A DNA stretch of 64,000 nt from Allocoprobacillus halotolerans (GTDB lineage: Bacteria > Bacillota_I > Bacilli_A > Erysipelotrichales > Coprobacillaceae). The number at the start of each line of letters is the position of its first letter. The first letter of the stretch is position 1. The DNA lies in NCBI RefSeq assembly GCF_024399475.1, contig NZ_CP101620.1, forward strand, positions 1,283,608-1,347,607, read 5' to 3'. Below are positions 1 to 64,000 of the stretch, piece after piece. The notes below the pieces were generated by a model, which saw only the letters and a program-made list of their open reading frames with translations, was not told the DNA's origin and did not search any database. Made by a program: the position numbers and the translations under genes.

Positions 1-19
1 TGATTTATTAAAAGATGAA

Positions 20-1105
20 ATGATTAATAACCAAGAACCAACAATGCTTACTTATATTAAAGAAACACCTTATCAATTAGAATGGAATGTTTACCATATT
101 CAAGAGATAACTCAAGAACTGGTTCAATTATATTTACAAAATGATTATAACAGCATTTGGTTGATTGCCTGTGGTTCAAGTTTTAATGGGGCACAATGTG
201 CCAAACCATTTTTAATGAAGTATCTTCATTGTGATGTTAAAGTCATTTCACCAATGACATTTGTATATAGTGAACATCAAATGACAGATAAAGATTTTGT
301 TGTTGTTATATCACAAAGTGGACGTTCAACAAATTGTATACAAGCATTAAAATTATTAAAAGATATGAAAAAACAAGCTGTTGGATTAACAGGATGTATT
401 GATTCTCCTTTAAAAGAATATGGAGATAGAGTTATAGATTATTCAATGGGAATTGAAAAAGTTGGTTATGTCACAAAAGGAATCACTGTTTTATCACAAT
501 ATTTGATGTTGTTTGCTTTAGAAGTAAGCTTAAAGAAAGGATTGACGAATCAAAAAGATTATCAAGCAATCATTGAAGAACTCAAAGCTATTCCTTCTCG
601 TCATCAAATCATGCAAAAACAAACGAAAGATTTTTATCAAAAGCATCAATGTGAAATGACATCTATGGATATATCATTTTTGATTGGATTTATGCAAAGT
701 TATGGTATTGCTTTAGAAGGTGCATTAAAAATGGCAGAAACAATCAAAATGCCATGCATGGCTTATGAAGCCGAAGAATTTGTGCATGGATTTAATCTTC
801 AATTAACTCCTCGTTATACAGTTTGGTGTATAGATGGTTGTTTAAAGGGAAGTCAACGTCTTATTCAAATTTATCAGGCTATAAATAGTGTAACACCTCA
901 TGTTTATGCTATTACAAACAGTCCTGATATTGATGATGATCATGCAATCAGAATACCATTTGAAATGACTGAACCGCTTTTGATGCCACTTTATATATTA
1001 CCTGTTTTTCAAATCATTGCTTATCAAGTGAGTGAAGAATTACAAACATGGAATACTCATCCAAGATTCTCACAATTTAAAAACTATATACAAACAAAAA
1101 AATGA
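20..1105 (+). CDS. SIS-domain sugar-phosphate deglycase/isomerase (GlmS-C/GfrE-like)
   Basis: A 361-aa protein with two SIS folds like the isomerase half of GlmS. The first carries IACGSSFNGAQ (about residues 49-59) and the serine-rich phosphosugar loop SQSGRST (about 99-105); the second contains ALEGALKMAE and the YEAEEFVHG motif. Family members (AgaS, FrlB, GfrE) act on amino-sugar or fructosamine 6-phosphates in the cytosol. Together with the second SIS gene at 2400 and the mannose-type PTS, the best guess is a glucoselysine/fructoselysine-6-phosphate deglycase, inferred from the gfr arrangement. The start is uncertain: ATG at 20 keeps the EPTML-Y-KETP lead typical of the family, but ATG at 44 is possible and no clear RBS is visible. 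Confidence 0.8.
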   Translation: MINNQEPTMLTYIKETPYQLEWNVYHIQEITQELVQLYLQNDYNSIWLIACGSSFNGAQCAKPFLMKYLHCDVKVISPMTFVYSEHQMTDKDFVVVISQSGRSTNCIQALKLLKDMKKQAVGLTGCIDSPLKEYGDRVIDYSMGIEKVGYVTKGITVLSQYLMLFALEVSLKKGLTNQKDYQAIIEELKAIPSRHQIMQKQTKDFYQKHQCEMTSMDISFLIGFMQSYGIALEGALKMAETIKMPCMAYEAEEFVHGFNLQLTPRYTVWCIDGCLKGSQRLIQIYQAINSVTPHVYAITNSPDIDDDHAIRIPFEMTEPLLMPLYILPVFQIIAYQVSEELQTWNTHPRFSQFKNYIQTKK

Positions 1106-1139
1106 AAAGAAATAAGTAAAATGCTTATTTCTTTTCATT
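1101..1139. terminator. bidirectional terminator-like hairpin between convergent genes
   Basis: A perfect 16-bp stem, 1101-1116 paired with 1124-1139, with loop TAAAATG. It includes the stop codon of the SIS gene and lies between it and the convergent M14-family gene, so it can serve both strands. Confidence 0.75.
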
Positions 1140-1169
1140 TAATGATGGATGATAATACCCCATAAGCAA

Positions 1170-2083
1170 TTAAAGCTGTTTCTTTTTTAAAGGAAGTCCA
1201 CTTGTATAATAGAAAACTATACCATCTTCTTTCGCAACAAATTCTTGAATGATATGCCCATAAAAATCTTCAATATATCCTATTTTTTGTCCTTTGAGAA
1301 TTATTTGATGCGTTTCTACTAATGGATACCATAATCCAACACATGGAGAAGTGAGGTAAATGGTTTTTGTGAAAATCTTTTGGTCTTGAATTTTTGTTTG
1401 AGATAAATGTGGATAAGAATAAATGTGAAGATACTCAAGGAGTGAAAATATATCATTTTCATCTTCTTGAATCCATTGAGGATAACACTGTTGACCATAT
1501 CCTCTTTCTAAGAGAATCCCTGGTATATGAAGATAATTGGCAGCATAACTATATTCTCCCGTTGTCGCAAAGGACTCAATAAAGTATGGAACATTGAAAT
1601 GTTTAGCGGTACCGCTAAAGATTGTTCTCTCACTTGTTTGCAATGTGGAAAAAATAAACAGGGCGTTAGATTTTCACGACCACCACCACTATGTATATCT
1701 AATATAAAGTCAACATGTGGAAAGACCTCTCGAACAAAGAAATCAGCAATACGCATACTTTCACTTCCATGAGGATCACCGGGATATACTTGATTGAGAT
1801 TGCCTTGATCTTCAGGTAAAACAGCACTGGTTTTTGCCCAAAAGCCATTGACGTTTACACAATGAAAGATAATGATTTTTCCATGTACATCTTTAGGATC
1901 AATCTTTTTGGCGACATTGATGGTAGCGGGAATGCCAGGATATTCACCACTGTGGATACCTGCAGTTATAAGTAGACAAGGACCATCGTGTGCACCATGA
2001 ATAATTGTTGTGGGAATATGATAATTGTCAACATGGGGTTGAATTGATAATTGTTGTTTTGTTCCTTTTTTTATATTTAACAT
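1170..2083 (-). CDS. M14-family succinylglutamate desuccinylase/aspartoacylase-like zinc hydrolase (frameshifted)
   Basis: Reading from 2083 leftwards, the protein has the zinc-binding motif HSGEYPG (H44, E47) and later DIHSGGG with the third ligand, the signature of the AstE/AspA branch of M14 carboxypeptidases, which cleave N-acyl amino acids or short peptides. At about 1607 the frame changes. Adding one A to the AAA run on the minus strand (CTAAACATT) joins the halves into one protein of about 300 aa (VPLKHFNVPYFIES at the junction). The gene faces the deglycase operon and may trim glycated dipeptides or acyl amino acids; that role is inference. The frameshift is probably a sequencing error. 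Confidence 0.7.
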
Positions 2084-2399
2084 ATTAAAATAGCCTCCTT
2101 TTTTATGATTATAATCTATTAAAATACAAAGATGTTGTTGTGTTGTTCATTCGACATTATTTTTATTTTTTAAACACTCTTTATTTGTTTTTCAACACAA
2201 AATAGCTTATATAAAAAATAACTGTGTGATAATTAATAAAAAATATAAAGAAAAAGTGTCGAAGTATGTCAAAAAGTACAAATTCAATAACAAAAGTAAC
2301 TTATCATAGTCAAATATATCAACACTCAATATGTCTTTTTGATGATTTTGTTATAGTGGACATGTAAAGAACAAGAACATCAAAAAGGAGGATATAGAA
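2084..2399. promoter_or_regulatory. divergent intergenic region of the SIS and M14 genes
   Basis: This 316-base, very AT-rich spacer lies between the divergent M14 gene (start 2083) and the SIS gene at 2400, so it must hold both promoters. It carries two copies of a TTCGACA motif: TTCGACATT at 2150-2158 and TTCGACACT on the minus strand at about 2255-2263. A third copy lies upstream of the regulator gene. I see no sigma-54 -24/-12 element and no small gene. Confidence 0.45.
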
Positions 2400-3365
2400 A
2401 TGTTTGATGTCAAAAAAACAATTGAAGAAATTATTTCACAAAAAGAAATTAAAAATTTAAGTTTTGCCGGTGTTGGAGGATCTTTAGCATGTTTCTATGC
2501 TGCATATTATTATGTACAAAGAGAAGCTAAAGGAATAACAACAAGCTATACTTCAGCAAATGAATTTGTTCATGATACACCAGCATGTATTGGTGAAAAT
2601 TCTATTGTTGTGATTGCTTCTAGAGGAGGAAATACTGCTGAAACAGTAGAAGCAGGACGTGTCGCAAAAGCAAAAGGAGCAACTGTTATTGGGTTAACTC
2701 ATGAAGAAGGAGATAATGGTATTCATGAAGTTTCAGATTATACAATCGTTTTTGAAGATGGTGAAGGTGTTCCATTTGAAGTTGGAAAATCTGCTTATAT
2801 CTTAAAAATTGCTTATGAAACTTTACATCAAGTAGAAAATAGTGGGCCATATGAAGCTATGGTAGATGCAATGAATAAGATGAATGATATTGTACCAGCT
2901 GCTCAAAAAGCTATTGTTCCAGAAGCTATCAAATTCTCAGTAAATTATAAAGATAATTCAATTATTTATACAATGGGAAGTGGGACTGCATGGTCAGCTG
3001 CACAACAAGAAACAATTTGTATTTTAATGGAAATGCAATGGATTAATTCAGCTGTTATTCATACTGGAGAATACTTCCATGGTCCATTTGAAATCACTGA
3101 TCCAGATACAGCATTCTTACTTTTAAAATCAACTGGAAAAACACAACCACTTGATGATAGAGCTATTCAATTCTTGGATCAATACAATCATCATCATACA
3201 GTTGTAGATTTGGAAAAATATGGATCTAAAGAATTAGGTGAAGTCAGTGAATACTATGATTATGATTTCCACACTGCATTATTAAGCGTATTTAATCAGT
3301 TATTAGCTGATATGAGAGATCATCCATTAAGCAAGAGAAAATATATGTGGAAATATAAATATTAA
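2400..3365 (+). CDS. SIS-domain fructosamine deglycase-like protein (FrlB/GfrF type)
   Basis: A 321-aa SIS-domain protein starting at ATG 2400 after AAGGAGGATATAGAA. Seen motifs are AGVGGSLACFYAAYY, VVIASRGGNTAETVEAGR (the phosphosugar loop) and, in the second SIS domain, GSGTAWSAAQQE and the H-GPFE region. Length and motif order match the fructoselysine-6-phosphate deglycases FrlB and GfrF, which release an amino acid and glucose 6-phosphate. It is followed by a PRD regulator and a mannose-family PTS, as expected for uptake and phosphorylation of a glycated amine followed by deglycation. The substrate is inferred from gene order only. Confidence 0.8.
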   Translation: MFDVKKTIEEIISQKEIKNLSFAGVGGSLACFYAAYYYVQREAKGITTSYTSANEFVHDTPACIGENSIVVIASRGGNTAETVEAGRVAKAKGATVIGLTHEEGDNGIHEVSDYTIVFEDGEGVPFEVGKSAYILKIAYETLHQVENSGPYEAMVDAMNKMNDIVPAAQKAIVPEAIKFSVNYKDNSIIYTMGSGTAWSAAQQETICILMEMQWINSAVIHTGEYFHGPFEITDPDTAFLLLKSTGKTQPLDDRAIQFLDQYNHHHTVVDLEKYGSKELGEVSEYYDYDFHTALLSVFNQLLADMRDHPLSKRKYMWKYKY

Positions 3366-3378
3366 AATGAATTTTTAG

Positions 3379-3413
3379 TAGAAAGTGAGGATTTATTTGA
3401 ACCTCACTTTCTA
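3379..3413 (+). terminator. terminator-like hairpin after SIS gene
   Basis: A 12-bp stem, 3379-3390 with 3402-3413, and an 11-nt loop just downstream of the SIS gene. It lacks a strong T tail, so it may attenuate or stabilise rather than fully terminate. Confidence 0.55.
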
Positions 3414-3452
3414 TAAAATGATGTGTAAACACAGAAAAGATAATGTTTAATT

Positions 3453-3463
3453 TTTCGACACTA
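3453..3463. promoter_or_regulatory. candidate operator TTTCGACACTA upstream of PRD regulator
   Basis: TTCGACACT at 3454-3462, about 75 bases before the regulator start, repeats the motif in the 2084-2399 spacer. A shared site would fit autoregulation plus control of the SIS gene. This is inference from three occurrences. Confidence 0.3.
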
Positions 3464-3537
3464 AATCATCTAAAAAGCAAATTAGTGTATATTTAAATGT
3501 ATAAAAAAAGTTATTTTGCAAGAGAGGGTGAGTAAAT

Positions 3538-6242
3538 ATGACAGGGAGTACGAAAAGTATCATTTTAAATTATATGAGTGATTTAACACAGAATTTTGAT
3601 TTTACTCAAGTCAATCATTTTACAGCTTCATCTATTGCAAAAGAAATGCATATTAGTCGTAGTTTAGCAAGCCAATATCTTAATGAACTTGTGAAAGAAA
3701 AACAAGTCATGAAAATTAATTCTCGACCAGTTTATTTTCTACATCGACAAAAAATGGAAGAATTATTTCATTTAGTCTTTCAAGATGATGACTTTTATGA
3801 TTTAGAGGAAGTTAAGCAATATATTAATGAACATTCAGTAGGAGATGGAGATTATTCTCAAATTATTGGATATGATAAATCTCTAGCTGAACCTATTAAA
3901 CAATTAAGAGAAGCATTTGAGTATCCACCAAGTGGTTTGCCGGTTGTTTTATATGGGGATAAAGGAACTGGAAAAAGAACGCTTAGTCAAATCATTTACG
4001 AAAACGCTGCAAGAAGAGGTAAAATCAGTGAAAAAGCAAAAGTTTTCAAAATTGAATTTACACCTACGAATAGTGATCAAGTTTCAGTAAAAATCTTTGG
4101 TGATAATACAAAGAAAGGGATTATAGATCATTATGATGATATCGTTTTGATATTAGCTGGTGCACAGTATATGTCAGAAAGCTTTCAAGAAAAGCTATGT
4201 CATCTTATTGAAATGGATAAAGATAGAAGTGCTAAAAAGTTAAAATATATTCATAAGAATATAAGATATATCATTCTATCTGATATTCATCCTCATCATT
4301 TTATGATTGATCGTCTTGTGAAAAACATTCCTGTGATTATTTCATTACCTTTATTAAAAGAAAAAAGTAAAGAAGAAGTGGAAGAGCTTATTATTCATTT
4401 GATGGTTAATGAAGGAAAAAAGATGAATAAAGTCATCAAGGTAAGCAGTAGTGTTTTAAGAGCATTGGTAAATGGTGATTATCCACAAAACTTAATTGGT
4501 TTACAATCAGCGATACAAATTATGTGTGCTTCAGCTTTAAAAGAAAACAGGGGTGTCCAAGAAGTTGTTATTCATACATATCATTTACCTGAATACTTAC
4601 TTAGAACACTTCCTATTGTGACAGATGAAGATATTATTTATATTGATACAACGTCATATAAGAAAAGTGAACAAATTGATTTTATTCTTGATTACTTTAG
4701 TACGATTTTAAAAACATTTTTAAAGAACAAGATTTTGAAGAATCTTTAAAAGATGCGAAACATCATTTTGATTTATTAAGTGATTTCTTGTCTTATAAAC
4801 AAAGAATTGCTCCTGATCGCATTAAAGGTATTGAAATTTCATTGTCCCATATTTTTGATACAGTTCTCAAAAAGCGTTATATGAATTTACCAAGTGGATT
4901 TAGTTATACATTTGCGAAACTTATGTATATTAATGAGCTTTATCATTCTTCAATATATAAATGGCAACAGAAAAATCATTTGAATATCGATAATGTTTTA
5001 ATGCGACTGAAAGAAAACTGTATTAATGAGTCTTTGATTGTAGAAGAAATGATTAGATTGATTAATTCTAATTTAGAAACTGATATTGATGATTTCTTTA
5101 AATTAATTATGATTATGAATTTGAATCATTATAATACAGTCAGAAAAAATCAAAAGATATTTGGTATTATTGTTTGTCATGGATATTCAGCAGCAACTTC
5201 AATTGCTGAAGCAGTAAATAGTTTATTAGAAAGTTATATATTTGATGCTGTAGACATGCCTTTAGATATAACAATTGATGAGATTAAAGAAATGTTAGTA
5301 GAACGTTTGAATCGTATGCATAGTAATGCTGATGTTATTGTGATGGTAGATATGGGTTCATTAGAATTATTAGGAAAAAGCTTAAGTACAGCTATCAATT
5401 GCAATGTTGGTGTGATTAATAACGTATCAACAAGATTAGCTTTAAATACAGGGAATGCTATTCTAAATGAAAACAACATGAAAACGATTTTAGAAAAAGT
5501 CAGTGCTGATTCTAAAGCAAAGTATACAATTGTTAAAAGACAGAAGATGGATGCCATTATCTTTACAAGTGAAAGTGGAATTCAAACAGCACAGCGAATG
5601 CGAGAATTATTTGAAAATAGTTTATCAGTTAAACAAATTCCTGTTGATTTAGTTGTATGTGATTACAATCAATTGATTTCTAATGGAAACAGTCATGAAG
5701 TTTTTAATAATAATAATGTTCTCTTTATTACTGGAACTGCCAATCCACATGTAAGTGGTCAACAATTTGTAGCCTTAGAAGATATTATTTCAGGACATTA
5801 TATTGAAATTATTATGGAACGTTTATCAAAATATATGGATGTTGCAGAATTAGATAACTTGATTAGTAATTTAAGAAAGAATTTTACTTTACTCAATGTC
5901 GTAGGATATTTAACAATTTTAAATCCAAAAGTTTTATTAGATAACGTCAGTATGGCAATAGATGTTTTACAAGATTATATGCATAGAAAATTTGATGGGA
6001 AAACACTTATAGGTTTATATATACATGTTTGTTGTCTGATTGAAAGATTAGTTACAAAAACAGCAATTACTGATTTTGATGGTTTAGAAGACTTTGAAAC
6101 AAATAATTCAAAATTTATTCAATATGTACATGATGCTTTTCTTGTTATTTCAAAAAGATATAACATTACAATTCCAACAAGTGAAATAGCTTATCTTCAT
6201 GAATTTATAGAAGCAGATGAGCGTAAAGAAAAGATTGAATAA
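3538..6242 (+). CDS. LevR/DhaR-like PRD-domain transcriptional regulator (frameshifted)
   Basis: About 900 aa when one frameshift near 4713 is repaired. There a T5 run should be T6, giving TFFKEQDFEE and a continuous frame. Order: N-terminal winged HTH (about 1-70, ASSIAKEMHISRSLASQYL), AAA+ domain (about 95-330, Walker A GDKGTGKRT), PRD1, an EIIA-Man domain with its histidine in VCHGYSAA, and PRD2 near the C-terminus. This is the architecture of LevR-type activators controlled by PTS phosphorylation. However, the GAFTGA sigma-54 loop is absent and the Walker B region reads IVLILAGAQ without the acidic pair, so classical sigma-54 activation is doubtful. It sits just before the PTS genes it presumably controls. 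Confidence 0.8.
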
Positions 6243-6397
6243 AGTTAATGAATAACTCCTTTCCATTATGAAGAAGGAGAAAATACCAACGATGAAACTG
6301 AGGAGTTGTTGTCATATACACTTATTAATAATGTTGTTGTATGAACCTTCTTCAGCAAAATAAGAATATTTTGGCACGAAAGGAATGAATAGAAGAA
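6243..6397 (+). promoter_or_regulatory. structured spacer between regulator and PTS genes
   Basis: A 155-base gene-free spacer. Two inverted repeats interleave: AACTCCT (6254-6260) with AGGAGTT (6301-6307), and TGAAGAAGG (6269-6277) with CCTTCTTCA (6346-6354). The crossed order cannot form as two simple hairpins at once and suggests alternative or pseudoknotted RNA folds ahead of the EIIA gene. There is no poly-T tract. Confidence 0.4.
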
Positions 6398-6823
6398 ATG
6401 GAAAAAAGTAAAAAGATAATTATAGCCACACATGGCTATCTTGCCGATGGATTTGTAAGCGCTTTAAATATTATTGTGGGAGAGCATGAAGATATTCAAG
6501 CAGTATGTTGTTATACAACACCAGATTTTGATTTGGATCAAGTAATCATAAAGATCATGGAAAATCATGATTTTGAAAAGAAAGATTTAATTATTTGTAC
6601 AGATATATTAGGTGGAAGTGTAAATAATGGATTTGTGAAATATTTAGGAACATATCCATTTCATTTGATGACAAACGTTAACTTAGCTTTTTTGATAGAT
6701 TTATTATTAACAACACCATCAATTACTCCTGATGTATTAAAAATGAAGGAAAAAGAAGAATTGTTTGGTGTGAAATATATTAATAGTTCAGTTGGAAATA
6801 TTGATGAAGATGATGATTTATAA
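6398..6823 (+). CDS. PTS mannose/fructose/sorbose-family EIIA component
   Basis: A 141-aa cytosolic EIIA of the mannose superfamily. The phosphorylated histidine is H12 in IIATHGYLADGF and the domain continues with IICTDILGGSVNNGF, typical of the fold. It accepts phosphate from HPr and passes it to the EIIB encoded 17 bases downstream. It is the first of four PTS genes in a tight EIIA-EIIB-EIIC-EIID operon; with the nearby SIS genes the set resembles gfrABCD. The start ATG follows an AGGAATGAATAGAAGAA leader. Confidence 0.9.
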   Translation: MEKSKKIIIATHGYLADGFVSALNIIVGEHEDIQAVCCYTTPDFDLDQVIIKIMENHDFEKKDLIICTDILGGSVNNGFVKYLGTYPFHLMTNVNLAFLIDLLLTTPSITPDVLKMKEKEELFGVKYINSSVGNIDEDDDL

Positions 6824-6840
6824 TTAGGAGGTGACATGGA

Positions 6841-7305
6841 ATGATAAAAGCAGTAAGAGTTGATCATAGATTAGTACATGGACAAGTTGCATTTACATGG
6901 ACACATTATTTAGCAGTATCAAGAATTATTGTTATTGATGATAAGGCAGCTAATGATGAATTTCAAAAAATGGCATTAAATATGTCTAAACCAGCGGGTG
7001 TTAAATTGAATATTTTTACTGTGGAAAAAGCTTTGTCTAAGATGCCTAAAGTTGAAGAACTTAAAGATACTATTTTTATTGTTTTTGGTTGTACAAAAGA
7101 TGCCGCTAGATTTATAGAAAAATATCCAAAAATTAAAGAAATCAATTATGGTGGTATCGCTAAAAAAGAAGGATCAAAATTATATTCAGATGTTGTTTAT
7201 TTAAATGATGAGGAAGTTGAAGATTCAAAGAAAATCATGGATTGTGGAACAAAAATATTTATGCAACAGCTTCCTTCAACAAAAAGAGAAGAATTAAAAA
7301 TTTGA
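6841..7305 (+). CDS. PTS mannose/fructose/sorbose-family EIIB component
   Basis: A 154-aa EIIB with the active-site loop DHRLVHGQVA, where H13 is phosphorylated. The protein phosphorylates the incoming sugar at the membrane IIC/IID pair. It starts at ATG 6841 after TAGGAGGTGACATGGA and stops with TGA followed by TAA. Length is standard for the family. It belongs to the EIIA-D operon. Confidence 0.92.
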   Translation: MIKAVRVDHRLVHGQVAFTWTHYLAVSRIIVIDDKAANDEFQKMALNMSKPAGVKLNIFTVEKALSKMPKVEELKDTIFIVFGCTKDAARFIEKYPKIKEINYGGIAKKEGSKLYSDVVYLNDEEVEDSKKIMDCGTKIFMQQLPSTKREELKI

Positions 7306-7325
7306 TAAATGAGGAGGAAAAATAA

Positions 7326-8111
7326 ATGTTATTAAATGCAATTGTGATTGGTTTAATCGCTGTATTTGGTAGATTAGATTCACGAATGTTAGGGCGATTA
7401 AATTTTGAAAGACCATTAATTACCTGTACACTTGTAGGTTTGTTTTTAGGAGATCTAAAAACAGGTTTAGCAGTCGGAGCTTCTATGGAAATGGTAAGCT
7501 TAGGATTTATGAGTATTGGAGCATCAGGTTTTGATATGAACATGGGTGCGATTGTTGGGTGTGCTATTGTTATTATGACTGGTTCAGATATTTCAGCAGC
7601 ATTAGCTATCGCAACACCTATGACATTATTAAGTACTTTAATTGAAACTGGGGCTTCAGTTGTTCGTATTAGTATGACACATATGATTGATAATTGTGTG
7701 GCTCAAGGTAATTTTAAAAGAGCAAAAACAATTAATATTTTTTGGGGACCAGCTTTATATGCTATTTGTTATTTTATTCCTGTATTTATTGCAGTTTACT
7801 TTGGTGCAGATTTAATTAACGCTATTAATAATGTTATTCCTGAATTTGTATTAAATGGAATTACTTTAGGTGCGAACTTAGTAGCATTCTTTGGATTTGC
7901 GATGTTGCTTTCAGTTATGATTAATAAGAAAAATGCGATTTTCTTCTTCCTTGGATTTGCGATAGCTGCTTATTCAGGAATAAGTTTAACTGGTATTGCT
8001 ATTTTTGCTGTTATTTTCGCTGTAGTTTTATATCAATTAAAATATGATAATGATTCAAAATTACAAACTGCTAATGGTTCAGTAGATGAATTAGATGAGT
8101 TAGATGATTAA
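7326..8111 (+). CDS. PTS mannose/fructose/sorbose-family EIIC permease
   Basis: A 261-aa polytopic membrane protein starting 20 bases after EIIB with GAGGAGG as RBS. It has the conserved N-terminal FGRLDSRMLGRLNFERPL-type lead and GLFLGDLKTGLAVGASMEM, the core of the IIC family. It forms the translocation channel with EIID. The C-terminus is acidic (ELDELDD). Confidence 0.92.
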   Translation: MLLNAIVIGLIAVFGRLDSRMLGRLNFERPLITCTLVGLFLGDLKTGLAVGASMEMVSLGFMSIGASGFDMNMGAIVGCAIVIMTGSDISAALAIATPMTLLSTLIETGASVVRISMTHMIDNCVAQGNFKRAKTINIFWGPALYAICYFIPVFIAVYFGADLINAINNVIPEFVLNGITLGANLVAFFGFAMLLSVMINKKNAIFFFLGFAIAAYSGISLTGIAIFAVIFAVVLYQLKYDNDSKLQTANGSVDELDELDD

Positions 8112-8132
8112 TAAGGTTAGGAGGATTATAAA

Positions 8133-8969
8133 ATGTCAAAACAAGGTCTAGAAGTACAAAAAAATTATCCGTTAAAAAAGAAATGTAAAGAATTCTTTTG
8201 GGGTGGGTGGTGTATGCAGACCAACTGGAATTATGAACGACAAATGAATACGGCTTTTATGTGGGGTATTTCTAAAACATTAGATCGTTTATATCCAAAC
8301 CCAGAAGATCTTGAAAAGAAAAAAGAAAGATATAATGCAGCTTTGGAATTCTTCAATATTACACCTCAATGTGGAGCTTTCGTATTAGGATTAACAGCTG
8401 CTATGGAAGAAGAATATGCTGAACATCCAGATACATTTAATCCTGAAATGATTACAAATGTTAAAACTGCATTAATGGGTCCATTATCAGGAATTGGAGA
8501 TTCATTATTTCAAGGAACTGTTAGAATTATCGCTATGAGTATTGGTATTTCTTTAGCACAGAAAGGTTCCATTTTAGGACCAATCATTGCTATCTTAATT
8601 TCGTTTGCTGTAAGTTTTCCAATTACATGGTATGGTGGTAAACTTGGTTATGTTAAAGGACAAGAAGTTATTCATCAGATGTCAGAAAGTAATTTGATGG
8701 ATAAAGTGATGTATGCTTGTTCAATTGCTGGGCTTATAGTTGTTGGTGGTATGTGTGCAACTTTAGTCAACATTACAACACCAATCGTTTATAATGAAAC
8801 ATTAGTATTACAAGAAGTGTTAGATGGAATTATGCCTGCATTACTTCCATTATGTTTAACTGGTATTATGTATTATTTTGTTAAAAAAGGTGTTCACCCA
8901 ATTGTGATTGTTATTGCTTGTTTTGTTGTTGGAGTTGTATTAAATTACTTCGGTATACTTGCTGTATAA
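8133..8969 (+). CDS. PTS mannose/fructose/sorbose-family EIID permease
   Basis: A 278-aa membrane protein of the IID family: WNYERQMN lead, FNITPQCGAFVLGLTAAMEE, and LMGPLSGIGDSLFQG, a family hallmark. Transmembrane stretches fill the C-terminal half. It starts after TTAGGAGGATTATAAA and is the last gene of the operon, which a strong terminator follows. Confidence 0.92.
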   Translation: MSKQGLEVQKNYPLKKKCKEFFWGGWCMQTNWNYERQMNTAFMWGISKTLDRLYPNPEDLEKKKERYNAALEFFNITPQCGAFVLGLTAAMEEEYAEHPDTFNPEMITNVKTALMGPLSGIGDSLFQGTVRIIAMSIGISLAQKGSILGPIIAILISFAVSFPITWYGGKLGYVKGQEVIHQMSESNLMDKVMYACSIAGLIVVGGMCATLVNITTPIVYNETLVLQEVLDGIMPALLPLCLTGIMYYFVKKGVHPIVIVIACFVVGVVLNYFGILAV

Positions 8970-8986
8970 AACATTCTTTGAAGATA

Positions 8987-9013
8987 GAGAACTGAAACGC
9001 TTCAGTTCTTTTT
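8987..9013 (+). terminator. intrinsic terminator of the PTS operon
   Basis: Perfect 8-bp stem GAACTGAA (8989-8996) / TTCAGTTC (9001-9008), loop ACGC, followed by TTTTTC. Confidence 0.9.
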
Positions 9014-9040
9014 CTATTTTAAAAATAATTTCATCTTTTT

Positions 9041-9069
9041 TTGACGTATAAAAATAACCATGTTATGAT
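9041..9069 (+). promoter_or_regulatory. promoter of the thiamine operon
   Basis: TTGACG at 9041-9046 and TATGAT at 9064-9069 with a 17-base spacer, placed just upstream of the TPP riboswitch. Confidence 0.8.
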
Positions 9070-9075
9070 TATAAA

Positions 9076-9200
9076 AGAAATGGGAGCTTATAGATAGGCT
9101 GAGAGGAAGTTGTGAACTTCGACCATACCTGATTTGGATAATGCCAACGTAGGGATAGAAGATTGATGGTAAGAGTATATCCCTATGATATATTCTTTTT
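9076..9200 (+). ncRNA. TPP riboswitch with terminator platform
   Basis: The THI-box is complete: GGGAGC (9082-9087), GGCTGAGAG, GACC, ACCTGATTTGGATAATGCC and AACGTAGGGA. The expression platform is visible. TAGGGATA (9150-9157, end of the aptamer) can pair with TATCCCTA (9178-9185). The alternative is a terminator hairpin, 9171-9180 with 9188-9197, followed by T residues. TPP binding frees the terminator arms and switches off the thi genes downstream. Confidence 0.95.
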
Positions 9201-9214
9201 GTTAGGAGAAAAAT

Positions 9215-10038
9215 ATGTTTGAAGATATGATGAAACAAGTTAGACAAGTTAAACCATTGATTCATTGTATAACCAATAAGGTAACAATGAATGATTGTGC
9301 CAATGCATTATTGGCAGTTGGCGGAAGTCCAATTATGGCAGATGATGAAGCTGAAGTAGAAGATATTACATCTATTTGTCAGGGATTAGTGATTAATATT
9401 GGTACATTAAATCAAGCCACGATTCCTTCCATGATAAAAGCAGGAAAAAAGCCAATGAACTTCACCATCCCGTCTTATTGGATCCAGTAGGAATAGGGGC
9501 AAGTCAGTTACGTCACCAAACCGTTAAACAGCTAATTAATCAAGTTCATTTTGATGTGATAAGAGGAAATATTTCTGAAATGAAAGCCTTGATGAATATG
9601 CAGTCTTTATCAAGGGGTGTTGATGCCAATGAGGCAGATACTATCACTGATGATAATTTAGATAAAAATATTGCTTGGTTACAACAGTTAAGTTTGAAAA
9701 CAGGTGCCATTATTGCTGTAAGTGGAGCTATTGATGTCATTGTGAATGATCAGCGTGCATTTGTTGTGAAAAATGGATGCGCAGATATGTCTTTAATTAC
9801 AGGAACAGGATGCATGTTGAGTGCTATCATGTCCGCCTTTTTAACAACACACCATGATTATTCATTAGAAGCATGTGCATATGTGACAGCTTTGATGGGA
9901 TATTGTGGAGAACTGGCTAAACAAAAAGTGATGGATAAGAATTTAGGTATAGGCAGTTTAAGAGTTTATTTAATGGATTATTTATCAATGGTTAATGATA
10001 GTATGTTGAAAGAAGGAATGAAGATTGAAGAAAGATGA
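9215..10038 (+). CDS. thiM: hydroxyethylthiazole kinase ThiM (frameshifted)
   Basis: ThiM phosphorylates 4-methyl-5-hydroxyethylthiazole for thiamine salvage. The start ATG 9215 follows TTAGGAGAAAAAT. Seen motifs: HCITNKVTMNDCANALLAVGG at the N-terminus (shown in part), DPVGIGAS, and the GTGCMLSA phosphate-binding region near the C-terminus. The frame breaks near 9446-9451, where an A6 run must be A7 (GKKANELHHPVLLDPVG restored). Repaired length is about 274 aa, normal for the family. First gene of the riboswitch-controlled operon. Confidence 0.9.
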
Positions 10039-10660
10039 AATTAAACAAGCAATGCCTCTTTATTTAGTGACTGATCGTCGCTGGTTAAAAGAGCCATTAA
10101 GTGAAGCAGTGGAAAAAGCGATTCAAGGTGGGGTAACATGCATCCAATTAAGAGAAAAGCATTTGAGTCAAGAAGAATTTATCAACGAAGGTAAAACACT
10201 TTTGAATATTTGTCATCAATATCACATACCTTTAATTATTAATGATGATATAGATGTGATGTTAGAAGTAGATGCTGATGGCATTCATGTAGGACAAAAT
10301 GATATGGACGCTAAAACTGTTAGAAAAATGATTGGATCTGATAAAATATTAGGTGTGTCAGTACGCACAGTTGATCAGGCTTTAAAAGCTCAAGATAATG
10401 GAGCAGATTATTTGGGTGTGGGTTCTGTTTTTGTGACACATACCAAAGATGATGCTAAACATGTGGATATACAAACATTAAAAGTTATTTGTCAATCGGT
10501 TGATATTCCCGTTATTGCGATAGGTGGGATTGGACAAGATAATATTTTAGAATTGCAACAAAGTGGGATTGATGGAGTTGCTGTTGTGAGTGCTATTATG
10601 GCCCAGGATGATATTGTTAAAGCATCGCAAGATTTAAAAAGATTAGTCAAACAGTTATGA
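10025..10660 (+). CDS. thiE: thiamine-phosphate synthase ThiE
   Basis: A 211-aa TIM-barrel enzyme that joins HMP pyrophosphate to thiazole phosphate to make thiamine phosphate. Seen: LYLVTDRRW, CIQLREKHLS, LIINDDIDV, DGIHVGQNDMDA, and the C-terminal IAIGGIGQDN phosphate site. The chosen start is TTG 10025, overlapping the end of thiM; ATG 10052 would remove part of the N-terminal helix before LYLVTDR. Confidence 0.93.
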   Translation: MKKDEIKQAMPLYLVTDRRWLKEPLSEAVEKAIQGGVTCIQLREKHLSQEEFINEGKTLLNICHQYHIPLIINDDIDVMLEVDADGIHVGQNDMDAKTVRKMIGSDKILGVSVRTVDQALKAQDNGADYLGVGSVFVTHTKDDAKHVDIQTLKVICQSVDIPVIAIGGIGQDNILELQQSGIDGVAVVSAIMAQDDIVKASQDLKRLVKQL

Positions 10661-11289
10661 AAACATATATTATTGATTTAGATGGTACATTGGTTGATTC
10701 TATGCATATTTGGGAAGTTTTGGCTATCCATTATTTACAAAGTCTAAACAAAGATATCAAGCCAAATCTTATAGAAGATTTAAAAACCATGTCGTTAACA
10801 CAAGCCGCTATCTATCTACAAAAAGAATATGGAATAGAGAAAACTATCAAAGATATTCAAAAAGATTTTATCAAACAACTATGGAAAGAATATGAAGATG
10901 TTTCCTTGAAAGCAGGTGTTATTGAATTTTTAGAAAAATGTTATCAAGAACATCAAGATGTTATTATTTTTACTGCTAATGATTCTTTATTAACACAACA
11001 TTTATGTCAAAGATTACATATTGATCAATTTATTAAACACATTATTTCATGTCAGGATATAGGTTATGATAAAACAGATAGTCAAAGCTATCAAAAAGTA
11101 ATAGAAAAATATCATTTGGAAGATTGTATTGTGATTGAAGATGCTTATCATGCCCTAAAAAGTGCAAAAACCGCTAAGTTAAAAACATGGGCTATTTATG
11201 ATAAAGCCAATCAAAAAGAATGGAAACAGATATGTCAAATTGCCAATCAGTATTTTATGACGTTTTATGAAATGGAGGTTATTAAATGA
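10657..11289 (+). CDS. HAD-superfamily phosphatase within the thi operon
   Basis: A 210-aa HAD hydrolase. Motif I is [11 protein letters not shown] (nucleophile D8), motif II FTAND, and motif [11 protein letters not shown]. It overlaps thiE by 4 bases (ATGA) and thiD by 4 bases, so it is translationally coupled in the thiamine operon. A role in dephosphorylating thiamine phosphate or an HMP intermediate is plausible from context but not shown by the sequence. Confidence 0.8.
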
Positions 11290-12064
11290 AAACAGTTTTA
11301 ACAATTGCTGGAACAGATCCTACAGGAGGAGCAGGAGCACAAGCAGATTTAAAAACATTTATGGCACATAAGGTGTATGGGATGAGTATTATAACTGCAT
11401 TGGTTGCGCAAAACACATTAGGTGTAAAGGATATTATGGATGTGACACCACATTTTTAGAAGAACAGTTTCAATGTGTATTTGAAGATATTTATCCCGAT
11501 GCTGTGAAGATTGGTATGGTTTCTCAGCCAGAATTGATTCATAAGATTGTTGAACAATTAAAAAAATATCAGGCAAAAAATATTGTTGTAGATCCAGTTA
11601 TGGTGTCTACAAGTGGTTCACGTCTTTTGGCAGACAGTGCTTTAGAAGCTTTGAAAAATGAATTGATTCCTATATCATGTATTATTACTCCAAATATTCC
11701 TGAGGCTGAAGTTTTGGTTAATCACCCTATTCAAAGCAAGGAAGATATGATTCAGGCTACTAAAGAAATTCAACAATGGTATCAAGGTGCTATTTTGATT
11801 AAAGGTGGACATTTTGAACAAAGAGCTGATGATTTGCTAGTGATTGATGGACAAGTTTATTGGTTAGAATGTGAACATATAGATAATCCTAATACGCATG
11901 GAACAGGATGTACTTTATCAAGTTCTATTGCATCGCATTTGGCATTAGGTTATGATTTAAAAACAAGTGTGGAAAAAGCCAAAGCATATATTACTGGTGC
12001 TTTAAAAGCAAATCTTGATTTAGGACATGGTAGTGGACCGCTCAATCATTGCTGGAATTTATAA
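11286..12064 (+). CDS. thiD: hydroxymethylpyrimidine/phosphomethylpyrimidine kinase ThiD (frameshifted)
   Basis: ThiD makes HMP pyrophosphate for ThiE. It starts at ATG 11286 with [20 protein letters not shown], the canonical N-terminus, and later has [23 protein letters not shown] and the [11 protein letters not shown] anion hole. The frame is lost near 11453, where T5 should be T6 (PHFLEEQFQ restored). Repaired length is about 259 aa. Last gene of the TPP-controlled operon. Confidence 0.9.
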
Positions 12065-12106
12065 GAGTTTGTTGTGAAGATTACAGGATTTATAGGGTAA
12101 GTATGA

Positions 12107-12216
12107 TATAATGGCATCAAGACATGTCATTAAGGTTTGCTGTCGAGTAAACCAGAGAGCATTGGTTTCGTATCGTTAGGCCATTGAAGATACGAAAATC
12201 AATGCTTTTATTTTAT
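12107..12216 (+). promoter_or_regulatory. leader with extended -10 promoter and attenuator hairpin
   Basis: An extended -10 (TGATATAAT, 12104-12112) starts a leader of about 110 bases. It contains a small hairpin (GGTTTGC 12134-12140 with GTAAACC 12147-12153) and then a 17-bp terminator stem (12158-12174 with 12189-12206, one bulged base) followed by TTTTATTTT. The terminator ends just before the RBS of the decayed flavin gene, the layout of an attenuator or riboswitch platform. I do not recognise the upstream fold as a known class. Confidence 0.55.
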
Positions 12217-12231
12217 GGAGGAGAGATAAAA

Positions 12232-12463
12232 ATGAAAGAAATGCGTAGAAAAAGACAGGCTTTATCAAAAGAAGAATGTATAGAAGCTTTAAAAAGAGGA
12301 ACGTCAGGCAATAGAAACATTAGCGTTAAAATATTCTCCTAGTGAAAGTGAAGAAAGTCGTACACAGGAAATTGAACGTTTTTGGAAAACTTTATGTATG
12401 TTAGAATGAGATATTAAAGATATGACAGGAAAACAGGCTATTGAATTGGTACAAAAGGGGTAA
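12232..12463 (+). pseudogene. remnant of a pyridoxamine 5'-phosphate oxidase-family flavin protein
   Basis: The start after GGAGGAGAGATAAA encodes MKEMRRKRQALSKEECIEAL, the typical N-terminus of NimA-like PNPOx-family proteins. After about 25 codons the frame jumps directly to the family C-terminus: KYSPSESEE, LCMLE-stop-DIKDMTGKQAIEL. Roughly 80 central codons, including the flavin-binding barrel, are missing and there is an in-frame TGA. A large internal deletion cannot be a homopolymer error, so this is a true relic. Confidence 0.75.
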
Positions 12464-12467
12464 AAAT

Positions 12468-13769
12468 ATGGTTAAGAAAAGTTTGTTTGAATTTTTTCGT
12501 TATACTTCTTTAAATGTATTAGGGATGATTGGTTTATCATGTTATATTTTAGCGGATACTTTCTTTGTGTCTCAAGGAATAGGAACGGATGGTTTAACAG
12601 CTTTAAATTTGGCTATTCCGATTTATAGTTTTATTCATGGTAGTGGCTTAATGATTGGCATGGGTGGTGCAACAAAATATTCCATTTTAAAAAGTCAGGA
12701 ACATCATCAAGGTGCGAATAAAATTTTTACACATGTCCTTTGTTTAGCGGGATGTTTTGCTTTGATTTTTGTATTGATTGGTATCTTTTTATCAGGAACT
12801 ATTATTTCTTTATTTGTTGATCAGGGACATGTGTTTGATATGTCTAAGACTTATTTACAAGTCATTTTATTGTTTGCTCCAGCATTTTTACTTAATAATG
12901 TTTTACTTTGTTTTGTTAGAAATGATGGTGCACCACAATTATCAATGGCAGCTATGCTAGGTGGAAGTTTTTCTAATATTATTTTAGATTATATCTTTAT
13001 ATTTCCATGTCAAATGGGTATTTTTGGAGCCGTTTTTGCGACAGGATTAGCACCTATTATCAGTATGATAATTCTTTCATCGCATTTTTTATGTAAGCAT
13101 AATCAATTTTATATCCAAAAATGTCAAATACAATTAGGAAGAATTGTAGGTATTTTATCAACAGGTATTCCTTCGCTGGTAACAGAAGTTTCTTCTGGTG
13201 TTGTGATGATTGTTTTTAATGCAATTATCCTTCGATTAACAGGAAATGTGGGAGTCTCTGCTTATGGCGTTGTTGCTAATCTTTCATTAGTTATCATGGC
13301 AATTTATACAGGTATTACGCAAGGAATCCAACCATTAATGAGCAGAGACTACGGTTTAAATGATTGGGGTAATATTCAACGTATATTAAAATATGCTCTT
13401 ATCACTATGTTGGTTTTATCAGCCGTGATTTATGCTTGTATATTTTTGGAAGCAGATGTCATCACTCAAATCTTTAATAGTGAAAACAATGCCGAGTTAC
13501 AAACAATTGCCTCACAAGGCTTAAAACTTTATTTCATAGCTTGTCCATTTGCTGGATTTAATATTATTGTAGCCATGTATTTAACATCTATTGAACATCC
13601 TTATCCTGCTCAAATGATTTCCATATTAAGAGGTTTTATTATCATTATTCCAATGGCATTTCTTTTATCACAAATTGCCCAAATGAACGGTGTCTGGTGT
13701 TCTTTTCCAATTAGTGAATTGATTGTCACAACATTAGGCTGTGTTATGATGATGAAGATAAGAAAATAG
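12468..13769 (+). CDS. MATE-family multidrug/cation efflux protein
   Basis: A 433-aa polytopic inner-membrane protein with about 12 hydrophobic segments and the MATE features LADTFFVSQGIGTDGLTALNL near the N-terminus (quoted in part) and a repeat in the second half (GVSAYGVVANLSLVIMAIYT). Such pumps export drugs or metabolites using Na+ or H+. ATG 12468 is chosen because AAGGGGTAAAAAT precedes it; an in-frame TTG at 12441 lies inside the preceding relic. It shares the attenuator leader with that relic, so it may now be its only functional target. Confidence 0.88.
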   Translation: MVKKSLFEFFRYTSLNVLGMIGLSCYILADTFFVSQGIGTDGLTALNLAIPIYSFIHGSGLMIGMGGATKYSILKSQEHHQGANKIFTHVLCLAGCFALIFVLIGIFLSGTIISLFVDQGHVFDMSKTYLQVILLFAPAFLLNNVLLCFVRNDGAPQLSMAAMLGGSFSNIILDYIFIFPCQMGIFGAVFATGLAPIISMIILSSHFLCKHNQFYIQKCQIQLGRIVGILSTGIPSLVTEVSSGVVMIVFNAIILRLTGNVGVSAYGVVANLSLVIMAIYTGITQGIQPLMSRDYGLNDWGNIQRILKYALITMLVLSAVIYACIFLEADVITQIFNSENNAELQTIASQGLKLYFIACPFAGFNIIVAMYLTSIEHPYPAQMISILRGFIIIIPMAFLLSQIAQMNGVWCSFPISELIVTTLGCVMMMKIRK

Positions 13770-13776
13770 AGAGTAA

Positions 13777-13805
13777 AAAACTGTGTTGTTTTGAAACACA
13801 GTTTT
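13777..13805. terminator. bidirectional terminator
   Basis: Stem AAAACTGTGTT (13777-13787) / AACACAGTTTT (13795-13805), 7-nt loop, between the MATE gene and the convergent GNAT reading frame. Confidence 0.85.
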
Positions 13806-15291
13806 ATAATACAAATTTATAGATTTTGACTTGTCTTTTACCTTCTTGATACATATCATGAGTGGGTGGTATATCAGCAAGCTCAACAAACTCTCCACCT
13901 GCGATTTCACAAGTACGAGAAGATGCAATGTTTTCTGGAACACATGTAATGATGACATATTGAAGTTGATGCTTTTTGGCTAATTGAAATAAAAGTTGAC
14001 ACGCCTTAGCAGCATATCGATGTCCACGATAAGATTCATCTATATCATAACCAATATTTCCACCAATATAAGTAAGTTCATTATGACCGATTCTTAAATC
14101 ACAGTGTCCTATGACAGTTCCATTGTGTAGACATATTTCAAAACGATAAGCTGGAAACCATCTCTTTTCAGGAATAGCCTCACATGTTTCAACAAGCTTT
14201 AAATAGATTTCATCATTTTTTAAATCACTTACATCATAAAACATAAACTTCTCCTTATGTGATTCAAAAGCAATACATACAGGAGCAGGTATTTCAATCG
14301 TTGAATCTGTTAAAATAAGCTCTTCTGTTTCTTCGTTAAAAGTCATTACTTGGAGAAGGTTGCTACCTTGGCAGGCGATAATTAAATACTTGTCATCAAG
14401 AATCTGGAAATCTCTTGGTTCTTTACCAGTATGCACCATATATAATAAAGATATTTTTCCACTTTCTTGATTAACACGATACATCGCAATGCTGTCATGT
14501 CCACGATTAGAAACAAAGAGATGATGACCACTTTTTGTCAGACGAATAGCGGCAGCACTTGAAAAGCCGTTAAAATGTTTAGGAATACAATGAATCGCTT
14601 GGATCAATTGGAAATGCCCTTGATAATATTTAAAGACCATAATATTATTGGCAATTTCATTGACAAGATATGCAAAACGTCCATCTTTAGAGAATATCAT
14701 ATGACGAGGACCAGAACCAGGTACAATATTTAAAGTATAATCAGGATCTTCTAATAAAACACCTTGAGAGTAACGATACATGACTACTTTATCGGCTCCT
14801 AAGTCCACAGAATAAACAAACTCTTGATCTGGGGTAATGCCCACATAATGAGCATGTGGACCTGTTTGACGTTTTAATAAGTCAGGACCTAAACCAACAT
14901 GATGAACAGCACATATCTTTTGTGTAATAATACTATTTTCTAATTGATAAGAAGCTGTTGCTCCTACATGATAGTTTGCTGCAAAAAGATAACGATTGTT
15001 TTGATCAACACAAAGATGAGTATAAGAACGACCACTGGAATGATAGTTATTATTTAAAAGTAATTCATCTTTATAAATAGAAAAACTTCCTAATCCTCCA
15101 CCATTACTATGAGAACTAGCATTTTTATAAGCAACATATAAGGTATGGTTATTGCATATCATATAAGAAGGAAAATCCTGTGTTTCAATTTGTTGAACAC
15201 GTTTCATTTCTAATGTTTCTTCATTGAGTTTCATGATATAAATTCCTTTATCATGGTGTTTGCCATAACTTGACACATAAAAAACTTTCAT
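13804..15291 (-). CDS. lactonase-family beta-propeller protein read through into a GNAT acetyltransferase
   Basis: Residues 1-340 are a YbhE/Pgl-type seven-bladed propeller (6-phosphogluconolactonase family; GPHAHYVGITPD, GSGPRHMIFS, NRGHDSIAMY, GKEPRDF). Residues 345-495 are a GNAT N-acetyltransferase (GYDIDESYRGHRYAAKA, CVPENIASSRTCE). The start at 15291 has AAAGGAG eight bases upstream; ATG 15297 is too close. The join is suspicious: the GNAT has its own ATG (14244) with AAGGAG at 14251-14256. If the T4 run in GCTTTTGAA were T5, the propeller would end in PVCIAF-stop, the usual family end. I believe these are two adjacent genes: lactonase about 14260-15291 and GNAT 13804-14244. Confidence 0.75.
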   Translation of the reverse strand: MKVFYVSSYGKHHDKGIYIMKLNEETLEMKRVQQIETQDFPSYMICNNHTLYVAYKNASSHSNGGGLGSFSIYKDELLLNNNYHSSGRSYTHLCVDQNNRYLFAANYHVGATASYQLENSIITQKICAVHHVGLGPDLLKRQTGPHAHYVGITPDQEFVYSVDLGADKVVMYRYSQGVLLEDPDYTLNIVPGSGPRHMIFSKDGRFAYLVNEIANNIMVFKYYQGHFQLIQAIHCIPKHFNGFSSAAAIRLTKSGHHLFVSNRGHDSIAMYRVNQESGKISLLYMVHTGKEPRDFQILDDKYLIIACQGSNLLQVMTFNEETEELILTDSTIEIPAPVCIAFESHKEKFMFYDVSDLKNDEIYLKLVETCEAIPEKRWFPAYRFEICLHNGTVIGHCDLRIGHNELTYIGGNIGYDIDESYRGHRYAAKACQLLFQLAKKHQLQYVIITCVPENIASSRTCEIAGGEFVELADIPPTHDMYQEGKRQVKIYKFVL

Positions 15292-15404
15292 GGGCATAGC
15301 TCCTTTCGTTATATAAAATCATTTTAACATAATTATTTATGAAATAAATAAAAAAATGTATAAAAATATGGAAATAGTAAAAAAATCATAAAATTCTTTC
15401 ATAA

Positions 15405-15418
15405 TACACAAAAGTGTA
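15405..15418. promoter_or_regulatory. palindrome upstream of asnC-type regulator
   Basis: TACAC-AAAA-GTGTA at 15405-15418 in the divergent spacer between the lactonase and the AsnC-family gene, 36 bases before the regulator start. A plausible autoregulatory site; inference only. Confidence 0.35.
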
Positions 15419-15453
15419 ATACAATAGATACTATATTGAAGGAGGAAGCGAAT

Positions 15454-15946
15454 ATGGATGAAAAATTATTATTAAGTTTATTACAAAAAAATGCGAGGAT
15501 GAAGATTACTGATTTAGCGTACCACCTTAGATGAATCAAAAGATGATGTGATTGATAAATTAACAGAATTAGAGAAACAAAAAGTGATTTGTGGTTATCA
15601 TACAATTGTGAATTGGGATTTAACGAATACTGAAATTGTGACGGCTTTAATACAAGTCAATGCAAGTCCTGAAAGAGAATATGGTTATGATCGTATTGCC
15701 AGTCATATTTATAAATTTGATGAAGTGGATACAATGTATTTATTAAGTGGAAGTTTTGAATTTGTAGCTATTGTCAAAGGAAAAACAATGCAGGAAGTGG
15801 CTCATTTTGTGGCTAGTAAATTAGCATGTGTGGATGGTGTTACGGGAACATCAACTTATTTTGTTTTAAAACAATATAAGAATAATGGTGTTGTATTGAT
15901 TGAAGATGAAGATGGTAAGAACGATAGATTGGTGGTGACTCCATAA
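15454..15946 (+). CDS. Lrp/AsnC-family transcriptional regulator (frameshifted)
   Basis: The protein begins MDEKLLLSLLQKNARMKITDL, an AsnC-type helix-turn-helix, after a GGAGGAAGC RBS. One base is extra near 15518 (GCGTACC for GCTACC), after which the frame continues LDESKDDVIDKLTELEKQKVI and then the RAM ligand-binding domain (TALIQVNASPEREYGYDR). Repaired length is about 163 aa. Its stop overlaps the start of an aminotransferase (TAATG), a common Lrp-aminotransferase pairing, suggesting amino-acid-responsive control of that enzyme. Confidence 0.85.
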
Positions 15947-17123
15947 TGGATTATAATGATATTTTAAGTGATAGAGTAAAGACAATTAAACCGAGTGGTA
16001 TTAGAAAATTTTTTGATTTGGCTTCACAAATGGAAGATGTAATCTCTTTAGGTGTTGGGGAACCTGATTTTACAACACCTTGGGCTATTCGTGAAGCTGC
16101 TATTTATTCTATTGAAAAAGGAAGAACTTTTTATACTGCCAATCAAGGATTACAAGAATTAAGAGAAGAAATTTGTCGTTATTATCAAAGACGTTTTCAT
16201 GTGGATTATAATCCTAAAGAAAACTGTATTGTGACTGTTGGAGGATCAGAGGGTATTGATATTGCAATTCGTACAATTTTAAATCCTGGAGAAGAATTGA
16301 TTGTCTTAGACCCAGGATATGTTGCTTATTCACCGGGTGTTGAATTGGCAGGTGGGATTCCAGTGACTATTAATCTTCGTCAAGAAGATGAATTCAAATT
16401 AACACCAGAATTATTAAAAGCTGCGATTACTCCAAATACAAAGGCAATCTTAATTAACTATCCATCTAATCCAACTGGTGGATTTATGACAAAAAATGAT
16501 TATGAAAAGATTGTTCCAATTATCAAAGAATCTGGTATTATCGTTATTTCTGATGAAATTTATGCAGAACTGAGCTATGAGGAAGAATTTTGTTCGATTG
16601 CATCTTTTGATGAAATCAAAGATCAAGTTATTGTCGTAAGTGGTTTTTCTAAAGCTTTTGCGATGACTGGATGGCGTTTAGGTTATGTTCTCGCAAATCC
16701 CATCTTAACAAAAGCCATGAATAAAATTCATCAATATATTATTATGTCAGCACCATCTTCTGCACAATATGGAGCGATTGAAGGATTAAGACATTGTTAT
16801 GATGAAGTGTTGAAAATGCGAGATTCCTATAAAGCCAGACGTAATTTCTTAGTCAAAACTTTTAATGATATGGGTCTAGAAACATTTAAACCTCAAGGTG
16901 CCTTTTATGTCTTCCCATGTATTCGTTCAACAGGTTTAACTTCTGATGAATTTTGTGAAAAACTTTTAGAAAATCAAAAGGTTGCATGTGTTCCAGGAAC
17001 TGCATTTGGTCCTGCGGAGAAGGCTTTATTCGTGTTTCTTATGCTTACAGTTTAGAAGAATTAAAAGTCGCAACACAAAAAATAAAAATATTTGTAGATA
17101 AATGCAAAGGCAATCATGATTAG
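15946..17123 (+). CDS. class I/II PLP-dependent aminotransferase (C-terminus frameshifted)
   Basis: A fold-type I aminotransferase of the PatA/aspartate family, about 392 aa when repaired. Motifs: GVGEPDFTTPWAIREAA, NYPSNPTGG, SDEIYAELSY and the PLP lysine in SGFSKAFAMTGWRLGY. Near 17019 a G2 should be G3 (GPAGEGFIRVSYAYSLEELK), which moves the stop from 17055 to 17121-17123. The next gene then overlaps by 8 bases. The amino-acid substrate cannot be told from sequence. Confidence 0.88.
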
Positions 17124-17526
17124 AGTACTGTTATGCTGTGGTGGTGGATTTTCATCTAGCTATGTGGCAGAAAGAATGAAAAAAGAAATTGTTGAAAAGC
17201 ATTTGGATCAAGAATTGTATATGGAATTTTCTCCATTTTCGATTGCTTATGAAAGATTGGAAGATTTTGATATCATTGTTTGTTGTCCGCATTTAAATAT
17301 GTATGTTAAACAATTTATAAAAGAATATGATGTAAAAATTCCTATTTATGTTTTACCACCAAGAATGTATGGAAATATGGAAATTGATGAAATTTATCAG
17401 GATGTTCAAGATTTGTTGGTCATATATGAAGATACACATATGAATCCTGTTCATTTTCCAGGCGAAGATCATGTATTAAAAATTAAACGACATAAAGCAT
17501 ATAAACATGTTTGCAGAACATCTTAG
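17116..17526 (+). CDS. PTS lactose/cellobiose-family EIIB-like protein
   Basis: A 136-aa protein with an N-terminal P-loop-like cysteine motif VLLCCGGGFSSSYVAERM, as in the chitobiose/cellobiose EIIB fold, where a cysteine is phosphorylated. No matching EIIA or EIIC is nearby, so it is an orphan, overlapping the aminotransferase 3' end by 8 bases. It might be a regulator-linked or scavenging PTS subunit. The C-terminal 40 residues are basic and not typical of EIIB. Confidence 0.7.
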   Translation: MIRVLLCCGGGFSSSYVAERMKKEIVEKHLDQELYMEFSPFSIAYERLEDFDIIVCCPHLNMYVKQFIKEYDVKIPIYVLPPRMYGNMEIDEIYQDVQDLLVIYEDTHMNPVHFPGEDHVLKIKRHKAYKHVCRTS

Positions 17527-17545
17527 TTGATGTTCTGTATTTTTT
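17514..17545 (+). terminator. intrinsic terminator after EIIB-like gene
   Basis: Stem CAGAACATC (17514-17522) / GATGTTCTG (17529-17537), loop TTAGTT holding part of the stop codon, then TATTTTTT. Confidence 0.88.
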
Positions 17546-17601
17546 GTAAAAAGTTAGAAATAAAAAAAGAAAAATAGAAAAAAATTGCGTATATAAATAA
17601 T

Positions 17602-17674
17602 AGGAGGGTTCTTATTAAAATGATGTATATTTACAATAAGCAAATATTGTTGTATAATGTCTATGAACCCTCCT
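17602..17674 (+). promoter_or_regulatory. Rpn promoter enclosed in a 10-bp inverted repeat
   Basis: TTTACA (17630-17635) and TATAAT (17653-17658) with a 17-base spacer form a near-consensus promoter. It lies between AGGAGGGTTC (17602-17611) and its reverse complement GAACCCTCCT (17665-17674). The arms may be a regulator site or the edge of the mobile Rpn unit. Confidence 0.65.
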
Positions 17675-17698
17675 GAAATATATTGAAAGGAGGTCATT

Positions 17699-18619
17699 AT
17701 GAAAGATTTGAAAGTTGATGATGTCATTAGAGATTTCTTCAGAAATCCTGAACACTTTGCTGATATGATGAACGCTATTCTCTATGGCGGTCAGAATGTC
17801 ATTAAGCCTGATGAACTTCAAAGAATGGATACAAGTGAAATCTTTGTAGGCAATTATATTTCTAGGGAAAGAAGACGTGATGTCATCATGTTGTGGAAAG
17901 GAAAGGATTCACAGGCTATCTTGGCATTGGAAGCACAGGACCAGGTTGATTTCACAATGGTGTCAAGAACACTTCTCTATGATGCATTGACCTACAACAT
18001 GCAGGATAAGGAGTACAAGAGCTACAAGATCATGCCAGTTGTCAGCCTCGTATTGTTTCATGGCGAAGGAAGATGGACAGCAGCCACGTCACTGGTAGAA
18101 AGAATGGATATTCCTGAAAGCTTGAAGGGGATGTCAAATGACTGGAAGATGAAGATTGTAGACATCAAGGATTTGGACTATCACCTACTCAAAAATGAGG
18201 ACAATCGCAATATCGTCAAAACAGTTAATCAGATATGGAGAAAAGAGAAAGAAGATTTCAAAGGGATGGAAGTCTCAAAGACAGCCGCAAGGGTGATAGC
18301 GATACTTACGGAAAGATATGATATTTTAAAACAAGTGAGAGGAGAAGAAGGGACTATGGCAATGTGGTCATTTTGGAAAGACATTGAAGATTCAGGTATA
18401 CGAATAGGAGAAGAACGTGGAATGAAACGTGGTATGGAACTTGGCATGAAAAAAGGTATGTTGGAATTAGTTATTTTACAACTCAAAAAAGTACTAGGAA
18501 CACTCACACCTGAATTGACATTGAAAATTGAATTAAGTAATGAAGAAGAGTTAAACAATCTTGCATTACATATTACAGATATACATAGTGAAAAAGATGT
18601 TTATCAAATACTTCAATAA
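17699..18619 (+). CDS. Rpn-family recombination-promoting nuclease (PD-(D/E)XK)
   Basis: A 306-aa protein starting after GAAAGGAGGTCATT. It has the Rpn/transposase_31 pattern: N-terminal FFRNPEHFADMMNAILYGG, the nuclease core RRRDVIMLWKG...ALEAQDQVDFTM with the acidic/Q residues of the PD-(D/E)XK fold, and a C-terminal low-complexity helix rich in ERGMKRGMELGMKKGM. Rpn proteins stimulate recA-independent recombination. The central part is visibly richer in G/C and in CAG/AAG codons than its neighbours, and the gene has its own promoter and terminator, all signs of transfer. Confidence 0.85.
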   Translation: MKDLKVDDVIRDFFRNPEHFADMMNAILYGGQNVIKPDELQRMDTSEIFVGNYISRERRRDVIMLWKGKDSQAILALEAQDQVDFTMVSRTLLYDALTYNMQDKEYKSYKIMPVVSLVLFHGEGRWTAATSLVERMDIPESLKGMSNDWKMKIVDIKDLDYHLLKNEDNRNIVKTVNQIWRKEKEDFKGMEVSKTAARVIAILTERYDILKQVRGEEGTMAMWSFWKDIEDSGIRIGEERGMKRGMELGMKKGMLELVILQLKKVLGTLTPELTLKIELSNEEELNNLALHITDIHSEKDVYQILQ

Positions 18620-18628
18620 TAGAACATA

Positions 18629-18664
18629 AAGAATTTCGTCTTAATTGGCGAAGTTCTTTTTTTA
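18629..18664 (+). terminator. intrinsic terminator after rpn
   Basis: A 12-bp stem with two G-T pairs (18629-18640 with 18647-18658), loop TTAATT, then T7. Confidence 0.85.
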
Positions 18665-18731
18665 TAGGTAATATGATAAGAAGTGACTTTTTTATGATGT
18701 ATAGTATAATTAAAGTATACAGACTTGCCCC

Positions 18732-18759
18732 TTGCAAAAATGCTGGGGGGGTATATAAT
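18732..18759 (+). promoter_or_regulatory. ABC operon promoter with a G7 tract in the spacer
   Basis: TTGCAA (18732-18737) and TATAAT (18754-18759) with a 16-base spacer that contains seven consecutive G (18745-18751) in otherwise AT-rich DNA. A changing G-run length would alter promoter spacing. Confidence 0.6.
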
Positions 18760-18780
18760 AAAAATAGAAGGAGGGATGTT

Positions 18781-19473
18781 ATGATTGAGATACAACATCT
18801 AACAAAAAGATATGGAAGTTTTAAGGCTGTTGACGATATTGAGTTGATTGCTGAAAGTGGAAAGATTACGATTTTATTAGGTCCAAATGGAGCAGGAAAG
18901 TCAACAACTATTAAAAGCATTGCTAATCTTTTAAAATTTGAAGGAATTATTGAGATTTGTGGTTATGATAATTCGTCTATTGAAGCCAAACGTTGTTTTG
19001 GCTATGTCCCTGAAACACCTGTTTTATATGAGTTATTAACTATTGATGAACATATTGATTTTATTGGTCATGCTTATCAGATAGAAAATTATAAAGAGAA
19101 AGCAGAAAAATATTTGGAATTATTCAAACTAACAGAAAAAAGACGAAAAATGGCAAAAGAATTAAGTAAAGGAATGACACAGAAATTAAGCATGTTGTTG
19201 GCGTTTATGATTGAGCCTAAAGCCTTGTTAGTTGATGAACCAATGGTTGGATTAGATCCAGCAAGTATTGAAGAAACATTGAAAATTTTAAGAGGAATTG
19301 CAGACTCGGGATGTGCTGTATTAATTAGTACGCATATTATTGATATAGTGAGTGATATTTTTGACGAGGCATATATCATGAAAGAAGGACGTATTATCAA
19401 GAAAATTCAAAAAGAAGAACTCCAAGAAGAAAGTTTAAAAGATTATTTCTTTGAATTAACTGAGGGTGAGTAA
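18781..19473 (+). CDS. ABC transporter ATP-binding protein
   Basis: A 230-aa cytosolic ATPase with Walker A GPNGAGKSTT, signature ELSKGMTQK, Walker B ALLVDEPMVGLDP and H-loop ISTHI. This is the CcmA/YxlF-like class that pairs with multi-span exporter subunits. ATG 18781 follows AGAAGGAGGGATGTT; an in-frame ATG at 18673 lies upstream of the promoter and is rejected. The stop overlaps the start region of the permease gene, so the two form one transporter. Confidence 0.92.
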   Translation: MIEIQHLTKRYGSFKAVDDIELIAESGKITILLGPNGAGKSTTIKSIANLLKFEGIIEICGYDNSSIEAKRCFGYVPETPVLYELLTIDEHIDFIGHAYQIENYKEKAEKYLELFKLTEKRRKMAKELSKGMTQKLSMLLAFMIEPKALLVDEPMVGLDPASIEETLKILRGIADSGCAVLISTHIIDIVSDIFDEAYIMKEGRIIKKIQKEELQEESLKDYFFELTEGE

Positions 19474-19474
19474 T

Positions 19475-21037
19475 ATGAAATCATTGTGTTTATTATGGTT
19501 TCTAAAAACCAGAGCCTCAGTGAGAAATCTTTTGAGCAAGCCATCAAGTGCTATTTTTACAGTGTTTATGTTTATCGTTTATGGATTCGTTTTTTATAGT
19601 TTTCTTTTTATGCCAAAAGACAATGCATATATGATTGTGAATTTTGAATTGCATTCATCTATTTTAATCTTTATAGGTTTTTTAGCTTTATTATTGTTTT
19701 CTACAATGTTATCTTCACGAAAAGCTTTATTTTATGGTGAAGATGCCTACTTCTTATTTAGTGGACCTTTTCATAAAAGACAAATTATGATTTTCTTAAC
19801 TTTTCAAACTGTTTTACAATCTATTTTACTTTCATTCTTTGCGTTGGTTTTCTTTATAGGAATAAACATGGGAGTGAATGTAGATGCGGGTTTTATAGGA
19901 TTAGCACTACTAGGAAGTATGTTATCCATTATGATTTTTTTGGTTTTTGTGGATTATAGCTATATTCTTTCTATTGGTGATCAAAAATATAAAAAGATGA
20001 ATTATGTGATTACTGGAATCTTTGTATTGATACTTGTTGTTGTTTTGGGATTGACGTATTTACAAACAGGAAGGATTCAAACAATTGTTGTGGATTTTAT
20101 AGAATCACCATTATTCTACTATGTTCCTATTTTTGGCTGGTTAAAGCTTGTTTTGATTTCTTATGTAGAGTCCCAAATCGCAATGGTTTGTTTAGGTTTA
20201 TTTCTTTTAATAGCTTGTTTAGGTATGATTTATACTTTATTTATTAGCTATAAAGGTGATTTCTATGAACAAGCTTTAGAGGATTCAATGGAGTTGTCTA
20301 AAAAGTTAAAAGAGTTTAAAGCTGGTAATCAAGATGCTTTAAGAAAAGTAAAAGTTAAAAATATTCATGTCAAAAGGTTTTATAATGGAGCATATGCTGT
20401 ACTATCAAAGAATTTGCTTTTAATGAAAAAGAAAGGTAATCTTGTATCATGGAATGATTTGATATCTATCGGTATTTATCTGGTTATTACTATTTTTTCT
20501 GATTTAGGGTTTGGGTTCTTTGTTTATATGATGATTCTTTGGTTATTTATGATGATGGGAACAAGTGATCTTGTAGGTGAACTTAAAAATTATCAGATTT
20601 ATTTAATCCCTGATAAACCTTATAAAAAGTTAATTGCCGTAATGATTCCTACATTTATGAAAACAGCTATTATTGGGACATTGTCTTTTGTTGTTGTAGG
20701 ACTATATTATCAAGAAAGTGTTCTTACAATTCTTATGTATTTGATTAATATGCTTGGCTATATCTTTATTTTTATGAGTGCCAATGTTCTTACAATTCGT
20801 ATTTTAAAAAGTCGAACGACACAAATATTTGAAAATCTGATGCGTATGTTAATTATGATAGCTAGTGCTTTACCAAGTGTTATTTTAACGGTTGTTTTTA
20901 TCATGATGAATACTTTAACACCAACCACTTTAACAATTATTTCTATGTCATCATTAGTAACAAATTTTATTCTAGCAATCATTATACTATGGTCATGTCA
21001 AGGAATGATGAATGGTAGAGAATTAAAGAGTGATTAA
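19475..21037 (+). CDS. ABC exporter permease subunit
   Basis: A 520-aa membrane protein with about 12 hydrophobic segments and a charged cytosolic loop in the middle (about residues 265-300). It resembles the putative ABC exporter family found next to YxlF-like ATPases in Bacillota. ATG 19475 is preferred (GAGGGTGAG upstream); it begins 2 bases after the ATPase stop. The substrate is unknown. Confidence 0.78.
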   Translation: MKSLCLLWFLKTRASVRNLLSKPSSAIFTVFMFIVYGFVFYSFLFMPKDNAYMIVNFELHSSILIFIGFLALLLFSTMLSSRKALFYGEDAYFLFSGPFHKRQIMIFLTFQTVLQSILLSFFALVFFIGINMGVNVDAGFIGLALLGSMLSIMIFLVFVDYSYILSIGDQKYKKMNYVITGIFVLILVVVLGLTYLQTGRIQTIVVDFIESPLFYYVPIFGWLKLVLISYVESQIAMVCLGLFLLIACLGMIYTLFISYKGDFYEQALEDSMELSKKLKEFKAGNQDALRKVKVKNIHVKRFYNGAYAVLSKNLLLMKKKGNLVSWNDLISIGIYLVITIFSDLGFGFFVYMMILWLFMMMGTSDLVGELKNYQIYLIPDKPYKKLIAVMIPTFMKTAIIGTLSFVVVGLYYQESVLTILMYLINMLGYIFIFMSANVLTIRILKSRTTQIFENLMRMLIMIASALPSVILTVVFIMMNTLTPTTLTIISMSSLVTNFILAIIILWSCQGMMNGRELKSD

Positions 21038-21065
21038 AAAGGATGGAGCTTAGTTTCCATCCTTT
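21038..21065 (+). terminator. terminator-like hairpin after ABC permease
   Basis: Stem AAAGGATGGA (21038-21047) / TCCATCCTTT (21056-21065), 8-nt loop; the T tail is weak. Confidence 0.7.
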
Positions 21066-21136
21066 AATTAACATATAATGAGAGTTTGAATTTTTTAAGT
21101 ATTTATTATTTAATAATAGAAAGGGATGTGATACAT

Positions 21137-21652
21137 ATGGCACAACAGGAAACAGCGATTATAGTGTTATTAACTCTTGGAGGAACAGGTTTGCTTTTAT
21201 TGGTGGTAGGGATATTTTTGATAATCAGACAAAATATGAAAGTAAAAAAATGTCAGGAAAAGACATATGGTGTTGTGGTAGGATATAAACGTCGTAGTCG
21301 AGAATTAATTGTGCCAGTGGTGGAATATCATGTTTTTGGTAATATGTATCAAAAAACAAGAAATTTTAGAGCTGTGATTTCAAAAAGCTGGAGACGACAA
21401 GATGAAGAACCTGTTACTATTAGCGAAAATGATTATGTCTTTTTACGAGGAAGAATAATGACGCAAAAGATGGCTGAAAAGATATGGCCAATCAATATGC
21501 AAATGTCTGTCTATTATGATCCAATAAAACCGCAAAGAGCGTTTGTTGAAAAAATACCAAATAAGACACCAGTTGTATCCATTGTTTTTATCAGTTTAGC
21601 TATCTTTTTGATTGTTTTAGCCTTGTTACTTTTCTATCTTTTAAAAGGATAA
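21137..21652 (+). CDS. DUF3592-like two-span membrane protein
   Basis: A 171-aa protein with an N-terminal membrane segment (about residues 8-32), a soluble middle of about 100 residues rich in beta strands (YGVVVGYKRRSRELIVPVVEY) and a C-terminal membrane segment. The middle resembles DUF3592 domains, which follow this outer layout. ATG 21137 is chosen because AAAGGGATGTGATACAT precedes it. Function unknown. Confidence 0.6.
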   Translation: MAQQETAIIVLLTLGGTGLLLLVVGIFLIIRQNMKVKKCQEKTYGVVVGYKRRSRELIVPVVEYHVFGNMYQKTRNFRAVISKSWRRQDEEPVTISENDYVFLRGRIMTQKMAEKIWPINMQMSVYYDPIKPQRAFVEKIPNKTPVVSIVFISLAIFLIVLALLLFYLLKG

Positions 21653-21660
21653 GTGATAAA

Positions 21661-21825
21661 ATGGGAAGGATTTGGATTTATTTAGGGTTGTTTATCTATT
21701 TTATAACAGTATTTATTGACCGTTTCTTATATAAGATAACTGATATGATTTATATTGTTTTGGTGGTTATTGGGTTAATATGTTTAGGAATTGGATATTT
21801 AATTAATAAGAAAAATGATGAATAA
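21661..21825 (+). CDS. 54-aa small membrane protein
   Basis: An open frame of 54 codons from ATG 21661, 8 bases after the previous stop, with GGATAAGTGATAAA upstream as a modest RBS. It encodes two hydrophobic stretches (IYLGLFIYFITVFI and IYIVLVVIGLICLGIGYLI) and a charged KKNDE tail. Likely co-expressed with the DUF3592-like protein; function unknown. Confidence 0.55.
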   Translation: MGRIWIYLGLFIYFITVFIDRFLYKITDMIYIVLVVIGLICLGIGYLINKKNDE

Positions 21826-21877
21826 CTTTGTATTTTCATAAAAATATTCATAAAATTTCAAAAAAATAAAAAAATAG

Positions 21878-22145
21878 TTGACAAAATAAAAATGCCCATG
21901 TATCATTAACGCATATTTAAAAAATCGCTGATCAGGAAAAGTAGTTTCTTGAACGCTTCAAGCGAGGTAGCACAGAGTGGAAGGCTACTAAGTGGAAAGA
22001 AATGAAACGCACCTGTGAGAGTCCATTGGAACTAAGAGTATAATGGAACGTAACCTGCGTTAAAGGAGAGAGTGGTCAAAATATTTTTTGGCAACTAGAG
22101 TGGTACCGTGTATATGCACCTCTGGATTTTTCCAGAGGTTTTTTT
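21878..22145 (+). ncRNA. T-box leader of the arginine operon with its promoter
   Basis: A consensus promoter (TTGACA 21878-21883, TATCAT 21901-21906, 17-base spacer) drives a leader with AGTA and GAA elements of a Stem I, the conserved T-box AGAGTGGTACCGTG (22097-22110) and a terminator: ACCTCTGGA (22118-22126) / TCCAGAGGT (22131-22139) then T7. Uncharged tRNA stabilises the antiterminator. A CGC triplet at 22008-22010, just after GAAA in the expected specifier position, would read arginine; this codon assignment is tentative. Confidence 0.9.
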
Positions 22146-22239
22146 ATTGAGAAAGGGTGATGTCTGATGCGGCGATTAGGGAAAAATCGTTATAAATAAA
22201 ATTCAATAAAAATAAAATAAAGAAAAGGAGATTATAAAA

Positions 22240-23460
22240 ATGAAAAAGAAACAATATAAAAAAGTCGTATTAGCATATTCAGGAGGATTAGATACATCAA
22301 TTATCATTGCATGGTTAAAAGAAAATTATGGTTGTGAAGTCATTGCAGTGGCAGGAGATGTTGGACAAAATGATGAACTTGAAGGATTGGAAGAAAAAGC
22401 TTTAGCAACAGGAGCTTCTAAATATTATTGTGCAGATTGCAAAGAAGAATTTGTGAATGATTTTATTTTCCCAGCAATTAAGGCAAATGCTGTTTATGAA
22501 GGAAAATATTTACTTGGAACATCACTTGCAAGACCAATTATTGCAAAAAAATTAGTGGAAATCGCTAAAAAAGAAGGAGCAGATGCAATTTGTCATGGTT
22601 GTACAGGTAAAGGAAATGACCAAGTCAGATTTGAATTAACAATCAAGGCTTTTGCGCCAGAATTAGATATTATTGCTCCTTGGAGAGTTTGGGAATTAAA
22701 GAGTAGAGAAGATGAAATCGAATATGCCCAAAAAAGAAACATCCCTCTAAAAATCAATAAAGAAACAAACTACTCTAAAGATAAAAACTTATGGCATTTA
22801 TCACATGAAGGTTTAGATCTTGAAAATCCAGCGAATGAACCAATGTATGATAAAATACTTGAATTAGGTGTAACACCTGAACAAGCACCAGATCAACCAA
22901 CATATATCACTTTAACTTTTGAAAAAGGAATTCCAGTTGCGTTAAATGGAGAAAAAATGAATGGTGTTGATTTAATCACTGCGTTAAATAAAATTGGTGG
23001 TGAAAATGGTATTGGTATCATTGATATGGTTGAAAATAGATTAGTTGGTATGAAATCAAGAGGTGTTTATGAAACACCAGGTGGAACTATTCTTTATAAA
23101 GCACACGCTGATTTAGAAGAAATTACAATTGATAAAGAAACACAACATTTTAAATATCAAGTTTCTCAAAAATTAGCTGATATTTTATATAATGGACAAT
23201 GGTATACACCTCTTACAAAAGCATTACTTGCTTTTATTGATGAAACACAAAAGACTGTGAATGGAGAAGTTAAATTAAAATTATATAAAGGAAATATTAT
23301 TGGAGCAGGTATGACTTCACCTGATACTTTATATAGTGAACAAACTGCTTCATTTGGAGAAGATGAAGATTATAATCAAATGGATTCTCAAGGATTTATT
23401 AATTTATATGGTTTACCTATTAAGGTAAAAGCATTATTAGATCAACAAAGAAAGAAATAG
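22240..23460 (+). CDS. argG: argininosuccinate synthase
   Basis: A 406-aa cytosolic enzyme that condenses citrulline and aspartate using ATP. Seen: the PP-loop [27 protein letters not shown] and [16 protein letters not shown]. It starts after AAAAGGAGATTATAAAA and is the first gene downstream of the T-box leader. Length is normal. Confidence 0.97.
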
Positions 23461-23471
23461 GGGTTGAAAAT

Positions 23472-24856
23472 ATGGCATTATGGGCTGGTAGATTTAAAAA
23501 GAAATTAATGCAGATGTGAATGCTTTTAATTCATCTATATCATTTGATGCAAGAATGTATAAACATGATATTATGGGGAGTCAGGCACATGCAAAAATGC
23601 TTGCGAAACAAGGCATTATTTCTAAACAGAATTTAGATGAAATATTACAGGGATTAAATGATATTCTTCATGAATTAGAACAAGGAGAATTGTTATTTGA
23701 TCCCCTTGCTGAAGATATTCATATGTTTATTGAAGCAGAACTTACAAAACGTTATCCTGAAAGTGGAAAAAAATTGCATACAGCCAGATCTCGTAATGAT
23801 CAGGTTGCCTTAGATTTAAGGTTGTATACACGTGATGAAATTCAAGAAATCAAAGGTATGTTGATGTCATTGATGAGAGTTCTTATTGAACAGGCCAAAC
23901 AACATACACATACGATTATGTGTGGATATACCCATTTACAACGTGCACAACCCATTACATTTGCCCATCATTTGATGGCTTATGTAGAAATGTTTTATCG
24001 TGATTATACAAGATTAGAAGATTGTTATAAACGTATGAACGTATCACCACTAGGAAGTGGAGCACTTGCGACAACAACTTACCCCATTGATAGAATGTTT
24101 GTAGCTAAGGAATTAGGTATGGATGATATTATGTATAATTCTTTAGATGGTGTTAGTGATCGTGATTATGCGATTGAACTCGCCAATGCTTTGGCAATGA
24201 TTATGATGCATTTATCACGTTTAAGTGAAGAAGTGATTTTGTGGTGTTCATGGGAATTTAAATATATTGAATTAGATGATGCTTATGCGACAGGTTCAAG
24301 CATTATGCCACAAAAGAAAAATCCTGATATTGCCGAGCTTGTGAGAGGAAAAAGTGCCAGAGTTATTAATCATGTTTCAACATTGTTGACAATGATGAAA
24401 GGTTTACCACTTGCTTATAATAAGGATATGCAGGAAGATAAGGAAACATTATTTGATGCGATTGATCAAGTGAAAATGTGTTTACCTGTTTTTGCAGATA
24501 TGATGAAAACAATGAAAGTCAATAAAGAACGTATGCAAGAATGTGCAGCTAAAGGTTTTATTAATGCGACAGATTGTGCTGACTATCTCGTCAAAAAAGG
24601 AAAAGCGTTTAGAGATGCCTATAAAACAACAGGACAGTTAGTGGCTTATTGTATTGATCATGATGAAGTGCTTGAAACATTACCACTTGATGTTTATCAA
24701 TCATTTGATGAAGTTTTTGAAGAAGATGTTTATCAGGCGATTTCACTTTTGACTTGTGTTGAAAACAGAGTTGTCGATGGTGGACCAGCCCCACAAACAT
24801 GTCAAAAAGCAATCGCAAGAATGGAGAAACAATTGGAGGCTTTGAATCATGATTAA
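23472..24856 (+). CDS. argH: argininosuccinate lyase (frameshifted near start)
   Basis: ArgH cleaves argininosuccinate to arginine and fumarate. ATG 23472 encodes MALWAGRFKK; a base is missing just after (AAAAAGAAATT should be AAAAAGGAAATT), restoring KEINADVNAFNSSISFD. Signature motifs seen: LHTARSRNDQVALDLRLY and the SS loop TGSSIMPQKKNPD. Repaired length is about 461 aa. Its stop overlaps argC. Confidence 0.94.
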
Positions 24857-25883
24857 AGTAGGAATTATTGGAGCCAGTGGATATGCTGGTGCTGAATTAT
24901 ATCGTTTATTATTGAATCATAAAAATGTAGAAATTGTAGCTATCAGTTCTCAAAGTTATGCTGGAAAGATGATTTCAGATTTATATCCATCATTCTATGG
25001 ACCTTATGATATGTGTTTATCTCAGGATCAGGATGTCTTGGATAAAGCAGACATGATTTTTGCTTCGTTGCCTCATGGTTTAAGTGAAAAATATGCCAAA
25101 GTTTGTGAGGAGCAAGGGAAAAAATTCATTGATTTAGGTGCTGATTTCCGTTTAGATAAAGAATCAGATTATCAACAATGGTATCAACATGACTATCAGT
25201 ATCCTGGGTTACATGAAAAACAGGTTTATGGTTTAAGTGAAGTGAATCGTGATTTGATTAAAAAAGCAACAATTATTGGTAATCCAGGATGTTATCCAAC
25301 ATCTATAACTTTAGGACTTTATCCGTTATTAAAAAACCAAATGCAAAAAGATGAAAAGATTATTATTGATTCTAAATCAGGAACAACCGGAGCAGGAAAG
25401 TCGTTAAGTGAAGATACACATTTTCCTAAATGTAATGAATCTTTTCATCCTTATAAAATAGCAAGTCATCGTCATACACCTGAAATTGAACAGGAATTAT
25501 CAAAGATGGCTAACCAAGATATTCAAGTGATGTTTACACCTCATTTATTACCAGTTAATCGTGGTATTATTTCAACAATCTATGTATCTTTAAAAGATGA
25601 TGTCACATTTGATGAAGTTTATGATATATATCATAAAACTTATCAAGATGAATATTTTGTGAGAGTTTTACCAAAAGGAAAAGTTGCTGATTTGAAATTT
25701 GTACAATATTCAAATTTTTGTGATATATCTTTACACTATGACGAAAGATATCATCAATTGATTGTTGTATCAACAATAGATAATATGGTCAAAGGGGCAG
25801 CTGGACAGGCGATTCAAAATATGAATTTGATGTGTGGTTTTAATGAATTAGAAGGATTAATGATGATACCTGCATCATTTTAA
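24849..25883 (+). CDS. argC: N-acetyl-gamma-glutamyl-phosphate reductase
   Basis: A 344-aa NADPH-dependent reductase with the Rossmann lead GIIGASGYAGAELYRLL and the active-site cysteine in NPGCYPTS; HLLPVNRGI is also typical. It overlaps argH by 8 bases and is followed by argJ 11 bases downstream. Confidence 0.96.
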   Translation: MIKVGIIGASGYAGAELYRLLLNHKNVEIVAISSQSYAGKMISDLYPSFYGPYDMCLSQDQDVLDKADMIFASLPHGLSEKYAKVCEEQGKKFIDLGADFRLDKESDYQQWYQHDYQYPGLHEKQVYGLSEVNRDLIKKATIIGNPGCYPTSITLGLYPLLKNQMQKDEKIIIDSKSGTTGAGKSLSEDTHFPKCNESFHPYKIASHRHTPEIEQELSKMANQDIQVMFTPHLLPVNRGIISTIYVSLKDDVTFDEVYDIYHKTYQDEYFVRVLPKGKVADLKFVQYSNFCDISLHYDERYHQLIVVSTIDNMVKGAAGQAIQNMNLMCGFNELEGLMMIPASF

Positions 25884-25894
25884 GGGAGGAAAAT

Positions 25895-27113
25895 ATGTTT
25901 AAAGATATAGCTGGAGGTGTATGTGCACTCGCTTGGGTTTCAAGCTTCAGGAATACATTGTGGGATTAGAAAAAATAAAAGTAAAAAAGATTTAGCTTTA
26001 ATTGTCAGTGATGTGATGAGTCATTGTGCCAGCACTTATACTCAAAATAAAGTCAAGGGAGCACCGATTTATGTCACTCAACAACACTTACAAAATCATG
26101 AGGCCAAAGCCATTATTTGTAATAGTGGTAATGCCAATACTTGTAATCCTAATGGCATCGAAATTGCTAATGAAATGTGTGAGTTATGCGGTCAAGTATT
26201 AAATGTTGCTGCTGCTGATATCGTCGTTGCTTCAACTGGCGTTATCGGACAACCTTTAAGCATTGAACCAATTGAAAAACATATGACACAATTAGTAGAT
26301 GCTTTATCAACAAGTGGCAGCAGTGATGCCTGTGAAGGGATTATGACAACTGATACTGTTAAAAAAGAATATGCTGTTGCTTTTGAAATAGGAAATACAA
26401 CATGTCATATTGGAGCAATCGCTAAAGGGAGTGGAATGATTCATCCTAATATGGCAACAATGCTTGCTTTTGTAACAAGCGATGTTTCGATTTCAAAAGA
26501 GATGTTAAATGAAGTGATTCATGAAGTTGTTAATGATACATTTAATATGGTTAGTGTTGATGGTGATACTTCAACAAATGATATGTTAACATTGATGTGT
26601 AATGGTCTAGCAAAAAATCCAGAAATTACACAAAAAGATGAAAATTATCAAAGTTTTAAAGAAGCTTTGATGTATGTTTGTACATGTTTATCTAGAGATA
26701 TAGCTAAAGATGGCGAAGGTGCAACAAAACTTCTTACTTGTAAAGTTTTACATGGACAGAGTGTTAAAGATGCAAAAGTTGTTGCTAAATCAGTGATTAC
26801 AAGTTCTTTATTTAAAGCTGCAATGTTTGGTGAAGATGCGAATTGGGGACGTATCTTATGTGCCATTGGATATAGTGATGCACAATATGACATTACAAAA
26901 ATTGATGTTGATTTACAAAGTACAAAGGGGACTATTCGTGTTTGTGAAAATGGGGGTGGCTATCCTTTTAGTGAAGAAAAAGCTGCTCAAATCTTAAGTC
27001 AGGATGAAATAGAAATTATTATTGATTTACATGATGGTGAGTTTGATGCGGTTGCTTGGGGATGTGACTTAACTTATGATTATGTCAAAATTAATGGTGA
27101 TTATCGCACATAA
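25895..27113 (+). CDS. argJ: bifunctional ornithine acetyltransferase/N-acetylglutamate synthase (frameshifted near start)
   Basis: ArgJ recycles the acetyl group in arginine synthesis and self-cleaves at a K-G-S/T-G-M site, here AKGSGMIHPNMATMLAF. The start ATG 25895 follows AAGGGAGGAAAAT and encodes MFKDIAGGVCA; a one-base change near 25927-25933 then restores LGFQASGIHCGIRK. Repaired length is about 405 aa, as expected. In-frame elsewhere. Confidence 0.93.
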
Positions 27114-27125
27114 AGGGGAATAATT

Positions 27126-27986
27126 ATGAATCAAAATGCAATTGTAAAAGCTGAAATTTTATCACAGGCTTTACCATATATTCAAAAATATCATGATAAG
27201 ATTGTTGTGATTAAATATGGTGGTAATGCGATGATTAATGAAGAATTAAAAATGAATGTGATTCAAGATGTTGTCTTATTATCTGAAATTGGTATTAAAG
27301 TCATTCTTGTACATGGTGGTGGTCCTGAAATTAATCAGACTTTAAAGAGAATGCAAAAAGAACCACAATTTATTAATGGTTTAAGATATACTGATGAAGA
27401 AACAATGGATGTTGTGCAAATGGTTTTAGCAGGAAAGACAAATAAAGATCTTGTTAAACTCATTATGCAAAAAGGTGGTAATGCTGTTGGAATCAGTGGT
27501 ATCGATAATCAGTTAATTGTTGCTAAAAAACATGAATGTGAAGATGATTTAGGTTATGTTGGGGATATTGTCAAAATCAATGCTCACATTATTATGGATT
27601 TATTAGATAAAGGTTATATTCCAGTTGTATCAAGTGTTGGTCTAGATGAAGAAGGGCATACTTATAATATTAATGCTGATACAGCAGCTGCTGAAATTGC
27701 TGCTCAAGTTCAAGCTGAAAACATGATTCTGGTCAGTGATATACCAGGATTGTTAATGGATAAAGATGATGAATCAACGTTAATTCCTTTGGTTCATGTT
27801 TATGAAGTCAAAGGTTTAACTGATAAAGGCATTATTAGTGGTGGAATGATTCCTAAGATTGAATGTTGTGTCAGAGCAATTCGTGAAAATGTCAAAAAAG
27901 CAGTGATTATTGATGGTCGTACTCCTCATTCTATTTTGATTGAAATGTTATCAAAAGATGGGATTGGAACAATGTTTAAAAGATAG
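27126..27986 (+). CDS. argB: acetylglutamate kinase
   Basis: A 286-aa amino-acid kinase that phosphorylates N-acetylglutamate. Seen: VIKYGGNAMIN, LVHGGGPEIN, NADTAAAEIA and GGMIPKIECC. It begins after GGGGAATAATT. Normal length. Confidence 0.96.
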   Translation: MNQNAIVKAEILSQALPYIQKYHDKIVVIKYGGNAMINEELKMNVIQDVVLLSEIGIKVILVHGGGPEINQTLKRMQKEPQFINGLRYTDEETMDVVQMVLAGKTNKDLVKLIMQKGGNAVGISGIDNQLIVAKKHECEDDLGYVGDIVKINAHIIMDLLDKGYIPVVSSVGLDEEGHTYNINADTAAAEIAAQVQAENMILVSDIPGLLMDKDDESTLIPLVHVYEVKGLTDKGIISGGMIPKIECCVRAIRENVKKAVIIDGRTPHSILIEMLSKDGIGTMFKR

Positions 27987-27995
27987 GAGGTACGT

Positions 27996-28987
27996 ATGGT
28001 TAACTTAAAAAATAGAAGTTTTTTAACATTAAAAGATTATTCACAAGAAGAAATTCGTTATTTATTAGATTTAGCTCACCAATTAAAGAAAGAGAAAAAA
28101 GAAGGAAAAATTGGTGAATCATTAAAAGGAAAAAATATTGTTTTATTGTTTGAAAAAACATCAACACGTACACGTTGTGCTTTTGAAGTGGCAGCTTTAG
28201 ATGAAGGTGGGCATGTGACTTTCTTAAGTAATTCTCAAATGGGTAAAAAGAATCTTTAGAAGATACTGCTAAAGTTTTAGGAAGAATGTATGATGGTATT
28301 GAATTTAGAGGTTTTGAACAAAAAACAGTAGAAGATTTAGCAAAATTCTCAGGTGTACCTGTATGGAATGGTTTAACGGATGTTGATCATCCAACTCAGA
28401 CATTAGCTGATTTCATGACAATTGAAGAACATCTTGGTAAACCTTTAAATGAAGTGAAATTTGTGTTCACTGGCGATATTCGTAATAATGTTTGTTATGG
28501 ATTGATGTATGGGGCAGCTAAAATGGGAATGCATTTTGTATGTTTAGGTCCTCAAAGTTTGCAAATTGATTCTGAAGTCTTACAATATTGTCAACAAGAA
28601 GCCCAAAAATCAGGTGGAAAATTTGAAGTTTTAGATAATGTTGATGAAGCAGTGAAAGATGCTGATGTGATTTATACAGATATTTGGGTAAGTATGGGTG
28701 AAGATGAATCACTTTATCAACCAAGAGTAGAAATGTTATCACCTTACAAAGTGACGACTGAAATGATGAAAAAGACAGGTAAAGACTCTACACTCTTTAT
28801 GCATTGTTTACCTTCTTTCCATGATTTTGAAACAGAAGTTGCAAAAGCAAAACATGAACAAGGCATAGATATTAGAGAAGTAGAAGATGAAGTCTTTAGA
28901 TCAACACAATCTGTTGTTTTTGATGAAGCAGAAAATAGAATGCATACCATTAAAGCTGTTATGGTGGCAACAATTGGAAATAGATAA
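27996..28987 (+). CDS. argF: ornithine carbamoyltransferase (frameshifted)
   Basis: ArgF makes citrulline from ornithine and carbamoyl phosphate. Seen: the carbamoyl phosphate site [19 protein letters not shown] and HCLPSFHD. One base is missing near 28248 (AAAAAGAATC for AAAAAGGAATC), after which [16 protein letters not shown] is continuous. Repaired length is about 330 aa. Last gene of the argGHCJBF operon; argD is not in this window. Confidence 0.95.
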
Positions 28988-29015
28988 AAAAGCTGTTATC
29001 AACAGCTTTTTTATC
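28983..29015 (+). terminator. terminator of the arginine operon
   Basis: A perfect 15-bp stem (28983-28997 with 29001-29015) and a 3-nt loop ATC; the T6 run lies in the 3' arm. Confidence 0.85.
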
Positions 29016-29066
29016 ATTTATACACATCTTTGTTTTATAATTAATATTATAGAAAGAGATAGGATT

Positions 29067-29622
29067 ATGAAAAAATTATTGTTAGTATTGGTATTGATTT
29101 GTCTATGAGGTTGTACACAAAATAAGAATACTAAAACAAAGCAGGACACACCACAACAAGAAATGTCACAGCAAGAAGAAAAACAAGAAAGTGAAAGAAC
29201 TTATGGCAGGTATTCAAAAGACGATGCCACAAGAAATTTATCAGGAACTTGAAAAAAATAAAGTTGTTAGTGAAACTGATGGTACGATTTTAATTGGTAA
29301 TGATAAAGACGAACCAAGTTTACGTTTGGATTTTACTTATGAAAATGGAAAACTTGTTCAGTTTGTAAATAAGGAATATGGATTTTTTCATAGCTTACCT
29401 GAAATTGTCGTGAATGAAGAACAAGCCAAACAAACTGCTCAAACTTTTGCAAAGGTATTTTTAAATCAAGATGTTCATTTGAAAAAGACAACAGATTTAA
29501 GTGGGTATGATACAGGTGATTATATTACATTTGAAGACGATAACCATAATACTTATCTTGTGCAATTAAGTTTAAATCTCTTTTTGAAATATAATGATAG
29601 TCAGTTTTTGGAGTCATTGTAA
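29067..29622 (+). pseudogene. disrupted lipoprotein gene
   Basis: ATG 29067 encodes MKKLLLVLVLICL, then TGA, then GCTQNKN: a lipoprotein signal peptide whose lipobox (L-x-G-C) is interrupted by a stop that one base change would turn to Ser or Leu. A frame change follows near 29190, after which about 140 residues continue in another frame (GIQKTMPQEIYQELEKNK, then a domain with DFTYENGKLVQF). Two independent lesions make this more likely a real pseudogene than most frameshifts here, though sequencing error is possible. No family recognised. Confidence 0.5.
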
Positions 29623-29689
29623 ACATCATAGTGGTTAAAAAATATAGAAATAAAATTCTTAATAAATAATACATAATTATAGGCACAAT

Positions 29690-29748
29690 ATTACAATTTT
29701 GTAATGTTATGCTTTTTTCTTTTCGTGGATAAAAGAAAACTATATAAT
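29690..29748 (+). promoter_or_regulatory. BceR-type box and promoter of the bce operon
   Basis: The palindrome ATTACAA-TT-TTGTAAT (29690-29705) contains TTACA-N4-TGTAA, the known consensus for BceR-like regulators. TATAAT lies at 29743-29748 with no good -35 hexamer, as expected for an activator-dependent promoter. Confidence 0.65.
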
Positions 29749-29766
29749 GGTTTTAGAGGTGATTAG

Positions 29767-30443
29767 ATGAATCAAATGCATATTATGATTATTGAAGATG
29801 ATGAAACACTTGCAAGTGAAATTAAAGATTTTTGAAAAGATGGGGTTATCAGGCTGTTATTGCAACACATTTTGATAATGTTATACAGGATTTTGTGAAT
29901 TATAAACCACATCTTATTTTAATGGATATTAACTTACCTTATTATGATGGTTATTATTGGTGTACGCAAATAAGGAATTTATCACAAGTTCCTATTATTT
30001 TTATTAGTAGTCGTAATGATGATCATGATAAAATTAGAGCTATTTTACAAGGTGGCGATGATTATGTGGATAAACCATTTCATTTAGAACTTTTAAAAGC
30101 AAAAATAGAAGCTATTTTAAGACGAACTTATCAGTATAAAGTGAAAGATCAAATGCGTATTAATGAAGATATTTATTATGATAAGATGAAAGGCAGTTTC
30201 TTTTATCATGAACAAGAAATACATCTGACAAAATCAGAAAGTCAAATTGTTTGTTTATTACTTGAGTCACAAGGAGATATTGTTTCTAGACAAGAACTGA
30301 TGGAAACATTATGGAATACAGATGAATTTATTTCAGATAATTCACTGACAGTTTTAATTTCTCGTTTAAGAACAAAATTAAAAGAGGCTTACCACCAAGA
30401 CATCATTCATACTAAGAAAGGATTAGGTTACTATATTCCATGA
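29767..30443 (+). CDS. bceR: BceR-like OmpR-family response regulator (frameshifted near start)
   Basis: The N-terminus MNQMHIMIIEDDETLASEIKDF carries the acidic pocket (given in part); a T5 run near 29832 should be T6, which restores LKRWGYQAVIATHF. The phosphoacceptor is the D in LILMDINLP, followed by IFISSR and VDKPFH. The C-terminal winged helix ends RLRTKLKEAYHQDIIHTKKGLGYYIP (abbreviated). It activates genes for antimicrobial-peptide resistance together with the kinase that overlaps its 3' end. Confidence 0.9.
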
Positions 30444-31425
30444 AATATATTCAAAAATATTATCGTTATTTACTTGTAATTATCTTAATGATGATTACCT
30501 ATAATCTTTATTTTATTTATTTAATACCACAAAATAATATTCAATATCTTATCTATTTAGATATGATTCTTATTGTTTGTTTTACAATATTTTTAATGAT
30601 AGATTTCATAAAAGAAAAACATCTTCAAGATAAGAAAAAGAGTATCTAGAATCAACTGAAATTATTGCTTCACAGTTTGAAAATTATGAAAATATAGACA
30701 TTGCTTATCATGATATAAATGTTCTACAAGCACAGTTAAATCAACAATATCAAACAAATTATGATTTACAAGATTATATGGCTAAATGGTGTCATGAAAT
30801 GAAGATTCCATTAGCGGCTAGCCTTTTAATGAATCAAAAAAATCATGATTTTCAACAAAAAGAAGATATGCAAGAACAATTAGAAAAAATGAATCAATAT
30901 CTCAATCAAATATTGATTGCATCAAGAATTCAAAGTCAGCTTTATGATATCAATATCAGACCTGTTTCTTTAAAAGAAAATGTTTATCAGTCTTTGAAAA
31001 ATAACCGTTTTTTCTTTATTAAAAACCATTTTGAAATAGATGCTCAACTAGAAGATATAGATGTTTATAGTGATCCTACATGGTTAGTCTATGTTTTTGA
31101 TCAGATTATGAGCAATGCGATTAAATATGCTTCTAGTGATCCGTGTTTAAAAATAAGAGCCAAGCAATATGAAAGTCATACTGATTTATGGATTGAGGAT
31201 AATGGTGAAGGTATTCAGTCACAAGATTTACCAAGAGTTTTTGATAAAGGATATACAGGTATGAATCATCATAATGGACAATATAAAGCCACAGGTATGG
31301 GATTATATATGGCGAAACAAGTGATAGAAAAATTAGGACATCATATTTCTATTGAAAGTGAATATCAAAAATACACAAGAGTAAAAATCACATTTCAAGA
31401 TCAAAGAGATTACTTTTATCGCTAA
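30440..31425 (+). CDS. bceS: BceS-like intramembrane-sensing histidine kinase (frameshifted)
   Basis: Two N-terminal membrane helices with almost no extracellular loop, then a HisKA-like region with WCHEMKIPLAASL (phospho-His) and an ATPase domain with NAIKYAS, IEDNGEGIQ and GMGLYMAK. An A5 run near 30644 should be A6, giving DKKKEYLESTEII. Repaired length is about 328 aa. Such kinases do not sense ligand alone but through the BceAB transporter encoded next. Confidence 0.9.
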
Positions 31426-31524
31426 CCTTTCAATGAATGTAAGATAAGAAAGCTTATTGTGAGGAAAATGTAAGGATTTCATAATATTTATATTTTACAA
31501 TGAAAGTGTTAGGAGGAATAATTT

Positions 31525-32286
31525 ATGGATAAGAAAAAGATTGTTGAAATCAAAGGTTTAGTAAAAAATTATGGAACGAGAGGATTTCAGACAAGAGTTT
31601 TAAAAGGAATTGATTTAACGATTTATGAAAATGATTTTATTGCGATTATGGGACCTAGTGGCAGTGGGAAAACAACTTTATTGAATATTTTATCTACGAT
31701 TGATAAACCAACACAAGGAATGGTCTTATTAGATGGTAAAGATATTACAAAGATGAAAAATAAAGAATTATCACAGTTAAGGAGAGATAAAATAGGTTTT
31801 ATTTTCCAAGATTATAATTTATTAGATACAATGACTTTACAAGATAATATAGCTTTACCATTATCATTAAATGGTGTTTCATCAAAGACATGTATAGCCA
31901 AAAGTGAAACCCTAGCAACCATCTTTGGTTTAAAAGAACATTTAAAAAAATATCCTTATCAATTATCAGGAGGACAAAAACAAAGAGGTGCCACTTGTCG
32001 TGCATTAATCAGTGAACCAGAAATACTTTTTGCTGATGAACCGACAGGAGCCCTTGATTCTAAATCAAGTCGTGATCTATTAGAGCGTTTAAAAATGGTC
32101 AATGATGAGGGAAAAGCGACTATTTTAATGGTTACACATGATGCTTATAGTGCCTCTTATGCTAAAGATGTCTATATTTTAAATGATGGTATGATGAAAT
32201 GTTGCCTAACAAGAGGGAATAGTCGTAAAGAACTGTATGATCGTATCATTGATATGCAAGTTGCTATGGGAAGTGATTTTGTATGA
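31525..32286 (+). CDS. bceA: BceA-like ABC transporter ATP-binding protein
   Basis: A 253-aa ATPase: Walker A GPSGSGKTT, Q-loop FQDYNLLDT, signature LSGGQKQRG, Walker B ILFADEPTGALDSK, H-loop VTHD. Classic MacB/LolD-type NBD of peptide-antibiotic detoxification transporters. It starts after TTAGGAGGAATAATTT and overlaps bceB by 4 bases. Confidence 0.93.
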   Translation: MDKKKIVEIKGLVKNYGTRGFQTRVLKGIDLTIYENDFIAIMGPSGSGKTTLLNILSTIDKPTQGMVLLDGKDITKMKNKELSQLRRDKIGFIFQDYNLLDTMTLQDNIALPLSLNGVSSKTCIAKSETLATIFGLKEHLKKYPYQLSGGQKQRGATCRALISEPEILFADEPTGALDSKSSRDLLERLKMVNDEGKATILMVTHDAYSASYAKDVYILNDGMMKCCLTRGNSRKELYDRIIDMQVAMGSDFV

Positions 32287-34181
32287 GTCTAGCAAAATTA
32301 TCTTTTATTAATTTTAAAGCCAGTTTAAAAAATTATTTATCATTAATGATTTCATTGGCTTTTACAGTTTTGATTATTTTTAATTTCTTTAACCTTTTAG
32401 ATTCTTCAATGATGGAATCACTAGGTCAAATGAATAGTCGCAATCTCAAGATTGTGATTCAATGTGTTCTTGTTGTTTTAACTTGTTTTATGTTTTTCTT
32501 TGTCTGGTATGCAACGAATGTCTTTTTAACAAAACGTAAAAAAGAAATTGGAATCTATGTCTTTATGGGACTAACAAATCAAAGAATTGGCAAGTTATAC
32601 ATGTTAGAGACATTAATGATTGGATTTGTTTCTTTAATCATGGGAATCGGTTTTGGTATGTTGATTTCACAGTTATTTACGATGATTATTATTGCCATTT
32701 CAAATATAGAAGTCACTTTAACATTTCAGATTTCCATGTCAGCTATTTTATGGAGTTGTTTGATTTATTTTCTTGTTTATATGATTTTTGTATGCAAAGG
32801 TTATATCAATTTAGTTAGAAGTAGTGTTTTAGATATGGTCAGTGCCAATCGTCAAAATGAATATGTGAAACAAAATAAATTGATACTTTTTTTAAAAGCT
32901 GTTTTAGGAACAATTATTTTAGTTCTCGGTTATTATTTTGCGATTAAAAAAGGTGGCATGGAAACAATGGGGAATGCCTTGCTGGCTGTTATCTTAGTCA
33001 TTGTAGGTGTCTATTTATTATTTGGCGGTTTGATTCCATTGATTTATCAAACATTAGCAGCACGTAAAACTTTCCTTTATCATCATCAAAGAACATTATG
33101 GATCAATCAAATGATTTTCCGTATGAAGAAAAACTATCGTACTTATGCGATTGTAACAGTCTTAATGATATGTTCAGTGACTGCCCTTGCAACCGGTGTA
33201 GCAATGTATAATCGTTGTCAGGTGATAGAAGAATTTGAGAATGTCTATACTTATCAAATCTTTAGTGAAAAGGATAATTTACAATTAGAATTTGCAAGAG
33301 AAATAGAAAAACATAATGATATACAATATCAATCTCATATTGAGTTATTACAAATAGAGGCATCATATGTTGATAAAACATTTCAATCTGATACCTATGG
33401 TTTGATTCCTTATTCACAATTAAAACAATTAGCAAAGGATTCAAATCAAGAATTTGATTTTCCAGTATTAGAAAATCATCAAATGATAGATTTACAACAT
33501 CAATATCTTTTATCATTAATTACCAATGAAGAATTCAATGATTTAACTATTCAAGGAAAAGATTATGAAACCATTCAACAAACAACAATTCCTTATTTAG
33601 GTTATCTACAAGAACAAGCTTCATTTTATTGTGTCAGTGATGAAGAATTTGAAACATTAAAATCAAAAGGAACACCACTTTATATCTATAACTATAAGAT
33701 TGTCAATCCAAAGATGATGAATGCATCATTGAATGATATTCAAAATCATCAAGACTGTTTAGGATTAATTAAGCTTGATAGTCAAAATGCATCTAATCAA
33801 TGGATTAAGATGTTTTATCCAATTTGTCTTTTTGTCTTTATGGTCTTTATCTTTGCCAGTGGAAGTATTATATTTATGAAACTTTATAATGATGCTTTTG
33901 AAGAAAAAGAACGTTATCGTGTTTTAAAGAAAATTGGAATTAGTCAAAGAACACTTCAAAAAGGAATACAAAAAGAATTGTTGTTTATCTATGTTGTACC
34001 ATTTTTGATTATGAGTTTATCATCTTATTTTTCAGTTCATGCTTTAGCAAATATGATGCATACAGATTTATTAATGATTAATATCATGAGTGTTGGAGTG
34101 ATAGGCTTATTCTTTATGATTTGTTATGGTTTATCAATTGTCATTTATTGTCAAAATGCAGGCATTTATGAAAAAATTTAG
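32283..34181 (+). CDS. bceB: BceB-like FtsX-family permease
   Basis: A 632-aa permease with about ten membrane spans and one large extracellular domain (about residues 310-515) between two FtsX-type helix groups (LTKRKKEIGIYVFMGLT; EKERYRVLKKIGIS). This is the BceB layout, which removes bacitracin-like or lantibiotic peptides from lipid targets and signals to the kinase. Intact, unlike its two-component partners. Confidence 0.92.
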   Translation: MSLAKLSFINFKASLKNYLSLMISLAFTVLIIFNFFNLLDSSMMESLGQMNSRNLKIVIQCVLVVLTCFMFFFVWYATNVFLTKRKKEIGIYVFMGLTNQRIGKLYMLETLMIGFVSLIMGIGFGMLISQLFTMIIIAISNIEVTLTFQISMSAILWSCLIYFLVYMIFVCKGYINLVRSSVLDMVSANRQNEYVKQNKLILFLKAVLGTIILVLGYYFAIKKGGMETMGNALLAVILVIVGVYLLFGGLIPLIYQTLAARKTFLYHHQRTLWINQMIFRMKKNYRTYAIVTVLMICSVTALATGVAMYNRCQVIEEFENVYTYQIFSEKDNLQLEFAREIEKHNDIQYQSHIELLQIEASYVDKTFQSDTYGLIPYSQLKQLAKDSNQEFDFPVLENHQMIDLQHQYLLSLITNEEFNDLTIQGKDYETIQQTTIPYLGYLQEQASFYCVSDEEFETLKSKGTPLYIYNYKIVNPKMMNASLNDIQNHQDCLGLIKLDSQNASNQWIKMFYPICLFVFMVFIFASGSIIFMKLYNDAFEEKERYRVLKKIGISQRTLQKGIQKELLFIYVVPFLIMSLSSYFSVHALANMMHTDLLMINIMSVGVIGLFFMICYGLSIVIYCQNAGIYEKI

Positions 34182-34248
34182 ATGATATAAAATAACTTTG
34201 TTTTAAAAAATGAACACTCTACGTACTATTGATGCTAAGATATATATG

Positions 34249-34276
34249 AAAAAAGTCGGGTTACTCCGACTTTTTT
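34249..34276. terminator. bidirectional terminator
   Basis: Stem AAAAAAGTCGG (34249-34259) / CCGACTTTTTT (34266-34276), 6-nt loop, between bceB and the convergent radical SAM gene. Confidence 0.9.
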
Positions 34277-35121
34277 GTAGCTGCTTTTTTAATTTGACTA
34301 TGATAGAAATAGTTAACAATGATGGGTGGTTCATCAAAAGCACGTTGCATACTATCATCATTTGTCACATAATCTAACCCAATTTCTTTAGCGAATGTTT
34401 GAAGTTCTTGATCTAAATCTTGCCAATAATCAAGCTGTCCATGATTATAAATATCTTGATATAACAGAAGAAGATGAGGATATTTTTCTTGAATATACGA
34501 CATAATTGTTGATTTGTAGTTAACACGAAGATTTAAGTTTTCAAGCCAGATTAAATGGCATTGATTTTTAGCACGTTGAATAATTGCTTTGACATCTGTG
34601 ATGCCTGGAAAAATAGGGGAAATAAAACAAGTTGTCCGAATACCAGAATGGTAAAAAGTTTCCATTGCTTTGAGTATACGTTCAATGGATACAGCATGAT
34701 CCATATCTGATTTGAATTGTTCATCTAAGGTATTAATAGACCATGAAACATGGGCGTCAGGAAAGGTTTTGATTAAATCACTTTTTGTCGCAATACTGAT
34801 TTTGGCTCCACTGCCTTGTAATTGTAATAAGAGTTCTCTTGTACGTTTATATATTTTTTCTTGGGGAAGATAAGGATCGGTAATGGAATCAATAAATAAT
34901 TCTTTTCCTTTGTATTTATAAGGATTTTTGATTTCTGGTTAATATTTCACATTTAAAAATTGTCCCCATGGTTTATCATGTCCAGTAAATCTTTTCATAA
35001 ATACAGCATGACAATACTGGCATCCATGTGTACATCCCGCATAAGGATTGACGGCATATTCACAAACAGGCAAATTTGATTTTGTGATAATGCTTTTGGT
35101 TTGTATTTCGCTAATAATCAT
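34261..35121 (-). CDS. SPL-family radical SAM protein (frameshifted)
   Basis: Reading leftwards from 35121, MIISEIQTKSIITKSNLPVCE leads to the 4Fe-4S loop CTHGCQYC in YAGCTHGCQYCHA, and GHDKPWGQFLNVK follows, as in SplB-like radical SAM proteins. An extra base near 34940 (AAATATTAAC for AAAATTAAC) shifts the frame; the rest (FPGITDVKAIIQRAK, DYVTNDDSMQRAF) continues to 34261. Repaired length is about 287 aa. It starts right after the nitroreductase stop codon. Substrate unknown. Confidence 0.8.
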
Positions 35122-35122
35122 T

Positions 35123-35701
35123 TTACCATTTGTTCCAATGAACTCTATTTTCGATAGTTGCTTTGACTTGTGGAGGAACAAGGGCAACAGGACTTGAATA
35201 ACCAAGAATGACCATTGCTGGTAAATAATAACTGTCTGGAACTATCATAAATTCTTTGATTTTTTCAGGCTCTTTTTTTACTGGAATATGCACCACAGAT
35301 TCTAAACCTTCTGCTGTTGCAGCTAACAACATGTTTTCAATTAAAGTCCACACAGCCCCATAGTCCATCAAACCATAATTATTTTTAGGATTATCAAAAG
35401 CATATTTTTGTTTAAAATAAGGTAGAATGACACACGCTGATTCTTCAATCATTATACGTTGACGTGGATAAGCAATTTTAAATATTTCTTGTTGAGGTGT
35501 TTTCGGTTCTTGAATACGACAAGGATAAGGGCGTACACATTTTGCGAGTTCTTTGATAATTGCTTTATCCGTAATTGTCACAAGTTCCCATCTTCTTTGA
35601 TGATTAGATGAAGGTGCTTTTAAACCAACATCTAATATTCTTTCTAATATTTCTTGAGGAATAGCTTTATCCTCAAATTGACGTTTTGTTAATGACATCA
35701 T
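35123..35701 (-). CDS. nitroreductase-family FMN protein
   Basis: A 192-aa protein with the nitroreductase signatures RILDVGLKAPSSNHQRRWE (N-terminal FMN contacts), NYGLMDYGAVWTLIENMLLAATAEGLES and the C-terminal VILGYSSPVA. Such enzymes reduce nitro or quinone compounds with NAD(P)H. It lies 12 bases after the MarR-type regulator that probably controls it. Confidence 0.9.
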   Translation of the reverse strand: MMSLTKRQFEDKAIPQEILERILDVGLKAPSSNHQRRWELVTITDKAIIKELAKCVRPYPCRIQEPKTPQQEIFKIAYPRQRIMIEESACVILPYFKQKYAFDNPKNNYGLMDYGAVWTLIENMLLAATAEGLESVVHIPVKKEPEKIKEFMIVPDSYYLPAMVILGYSSPVALVPPQVKATIENRVHWNKW

Positions 35702-35713
35702 AAAATTCCATAT

Positions 35714-36166
35714 TTAATCCTCCGTTTCTTGATGAATAAGCATTGCAAGATTTTTTGTAAAAGTTCGAGATAAGTCAATCAATTGTTTTTGTTCCTCAGG
35801 TAAAAACATGGACATAGCTTTATCTTCAGCCCATGTAATATGACGGACAACTTTTTGGCAATGTTGACGACCGTCTGGTGTCATCACAACAAGCTTATTT
35901 CGCTTGGTTTCAGGAATTTCTGTCACCGTAACATATTTTTGTGATAATAAATTTTTGATAATTAAATTGACTGTCTGTTTAGATTGGAATGTACGTTCAC
36001 AGATTGCCCTTTGTGTCATCCCTTCTTTAGCATAGAAAGGAACATTCACAACCAAAAGTGTTTTCATCAACATGCCATGCTTTTTAGCATATTCATCATA
36101 TAAAGCAAATTGCTCATCCCTAAATTTACAATACAAATAAGCATTTTTTCTATCTTCTTTATTCAT
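35714..36166 (-). CDS. MarR-family transcriptional regulator
   Basis: A 150-aa winged-helix protein: GMTQRAICERTFQSKQTVNL (recognition helix; given in part), NLLSQKYVTVTEIPETKRNK (wing) and VVMTPDGRQ. It starts after AAGAAGGTGAGTT and is the first gene of a regulator-nitroreductase-SPL operon, suggesting ligand-responsive control of a redox detoxification set. Confidence 0.9.
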   Translation of the reverse strand: MNKEDRKNAYLYCKFRDEQFALYDEYAKKHGMLMKTLLVVNVPFYAKEGMTQRAICERTFQSKQTVNLIIKNLLSQKYVTVTEIPETKRNKLVVMTPDGRQHCQKVVRHITWAEDKAMSMFLPEEQKQLIDLSRTFTKNLAMLIHQETED

Positions 36167-36249
36167 AACTCACCTTCTTTTAGTCTATTTCTTTACAGTC
36201 AATTTCTTGACTGTGTTATAACGTAAATTTTATTAATTTCAATAACATT

Positions 36250-36293
36250 ATGAAAAATAAAAAACTCTATAAATGATATGTTCATTTATAGAG
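36250..36293 (-). terminator. terminator of the DUF362 gene
   Basis: Stem CTCTATAAATG (36265-36275) / CATTTATAGAG (36283-36293); on the minus strand it is followed by TTTTTTATTTTTC. Confidence 0.85.
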
Positions 36294-36300
36294 CCTCATA

Positions 36301-37404
36301 TTATTTAATTTCAATAAGTTCATATTCACGAGTTCCTAAACCAATCTTTTGAGCATGTTCCAAACATGATTTCCAGTTTGTTTCAGGAGAAACATCAGTG
36401 AAATGATCATGGTGATGATGTCCATGTTTATCTAATAAACTGTTTTTGATTGCTGGTTGTTGATTAACCGCATCAGCACAAGCTTGATCTAAAGCGACTG
36501 GATCAAAAGATGCAAACATACCTACATCGGGCACAATCGCAATATCATTTTCCGCATGACAATCACAATAAGGTGAAACATCAATGACAAGTGAAATATG
36601 GAAGCAAGGGCGACCATCCACAACAGCTTTTGTATATTCAGCAATCTTATAATTTAAAATATCATTGGCTTCATCCATACTTGCCTGAATGGCATCTTTA
36701 GGACAAACACCAATACATCTTCCACATCCAACACATTTATTGTGGTCAATCTTTGCTTTACGATCAGTAATCTTTGGGGCATCATGGGCACAGATTTTAA
36801 TGCATTGTCCACATCCAATGCATAGTTCTTCTTCAACAACTGGTTTACCAGCACTATGCATTTCCATTTTACCTGCACGAGAACCACAACCCATACCAAT
36901 ATTTTTTAAAGCGCCACCAAAACCAGTGAGTTCATGTCCTTTAAAATGATTTAAAGAAATGATAATATCAGCATCCATAATGGCTTGTCCAATTTTTGCT
37001 TCTTTAACATATTCGCCATTAACTGGAACTAATGCTTCATCTGTTCCTTTTAATCCATCAGCAATAATTGTATGAACTCCTGTCTGGAAAGGATTATATC
37101 CATTTGTATAAGCACTATCCAAATGGTCTAAAGCATTTTTTCTGCCACCAACATATAAAGTATTACAATCCGTTAAGAAAGCTTTACCACCTAATTCTTT
37201 GACATAATCACAAACAACTTTTGCCCAGTTTGGTCTTAAATAAGCCAAGTTTCCTGGTTCACCAAAATGAATCTTTATTGCAGCATATTTATCTTCAAAA
37301 TCAATGTTTTCAAAACCAGCTTTTTTCATTAAATACTTTAATTTTTCAGGTAAATTCATTCTTCCTGTATGCATATCACAATAATAAACTTTAGATTTTT
37401 CCAT
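36301..37404 (-). CDS. DUF362-domain 2x[4Fe-4S] ferredoxin-like protein
   Basis: A 367-aa protein: DUF362 domain (about 1-180, IKIHFGEPGNLAYLRP, SLNHFKGHELTGFGGALKN) and two 4Fe-4S motifs, CIGCGQCIKIC and CVGCGRCIGVC (about 195-240), then a second DUF362 part with FASFDPVALDQACADA. A histidine-rich stretch (HGHHHHDH) near residue 345 may bind metal. Start at 37404 follows GGAGGTAAAAAAG. Role unknown, presumably electron transfer. Confidence 0.9.
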   Translation of the reverse strand: MEKSKVYYCDMHTGRMNLPEKLKYLMKKAGFENIDFEDKYAAIKIHFGEPGNLAYLRPNWAKVVCDYVKELGGKAFLTDCNTLYVGGRKNALDHLDSAYTNGYNPFQTGVHTIIADGLKGTDEALVPVNGEYVKEAKIGQAIMDADIIISLNHFKGHELTGFGGALKNIGMGCGSRAGKMEMHSAGKPVVEEELCIGCGQCIKICAHDAPKITDRKAKIDHNKCVGCGRCIGVCPKDAIQASMDEANDILNYKIAEYTKAVVDGRPCFHISLVIDVSPYCDCHAENDIAIVPDVGMFASFDPVALDQACADAVNQQPAIKNSLLDKHGHHHHDHFTDVSPETNWKSCLEHAQKIGLGTREYELIEIK

Positions 37405-37765
37405 CTTTTTTACCTCCTCATACTCCTGCTTTTATTTTACACTTTTTTCAAAAAAAATAAAGATAATCATCAATATATGAAAAACATGTTATAATTCTCC
37501 TCGTATAATATGTATAGAAGTTTGAATTAAGGATTTCTCTTTTTAAACAACTGAGATATCTCAGTTGTTTAAAAAATCCTTGCTTCTACACTCTCTTTTA
37601 AGATAATAGTTTCGTTTTGAATCAAGGTTTTATTCTTTTCTCCTGCGGCCATCTTGTTATGTTCCGCTTCTAAAAGACTTAATCCTCTGTTCAAGGCGTA
37701 CTTTATACCCGAATGAGTTTGTTGCAGCAGTGTATTCTCACTTGTCTCCGCATTTACGAGGTTGC
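37405..37765. other. gene-free region upstream of the IS110-type element
   Basis: The first 100 bases hold the promoter of the DUF362 gene. From about 37580 to 37765 the sequence becomes richer in G/C and has no convincing reading frame. It might be the long left end of the IS element, which in IS110 relatives encodes the bridge RNA, or old flanking DNA. Confidence 0.4.
37540..37575. repeat. 36-nt perfect palindrome
   Basis: The sequence is self-complementary around GAT|ATC at 37557/37558 (TTTAAACAACTGAGAT on the left), with further imperfect pairing outside (GGATTT at 37531 with AAATCC at 37573; GAAG with CTTC). It can form a strong cruciform or terminator stem. Confidence 0.8.
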
Positions 37766-37792
37766 GTTTGTCTTGATTTAGAGGTGCAATTC
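37766..37792 (+). repeat. left inverted repeat of IS110-type element
   Basis: Begins GTTTGTCTTGATTTAGAGG; pairs with 39334-39360 in inverted orientation (24/27). Confidence 0.8.
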
Positions 37793-37830
37793 AAAACCAT
37801 TTACATACTTTAGAAAGAAGGTCATTTTTT

Positions 37831-39234
37831 ATGAAAAATTACAATTACAATCTTTATGTTGGCATTGATGTCTCTAAAGGCAAGGCTGATGCTGCTGTTC
37901 TGGCTGTCCCTGAATTAAGATCGGTCAAACCTCATTTCCTTAGAAAAAAATTATCTTTTAAGTTTATTAAATCTGAAGTTGTTGAGTTTTTAAATACTGT
38001 TAGAAAGTATTCCAGTGATCAGTACTGTCTCCACACTTATTTTGCTTTGGAAGTCACTGGCATATATTCTACTAATATCTACACCTTTATTAAACAAAAC
38101 TGTAATAGCGATGAAGAAATCCATCAGCTTAATACGGATTTCGTTAATAAATGGAGAGAAAGCCATAATATATCTAAATCTGATCCTTTGGATGCTCAAA
38201 CCATCTGTTCCATTATCGGTACTGATGATCAGGTCAAATATGTTTCAGATTCTGTTTTTGAAAACAAAAACGGATATCAAGATCTTAAGGCTCTCGTTCA
38301 CAGACACTATCAGATTAAAAAACTCTATTCTCAGGAAACTAACCGTCTCATTGCCCTTTGTGATTGTTATTTCCCTGAACTTCAGTATGTTTTTGAACCT
38401 AAATCAGCTGCTTTCCTGGCTGTCTTATCTCAATATCCTACTTCGCATGATATCATAAATGCTTCCAAAAATGAAGTGTTTCATCTTGTTTACGAAGCAA
38501 CTAGACATCGCTGCAGTATGGATAAGATTGATAAGCTTTTCAATTATGCTCAGGATACACTGGTTCCACATGTATCCGATCATATGAGATATGTTATTTC
38601 CAACACTGTTGAAAGCATCATCCATATTCGTACACAATTGAAACTGATTGAAAAAGATATCAGAAAGCTTGCTGCCACTTTTAATGTTTACAGTCTGCTG
38701 TTGACCATCACTGGCTGTGGTCCTTTGACTGCCGCTGTTATCATCGCTGAAACCGGAGACATCTTCAGATTCAAAAATGCTGATCATTATGTCTCTTACA
38801 GTGGTTCATCACCACGTAACAAGCGTTCTGGCAAGTCTGTGGAAATCATGGGCAAGATTTCCAAGAAAGGCTCAAAATACCTGAGACACGCTCTTTACAT
38901 GATTGCCGAATTTGCCAGACGACATAATCCTGTTCTTAAACACTTATTTGAAAGAGTGAAGAACGGAAATAAAAAGCGTCATAAATTAGCGGTCATTGCA
39001 GTTGCCAATCGCATTGCCAGATATATCTATTCAATCATGAAAAACGAAAGCAGTTTTATAATCATGCATGAAAATATCATGCGATTACCAGAAGAAACCC
39101 GAAATACGTTCTTCAATTCAATATCTTTAGATTTTCCAAAGAATACCAGAAAACAGATTTATCAGTATTCTGATATCAATGGTGAAATCCATCGCTTTGT
39201 TTATAGGAACGAAGCAACGGAATCAGTAGCTTAA
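37831..39234 (+). CDS. IS110-family transposase (DEDD/serine)
   Basis: A 467-aa recombinase. The N-terminal RuvC-like DEDD domain shows GIDVSKGKADAAV, ALEVTGIY and SKSDPLDAQT. The C-terminal Tnp2 domain shows ITGCGPLTAAVIIAE and the catalytic-serine region YVSYSGSSPRNKRSGK (about residues 320-335). This family uses a structured bridge RNA to pick target and donor sites. It starts after AGAAAGAAGGTCATTTTTT. Codon use is less AT-biased than the neighbours. Confidence 0.95.
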   Translation: MKNYNYNLYVGIDVSKGKADAAVLAVPELRSVKPHFLRKKLSFKFIKSEVVEFLNTVRKYSSDQYCLHTYFALEVTGIYSTNIYTFIKQNCNSDEEIHQLNTDFVNKWRESHNISKSDPLDAQTICSIIGTDDQVKYVSDSVFENKNGYQDLKALVHRHYQIKKLYSQETNRLIALCDCYFPELQYVFEPKSAAFLAVLSQYPTSHDIINASKNEVFHLVYEATRHRCSMDKIDKLFNYAQDTLVPHVSDHMRYVISNTVESIIHIRTQLKLIEKDIRKLAATFNVYSLLLTITGCGPLTAAVIIAETGDIFRFKNADHYVSYSGSSPRNKRSGKSVEIMGKISKKGSKYLRHALYMIAEFARRHNPVLKHLFERVKNGNKKRHKLAVIAVANRIARYIYSIMKNESSFIIMHENIMRLPEETRNTFFNSISLDFPKNTRKQIYQYSDINGEIHRFVYRNEATESVA

Positions 39235-39287
39235 AAACAAAGAAAACCTAAAATGTAAGAGCTTTCAAACACTGAGTTTTGAGAAGT

Positions 39288-39321
39288 TGTTTTTAGTGCA
39301 CCCAAAAATCCACTAAAAACA
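39288..39321 (+). ncRNA. stem-loop in the 3' non-coding end of the IS110-type element
   Basis: TGTTTTTAGTG (39288-39298) pairs with CACTAAAAACA (39311-39321), leaving a 12-nt loop CACCCAAAAATC. It may be part of the bridge RNA or a simple terminator of the transposase transcript. Confidence 0.4.
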
Positions 39322-39333
39322 TCAAAGAACATC

Positions 39334-39360
39334 GGATTGCTCCTCTAAATCAGGACAAAC
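39334..39360 (-). repeat. right inverted repeat of IS110-type element
   Basis: Reads GGATTGCTCCTCTAAATCAG at its start; the reverse complement matches 37766-37792 at 24 of 27 positions. Confidence 0.8.
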
Positions 39361-39488
39361 ACTATTAAAATCATTTTTTTAAATTAATTATTGACATTTA
39401 ATAGTTTGTCTTATAGGAGAGTAAATCTCTTGAAGATAAGTTGTTATTTTATGAAAAATTCTCATAATGGTAGATGGGAGGAAAAAAT

Positions 39489-41552
39489 ATGGATAATCAA
39501 AAAATTGGTCAATATATTGCATATAAGCGTAAACAACAAGGAATGACTCAAAAACAATTGGCAGAAGCTTTACTTGTCACAAATAAAGCTGTGTCAAAAT
39601 GGGAAACGGGTACGAGTCTACCCGATGTTTCTTTATTAAAAGACTTGGCTCATATTTTAAATGTGACAGTTGATGAATTGTTGAATGGTGAAGATGCTTT
39701 AGAAAAAGAAAACAGTCCTAAATATCATTATCAGACAATTACGATGACAAAAGCTTTATATAAAGATTATTTTCAACAAATGTACTATGATCATTCATCT
39801 TTATTCGTTATTTCTATCATTGGAGGGTGTTTATGCATTTGTGGAGGCTTGGCTATCTATTTATTAAATCGTTATTTACAACATCATTTTGATGTTATTG
39901 GATTGTTTATGATGATGGTAGGAATGATTTGTTTAGTGAGTGTAAAAGGTAAACAGTTTTTACAGCTTCATTTCTATAAATCAAAAGATATACAATATCA
40001 GATGAATTCTCAAACTTTTGACTATATTCAAGATGGTCAAAAAATATCTTATTTTTATCAAGATATTCAAAATATATGGATATTTGAGACATTCTTTGTT
40101 TTTAATATTCAAAATAAAAAGTTCTATATGGATATAAAAGATTTAGATATGATTCAACAACATAGTTCACCAATAATCCATGAAAGAATCACTCAAAAAG
40201 AAAAAATAATTCTATGGGTCAAAACCGTCTCACTATTAATTTTTATTTTATTAGTGTGTCTAGAATTAGGTTATGTTGTCATTTTGAAAAGATTAGGATT
40301 TGAGTATTTCTTTGATGTGTTAGAATGGTATGTTATCGTAACAATGCTTATATCTTTATATATTTCTTTAACTTTTGGATTGAAACAGTGGACACGTCAA
40401 AATCTTAAGGTTGGTTGTTTGTCATTTGTTATTTTTTATATAGTATTGTGGCTTGTTGGTAATCAAATTTCTTCACAACAGACTTATTATTCTCTATCAC
40501 CTGATTTGTCAAGTCAGCTTGTTTTAAAACAAGATAAAACAACGGGACAAGTCAAAGATTTACATTATACTTTTTTATGTTTTGGAAAGGCTAATGGTAT
40601 TTATGATGCCAATGGGCAAAGTATTTCTACGCAATGGTTAAATGGTGATAATAATCTTGTTGTTTATTATGATCATGAAGGCAAACGACAAGTTCATGTC
40701 GCAACTTATGGTGATCGTGGTGATGGTATTTCTTATTATTATGTTGTATCAACACTTTCAGGAAATTGGATGACCCAAGATAATAAAGATAAAAACTATG
40801 CGGTCAGTGTAGAAAATGGAACAGTTGAGATTAATGATCAGGGAGAAACATCAACTTTTAATGTTTCACAAATTGAACAATTTGGTACAACAGCGTTGGC
40901 TTGTTATGATGATTATGGAAATCCATGTTATGTTATAGCAATGAATAAAGATTGTGAATTAAATGATGATGGATTAGTTAGTTCTGATGGTACAATCACT
41001 ATTATAAATTTAAATGATATGGTTCCAGTTGATTTGTTTTGTACAACTTATAAATCAGATCCTCTTGTTCAACAACAAATAGATGATGATATGGAAGAAA
41101 GAGCTAAGAGTCAAATCAACGATATGAAAAAAACATTGCTTCAAAATCCTACTTTAAAAAACTTTGAAAATTCACATGATCTCTTTAAAATAGAAACAAC
41201 ATCAGAAGATTTTTTTGAAATTGTAAGATTGGCTTATCAAATGGATATAGGAAGTCAATCAATGAGTGGGTATAAGTCAACAGACCAAATAAACAATATT
41301 GAAATAAAAGCGGGAACTCTCAATGATTTTTATGTTGAAGTCACAGCAGATACGTGGATGGAAAATGAAGCAACAGGCAAAATCAATGAAAATGGTCATA
41401 TTCCACGATATCGTATGATACAAGGGGAAGGATGTTATCTTGTGAGAAAAATGGAATATCGTGTACCTGGTGATGTCTATCTTGTACCACTTTCTTCACC
41501 TTTAGAAAAGGATGTATCCAATGATTTATCATATCGTTTTGAAAGAGGATGA
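39489..41552 (+). CDS. membrane-anchored XRE-family regulator with large C-terminal domain
   Basis: A 687-aa protein starting at ATG 39489 after GATGGGAGGAAAAAAT. Residues 1-65 are a Cro/CI helix-turn-helix (MTQKQLAEALLVTNKAVSKWE). Two membrane segments follow (about 100-150), a short soluble part, then three more hydrophobic segments (about 235-330). The last 340 residues are a soluble, acidic, probably extracytoplasmic domain without a family I recognise. The layout suggests a one-component membrane-bound transcription factor that senses outside signals. Confidence 0.75.
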   Translation: MDNQKIGQYIAYKRKQQGMTQKQLAEALLVTNKAVSKWETGTSLPDVSLLKDLAHILNVTVDELLNGEDALEKENSPKYHYQTITMTKALYKDYFQQMYYDHSSLFVISIIGGCLCICGGLAIYLLNRYLQHHFDVIGLFMMMVGMICLVSVKGKQFLQLHFYKSKDIQYQMNSQTFDYIQDGQKISYFYQDIQNIWIFETFFVFNIQNKKFYMDIKDLDMIQQHSSPIIHERITQKEKIILWVKTVSLLIFILLVCLELGYVVILKRLGFEYFFDVLEWYVIVTMLISLYISLTFGLKQWTRQNLKVGCLSFVIFYIVLWLVGNQISSQQTYYSLSPDLSSQLVLKQDKTTGQVKDLHYTFLCFGKANGIYDANGQSISTQWLNGDNNLVVYYDHEGKRQVHVATYGDRGDGISYYYVVSTLSGNWMTQDNKDKNYAVSVENGTVEINDQGETSTFNVSQIEQFGTTALACYDDYGNPCYVIAMNKDCELNDDGLVSSDGTITIINLNDMVPVDLFCTTYKSDPLVQQQIDDDMEERAKSQINDMKKTLLQNPTLKNFENSHDLFKIETTSEDFFEIVRLAYQMDIGSQSMSGYKSTDQINNIEIKAGTLNDFYVEVTADTWMENEATGKINENGHIPRYRMIQGEGCYLVRKMEYRVPGDVYLVPLSSPLEKDVSNDLSYRFERG

Positions 41553-41610
41553 GTTGTTATTGAACAACTCTCTTGATGTGATTTATAATAAGGATTAGGA
41601 GTGTGAATAT

Positions 41611-42737
41611 ATGGAAAAAAGAAAGTTTGAAAAATTAGGAATTGAATCTTCATTGTTGGGTTTTGGTTGCATGAGATTTCCATTAGATGAAAATGGCAAT
41701 ATTGAAGAAAAAGAAGCAGAAGCGATGTTAGATTTAGCGATTGCTAAGGGAGTCACTTATATTGATACAGCTTATCCTTATCATAATGGGGATAGTGAAC
41801 CTTTTGTAGGAAAGGTCTTAAAAAATATGATAGACAACAATACACTTTAGCAACCAAGTTACCTATCTGGAATGTTCATAGTCAACAAGAAGCAAGAGAG
41901 ATTTTTGAATCACAGCTACAAAGATTAGACGTTGATTATGTAGATTTTTATTTATTACATGCTTTAGATGATAAAAAATGGCAACAAGTTTTAGATTATC
42001 AGATTCTTGAATTATGTGAACAGTTAAAGCAAGAAGGAAAAATCAAATATTTAGGTTTTAGTTTTCATGATGAATATCCTGTTTTTGAAAAAATATTGAA
42101 AACACATGATTGGGATTTTTGTCAATTACAGCTAAACTATATGGATATGGAAATACAGGCAGGACAAAAAGGGGTTGATTTAGCCAATCAATTAGGTGTG
42201 CCATTAGTTGTCATGGAACCTATTAAAGGAGGAAGTTTAGCCTCTTTGCCAGCCGATGTGACAAAAATCTTTACGGATTATAATTCTCAACGCACATTGG
42301 CATCATGGGCTTTACGATATGTAGGAACATTACCAGGTGTTAAAGTGATTTTAAGTGGAATGTCCACTTTGCAACAAGTTGAAGATAATTTAGAAACATT
42401 TATCAATTATCAAGATTTAAATGATGATGAACTTACGATTGTCAGCCAAGTTGAAAAGACATTACATGCCAGAACAAAAAATGGTTGTACGGGTTGTGGT
42501 TATTGTATGCCATGTCCTTTTGGGGTGAATATTCCAACAAATTTTAGATATTGGAATCATTGTTTTGTCTATGATGATCCAAAATCTTTTCAAGAAAAGT
42601 ATCAACAAATGGATGAAAAAGCCAAAGCATCTCATTGTCAACAATGTGGAGCATGTGAAAGAATGTGTCCACAACAATTACCAATTCGTGAGGATTTAAA
42701 AAGAGTTGTAGAAGATATCAAAAAATTAGGAAGTTAA
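41611..42737 (+). CDS. aldo/keto reductase with C-terminal 2x[4Fe-4S] domain (frameshifted)
   Basis: An NADPH-dependent aldo/keto reductase: GFGCMRFPLDENGN, YIDTAYPYHNGDSE with the catalytic Tyr, and DYVDFYLLHALDD. Near 41824 an A6 run should be A7 (VLKKYDRQQYTLATKLP restored). The C-terminus adds two cysteine clusters, CTGCGYCMPCPFG and CQQCGACERMCPQ, as in a widespread anaerobe subgroup. Repaired length is about 375 aa. Starts after TTAGGAGTGTGAATAT. Confidence 0.9.
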
Positions 42738-42755
42738 AGACTTCCTTTTCTTTTT
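42728..42755 (+). terminator. terminator after aldo/keto reductase
   Basis: Stem AGGAAGT (42728-42734) / ACTTCCT (42740-42746), loop TAAAG, then TTTCTTTTTC. Confidence 0.85.
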
Positions 42756-42825
42756 CAAATGAGTCACAATGCTTTTTTTCATTGACTGAAGATGATAAAA
42801 TAGAAAGCAAGAAAGGTTGGATATT

Positions 42826-44130
42826 ATGAAGAATAAAAAATGGATGATGATTGTCTTATCAGTAATTGTTGTGATTGGAGGATGTATTGGTGGTTATATC
42901 TGGTATCAAAATGATCAAAAACAAAAGATTTTAGATTCCATTCAATTGACATTTACTGATCAAACAGTGATTGAATATGGAAGTGAGTGTCATGGAGAAG
43001 ATTTAGTTGATAAACAAAGTGGAGAGTTAATGGCACCTACTATTGATACAATGAAAATAGGGAAACAGACTTTGGAGTATAAACTTTCTAAAGGTGAGTT
43101 AAGTAAGACTTTTACTCATGAAATAGAAATCAAAGATACCCAATTACCTGAAATCAAGTTATCCAAAGAATCAGTAAGCTTGGCATATGGGGATACATTT
43201 GAGATGAAAAAATATGTTGAGTCAGTCAAAGATAAAGTTGATGGTGATTTAACATATGTGAGCTATGATAAGGTAACAGATGACCAAACAGGTTATTATA
43301 CATATCAAAATAAAGTGAATACGAAAAAAGCGGGAATATATCAAGTTGTTGTAAAAGCTGTGGATAAAAATCAAAATAAAAGTGAAAAAACTTTAAAGGT
43401 TACAGTCAAAGAAAAACCAAAAGAAGAAGTCACATCAAATCATCAAACATCATCAACGGCTTCTTCATCTTCGACTTCGTCATCGACAACACAATATGTG
43501 GCTTCGCCTAATAATCGTGTGATTGTGATTGATCCAGGACATCAAGGCAAAGGCAATAGTTCTTTAGAACCAATAGGACCAGGTGCTTCTACGAAAAAAG
43601 CTAAAGTAGCTGGAGGAGCAACCGGTACTTCAACAAAGATTCCTGAATCCAAAACAACATTAGAAATTGGTTTGAGATTAAAAAGTGAATTACAAGCACG
43701 AGGATATACAGTGATTATGACAAGAACAAGCCAAAGTGTGAATATTTCTAACAAGGAACGTGCCATGATTGGCAACAACAACAATGCGGCTGCAGTGATT
43801 CATTTACATTGTGATGGAGCGGGATCAAGTGCGAGAGGGGCACATACAATTGCTCCTGCAAAAAACAATCCTTATTGTCCATCTATTTATAGTGCCTCTT
43901 CAAAACTTGCAAAAAATGTCATTAACTCTTATTGTGCAAAAACAGGTTTAAAAAATAGAGGGGTATCTTATCGTAATGATTTATCTGGTATTAACTGGAG
44001 TGAAGTACCATCTATTTATATTGAAATGGGATTTATTACAAATCCTACCGAAGATAAATTATTAAATGATGATGCTTTTCAAACAAAATGTGCTCAAGGC
44101 ATTGCAGATGGAATAGATGCTTATTTTTAA
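42826..44130 (+). CDS. N-acetylmuramoyl-L-alanine amidase (Amidase_3) with N-terminal anchor
   Basis: A 434-aa exported cell-wall hydrolase. A membrane anchor (about 5-27, WMMIVLSVIVVIGGCIGGYIW abbreviated) precedes an Ig-like/DUF5011-type domain (about 40-200), a Ser/Thr-rich linker (SSTASSSSTSSSTT) and the amidase domain: VIVIDPGHQGK (Zn His), ETALxxG-equivalent SKTTLEIGLRL, AAVIHLHCDG and YIEMGFITNP (catalytic Glu). It cuts the glycan-peptide amide bond of peptidoglycan. ATG 42826 is preferred over TTG 42817 by RBS spacing. Confidence 0.9.
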   Translation: MKNKKWMMIVLSVIVVIGGCIGGYIWYQNDQKQKILDSIQLTFTDQTVIEYGSECHGEDLVDKQSGELMAPTIDTMKIGKQTLEYKLSKGELSKTFTHEIEIKDTQLPEIKLSKESVSLAYGDTFEMKKYVESVKDKVDGDLTYVSYDKVTDDQTGYYTYQNKVNTKKAGIYQVVVKAVDKNQNKSEKTLKVTVKEKPKEEVTSNHQTSSTASSSSTSSSTTQYVASPNNRVIVIDPGHQGKGNSSLEPIGPGASTKKAKVAGGATGTSTKIPESKTTLEIGLRLKSELQARGYTVIMTRTSQSVNISNKERAMIGNNNNAAAVIHLHCDGAGSSARGAHTIAPAKNNPYCPSIYSASSKLAKNVINSYCAKTGLKNRGVSYRNDLSGINWSEVPSIYIEMGFITNPTEDKLLNDDAFQTKCAQGIADGIDAYF

Positions 44131-44139
44131 GGGGTGAAG

Positions 44140-44580
44140 ATGATACGTTATCGTTCTCAAATTGGTGTTTTATGGATGATAGTTATAGGTGTTATGATTT
44201 ATACAAACATAATTCTCATTAAACCATTAATAGAAGATTTTTCTTGGTTAGGATTTTCGATTGTATTGATAATTTTAGGTATTGTTGATGTGATTATGAT
44301 AAGTATGACTGTTCAGACATATTATGAGTTTCATGATGATTATTTATGTGTTCAATGTGGATTCTTCTGTCATGAAGAAATTCCTTATCAAGATGTCCGT
44401 TCTTTTAAAGAAACACATAATCCATTATCATCAATGGGGTTATCATTAGATCGCATAGATATTATTTATAAAGCCCAAAAAGGTAGAAATGGAAATAGTG
44501 AAGTTTTGATTTCTCCTGTTAAAAAACAGGAATTTATCAAAGAACTGGAAAAGCGTACCAAAATATTTATCACAAAGTAG
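44140..44580 (+). CDS. membrane protein with PH-like domain
   Basis: A 146-aa protein with two N-terminal membrane helices (VLWMMIVIGVMIYTNIILI; WLGFSIVLIILGIVDVIMI) followed by a soluble domain resembling bacterial PH/YdbS-like folds (EFHDDYLCVQCGFFCHEEIPY). ATG 44140 follows TTAAGGGGTGAAG and lies 9 bases after the amidase stop, so the two are probably co-transcribed. Function unknown. Confidence 0.6.
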   Translation: MIRYRSQIGVLWMIVIGVMIYTNIILIKPLIEDFSWLGFSIVLIILGIVDVIMISMTVQTYYEFHDDYLCVQCGFFCHEEIPYQDVRSFKETHNPLSSMGLSLDRIDIIYKAQKGRNGNSEVLISPVKKQEFIKELEKRTKIFITK

Positions 44581-44603
44581 TCTGTCAAAGACTGCTTTTT
44601 GTT
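44574..44603 (+). terminator. intrinsic terminator
   Basis: Stem AAAGTAGTCT (44574-44583) / AGACTGCTTT (44589-44598) with one T-G pair, loop GTCAA, then TTT. Confidence 0.85.
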
Positions 44604-44712
44604 TGTTGATAACGATAAAAAAGTTGTAAAATAAGAAAAACTTTGTAGACATTTATAGTGAAATTGATTAGAATAGGTGTGTAAATTGATTGATAAAGGA
44701 GATAGAAACGAT

Positions 44713-46122
44713 ATGAGTGGTTTTTTTGGGGTAGCATCACAAAATGATTGTGTTATGGATTTGTTTTTGGAGTTGATTATCATTCGCATTTAGGAACAAG
44801 AAGGGGTGGAATGGCTGTTTACGGAAAAGAAGGTTTCCAACGTTCTATTCATAATATTGAAAATTCACCTTTTAGAACAAAGTTTGATAAAGATGTTGAA
44901 GAATTTGCAGGTAATATTGGGATTGGATGTATTTCTGATAGTGAAGCCCAACCATTATTGGTCAATTCGCATTTAGGGTCTTTTGCGATTACAACAGTGG
45001 GAAGAATTAACAACTTAGATGAATTAAGAACATTATGTTTTGAACAGGGCAAAACGCATTTCTTAGAAATGAGTGGTGGAGAAATCAATCCTACAGAAAT
45101 GGTTGCGGCATTAATTAATCAAAAGAATCTATTGTTGAAGGGATTCAACATGCACAAAAGTTAGTGAAAGGTTCTATGAGTATTTTAGTGATGACAAGTG
45201 AAGGAATCTATTGTGCAAGAGATAAATTAGGAAGAACACCTGTTATTATTGGTCGTAAGGATGATGCATATTGTGTGACTTTTGAAAGTTCGGCTTTCTT
45301 AAATTTAGGATATCATCATTATAAAGACTTAGGTTCTGGAGAAATTGGATTTATTTATCCTCATGGCTTTACTCAAAAGTAAAACCAAATGATCAAATGA
45401 AGATTTGTTCATTCTTATGGGTTTATTATGGTTATCCAACATCAACATATGAAGGTGTGAATGTCGAAAAGATGCGTTATGACTGTGGTAGTATGCTAGC
45501 AAAACGTGATCAAAGAACAGTGAATCCAGATAGTGTGGCTGGTGTTCCTGATTCAGGACTTGCCCATGCGATTGGATATGCGAATGAATCTGGTATCCCA
45601 TTTGCAAGACCATTCATTAAATATACACCAACTTGGCCTCGTTCATTTATGCCACAAAGTCAAGGTCAAAGAAATTTAATTGCGAAAATGAAATTAATTC
45701 CTGTGAAAGAATTAATTAAAAATAAAAGCCTGTTATTAATTGATGACTCTATTGTAAGAGGAACACAATTAAGAGAAACAACAGAATTTTTATATCAATC
45801 AGGAGCTAAAGAAGTTCATGTAAGACCAGCATGTCCACCTATTTTATATGGATGTAAGTATTTGAATTTCTCACGTTCTAATTCAGAATTAGATTTAATC
45901 ACAAGACGTGTCATTAAAGATTTAGAACAAGGTGAAGTGACTGATGAAGTATTGGCAGAATATGCAAATCCTGATAGTGAAAAATATCAAGCAATGTTAG
46001 ATGAAATCTGTAAGAGATTAAAATTTACTTCTTTAAGATACCATCGTTTAGATGATTTGATTGAATCTATTGGTATTGAACCATGTCATTTATGTACATA
46101 TTGTTGGGATGGTAAAGAATAG
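44713..46122 (+). CDS. purF: amidophosphoribosyltransferase-like PurF (three frameshifts)
   Basis: The reading frame is broken three times, near 44768 (T5 for T6), 45125 (A4 for A5) and 45377 (A4 for A5). Repaired, it is a PurF-type protein of about 470 aa: an N-terminal Ntn-like glutaminase fold (DYHSHLGTRRGGMAVYG), the PRPP-binding loop LLIDDSIVRGTQLRET and Fe-S type cysteines (CHLCTYCWDG). PurF starts purine synthesis from PRPP. The N-terminus reads MSGFFGVAS, so the catalytic N-terminal cysteine of the glutaminase site is missing and the protein may use ammonia or have another role. Confidence 0.85.
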
Positions 46123-46130
46123 AGTAAAGG

Positions 46131-46157
46131 CAGGACGTATAATGCGTTCTGTTTTTT
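46131..46157 (+). terminator. intrinsic terminator after purF
   Basis: Stem CAGGACG (46131-46137) / CGTTCTG (46145-46151), 7-nt loop, then T6. Confidence 0.85.
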
Positions 46158-46214
46158 ATTTCCTATTGTTTTTCAAGAAGTGTTCATGTACAATAAAACA
46201 ACGAGGAGAGAAGC

Positions 46215-47050
46215 ATGGATAGAGTAAAACAAATAGAACAAAGTATTATTAAAAAATATCGTAAACCAATATGGCGAAAGTTTGTCAAAGCAATTCAAAC
46301 ATACGATTTGATACAACCTGATGATAAAATTGCAGTCTGTATATCTGGTGGAAAAGATTCAATGTTGATGGCTAAATTATTACAGGAAATTAAGCGTCAT
46401 GGACAATTTGATTTTGGATTGGTGTTTTTATCGATGGATCCTGGATATAATGAAAAAAATCGTAGGAAAATTGAAGAAAATGCAAAAATAATGGGGATAC
46501 CCGTACAATTTTTGAATCAGATATTTTTAAAGTTGTAACAAATATTGAAAAATCACCATGTTATTTATGTGCAAGGATGCGTCGTGGTTTTTTATATGCG
46601 AAGGCGAAAGAAATTGGATGTAATAAGATTGCTTTAGGACATCACTATGATGATGTGATTGAAACAATTTTGATGGGTATGTTTTATGGTTCACAAATTC
46701 AAACGATGATGCCTAAACTTCATAGTACTAATTTTGAAGGAATGGAATTAATTAGGCCGATGTATTTGATTGAAGAAAAAGATATTATTCATTGGTGTCA
46801 ATATAATGATTTATCATTTATTCAATGTGCTTGTCGTTTTACAGAAGAAATGGAGGAACTAGGAGAAGTCCATCATACTTCTAAACGAGAAGAAATGAAG
46901 AACTTATTAAAATATTTAGAAACAATGAATCCTAATGTGAAAAAGAATGTTTTTAAAAGTGTAGAAAATGTCAATTTGGCAACCATTATTTCATATAGTG
47001 ATGAAACAGGTAAACATCATTTTTTAGATGATTACAATAAAGGAGAATAA
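46215..47050 (+). CDS. ttcA: TtcA-like tRNA 2-thiocytidine synthetase (frameshifted)
   Basis: A PP-loop ATPase of the TtcA family. Seen: VCISGGKDSMLMAK (PP-loop), CYLCARMRRGFLYAKAKEIG (CxxC cluster ligand), and LGHHYDDVIETILMG. A T5 run near 46510 should be T6, restoring PVQFFESDIFKVV. Repaired length is about 278 aa. Start after ACGAGGAGAGAAGC. TtcA thiolates C32 of certain tRNAs using a 4Fe-4S cluster; Firmicute relatives may modify another base. Confidence 0.85.
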
Positions 47051-47051
47051 A

Positions 47052-47744
47052 ATGTTTTCAAGATTTGAATTATTAGTAGGTCATGATTGTATGGATAGAC
47101 TGAGTCAAGCCCATGTGATTGTTTTTGGAGTAGGTGGCGTTGGTGGATATGTCGTAGAAGCATTGGTAAGAAGTGGAATTGGACATATTACCATTGTTGA
47201 TAATGATACAGTTTCACTGTCTAATTTAAATCGTCAGATTATTGCTACACAAGAGACTATTGGTAAAAAGAAAGTCGAAGTGATGAAAGAAAGAATTTTA
47301 TCTATCAATCCCGATTGTGATGTTCATACTTTAGAGATGTTCTATTTACCAGAAAATGCAGATAGAATTGATTTAACACAATATGATTATGTTGTAGATG
47401 CCATTGATACCATCACATCAAAGATTGAACTAGCAATGCGTTGTGATCAAAAGATTCCTTTAATGAGTTCAATGGGAACAGGCAATAAAATGAATCCTGC
47501 TTTACTAGAAGTCAGTGACCTTTATAAAACTTCTGTCTGCCCACTTGCCAAAGTCATGCGTAGGGAATTAAAGAAAAGACAAATCAAACATTTAAAAGTT
47601 GTATATTCTAAAGAAGTTCCTATAAAACCTCAAAAATCAAATGAACAAACCAATAAAAGAACTGTACCTGGAAGTACTTCTTTTGTACCTTCTAGTGCAG
47701 GATTATTAATAGCGAGTGAAGTTGTGAAAGATTTGTTGAAATAA
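47052..47744 (+). CDS. tcdA: tRNA threonylcarbamoyladenosine dehydratase TcdA (ThiF/MoeB family)
   Basis: A 230-aa E1-like adenylating enzyme: FGVGGVGGYVVEALVRSG (ATP site), DNDTVSLSNLNRQ and DAIDTITSK. The TcdA subgroup converts t6A37 in tRNA to its cyclic form. ATG 47052 has AAAGGAGAATAAA upstream and follows ttcA by one base, making a small tRNA-modification operon. Confidence 0.9.
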   Translation: MFSRFELLVGHDCMDRLSQAHVIVFGVGGVGGYVVEALVRSGIGHITIVDNDTVSLSNLNRQIIATQETIGKKKVEVMKERILSINPDCDVHTLEMFYLPENADRIDLTQYDYVVDAIDTITSKIELAMRCDQKIPLMSSMGTGNKMNPALLEVSDLYKTSVCPLAKVMRRELKKRQIKHLKVVYSKEVPIKPQKSNEQTNKRTVPGSTSFVPSSAGLLIASEVVKDLLK

Positions 47745-47758
47745 ACAAATCTTTTTTT
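47727..47758 (+). terminator. intrinsic terminator after tcdA
   Basis: Stem AAAGATTTGTT (47727-47737) / AACAAATCTTT (47744-47754), loop GAAATA, then TTTT. Confidence 0.88.
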
Positions 47759-47802
47759 CACATTTGTTAGAAATAGGCATATGTTAAATTGAGGTGTAAA
47801 AC

Positions 47803-48216
47803 ATGCGAGATCAGCTTCAATCTTATATTTATACAGAAAAATTTTTGGCTCAACTCTATCGTCGTGCAGCCGCTTTAGCTTCATCACAGGATGAAACAGA
47901 GGCATTATTGAGATTTGCTCAAAATGCTGAACAAAATGCTGTTTTTTTAAATCATTTTTATAAACTAGAATATGGTATTAATTTTGATCCAATGGTTCCG
48001 GATGTGAATTTACAGGGTGGATACCGAGCTGTATTAAATGAAATTTTAAAATTAGAAATTAGTTCATTCTTACAATATCGTACCAACACTTATAATCAAG
48101 GAAATACTGATTTTAGAGAAACAATGAGAGCTATTTCTGATACAAAGTTAGGACATATTTTAACGACTCTAGCCATTATTACAAATTTAAATACGCCACC
48201 ACAGACAACAGAATAA
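47803..48216 (+). CDS. ferritin-like helical protein
   Basis: A 137-aa, mostly helical protein with regularly placed acidic/histidine residues (TEKFLAQLYRRAAALA, AEQNAVFLNHFYKLEYG, EISSFLQYRTNTYNQ) that resemble a ferritin-like or spore-coat CotF-like four-helix bundle. The classic ExxH pairs are not clear. It stands alone between terminators. Family assignment is tentative. Confidence 0.5.
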   Translation: MRDQLQSYIYTEKFLAQLYRRAAALASSQDETEALLRFAQNAEQNAVFLNHFYKLEYGINFDPMVPDVNLQGGYRAVLNEILKLEISSFLQYRTNTYNQGNTDFRETMRAISDTKLGHILTTLAIITNLNTPPQTTE

Positions 48217-48230
48217 AACAGTTTTATATG

Positions 48231-48275
48231 AAAATGAACTTCTTTCTTATGTTAAAGAGGTTCATTTTAACATTG
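48231..48275 (+). terminator. intrinsic terminator
   Basis: A 15-bp stem (48231-48245 with 48254-48268; one G-T pair), loop CTTATGTT. It ends the ferritin-like gene; the T run is in the 3' arm. Confidence 0.75.
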
Positions 48276-48389
48276 ACTTTTATATTTTAACTTTATAAAT
48301 GTTAAAATATAAATAGGAAAGTTAAATAAAGTCAACTATGTGATTATATAAGAGTTATTATCCAAGTAAAGATGTATAACTCTTTTTTA
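48273..48389 (+). ncRNA. candidate small RNA or operator array upstream of the PBP gene
   Basis: A 260-base gene-free stretch holds a perfect 13-bp inverted repeat (48279-48291 with 48301-48313), an overlapping pair TTGACTTT (48273-48280) / AAAGTCAA (48328-48335), and then a terminator AGAGTTAT (48351-48358) / ATAACTCT (48376-48383) with T6. A TTGACT / TATAAA pair (48273, 48294; 15-base spacer) could start a short RNA. Four TTTAAC/GTTAAA hexamers are spaced about 20 bases apart. Confidence 0.4.
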
Positions 48390-48476
48390 TTCTCTTAAAA
48401 AGCGACAAAGTCTATTATGTAAATATTCCTTTTATTTTTTAAAAGTGCTATACTAAACATACGAGGAGGAAAAATA

Positions 48477-50474
48477 ATGGGAACTGTTTATACAAATAAT
48501 AATTCAAAGAAGTATTGGATTATTGGGGGCGTGGTTGCTGTAGTGGCTGTTGTTGCAGTGGTTTTATTCTTTTTATTATCAGGCAATAATGACGAAAAAA
48601 AGCTCAAAGATTTTTATACATTAATTTCAGAAAAGAAATATGATGAAATGTATGAATGTTTAAGTGAAGAATCTCAAAAAACATATGACAAAGAAACATT
48701 TATAGCAAGAAATCAAAATATTTATGAGGGAGTAGAAGCGAGTCAATTCAGTATTGAGGTAACTGATGAAGCAGATCATCAATTAACTTATACTGTGAAA
48801 ATGAGTACTGTGGCTGGTGAAGTTTCTTTTGAAAATAAAACAATGATTGAAGATGGGAAAATTGTATGGAATGATTCATTTATTTTCCCAAATTTAACAT
48901 CTTCAGATAAAGTCAGAGTGTCAGAAGATGAAGCTAATCGTGGACAGATCTTAGACCGTAATGGGAAGATGCTTGCAGGTGTAGGAAAAGCTTATTCTGT
49001 TGGTTTAGTCAGAGGAAAATTGAATGGTGAAAATGACTATGATAAATTAGCTGATTTATTGTCATTAACAAAAGAAAGTATCCAAAAAACTATGAGTGCA
49101 TCTTGGATTAAAGATGATTCTTTTGTTCCATTGACAACAATTCCATCAACAGATACACAATTAGAAAATCAATTATTACAAATACCAGGTGTTCAATTAA
49201 ATACAGAAGAAGTGCGTAGTTATCCTTATGGAGAAGTGACATCACATTTAACAGGGTATATGCAAAAAGTAACAGCTGAAGATTTAGAAAAACATCAAGG
49301 TGAAGGTTATACAGAAAATTCTATGATTGGTAGAAGTGGTATTGAAGCTGCTTATGAAAAAGAATTAAAAGGAACAAATGGTGCGACTATCTCTATTATT
49401 GATGAAACAGGAAGTACTAAGGGTACTGTAGCAAAGCAAGAAAAGCAAGATGGACAAGATATTACTCTTACAATTGATGTTAATTTACAAAAAGATTTAT
49501 ACAATGCATTTGAAAAGGATCAAAGTGCCTCAGTCGCAATAAATCCAACAAATGGTGAAGTTCTTGCATTAGTGAGTACTCCATCATTTGATAGTAACGA
49601 TTTCATTTATGGATTCTCAACTGAAGAATGGGATGCTTTAAACAATGATAAAGCTCAACCATTAACGAATCGTTTTAGATCAACTTGGGTACCAGGTTCA
49701 ACAATGAAATCAATTACTGCGGCTATTGGATTAGAAACGAATTCATTAGATTCATCTAAAGATTTTGGGGCAGAAATGAAATGGCAGAAAGATTCTAGTT
49801 GGGGAGATTATTATGTCACAACATTACATGCACCTAATCCGAATCATTTAAAGAATGCTTTGATTTATTCTGATAATGTTTATTTTGCAAAAGCTGCATT
49901 AGAAATAGGAAAAGATAATCTTGAAAAAGGATATAAGTCTTTAATGATTGGTGAAGATATTCCTTTTGAATTAGCTTTAACAAAATCTCAATATACAAGT
50001 GATTCATTTGATAATGATATCCAGATTGCTGATAGTGGTTATGGTCAAGGACAAATCTTAATGAATCCCGTTCAAATGGCTTCTATTTATAGTTCATTGA
50101 TGAATGATGGAAAAATGATGACGCCTCATGTTGTTAAATCAACAGAATCATCTGTTTGGGCTGAGCCATTCTCAAAAGAAACAACTGATGAAATAAAAGC
50201 TGATTTAATTCAAGTTGTAGAAGATAATAATGGTACGGCTAATAGCTTAAAAAATAACCAATATCAACTTGCAGCAAAAACAGGAACTGGAGAAATTAAA
50301 GCTTCACAAGATGATACAACAGGAACTGAAATTGGTTGGTTATCAGTGGCTTCTACTGATTCATCAAAACCTATTGTCATTACAACAATGGTAGAAGACG
50401 TTAAAAATCGTGGTGGAAGTGGATATGTTGTAAGTCATGTCAAACAACCATTAATGTCATATTTACAAAAATAA
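48477..50474 (+). CDS. class B penicillin-binding protein with MecA_N-type domain
   Basis: A 665-aa membrane-anchored transpeptidase. TM helix about 12-35, an NTF2-like MecA_N domain (about 40-140, LKDFYTLISEKKYDEMYE), a PBP dimerisation domain (RGQILDRNGKMLAGVG, about 160) and the transpeptidase with GSTMK (Ser about 407), SDN (about 465) and KTGTGE (about 601). It cross-links peptidoglycan. The domain order is that of low-affinity PBPs such as PBP2a or PBP5fm, but being native to the region it need not confer resistance. TATACT promoter near 48449; RBS GAGGAGGAAAAATA. Confidence 0.9.
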   Translation: MGTVYTNNNSKKYWIIGGVVAVVAVVAVVLFFLLSGNNDEKKLKDFYTLISEKKYDEMYECLSEESQKTYDKETFIARNQNIYEGVEASQFSIEVTDEADHQLTYTVKMSTVAGEVSFENKTMIEDGKIVWNDSFIFPNLTSSDKVRVSEDEANRGQILDRNGKMLAGVGKAYSVGLVRGKLNGENDYDKLADLLSLTKESIQKTMSASWIKDDSFVPLTTIPSTDTQLENQLLQIPGVQLNTEEVRSYPYGEVTSHLTGYMQKVTAEDLEKHQGEGYTENSMIGRSGIEAAYEKELKGTNGATISIIDETGSTKGTVAKQEKQDGQDITLTIDVNLQKDLYNAFEKDQSASVAINPTNGEVLALVSTPSFDSNDFIYGFSTEEWDALNNDKAQPLTNRFRSTWVPGSTMKSITAAIGLETNSLDSSKDFGAEMKWQKDSSWGDYYVTTLHAPNPNHLKNALIYSDNVYFAKAALEIGKDNLEKGYKSLMIGEDIPFELALTKSQYTSDSFDNDIQIADSGYGQGQILMNPVQMASIYSSLMNDGKMMTPHVVKSTESSVWAEPFSKETTDEIKADLIQVVEDNNGTANSLKNNQYQLAAKTGTGEIKASQDDTTGTEIGWLSVASTDSSKPIVITTMVEDVKNRGGSGYVVSHVKQPLMSYLQK

Positions 50475-50496
50475 AAACGGAGCAATCCGTTTTTTG
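50474..50496 (+). terminator. intrinsic terminator after PBP gene
   Basis: Stem AAAACGGA (50474-50481) / TCCGTTTT (50486-50493), loop GCAA, then TTT. Confidence 0.88.
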
Positions 50497-50564
50497 TTGT
50501 GTAACAAAAAGTTATTGATAAAGAAAATAGTTGTTTGATAGAATGAGTACAAGGAGGAAAAATT

Positions 50565-50723
50565 ATGAAAAAATTAATAACTACTATTTTTGCATTAACT
50601 TTATTATTTGGAGGAACATTTATTCATGTACATGATGAAAATTGTGGATATGATTCCCAAGCAAAAACAGGTTGTATTTATGAGGAAGTAGAACCATTTA
50701 AACATGAAGGACCTAAAGGATAA
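50565..50723 (+). CDS. 52-aa secreted peptide precursor (candidate signalling peptide)
   Basis: An open frame after AAGGAGGAAAAATT encodes MKKLITTIFALTLLFGGTFI, a clear signal peptide, followed by a 30-residue tail with two cysteines (NCGYDSQAKTGC) and an acidic end (YEEVEPFKHEGPKG). Promoter-like TTGATA (50515) and TAGAAT (50539) lie upstream. It precedes an RRNPP-like regulator by about 18 bases. Size, export signal and position match PapR/Phr-type pheromone precursors; that role is inferred. Confidence 0.65.
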   Translation: MKKLITTIFALTLLFGGTFIHVHDENCGYDSQAKTGCIYEEVEPFKHEGPKG

Positions 50724-51254
50724 AGAAAGAAGTGTATATTGTGAATAAACAATTTGGTGGTATCATAAAAATAAATAGGATTCAACATCGTTTAACTTTA
50801 AGATATATAAGTCATATGACTGGATTATCTAGTGGTTATTTGAGTCGTGTTGAAAGAAATAAGGAAGAAATATCTTTTGAGAATGTTCAAAAGATATTTT
50901 CCTTAATGAATGTAAAACTATATGATAATCATATTGATGGAGAGTTTGAAAGTGGTTTTTATCGGTTTATAAATGATGTTATATATATGAATGATTTTCA
51001 AGAATCATTTTCTAAGTTGGAACAATATAAAAAACAAATATGTAGTTCGTTTTCGTATATAAAATATTTATTGGCTGAAATGATTTATAAAGTAAATACA
51101 GAAAATATTGTCAAAATACAAGATTACTTTTATTTAGAAGATTATTTTGATTATTTAGAGGATTATCAAAAAGTGTTATATTATGAATATATCGGATTGT
51201 TCTTTTATAATAAGTTCTGAAGTATCCGAGTGAAGGATACGGAAGAACTCAATG

Positions 51255-51284
51255 GGCATTTCCCGCAGCTTGCTGCGTAATGCC
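51255..51284. repeat. left-end hairpin of IS200-type element
   Basis: Nested stem GGCATT / AATGCC (51255-51260, 51279-51284) and CGCAGC / GCTGCG (51264-51269, 51272-51277), the kind of structure TnpA recognises. Confidence 0.75.
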
Positions 51285-51291
51285 GAACGAA

Positions 51292-51334
51292 GTATGATAT
51301 AATAAATTGTGTAAAACAATTTATTATATCATAC
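51292..51334. terminator. 19-bp perfect hairpin upstream of tnpA
   Basis: 51292-51310 pairs perfectly with 51316-51334, loop GTAAA. In IS200 relatives such a hairpin stops outside transcription from reaching tnpA; the same role is likely here. Confidence 0.8.
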
Positions 51335-51353
51335 GAGAGTGAGGGCGATGCTA

Positions 51354-51800
51354 ATGGGAAATAGTCAATTTATACATCTATCACATAATGTGAGTAATCT
51401 TGTTTACCACATTGTCTGTCCGGCAAAATATCGTCGCGTAGTATTTGATGATTCTGTTGAAGAACATCTGAAGCAAATTTGCCTTGGGATAGAACTGAGA
51501 TATGATTATATACATTTTCTTGAAATAGGGGCAGACAAAGATCATGTGCATTTTCTTGTTCAAAGTACACCTGAGTATGCTCCTTCAAAATTGGTAAAAA
51601 TCATAAAAAGTATAACTGCAAGGCAAATATTTGTTGAGTGTCCGCAAGTCAAAAAACAACTATGGGGAGGACAATTCTGGAGCGACGGATATTTTATCGC
51701 ATCTGTCGGTAAAAATCAAAACGAAAAAGTAATCAGAGAATATGTGAAAGAACAGGGTAAACAAGATACGGAATATAAGCAGTTGTATTTGAGTATATGA
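51354..51800 (+). CDS. tnpA: IS200-type Y1 (HUH) transposase TnpA
   Basis: A 148-aa single-strand transposase. Seen: YHIVCPAKYRRVVFD at the N-terminus, the HUH motif in DKDHVHFLVQ, the LWGGQFWSDGYFIASVG region and the catalytic tyrosine in IREYVKEQGK. ATG 51354 has GAGG nine bases upstream; ATG 51348 is too close. Intact, so the element could be active. Confidence 0.95.
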   Translation: MGNSQFIHLSHNVSNLVYHIVCPAKYRRVVFDDSVEEHLKQICLGIELRYDYIHFLEIGADKDHVHFLVQSTPEYAPSKLVKIIKSITARQIFVECPQVKKQLWGGQFWSDGYFIASVGKNQNEKVIREYVKEQGKQDTEYKQLYLSI

Positions 51801-51829
51801 TAGCATCGCATAAGCGAAGCGTGAAGATA

Positions 51830-51847
51830 CCCGGGTCTTGACCCGGG
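51830..51847. repeat. right-end hairpin of IS200-type element
   Basis: CCCGGGTC (51830-51837) / GACCCGGG (51840-51847), loop TT; an unusually G/C-rich hairpin for this DNA. Confidence 0.75.
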
Positions 51848-52622
51848 GAGCTTCATTGGATCTGTATATAATGAGGCTATAAAATATTATGATAAAGCCT
51901 TAATGTTTCAAGGGAATGACTACACCAAAGCAATGCTGAATTATCATAGAAGTGCAAGTTTAACTTTTGTAGGAAATCTAATGGAGGCATTGAATTGTGC
52001 ATTAGAGGCTAAAGAATTATTTGCAGAACAATTGAATATTAAAAGGTTAGCTTATATATTATTTCAAATGGCAATTATTTATGATCATAGAAAAGAATTT
52101 TCAAAAAGTGAAGTGTTAAATTTAAGATGTATAAAATTATTTAGTGATTTAAATATGAATGATGCAGTGAATGGCTCTTATAATAATTTGATTTGGAGTT
52201 ATATATGTTCATTTCAGTTTGAAAAAATTATTAATATAAAAGAAGAAGTTTTAAAAAATACGAATAATGATATAAGAATCTTATTTTATATATCATATAC
52301 TTACTATAAATTAAAGAATTTGAAAGAAGCGAAAAAATATATAAAAGAAGCCAAAAAGAATGTATCATTGCTTGAAGATGTCTATTTTATAGATATGATT
52401 AATGCTTTTTATATTTTATTGTTTGGTTCGAGTTATCAAAGAAAAGAAAAATATTTATTAAAAGCATATAAAACAGCAAAAAGAATTGAAACAGTAGAAG
52501 TATGTATATTTGTATTAGAAATCTTAAAAGATTTCTATAAAGAACATAATGAATATATAAAATGTATTGAATGTTTTGAATCTATGATGGAGTTTTATAA
52601 AAATGTGAAATAAAATGCTCAA

Positions 52623-52725
52623 AATTTGTGTAATATTTTACAAAAATTAGTATTTTTTATAAGTGATTAGTACAAAAATTGTGCAAAAATACACAATTGA
52701 AAATAAGTCTATAAAAAGGTACATT
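52623..52725 (+). promoter_or_regulatory. palindromic candidate operators and promoter of the secreted-protein gene
   Basis: AATTGTG (52677-52683) and CACAATT (52692-52698) form a 7-bp palindrome with an 8-base gap. About 52 bases upstream a related imperfect one, TTGTGTAA-TATT-TTACAAAA (about 52626-52645), occurs. A promoter TTGAAA (52697-52702) / TACATT (52720-52725), 17-base spacer, overlaps the second palindrome. Two sites five helical turns apart fit a dimeric regulator such as the interrupted RRNPP protein next door (inference). Confidence 0.5.
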
Positions 52726-52785
52726 TGAAATATAAGATAATTCATATATGAAAAATATCTTTAAAGAAAAAGGTGGACTTATTTA

Positions 52786-53157
52786 ATGAAAAAACTATTA
52801 GGATTATTATTTGCAGGGACAATGCTTTTTGCTGGAATTGGAACTGTACAAGCATTGGATAGTCAGCCAAGAGGACCGCAGTTAGATCCTGTGACAAAAA
52901 CAGCAACAAAAGATTGTAAAGTTGGTTCACTACGATTATTTACCTTGAAACATACAGCAAGATTTATTCCCAACAATTTAGGTACAGCTTGTTCTGTGCA
53001 AAATCACAGTATAAGTGCTATTAACCTTTCTTCAAAATTACAAAATAATGTAATTATTTCAAAAACGGTGTCAGCAGATGGTTTTACTTGTAATGGAAGG
53101 GGATATACACTGTATAATTCAAAAAATCGTTGGGCTTTTACGGAATTAGAGTACTAA
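52786..53157 (+). CDS. 123-aa secreted protein of unknown family
   Basis: It starts after AAAGGTGGACTTATTTA. Residues 1-23 are a signal peptide (MKKLLGLLFAGTMLFAGIG, cleavage after VQA). The mature part of about 100 residues is basic, has three cysteines (DCKVG, TACSVQ, FTCNGRG) and ends in RWAFTELEY. I do not recognise it. Its position before three ABC proteins and after a peptide/regulator pair suggests a bacteriocin-like effector or a transported/sensed protein, as in lactococcin 972-type loci; sequence similarity to that family is not evident. Confidence 0.6.
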   Translation: MKKLLGLLFAGTMLFAGIGTVQALDSQPRGPQLDPVTKTATKDCKVGSLRLFTLKHTARFIPNNLGTACSVQNHSISAINLSSKLQNNVIISKTVSADGFTCNGRGYTLYNSKNRWAFTELEY

Positions 53158-53163
53158 AAGCGG

Positions 53164-53193
53164 TAGTCAAGGCAAATATGTCTTGGCTATTTT
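53164..53193 (+). terminator. terminator-like hairpin after secreted-protein gene
   Basis: Stem TAGTCAAG (53164-53171) / CTTGGCTA (53182-53189) with an inner CA/TG pair, followed by TTTTAT. It may reduce, not abolish, read-through into the ABC genes. Confidence 0.65.
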
Positions 53194-53262
53194 ATATTGA
53201 AATATAAAATAGTGATATATTATAATATAATCAATTTATAAATCAAGGTTAAGGAGAATCAT

Positions 53263-55251
53263 ATGTTAGAAGTAAAAAATATCAATATATCTTTTCAAAG
53301 AAATATATTCAATAATGCCAATATTAAGTTTTATGATTCATGTATTCATGCGATTGTTGGGAAAAGTGGCTCAGGAAAGACAACATTTCTAAGAAGTATC
53401 ATTCAGGATTCTTCTCGTGTACAAATGGAAATATCATATAATGAAGAAGTAATCAGTGAAAAAGATGAGTTTGTCAGAAAGCATATTGGTTATGTGGATC
53501 AGCTCGGAAGCTATTTCCCTAATATGTCTATCAAACAGCATTTTTCTTTCTATGCCAAGATGAAAGGTGAAAAGATAAGTGTTCATGATATAAATGAGTT
53601 TTTATCAAGAGTCAATTTACATCATGTCAACATCAAGAAATCACCAAGTGTTTTATCTATTGGAGAAAGAAAGAGATTTCTGATAGCTTTATCTTTATAC
53701 TGTGATAAGGATATTATAATCTTAGATGAACCTACAGCCTCACTTGATAAAAAGAATATTGCTTTATTGAAAGAAGTCTTATTATCATTAAAAGATAAAA
53801 CTATTATTTTGACAACACATACACAGGAAATATTAGAGATATGTGATGTTGTATATAGGATAGAGAACCAACAATTTGAATGTGAGAAAAATGATAATGA
53901 TAAGTCTAAAAAAGAAAATAAGACACATGAAATCAAAAACTATCGTTTTTCACCAATCAAATACTTTCAATACAAGACACCAATACAATGGATTCAACTT
54001 ATAGGAATGATAGTGATTTCTGTGTTTATCTTGGCACAGTCATTACCATTAATACAATCCTTTTTGATTGCGAATACGATAAATCCACAAGTTACGAATC
54101 AATCATCAAAAGAAATGATATTTTTAAGAAATAGAAGTGGACAATTGTATTTTATGTATGACCCTATCATGGACTGCTATAATTCAAAACCATTTGCTCG
54201 ACAAGAATTAGATAAAATAGAACAATTGGAAGGTGTTAAGACAATTGAAAAAATTGATATGTTTCCTTTGTTTAATCCATCTACATATGAGAATTGTGAA
54301 AAATTTGAAGTGATTGATGAAAAAGGAAATATGCAAACATATGAATTTGATTCATATGGAAGCCGCGCGCCTGCTATTTATCCATATTATAAATATAATA
54401 GTTTTAATGATGGTGATAATGGAATATATATTAGTTCCATGTTATCAAAGATGTGTGATATTCAAGAGGGTGATATGATTAAAGCAAAATGGTATATACC
54501 TAAAAATCAATATATAAGAAATGATAATCCATATAGAGTTATATCTTATGTATTAAAGGAATTTGAGTTTAAAGTCACAAAAGTTTTAAAACCTGAAGAA
54601 GAATATACCACACCATCTCATGATATGATTGTCTATATTCCATATAGTATGTATAACGAAATATTAAATAGTATTAATCAAGATGATAAAGAAATTATGT
54701 CATCAAATGTTATAAGAGCTTCAGAAAAAGTAGATCCTGTTCCATATACAGTAGATGAATATGTTATTTTTGTAGATGAGGATTATGCAAGTGATGTTTA
54801 TAATGCTATTTTAGAAATGGACGATAGCTATGATGTGTATTCAACCTATATGTCATATCTTGATATAGATGCAATGCAACGTGAGGCATTTCAGACAAAA
54901 CTGATTAGCACAGGAGGTATTTGTGGTATAGGAATTATCGCATTTATAACGATTCAATATTTCTTGATGAAATCAAGAAAAGAAGAAATAGAGTTGCTAA
55001 GAAATAATGGAATAAAGAGGAAACAGATTTATCAAAGTATTCTTTTTGAAAATGGTGTTTATTTTATTGTGACATGTGGTATAGGATTGTTGTTATCTTA
55101 TTTATATCAAAGTTATATAGAAGATTTTACCAATGTACTTTTATTTAGTGGAGTGATTATTGTCATTAGTTTTGTTTTATTGTGTGTGAATGTGATTGTG
55201 TCACAATTTATCTTAAAGAAAAAGAAACGTGTAAGGAAAGTAAAACTATAA
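53263..55251 (+). CDS. MacB-like ABC ATPase-permease fusion, copy 1
   Basis: A 662-aa protein. The ATPase (1-215) has Walker A GKSGSGKTT, an unusual signature LSIGERKR, Walker B IIILDEPTASLD and H-loop TTHTQE. One membrane helix (about 240-262), an extracellular domain (about 270-540) and three C-terminal helices (about 555-650, with SRKEEIELLRNNGIKRKQI typical of FtsX) give MacB topology. It is nearly identical to the next gene except for residues about 297-483. Starts after AAGGAGAATCAT. Likely a mechanotransmission transporter for a secreted peptide or antibiotic. Confidence 0.85.
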   Translation: MLEVKNINISFQRNIFNNANIKFYDSCIHAIVGKSGSGKTTFLRSIIQDSSRVQMEISYNEEVISEKDEFVRKHIGYVDQLGSYFPNMSIKQHFSFYAKMKGEKISVHDINEFLSRVNLHHVNIKKSPSVLSIGERKRFLIALSLYCDKDIIILDEPTASLDKKNIALLKEVLLSLKDKTIILTTHTQEILEICDVVYRIENQQFECEKNDNDKSKKENKTHEIKNYRFSPIKYFQYKTPIQWIQLIGMIVISVFILAQSLPLIQSFLIANTINPQVTNQSSKEMIFLRNRSGQLYFMYDPIMDCYNSKPFARQELDKIEQLEGVKTIEKIDMFPLFNPSTYENCEKFEVIDEKGNMQTYEFDSYGSRAPAIYPYYKYNSFNDGDNGIYISSMLSKMCDIQEGDMIKAKWYIPKNQYIRNDNPYRVISYVLKEFEFKVTKVLKPEEEYTTPSHDMIVYIPYSMYNEILNSINQDDKEIMSSNVIRASEKVDPVPYTVDEYVIFVDEDYASDVYNAILEMDDSYDVYSTYMSYLDIDAMQREAFQTKLISTGGICGIGIIAFITIQYFLMKSRKEEIELLRNNGIKRKQIYQSILFENGVYFIVTCGIGLLLSYLYQSYIEDFTNVLLFSGVIIVISFVLLCVNVIVSQFILKKKKRVRKVKL

Positions 55252-55327
55252 GATAAGTTATCTGAAAGATAGGACTTCATTTATGATTATGCTACAATAG
55301 AACTATAAATTTTTAAGGGAGAATCAT

Positions 55328-57313
55328 ATGTTAGAAGTAAAAAATATCAATATATCTTTTCAAAGAAATATATTCAATAATGCCAAGATTAAGTTTTATG
55401 ATTCATGTATTCATGCGATTGTTGGGAAAAGTGGCTCAGGAAAGACAACATTTCTAAGAAGTATCATTCAGGATTCTTCTCGTGTACAAATGGAAATATC
55501 ATATAATGAAGAAGTAATCAGTGAAAAAGATGATTTTGTCAGAAAGCATATTGGTTATGTGGATCAGCTCGGAAGCTATTTCCCTAATATGTCTATCAAA
55601 CAGCATTTTTCTTTCTATGCCAAGATGAAGGGTGAAAAGATAAGTGTTCATGATATAAATGAGTTTTTATCAAGAGTCAATTTACATCATGTCAACATCA
55701 AGAAATCACCAAGTGTTTTATCTATTGGAGAAAGAAAGAGATTTCTGATAGCTTTAGCTTTATACTGTGATAAGGATATTATAATCTTAGATGAACCTAC
55801 AGCCTCACTTGATAAAAAGAATATTGCTTTGTTGAAAGAAGTCTTATTATCATTAAAAGATAAAACTATTATTTTGACAACACATACACAGGAAATATTA
55901 GAGATATGTGATGTTGTATATAGGATAGAGAACCAACAATTTGAATGTGAGAAAAATGATAATGATAAGTCTAAAAAAGAAAATAAGACACATGAAATCA
56001 AAAACTATCGTTTTTCACCAATCAAATACTTTCAATACAAGACACCAATACAATGGATTCAACTTATAGGAATGATAGTGATTTCTGTGTTTATCTTGGC
56101 ACAGTCATTACCATTAACACAATCCTTTTTGATTGCGAATACGATAAATCCACAAGTTACGAATCAATCATCAAAAGAAATGATATTTTTAAGAAATAGA
56201 AGTGGACAATTGTATTCAATATATGCTCCAGCATATGAAGATGAAATCATTCAACCTTTTTCTAAAGACGATATGAATAAAATTAAGGATATGGAAGGAG
56301 TGAAAGGGATAGAAACATTTACCTCTATAAAACTTTTTAATCCTCATAATACAGAAGAAGCACAAAATATGGAAGTCATAGATGAACAAGAAAATTCCAC
56401 AGTTTATTCAGTTGATGAAGGAAGTGGAGCGCCTGCTATTTTTCCTTACTATGAATATAATGATTTTAATAAACACGATCAAGGAGTTTATATTAGTTCT
56501 TGGTTATCAAAAATATATAATATTCAAGTAGGTGATACGATAAAAGCAAAGTTTTATGTACCATATCAACAATATGTTTTAGGTGATAATCCCTATAGAA
56601 AAATTTCATATGTCCTAAAAGAAGTTGAATTAAAAGTAGCGAGAGTACTAAGTGATGAGGAATCTTATTCATCAATAGCAACTGATTTAATGATTTATGT
56701 ACCTGACAATATATTTAATGATATATTAAATAGTGTTGACCAAAATGATGAAGAAATTATAACGCCCGGGATTATAAGAGCTTCAGAAAAAGTAGATCCT
56801 ATTCCATATACAGTAGATGAATATGTTATTTTTGTAGATGAGGATTATGTAAGTGATGTTTATAATGCCATTTTAGAAATGGATGATAGCTATGATGTGT
56901 ATTCGACTTATATGACATATCTCGAGGCAGATGTAATGCAACGTGAGGCATTTCAGACAAAACTGATTAGCACAGGAGGTATTTGTGGTATAGGAATTAT
57001 CGCATTTATAACGATCCAATATTTCTTGATGAAATCAAGAAAAGAAGAAATAGAGTTACTAAAAAACAATGGAATAAAGAGAAAACAGATTTATCAAAGT
57101 ATTCTTTTTGAAAATGGTGTTTATTTTATTGTAACATGTGGTATAGGATTGTTGTTATCTTATTTATATCAAAGTTATATAGAAGATTTTACCAATGTAC
57201 TTTTATTTAGTGGAGTGATTATTGTCATTAGTTTTGTTTTATTGTGTGTGAATGTCATTGTGTCACAATTTATCTTAAAGAAAAAGAAACATATCAAGAA
57301 AATACGATTATGA
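55328..57313 (+). CDS. MacB-like ABC ATPase-permease fusion, copy 2
   Basis: A 661-aa tandem paralogue of the preceding gene. In residues 1-296 I find four substitutions (N/K, E/D, S/A, I/T), and the C-terminal third is again nearly identical, but residues about 297-483 differ at roughly half of positions. Key residues (GKSGSGKTT, LSIGERKR, DEPTASLD) are unchanged. The RBS context GGGAGAATCATATG is also duplicated. A TACAAT -10 near 55292 may give it its own promoter. Confidence 0.85.
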   Translation: MLEVKNINISFQRNIFNNAKIKFYDSCIHAIVGKSGSGKTTFLRSIIQDSSRVQMEISYNEEVISEKDDFVRKHIGYVDQLGSYFPNMSIKQHFSFYAKMKGEKISVHDINEFLSRVNLHHVNIKKSPSVLSIGERKRFLIALALYCDKDIIILDEPTASLDKKNIALLKEVLLSLKDKTIILTTHTQEILEICDVVYRIENQQFECEKNDNDKSKKENKTHEIKNYRFSPIKYFQYKTPIQWIQLIGMIVISVFILAQSLPLTQSFLIANTINPQVTNQSSKEMIFLRNRSGQLYSIYAPAYEDEIIQPFSKDDMNKIKDMEGVKGIETFTSIKLFNPHNTEEAQNMEVIDEQENSTVYSVDEGSGAPAIFPYYEYNDFNKHDQGVYISSWLSKIYNIQVGDTIKAKFYVPYQQYVLGDNPYRKISYVLKEVELKVARVLSDEESYSSIATDLMIYVPDNIFNDILNSVDQNDEEIITPGIIRASEKVDPIPYTVDEYVIFVDEDYVSDVYNAILEMDDSYDVYSTYMTYLEADVMQREAFQTKLISTGGICGIGIIAFITIQYFLMKSRKEEIELLKNNGIKRKQIYQSILFENGVYFIVTCGIGLLLSYLYQSYIEDFTNVLLFSGVIIVISFVLLCVNVIVSQFILKKKKHIKKIRL

Positions 57314-57325
57314 AAGGATTAAAAT

Positions 57326-59110
57326 ATGTTAGTTTTAAAAAATATTCATTTAGCATTTGATCATGATTTAATTAAAAATGGAGAAATAGAAGTTGTTGAT
57401 GGACAATTAACTGTTCTTTTTGGACCAAGTGGTTCAGGGAAAAGTAGTTTATTATATGATATGGCTTTTCTAACGAATCAGGCTCAAATGGATTATTCTT
57501 TTAATGGAATTGATGTTAAAACTTTATCACATCATGAAATTAAAGATATTCAAAGAAATCAAATTTCATTTGTATTTCAAAATATACCATTATTTAATAG
57601 TATGACTTTAATGGAAAATATTCGTTTCTTTTCTAGTTTGACACATGATACGTTTGATGAAGAAAAAGCAAGACAATATTTGACAGACTTAGAACTTTAT
57701 TTAGATGATCATACATCTATTGAACATTTATCAGGTGGAGAAAGACAACGTTTAGCGATTATTTGTGCTTTAATGAAAGATACACCTTATATATTTATGG
57801 ATGAACCAACAGCTTATTTAGATGAAGATAATCGTCAAGAATTCATAAAAATATTAGAATTATTAAAAAATCAATATCATAAAACAATAATTATCGCAAG
57901 TCATGATGATTTATTAAAAGAAGTATGTGATACGATTTATGAAATAGAGAATCAAACTATTCATTGTATAAAACATGAAAATCATAGAGAAAACAAAATG
58001 ACTTATCAAAAAACATCACATATTTTTCATAAATTATCAGTTTTCTTTCAATTCCAATTTTATAAAGAGAGATGGAAACATAGATTTTTCCAAATCTTTT
58101 TAACGTTTATTTTATTTATGAGTACATTTATGGGTGTATATTTCCAATATTATCAAAAACAATTAATGCAGTCAGTAGAAGAATATAAAAGTTTACAGTT
58201 AGTTGTTGAAATGGAAAATAATATTGGTTCTACTCAATTAAGAGAAATAGAAAGTATGGAACATATTCAAAGAGTAGAAAAGATTTATCCCTTAATAACA
58301 AATAATAATTATTTAATATGTCCTTATTTAGAAACAGATTTCTTCTATAATGATATAGAAGAAACATTTGATACACAATCATATACAGGTATTTATATCA
58401 ATTATGAAACTTATCGAGATACAAAAGATTATCCTATTGAAATTGTTTTAGATAATCAAACAATACATCTACAACCCCAATTTCAATTAAAAAGAACATT
58501 TGAACCCTATACATTAAATACATCTTTTGCACGTATTATATATATGCCTTATGATGATTATATCAATATTTATAATCAAATAGATATGGAAAATAATCAA
58601 ACACCATTTGCTTTAATATCCTTAGATGATAAAGAATGTTATATTGATGTTTTAGAGGCATTATCTTTAAAATATGATGGGATGACTTTACAAAGTCATC
58701 AAGATATATTTATGTTGCTGGATGTTAAAAATATGGCTGATTATCTTAGTGGGACAATGATTGTATTGATTTTTATCATTGTTGTGATTTCTATTGTTCT
58801 TTTGAAGATGAATGATTATTATCATTCAAGATTTTCTGAAGTCTTATTAGAGGCTAATGGAATTGAAAATCGTAAAATTATGAAAGCACGTATTCAAAGA
58901 GAGTGTCTTTTATATATTGTTCCTATTGTTGTGGTATATATTGGATTGATTATTTGTTATTGGGGATTGGATATGTTAAGTGGAATTATTGCGATATATT
59001 CATTGATTATATTGATTGCTATGACAGTCTTTATATTTGTTGTATCCATGATGATTTATATGATTATAAGAAAAATCTTTCCTACAACAAAAATACTCAA
59101 ATCAATATAG
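57326..59110 (+). CDS. MacB-like ABC ATPase-permease fusion, copy 3 (divergent)
   Basis: A 594-aa relative with the same layout but distant sequence: Walker A GPSGSGKSS, canonical LSGGERQRLA, Walker B YIFMDEPTAYLD, H-loop ASHDD, TM1 at about 247-270, a shorter extracellular domain and three C-terminal helices. It starts 12 bases after copy 2 (GAAAGGATTAAAAT) and so belongs to the same operon. It may pair with copy 1 or 2 as a heterodimer, because only it keeps a standard ABC signature. The DDE insertion sequence begins 2 bases after its stop codon. Confidence 0.85.
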   Translation: MLVLKNIHLAFDHDLIKNGEIEVVDGQLTVLFGPSGSGKSSLLYDMAFLTNQAQMDYSFNGIDVKTLSHHEIKDIQRNQISFVFQNIPLFNSMTLMENIRFFSSLTHDTFDEEKARQYLTDLELYLDDHTSIEHLSGGERQRLAIICALMKDTPYIFMDEPTAYLDEDNRQEFIKILELLKNQYHKTIIIASHDDLLKEVCDTIYEIENQTIHCIKHENHRENKMTYQKTSHIFHKLSVFFQFQFYKERWKHRFFQIFLTFILFMSTFMGVYFQYYQKQLMQSVEEYKSLQLVVEMENNIGSTQLREIESMEHIQRVEKIYPLITNNNYLICPYLETDFFYNDIEETFDTQSYTGIYINYETYRDTKDYPIEIVLDNQTIHLQPQFQLKRTFEPYTLNTSFARIIYMPYDDYINIYNQIDMENNQTPFALISLDDKECYIDVLEALSLKYDGMTLQSHQDIFMLLDVKNMADYLSGTMIVLIFIIVVISIVLLKMNDYYHSRFSEVLLEANGIENRKIMKARIQRECLLYIVPIVVVYIGLIICYWGLDMLSGIIAIYSLIILIAMTVFIFVVSMMIYMIIRKIFPTTKILKSI

Positions 59111-59112
59111 TA
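59105..59112. repeat. 8-bp target site duplication, left copy
   Basis: ATATAGTA directly abuts the left inverted repeat and is repeated exactly at 61063-61070. Confidence 0.9.
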
Positions 59113-59244
59113 GGTAGAGTCAAAAATCTATGAAAGTTTTACTCTTTGCAACTTTACAAAGTGTACGATGACTCTGGCAGGATGCATTTATTTGAAAATC
59201 TTTCTTTGTCTTTTTCCAAAATTTACGGACTGCCATCTTTCCAA

Positions 59245-59266
59245 TAAAAAAAGCCCATTTTTGGGC
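59245..59266 (-). terminator. terminator of the DDE transposase gene
   Basis: Stem GCCCA (59253-59257) / TGGGC (59262-59266); on the minus strand it is followed by TTTTTTTATTGG. Confidence 0.75.
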
Positions 59267-59316
59267 GCAATGAGGGTATCGTTTCTCACGTCATTTTTTT
59301 TAAAATGGTGAACTTT

Positions 59317-60879
59317 CTATGCTGCGTGATATTGTGAGCTGTACTCGATAAGTTGCAGCCATCTGTCAGGCATAAGCATATCCTTTTTGAACAGACCGTC
59401 ATCAACAGGCGTCTTATAGTTCAGTGCTGAATGCCTTCTTAAGAAATTGAAGAAGCATACAAACAGGACCATATAACTATTTGCACATTCAAGCCTGTCA
59501 TAGCCATTTGTTCCCTGATAGTTTTGCTTGTATGTCCTGTTGAGGCGCTCCTCAATCTGCTTGAAAGGTCTGTATTTCTGTGATTCCTCATCAAGATTCT
59601 TTACACCGATGACCTGATGCAGGTCAAACTTGATTCCATTGATTTCAAAGAAAACCTGTGCTGCATTATAGATTGGATTCCCATCTGTTATAAGAGTCAT
59701 GTCATCTGGGATTTCACTGTAATGACTTAGACACTCATAAATAGATGTACAGGCACATTTTGTATCTCTTACGGGATAAATTGTGTAAGAAGTGATGATC
59801 TTTGTCTTGGGATCAGACCAGAAGAACACGTAATGATTCTTGCCTCTTATCTTAATATAGGTTTCATCGCCGGACAATATGGAGCCAAGCCTGTATGGAT
59901 ACCTGTCAACAAGAGGCTTGACTAGACGTGATACAGTTGTCGCATAGTTGATGACTGTCTGGTGTGATATTTTAAAGCCATGGACTTCCCTGATGATCAG
60001 TGCAGTCTTTCTTGAAGAAAGACCATAGTTGACGTAATAGGTCAATGCCAATCCAAGGATTCTGTGATCAAAATGAATTCTTGAAAGATTGACAGGAGTT
60101 GTGATGTTTTCTTCAGTCTTTTTAAGACTGTCAAGATTGAACTTGAAGTCACGATAGTGATAGCGAAGCCTGTACTGATTGCTTGAAGTCAGAAGGTGTT
60201 CTCCCTTTCCTTCATCGACAAGCTTTTTGTTTTTGATGTAATAGGGGCATTTCATGCTTGGGCATACAAAAACAAGATATCCCTGGCGGTCGTGCTTCAT
60301 ATCAAGCTTTTTGCCACAATGAGGACAGAAGATGCCCGTTTCACCGGAAAGAGAGATCTTCAGGGAGAATGTCTGGCAGCATACCTTGCACATGAATTGA
60401 CCGCGACCATTGTTGTCATAGATATATTCATGAGGAGCACCACAAAAAGGGTAGACACCCTTAAAGTCAAAATTATTGTTTCTTCTGTTGACGGGCTTGA
60501 TAGGACGACCATCCTTTAATGCATTTCTAAGAATATCTTCAAAACTCAGCTGAACAGGTGCTTCCTTTTTGAAGACAGGAGGCTCGTCAATTTTAAAGTC
60601 GGCATAAGGAATGGTATGATCATTCTTATTGGATTTCTTTAATTTCTTAAACTCTTTTTTAAGAGAGGGATTGATGTGTTTATCAAAGAAATCAATCATC
60701 CAGTCGAGATGGATTGTCACCTGCTCAAGGTGATAAATAAAATCAGAGGAATTAAGATGATACTCAACAGAATGAGGGATAGAATTTATCAACTGAAAGA
60801 AATCAATATATTTGGAAAACTTAAAGTTAGATTTAGAAAAAGAATTTAAATTATTTAAGATATGTGTTATAGTATTCAT
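59317..60879 (-). CDS. DDE transposase with zinc-ribbon region
   Basis: A 520-aa protein. The N-terminal 120 residues are helical; residues about 150-240 hold cysteine pairs (CKVCCQTF, CPHCGKKLD, CPSMKCPYY) like zinc ribbons. An HTH follows (SSRKTALIIREVHGFKISHQT), then the DDE core: SGDETYIKIRG (D about 338), LITDGNPIY (D about 398) and KQIEERLNR (E about 442). ATG at 60879 is chosen since AAAGGATATTTCAC lies just upstream; an earlier in-frame ATG at 60936 is inside the folded leader. Confidence 0.88.
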   Translation of the reverse strand: MNTITHILNNLNSFSKSNFKFSKYIDFFQLINSIPHSVEYHLNSSDFIYHLEQVTIHLDWMIDFFDKHINPSLKKEFKKLKKSNKNDHTIPYADFKIDEPPVFKKEAPVQLSFEDILRNALKDGRPIKPVNRRNNNFDFKGVYPFCGAPHEYIYDNNGRGQFMCKVCCQTFSLKISLSGETGIFCPHCGKKLDMKHDRQGYLVFVCPSMKCPYYIKNKKLVDEGKGEHLLTSSNQYRLRYHYRDFKFNLDSLKKTEENITTPVNLSRIHFDHRILGLALTYYVNYGLSSRKTALIIREVHGFKISHQTVINYATTVSRLVKPLVDRYPYRLGSILSGDETYIKIRGKNHYVFFWSDPKTKIITSYTIYPVRDTKCACTSIYECLSHYSEIPDDMTLITDGNPIYNAAQVFFEINGIKFDLHQVIGVKNLDEESQKYRPFKQIEERLNRTYKQNYQGTNGYDRLECANSYMVLFVCFFNFLRRHSALNYKTPVDDGLFKKDMLMPDRWLQLIEYSSQYHAA

Positions 60880-60936
60880 GTGAAATATCCTTTCGTTAGA
60901 TTTTGTGTAAAGAATACTATAACATGGATATTTCAC
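60865..60936 (-). promoter_or_regulatory. crossed inverted repeats around the transposase RBS
   Basis: On the minus strand the order is GTGAAATATCC (60936-60926), TGTTATAGTATT (60924-60913), GGATATTTCAC (60890-60880), ATG, AATACTATAACA (60876-60865). The first pairs with the third and the second with the fourth, 11 and 12 bp, a pseudoknot order that would hide the RBS and start region in a long transcript. Confidence 0.65.
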
Positions 60937-61062
60937 TTTTTTAATACAAATTTTAGAGAAATAGTAAAAAAATAAGAATACAAATTATTATTAAAATAGA
61001 ACAAATAAAACAAATCAAGAGTAGTGCATTTGTGTTGTCATATAGCAACTTTTGACACTACC

Positions 61063-61070
61063 ATATAGTA
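61063..61070. repeat. 8-bp target site duplication, right copy
   Basis: ATATAGTA, exact copy of 59105-59112. Confidence 0.9.
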
Positions 61071-61082
61071 TAAGAGGTGAAA

Positions 61083-61376
61083 ATGATGAAATTAAATCAT
61101 ATATTTATACAAATACAATGGATATTGATAGCTATCACAGGCATATTTTTGTTTATGAATTGGAATGGGAATGTTATTGTTTTTATGGTATGGGGATTAG
61201 CTATATTATGTAATGCTTTGTGGATGAGAGATAAACGTATTACAAATATAGAATATGCTTATTCACGTTTATTGAAACGCTATCCTTATATATGGATAGC
61301 GATAAGGGTAATATTGATTTTTATAATGTGTTTGTATGTTATTTTAGATTGCAATATCTTTAAGTTTTTGGATTAA
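61083..61376 (+). CDS. small membrane protein, originally last gene of the ABC operon
   Basis: A protein of about 97-98 aa with three hydrophobic segments (FIQIQWILIAITGIFLFM, VIVFMVWGLAILCNALWM, IWIAIRVILIFIMCLYVIL). ATG 61083 follows TATAAGAGGTGAAA; ATG 61086 is also possible. Excising the DDE element with one target copy puts this start about 14 bases after the stop of the third ABC gene, so it was part of that operon. Size and position suit an immunity or accessory protein, but no family is recognised. Its 3' end overlaps the convergent VWA gene by 33 bases. Confidence 0.65.
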   Translation: MMKLNHIFIQIQWILIAITGIFLFMNWNGNVIVFMVWGLAILCNALWMRDKRITNIEYAYSRLLKRYPYIWIAIRVILIFIMCLYVILDCNIFKFLD

Positions 61377-63200
61377 CATATCAGGTAAGGTTTCAATATC
61401 TTCAATAAATAAAGCATTGGGATAAGTTTGTGTAATTAAAGGAGCAGTTTGAATACCAATTCCAATCACATCTATATCTTTATCTTTTTTATAGAGTCGA
61501 GTCAGTTCATGAATATGCTCAACACCATGGGTATCACCATCAGATAAAACAAAGACAAAACCTTTTCTATGTCTTTTGTATTGGGCAAGTTTTTTAAGAA
61601 CATATTCTAAAGCAATATCTTCATGTGTGCCACCAGATGTATGCATTGCATAAATGCAATTTAATAAATATCTTTTTTGACAATCTTGAAATGCAATGAT
61701 TTCTGTAAGTTGAACTTGTGTTTGTCCTAAGGCTTTATGTGCAGAAATACAGAAAGGAATTTTAAGTGTCTGTAAAACTCTCGCAAGTTCAAAACAACCT
61801 TTCATGGTATTGATGATTTTTTCACCTCTCATAGATTCACTTGTATCCACAAGAATATAGACACATAAATCTTTTTTCTTACCTTGCTTATGTTCTTTAA
61901 ATACACGACCATCCAATGTGGCACGATAGAGATTTTGTTGATCTAATTGCTTGCCATAATCCAATCTATGTTTGGTTTGGCTTTTGGAAGCATACATTCT
62001 TTCACGTTTAAATAATCTGGCTAGTTTATTACTTCTTATAATACTTTCATTTTGACTTCTTAAAGCAATCGCTCCATATTGGGTAGGGGTTGTTCTTTCT
62101 AAAGGGGATAAAACAATCGATTGTTCAATAGTGGATTGATATGTTTTGGATTGAAAAGATTTTTCTTGTTGTTTCCTTTGTTTTTCTTCACGTCTATGAA
62201 TCTCTTGTAAGATTTGATGATTCTGTGTTTTTTCAGCTTCGTTTTCAAGTGATTCAATACGTCTAAAATCTTCCTCTGAAAGATCAAGCTGATATTTTGT
62301 TGGAGTTTGTTGAGGTTTGTCTTGAGAGGATGAACCTTTTTGAAATTGAACAGCAATTTCACTTGCCATTTGAGAGAAAAGACTTTGTGTCACACCAGCA
62401 ATCTTAGAACCATTTTGAATTGTATCAAAAATTTCTTTCACCGTTTCATCCATAATAGGTTGACATAACGATAAAATATCTTGTGCAAGTTTTAAACGTT
62501 CTTTGGTATTGTGTGTTAATAAACGAGCTTTAATAGCAAGTTTTCTAATGTCTTCAAAACTTTCAGGTAAGTAATGAGGTAAATAGATAATACTTTGATT
62601 GAGTTGAAAACGATAACCATAAGTACAAATGACCATAATTTCTTTGATGATTTTATCCATTAAAAAGGTTGTATCTTGTTTGGATTGTTCGCTTTGCATA
62701 AAATGGTTGATGATAGCTTGTCTGGCATACATTAATGCATTCCATGTTTCAGGATATTCTATTCCTAAAGCATTCTCTATGGCACCTTCTTCAATGGCTT
62801 TTAAGACAAGTGGTAAATTGGTTTGATATACATACCTTGTGAGAATATTTTTTAGATCAGGATAAGCTATTTTTTGATCTAAAAAATATTTGGTAGCATG
62901 ATTGGTTTGATGCAGTGTCTCTTTGGCATCTTCATAAGTCTTGGATAAAATAGAAAAATTACTATAAAGTAATGAGGCCAATTCATGGAATAATAATCCT
63001 TCCATAACCATTTCGTAGCCTTGAGGATGGAAGTTTGCTAGATAACGATAAGGTGCTTTTTCACCAAGTGTAATATATCCATGATGATTTTGAATCTTAG
63101 AACTATGTTCAATACTTTCATCAATTTGGAGATGGATGGGCATACGTGCATATAAAACTGTATCTTTTTTGAGTTTGCTTTTTAATTCAGACGTTATCAT
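61344..63200 (-). CDS. VWA-domain protein (CoxE/ViaA-like)
   Basis: A 618-aa cytosolic protein. The last 190 residues are a von Willebrand A domain with MIDAS motif DTSESM (in YILVDTSESMRGEK), SAHKALG and VLSDGDTHG. The N-terminal 400 residues are helical and charged, with a Q/K/E-rich stretch. It overlaps the MoxR ATPase gene by 4 bases; such pairs (RavA-ViaA, CbbQ-CbbO) act as metal- or cofactor-loading chaperones. The target is not apparent here. Confidence 0.85.
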   Translation of the reverse strand: MITSELKSKLKKDTVLYARMPIHLQIDESIEHSSKIQNHHGYITLGEKAPYRYLANFHPQGYEMVMEGLLFHELASLLYSNFSILSKTYEDAKETLHQTNHATKYFLDQKIAYPDLKNILTRYVYQTNLPLVLKAIEEGAIENALGIEYPETWNALMYARQAIINHFMQSEQSKQDTTFLMDKIIKEIMVICTYGYRFQLNQSIIYLPHYLPESFEDIRKLAIKARLLTHNTKERLKLAQDILSLCQPIMDETVKEIFDTIQNGSKIAGVTQSLFSQMASEIAVQFQKGSSSQDKPQQTPTKYQLDLSEEDFRRIESLENEAEKTQNHQILQEIHRREEKQRKQQEKSFQSKTYQSTIEQSIVLSPLERTTPTQYGAIALRSQNESIIRSNKLARLFKRERMYASKSQTKHRLDYGKQLDQQNLYRATLDGRVFKEHKQGKKKDLCVYILVDTSESMRGEKIINTMKGCFELARVLQTLKIPFCISAHKALGQTQVQLTEIIAFQDCQKRYLLNCIYAMHTSGGTHEDIALEYVLKKLAQYKRHRKGFVFVLSDGDTHGVEHIHELTRLYKKDKDIDVIGIGIQTAPLITQTYPNALFIEDIETLPDMLIQKLKDIAI

Positions 63201-64000
63201 ATTTCATCTTTCTGTTGCATAAATTCATGAACAATTAAAGACATAACTGATGAAGCAGGACCATTTGTCGCAAGAATTTGACGAGCATCTTCTAAATTTA
63301 GTATTTCATCATCTTCTTCAGCTAATTCTGAAATGATTGTGACAAGGCTGGCACGAATCACATCACCATCTAAATCAACAGTTTTATTTGCCCAGTTTAA
63401 TAAAGTTCTTAAATCAATTCTTTGCGTTGTTTCGTTTCCTTCATTGATAATCACATTATGGAAAGCATCGAGTAATGTTGCCATCTTTCTTGCAATAATA
63501 GCTTCAATTCCTGTTTCTTTGATAATAATTTGAGCCATTTTATCAATTGGTAATTGACTGATTTTTATTTTATTTTGAATGCGTGATTTATGAGAGAGGT
63601 TCATTTCATTTGTTCCAGTATAGCCAATATTCATACTTTCCCCAAATCTAAAGAAAGGATGTGCATGAATGATTTCACCATTATCTAAGATTTTCTGTTT
63701 TGTACCATCTAAAACATCATTCAATGATGAAATAATATCACTATCCACCATATTAATTTCATCAAAGATAAACATTCCTCCATACTTCATCATTAAACTT
63801 AATGGACCATATTCAAAAACAGTTTCACCATTTCTTAAAACATATTTACCAAATAAAGTGGATTCATCAATCGAACGACTTCCAACCATTTTTAAAGATG
63901 GTAAACCCAACGCTCCAGCAATACAAAGCAGTTTGGTTGTTTTTCCAGTACCAGAAGGCCCATAGTATAAACATGACCATGTTTTTCCTCTTTGAAAAGA
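63197..64000 (-). CDS. MoxR-type AAA+ ATPase (partial, 5' end beyond the window)
   Basis: The gene runs off the right edge. From there leftwards it reads RGKTWSCLYYGPSGTGKTTK (Walker A), GALGLPSLKMVGSRSID, GGMFIFDEINMVD (Walker B), TGTNEMNLSHKSRIQNK (sensor 1 region) and a C-terminal helical lid ending in SLIVHEFMQQKDEI. At least 267 aa are present in one frame. It forms the ATPase half of the MoxR-VWA pair. Confidence 0.85.
   Translation of the reverse strand, partial: SFQRGKTWSCLYYGPSGTGKTTKLLCIAGALGLPSLKMVGSRSIDESTLFGKYVLRNGETVFEYGPLSLMMKYGGMFIFDEINMVDSDIISSLNDVLDGTKQKILDNGEIIHAHPFFRFGESMNIGYTGTNEMNLSHKSRIQNKIKISQLPIDKMAQIIIKETGIEAIIARKMATLLDAFHNVIINEGNETTQRIDLRTLLNWANKTVDLDGDVIRASLVTIISELAEEDDEILNLEDARQILATNGPASSVMSLIVHEFMQQKDEI

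Follow-up and report, generated by a model that had tools for sequence, protein, structure and literature searches.

MacB and the other type VII ABC transporters, among them Gram-positive homologues such as YknXYZ (PMC5985334), combine an ATPase, a first transmembrane helix (TM1), an ectodomain and three further helices (TM2-4) in one chain. ABC components are also found in lactococcin 972-type bacteriocin clusters, together with a regulator and a small protein whose N-terminus resembles a signal peptide. Genes for a regulator, a secreted bacteriocin, a predicted immunity protein and a predicted transporter follow in comparable order in the pneumococcal scb locus, and according to the same study the immunity/transporter function is unverified in any lactococcin 972 locus (PMC11796350). 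Where gene conversion drives the concerted evolution of tandem paralogues, as in the gene pairs of PMC2720389, the paralogues become more alike than orthologues in parts of the gene, and conflicting trees and patchy tracts result.

The window analyzed here, a stretch of 64,000 nucleotides from the genome of Allocoprobacillus halotolerans (G000), contains two neighboring fusions of the MacB type, A1 and A2, followed by a third, C (Table 1); no published study of the locus was found in the literature. A1 and A2 carry all three marks of concerted evolution, and we regard them as a clear new example of this familiar process, set in an accessory peptide-transporter locus, and not as a new kind of system. 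They differ from the described cases in that homogenisation spares a core of 187 codons, which leaves two outer domains on one engine. The result is a natural pair in which a MacB-like engine is almost constant and the outer domain is half different, located beside a candidate secreted peptide; homogenisation appears to stop where homology falls off, so that an old difference between the ectodomains persists.

Table 1. Features of the locus, in window positions. G-numbers denote compared genomes.
Feature	Position	Strand	Evidence or remark
5' half of helix-turn-helix/TPR regulator	50732..51220	+	Pfam HTH_3; 68% to residues 6-156 of intact G002 regulator
IS200-type transposase gene inside regulator	51339..51800	+	NF033573 above cut-off; Y1_Tnp
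3' half of regulator (TPR part)	51903..52613	+	53% to residues 158-407 of G002 regulator
Small protein, 123 aa, apparent signal peptide, without known family	52786..53157	+	
Terminator-like hairpin in the small protein-A1 gap	53162..53191	+	consensus scan; weak: 2 found vs 1.1 expected in region
A1, MacB-like ABC-permease fusion with odd core, 662 aa	53263..55251	+	ABC_tran and FtsX (Pfam); structure model; fold match to MacB
A1 homogenised N-flank (ATPase, TM1, first ectodomain strand), codons 1-296	53263..54150	+	codon alignment
A1 divergent ectodomain core, codons 297-483	54151..54711	+	codon alignment, breakpoint scan
A1 patchily homogenised C-flank, codons 484-655	54712..55227	+	
A1 unconverted tail, codons 656-662 and stop	55228..55251	+	8/21 nt differ from A2
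Spacer A1-A2, 76 nt	55252..55327	+	without other strong match in genome
A2, MacB-like fusion, core orthologous to single gene of G002/G004, 661 aa	55328..57313	+	
A2 ectodomain core, counterpart of A1 54151-54711	56216..56773	+	
C, third ABC-permease fusion, single copy, probable A-type partner	57326..59110	+	ABC_tran; after A in G002, G004, G001, G027

According to Pfam matches and a structure model, the ATPase domain of A1 is followed by one helix, a large ectodomain and another three helices (model helices at 240-269, 532-581, 586-619 and 624-651). MacB was the top Foldseek match of the full-length model (5lil, E 4e-21). This model is of moderate confidence (pLDDT 70, pTM 0.40), which also sets the confidence with which the mosaic described below can be mapped onto the structure. 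For the ectodomain modelled by itself (pLDDT 59) no fold match with an E-value below 0.001 was obtained. Several features set the locus apart from MacB systems. The ORFs between 52786 and 59110 comprise only the small protein, A1, A2 and C, and no MacA-type adaptor gene was found among them; instead, three successive fusions adjoin the gene of a small secreted protein. C reaches 96.5 bits with the curated MacB model NF007826, far below its cut-off of 966, and this model was not among the 25 best for A1 or A2. In addition, the five full-length A-type ATPases that were aligned have LSIGE where the canonical signature is LSGGQ, and C has LSGGE, a combination that would suit an asymmetric heterodimer of the putative partners A and C. 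The VIA-align rows mostly cover the ATPase and give little information on the remainder, and the matches reported by PADLOC were discarded as generic ATPase matches.

The preliminary description had called A1 and A2 nearly identical at both ends, with about half of the residues different in an extracellular block between two sharp borders. Codon alignment bears this out for the ATPase and first helix, where 6 of 888 nucleotides differ (codons 1-296, 99.3% identity), and for codons 297-483, in which identity falls to 49% on the amino acid and 63% on the nucleotide level. The C-terminal helices are again nearly identical, with 93% (amino acids) and 95% (nucleotides) over codons 484-662, but the similarity is patchy, in particular in codons 484-537 and in the last seven codons. 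When two breakpoints were fitted, the log-likelihood ratio was highest, at 204, for the segment of codons 297-482; since the maximum in 200 permutations was 12, a chance origin of the mosaic can be excluded. The first dense difference is found at 54152 and the dense block ends at 54711, both as described before. Only its end in A2 had to be moved by three bases, from 56776 to 56773, because A2 has a one-codon gap opposite A1 codon 365. Both borders coincide with motifs conserved in the family.

On the 3' side the mosaic has no single clean end. Of the 162 nucleotides of codons 484-537, 12 differ; codons 538-655 show 7 differences in 354 nucleotides, and the last seven codons show 8 in 21. Codons 484-537 are more diverged than the N-flank (p 1e-6) and the last seven codons more than codons 538-655 (p 1e-7), whereas the difference between codons 538-655 and the N-flank is borderline (p 0.06). 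Zones of different divergence of this kind are what several conversion tracts would leave. The diverged tail of A1 is apparently still homologous to the tails of A2 and G002. Upstream of the start codons the identity between the copies reaches back by only about 16 nt.

A single A-type gene followed by C is present in G002, G004, G001 and G027 (the G004 contig begins inside the A gene). G002 is a relative of the same genus and carries the same locus at the same place. Compared with the G002 gene, A2 is even along its length, with 75, 65 and 62% amino acid identity in N-flank, core and C-flank, whereas for A1 the value falls to 44%, in the core alone. In the N-flank the two copies are 98.6% identical to each other on the protein level and 74–75% identical to G002; in the core, A2 shares 65% with G002 but 49% with A1. 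Only in the converted parts, then, do the paralogues resemble each other more closely than they resemble the orthologue. The trees agree with this. A1 and A2 are sisters in the N-flank, where grouping of A2 with G002 is rejected (AU p 0.007 for protein, 0.001 for nucleotides). In the core protein tree A2 is grouped with G002 and G004 with a support of 99/97, and the pairing of A1 with A2 is rejected (AU p 0.019), although the same pairing is not significantly rejected on nucleotides (AU p 0.16). For the C-flank the pair has moderate support (76–93). An earlier tree rooted with G012/G013 had suffered from long branches (AU p 0.048) and was replaced by the one used here. Given the even profile of A2, the drop of A1 in the core and the agreement of the trees, the A2 core is the ortholog of the relatives’ single-copy gene and the A1 core is the odd one. 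Scanning genome contigs with N-terminal patterns, we obtained full-length relatives from Longibaculum muris and Massilimicrobiota sp. An134 among the matches listed. A relative carrying both core types was not found; long residence of A1 beside A2 would need loss in G002 and G004 or arrival from an unsampled lineage.

The surroundings of the pair vary between genomes. In G002 an intact regulator is followed by a decayed homologue of the small-protein gene with an internal stop and a frame change (L036:8470-8653), one A gene and C. In G001 the block from regulator to C (50475-61076) is missing at the site, the flanking genes being about 0.6 kb apart (L141), and an A-C pair is situated elsewhere in the genome; the module is therefore accessory. 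The G003 contig stops just past the preceding gene (L140). In our genome an IS200-type element splits the regulator (50732-52613) that is intact in G002, and control of the module in this strain may have been altered by the insertion. Promoter-like sites at the locus were no commoner than in shuffled sequence, and no promoter is proposed here. Downstream of C, on the minus strand, lies a transposase-like gene (59317-60936) with a DDE_Tnp_IS240 match; its scores with NCBIfam IS models stay below the cut-offs.

We then compared synonymous divergence along the pair. Between A1 and A2, dS is 0.012 in the N-flank, about 1.2 in the core and 0.14 in the C-flank, where values near 1 are saturated and the core estimate has to be read with that caution. 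Genes neighboring the locus show a dS of 0.65–1.14 between G000 and G002, so the two cores separated no later than about the time at which these species split. The N-flanks, in contrast, were made alike very recently.

Taken together, we consider it fairly probable that A1 and A2 are long-separated paralogues whose flanks were recently and repeatedly converted, and which act with C as heterodimers on a peptide outside the cell. Gene conversion of the flanks had already been proposed in the preliminary description and is favored by the contrast in dS, the conflicting flank and core protein trees and the patchy 3' tracts; as a process it is read from this pattern of sequence similarity. Starting from one MacB-like (type VII) fusion, conversion between the neighboring copies would have homogenised both sides of the ectodomain core, nearly completely at the ATPase/TM1 end and patchily at the TM2-4 end. 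The core itself may have been too divergent for conversion or may have been kept apart by selection, A2 presumably retaining the vertically inherited version and A1 a distinct one. A-type and C-type fusions would form a heterodimer in which ATP-driven mechanotransmission acts on a peptide outside the membrane, and which may export the resident small secreted protein or protect the cell from it. A1/C and A2/C would then have a common engine and different recognition domains. For the pairing of A with C as well as for the role of the peptide we rely on gene order and knowledge of the family.

The main rival to gene conversion is a cassette exchange: a recent tandem duplication of A2, after which the centre of one copy was exchanged, through homologous recombination at the conserved motifs on either side, for that of an unsampled relative. 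The sharp 5' border at 54152 next to a near-identical N-flank would be expected from such an event, the position of both borders at conserved motifs fits it, and the accessory nature and patchy distribution of the locus are in line with import. One duplication and one exchange of the centre are nevertheless disfavored because of the patchy 3' side and the diverged but apparently homologous tail of A1; additional events would be needed to explain why divergence exceeds that of the N-flank in codons 484-537 and in the last seven. Moreover, the donor that the preliminary description had proposed to look for in related genomes did not turn up: nothing closer to the A1 core than A2 with its 49% was present in the same genome, in 316 genomes of the order, in a class sample of 395 genomes or among plasmids, phages and viral contigs. 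An unsampled source of the A1 core is possible, but overall we judge the exchange unlikely, at less than half the weight given to gene conversion.

Recent duplication followed by diversifying selection on the ligand-facing domain, also put forward initially, is very improbable. The divergent block is extracellular in the model, and between A1 and G002 dN/dS (omega) is near 1 over codons 297-343, so that local relaxed or episodic selection may have acted on A1. Over the whole core, however, omega amounts to about 0.33 for A1 against A2 and to 0.16 for A2 against its G002 orthologue. Selection on point mutations does not raise dS a hundredfold from the flank to the core, nor would it group the A2 core protein with a gene of another species. 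On the basis of dS we rejected positive selection as the cause of the core difference, which is mostly old and constrained rather than new. Least probable is a chimeric or duplicated sequence produced by the assembly, since the genome is a single 2.93-Mb contig of closed size and A1 and A2 differ in their upstream and downstream sequence, with both frames fully open and A2 and C matching the gene order of G002; residual assembly errors may nonetheless exist, as several nearby genes are frame-broken relative to G002. Two genes at 44748-47050, each a single ORF in G002 (482 and 280 aa), are broken up into several ORFs here, which suggests either real frameshifts or such residual errors.

Returning to gene conversion between paralogues as the preferred reading, we considered what the pair might transport. 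All three ATPases are closest to TIGR03608, a lactococcin-972-associated ABC subfamily, although A1, A2 and C remain below its cut-off (101, 102 and 146 bits vs 254.85). A search with the membrane parts of the three fusions gave no model of a bacteriocin-associated 7TM protein at E 1, and none of the Pfam and NCBIfam models matches the small protein at E 0.1. In both respects the locus departs from lactococcin 972-type clusters, in which a small protein matching a bacteriocin model and a 7TM immunity-type protein are found, while regulator, small protein with signal-peptide-like start and ABC component are common to both. By this comparison the locus is predicted to export, or to protect against, a bacteriocin-like peptide, probably the resident small protein. 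Only one peptide gene is located beside the A1/A2 pair. It is plausible, as a prediction, that the two copies handle different peptides, as initially suggested. More specifically, the pair could be a module of two specificities in which conversion keeps the A1 and A2 engines interchangeable with the shared C, and in which two old types of ectodomain, maintained by selection, recognise the resident peptide (A1) and the peptides of relatives (A2); we regard this version as rather doubtful. In G002, where the small-protein gene has decayed, regulator, A and C are still open, i.e. a transporter is retained without its peptide. At three further places in the A. halotolerans genome (L032, L033, L035), ORF inspection showed ABC/permease genes that apparently adjoin the gene of a small protein whose N-terminus resembles a signal peptide, and loci of this type seem to be recurrent in this genome.
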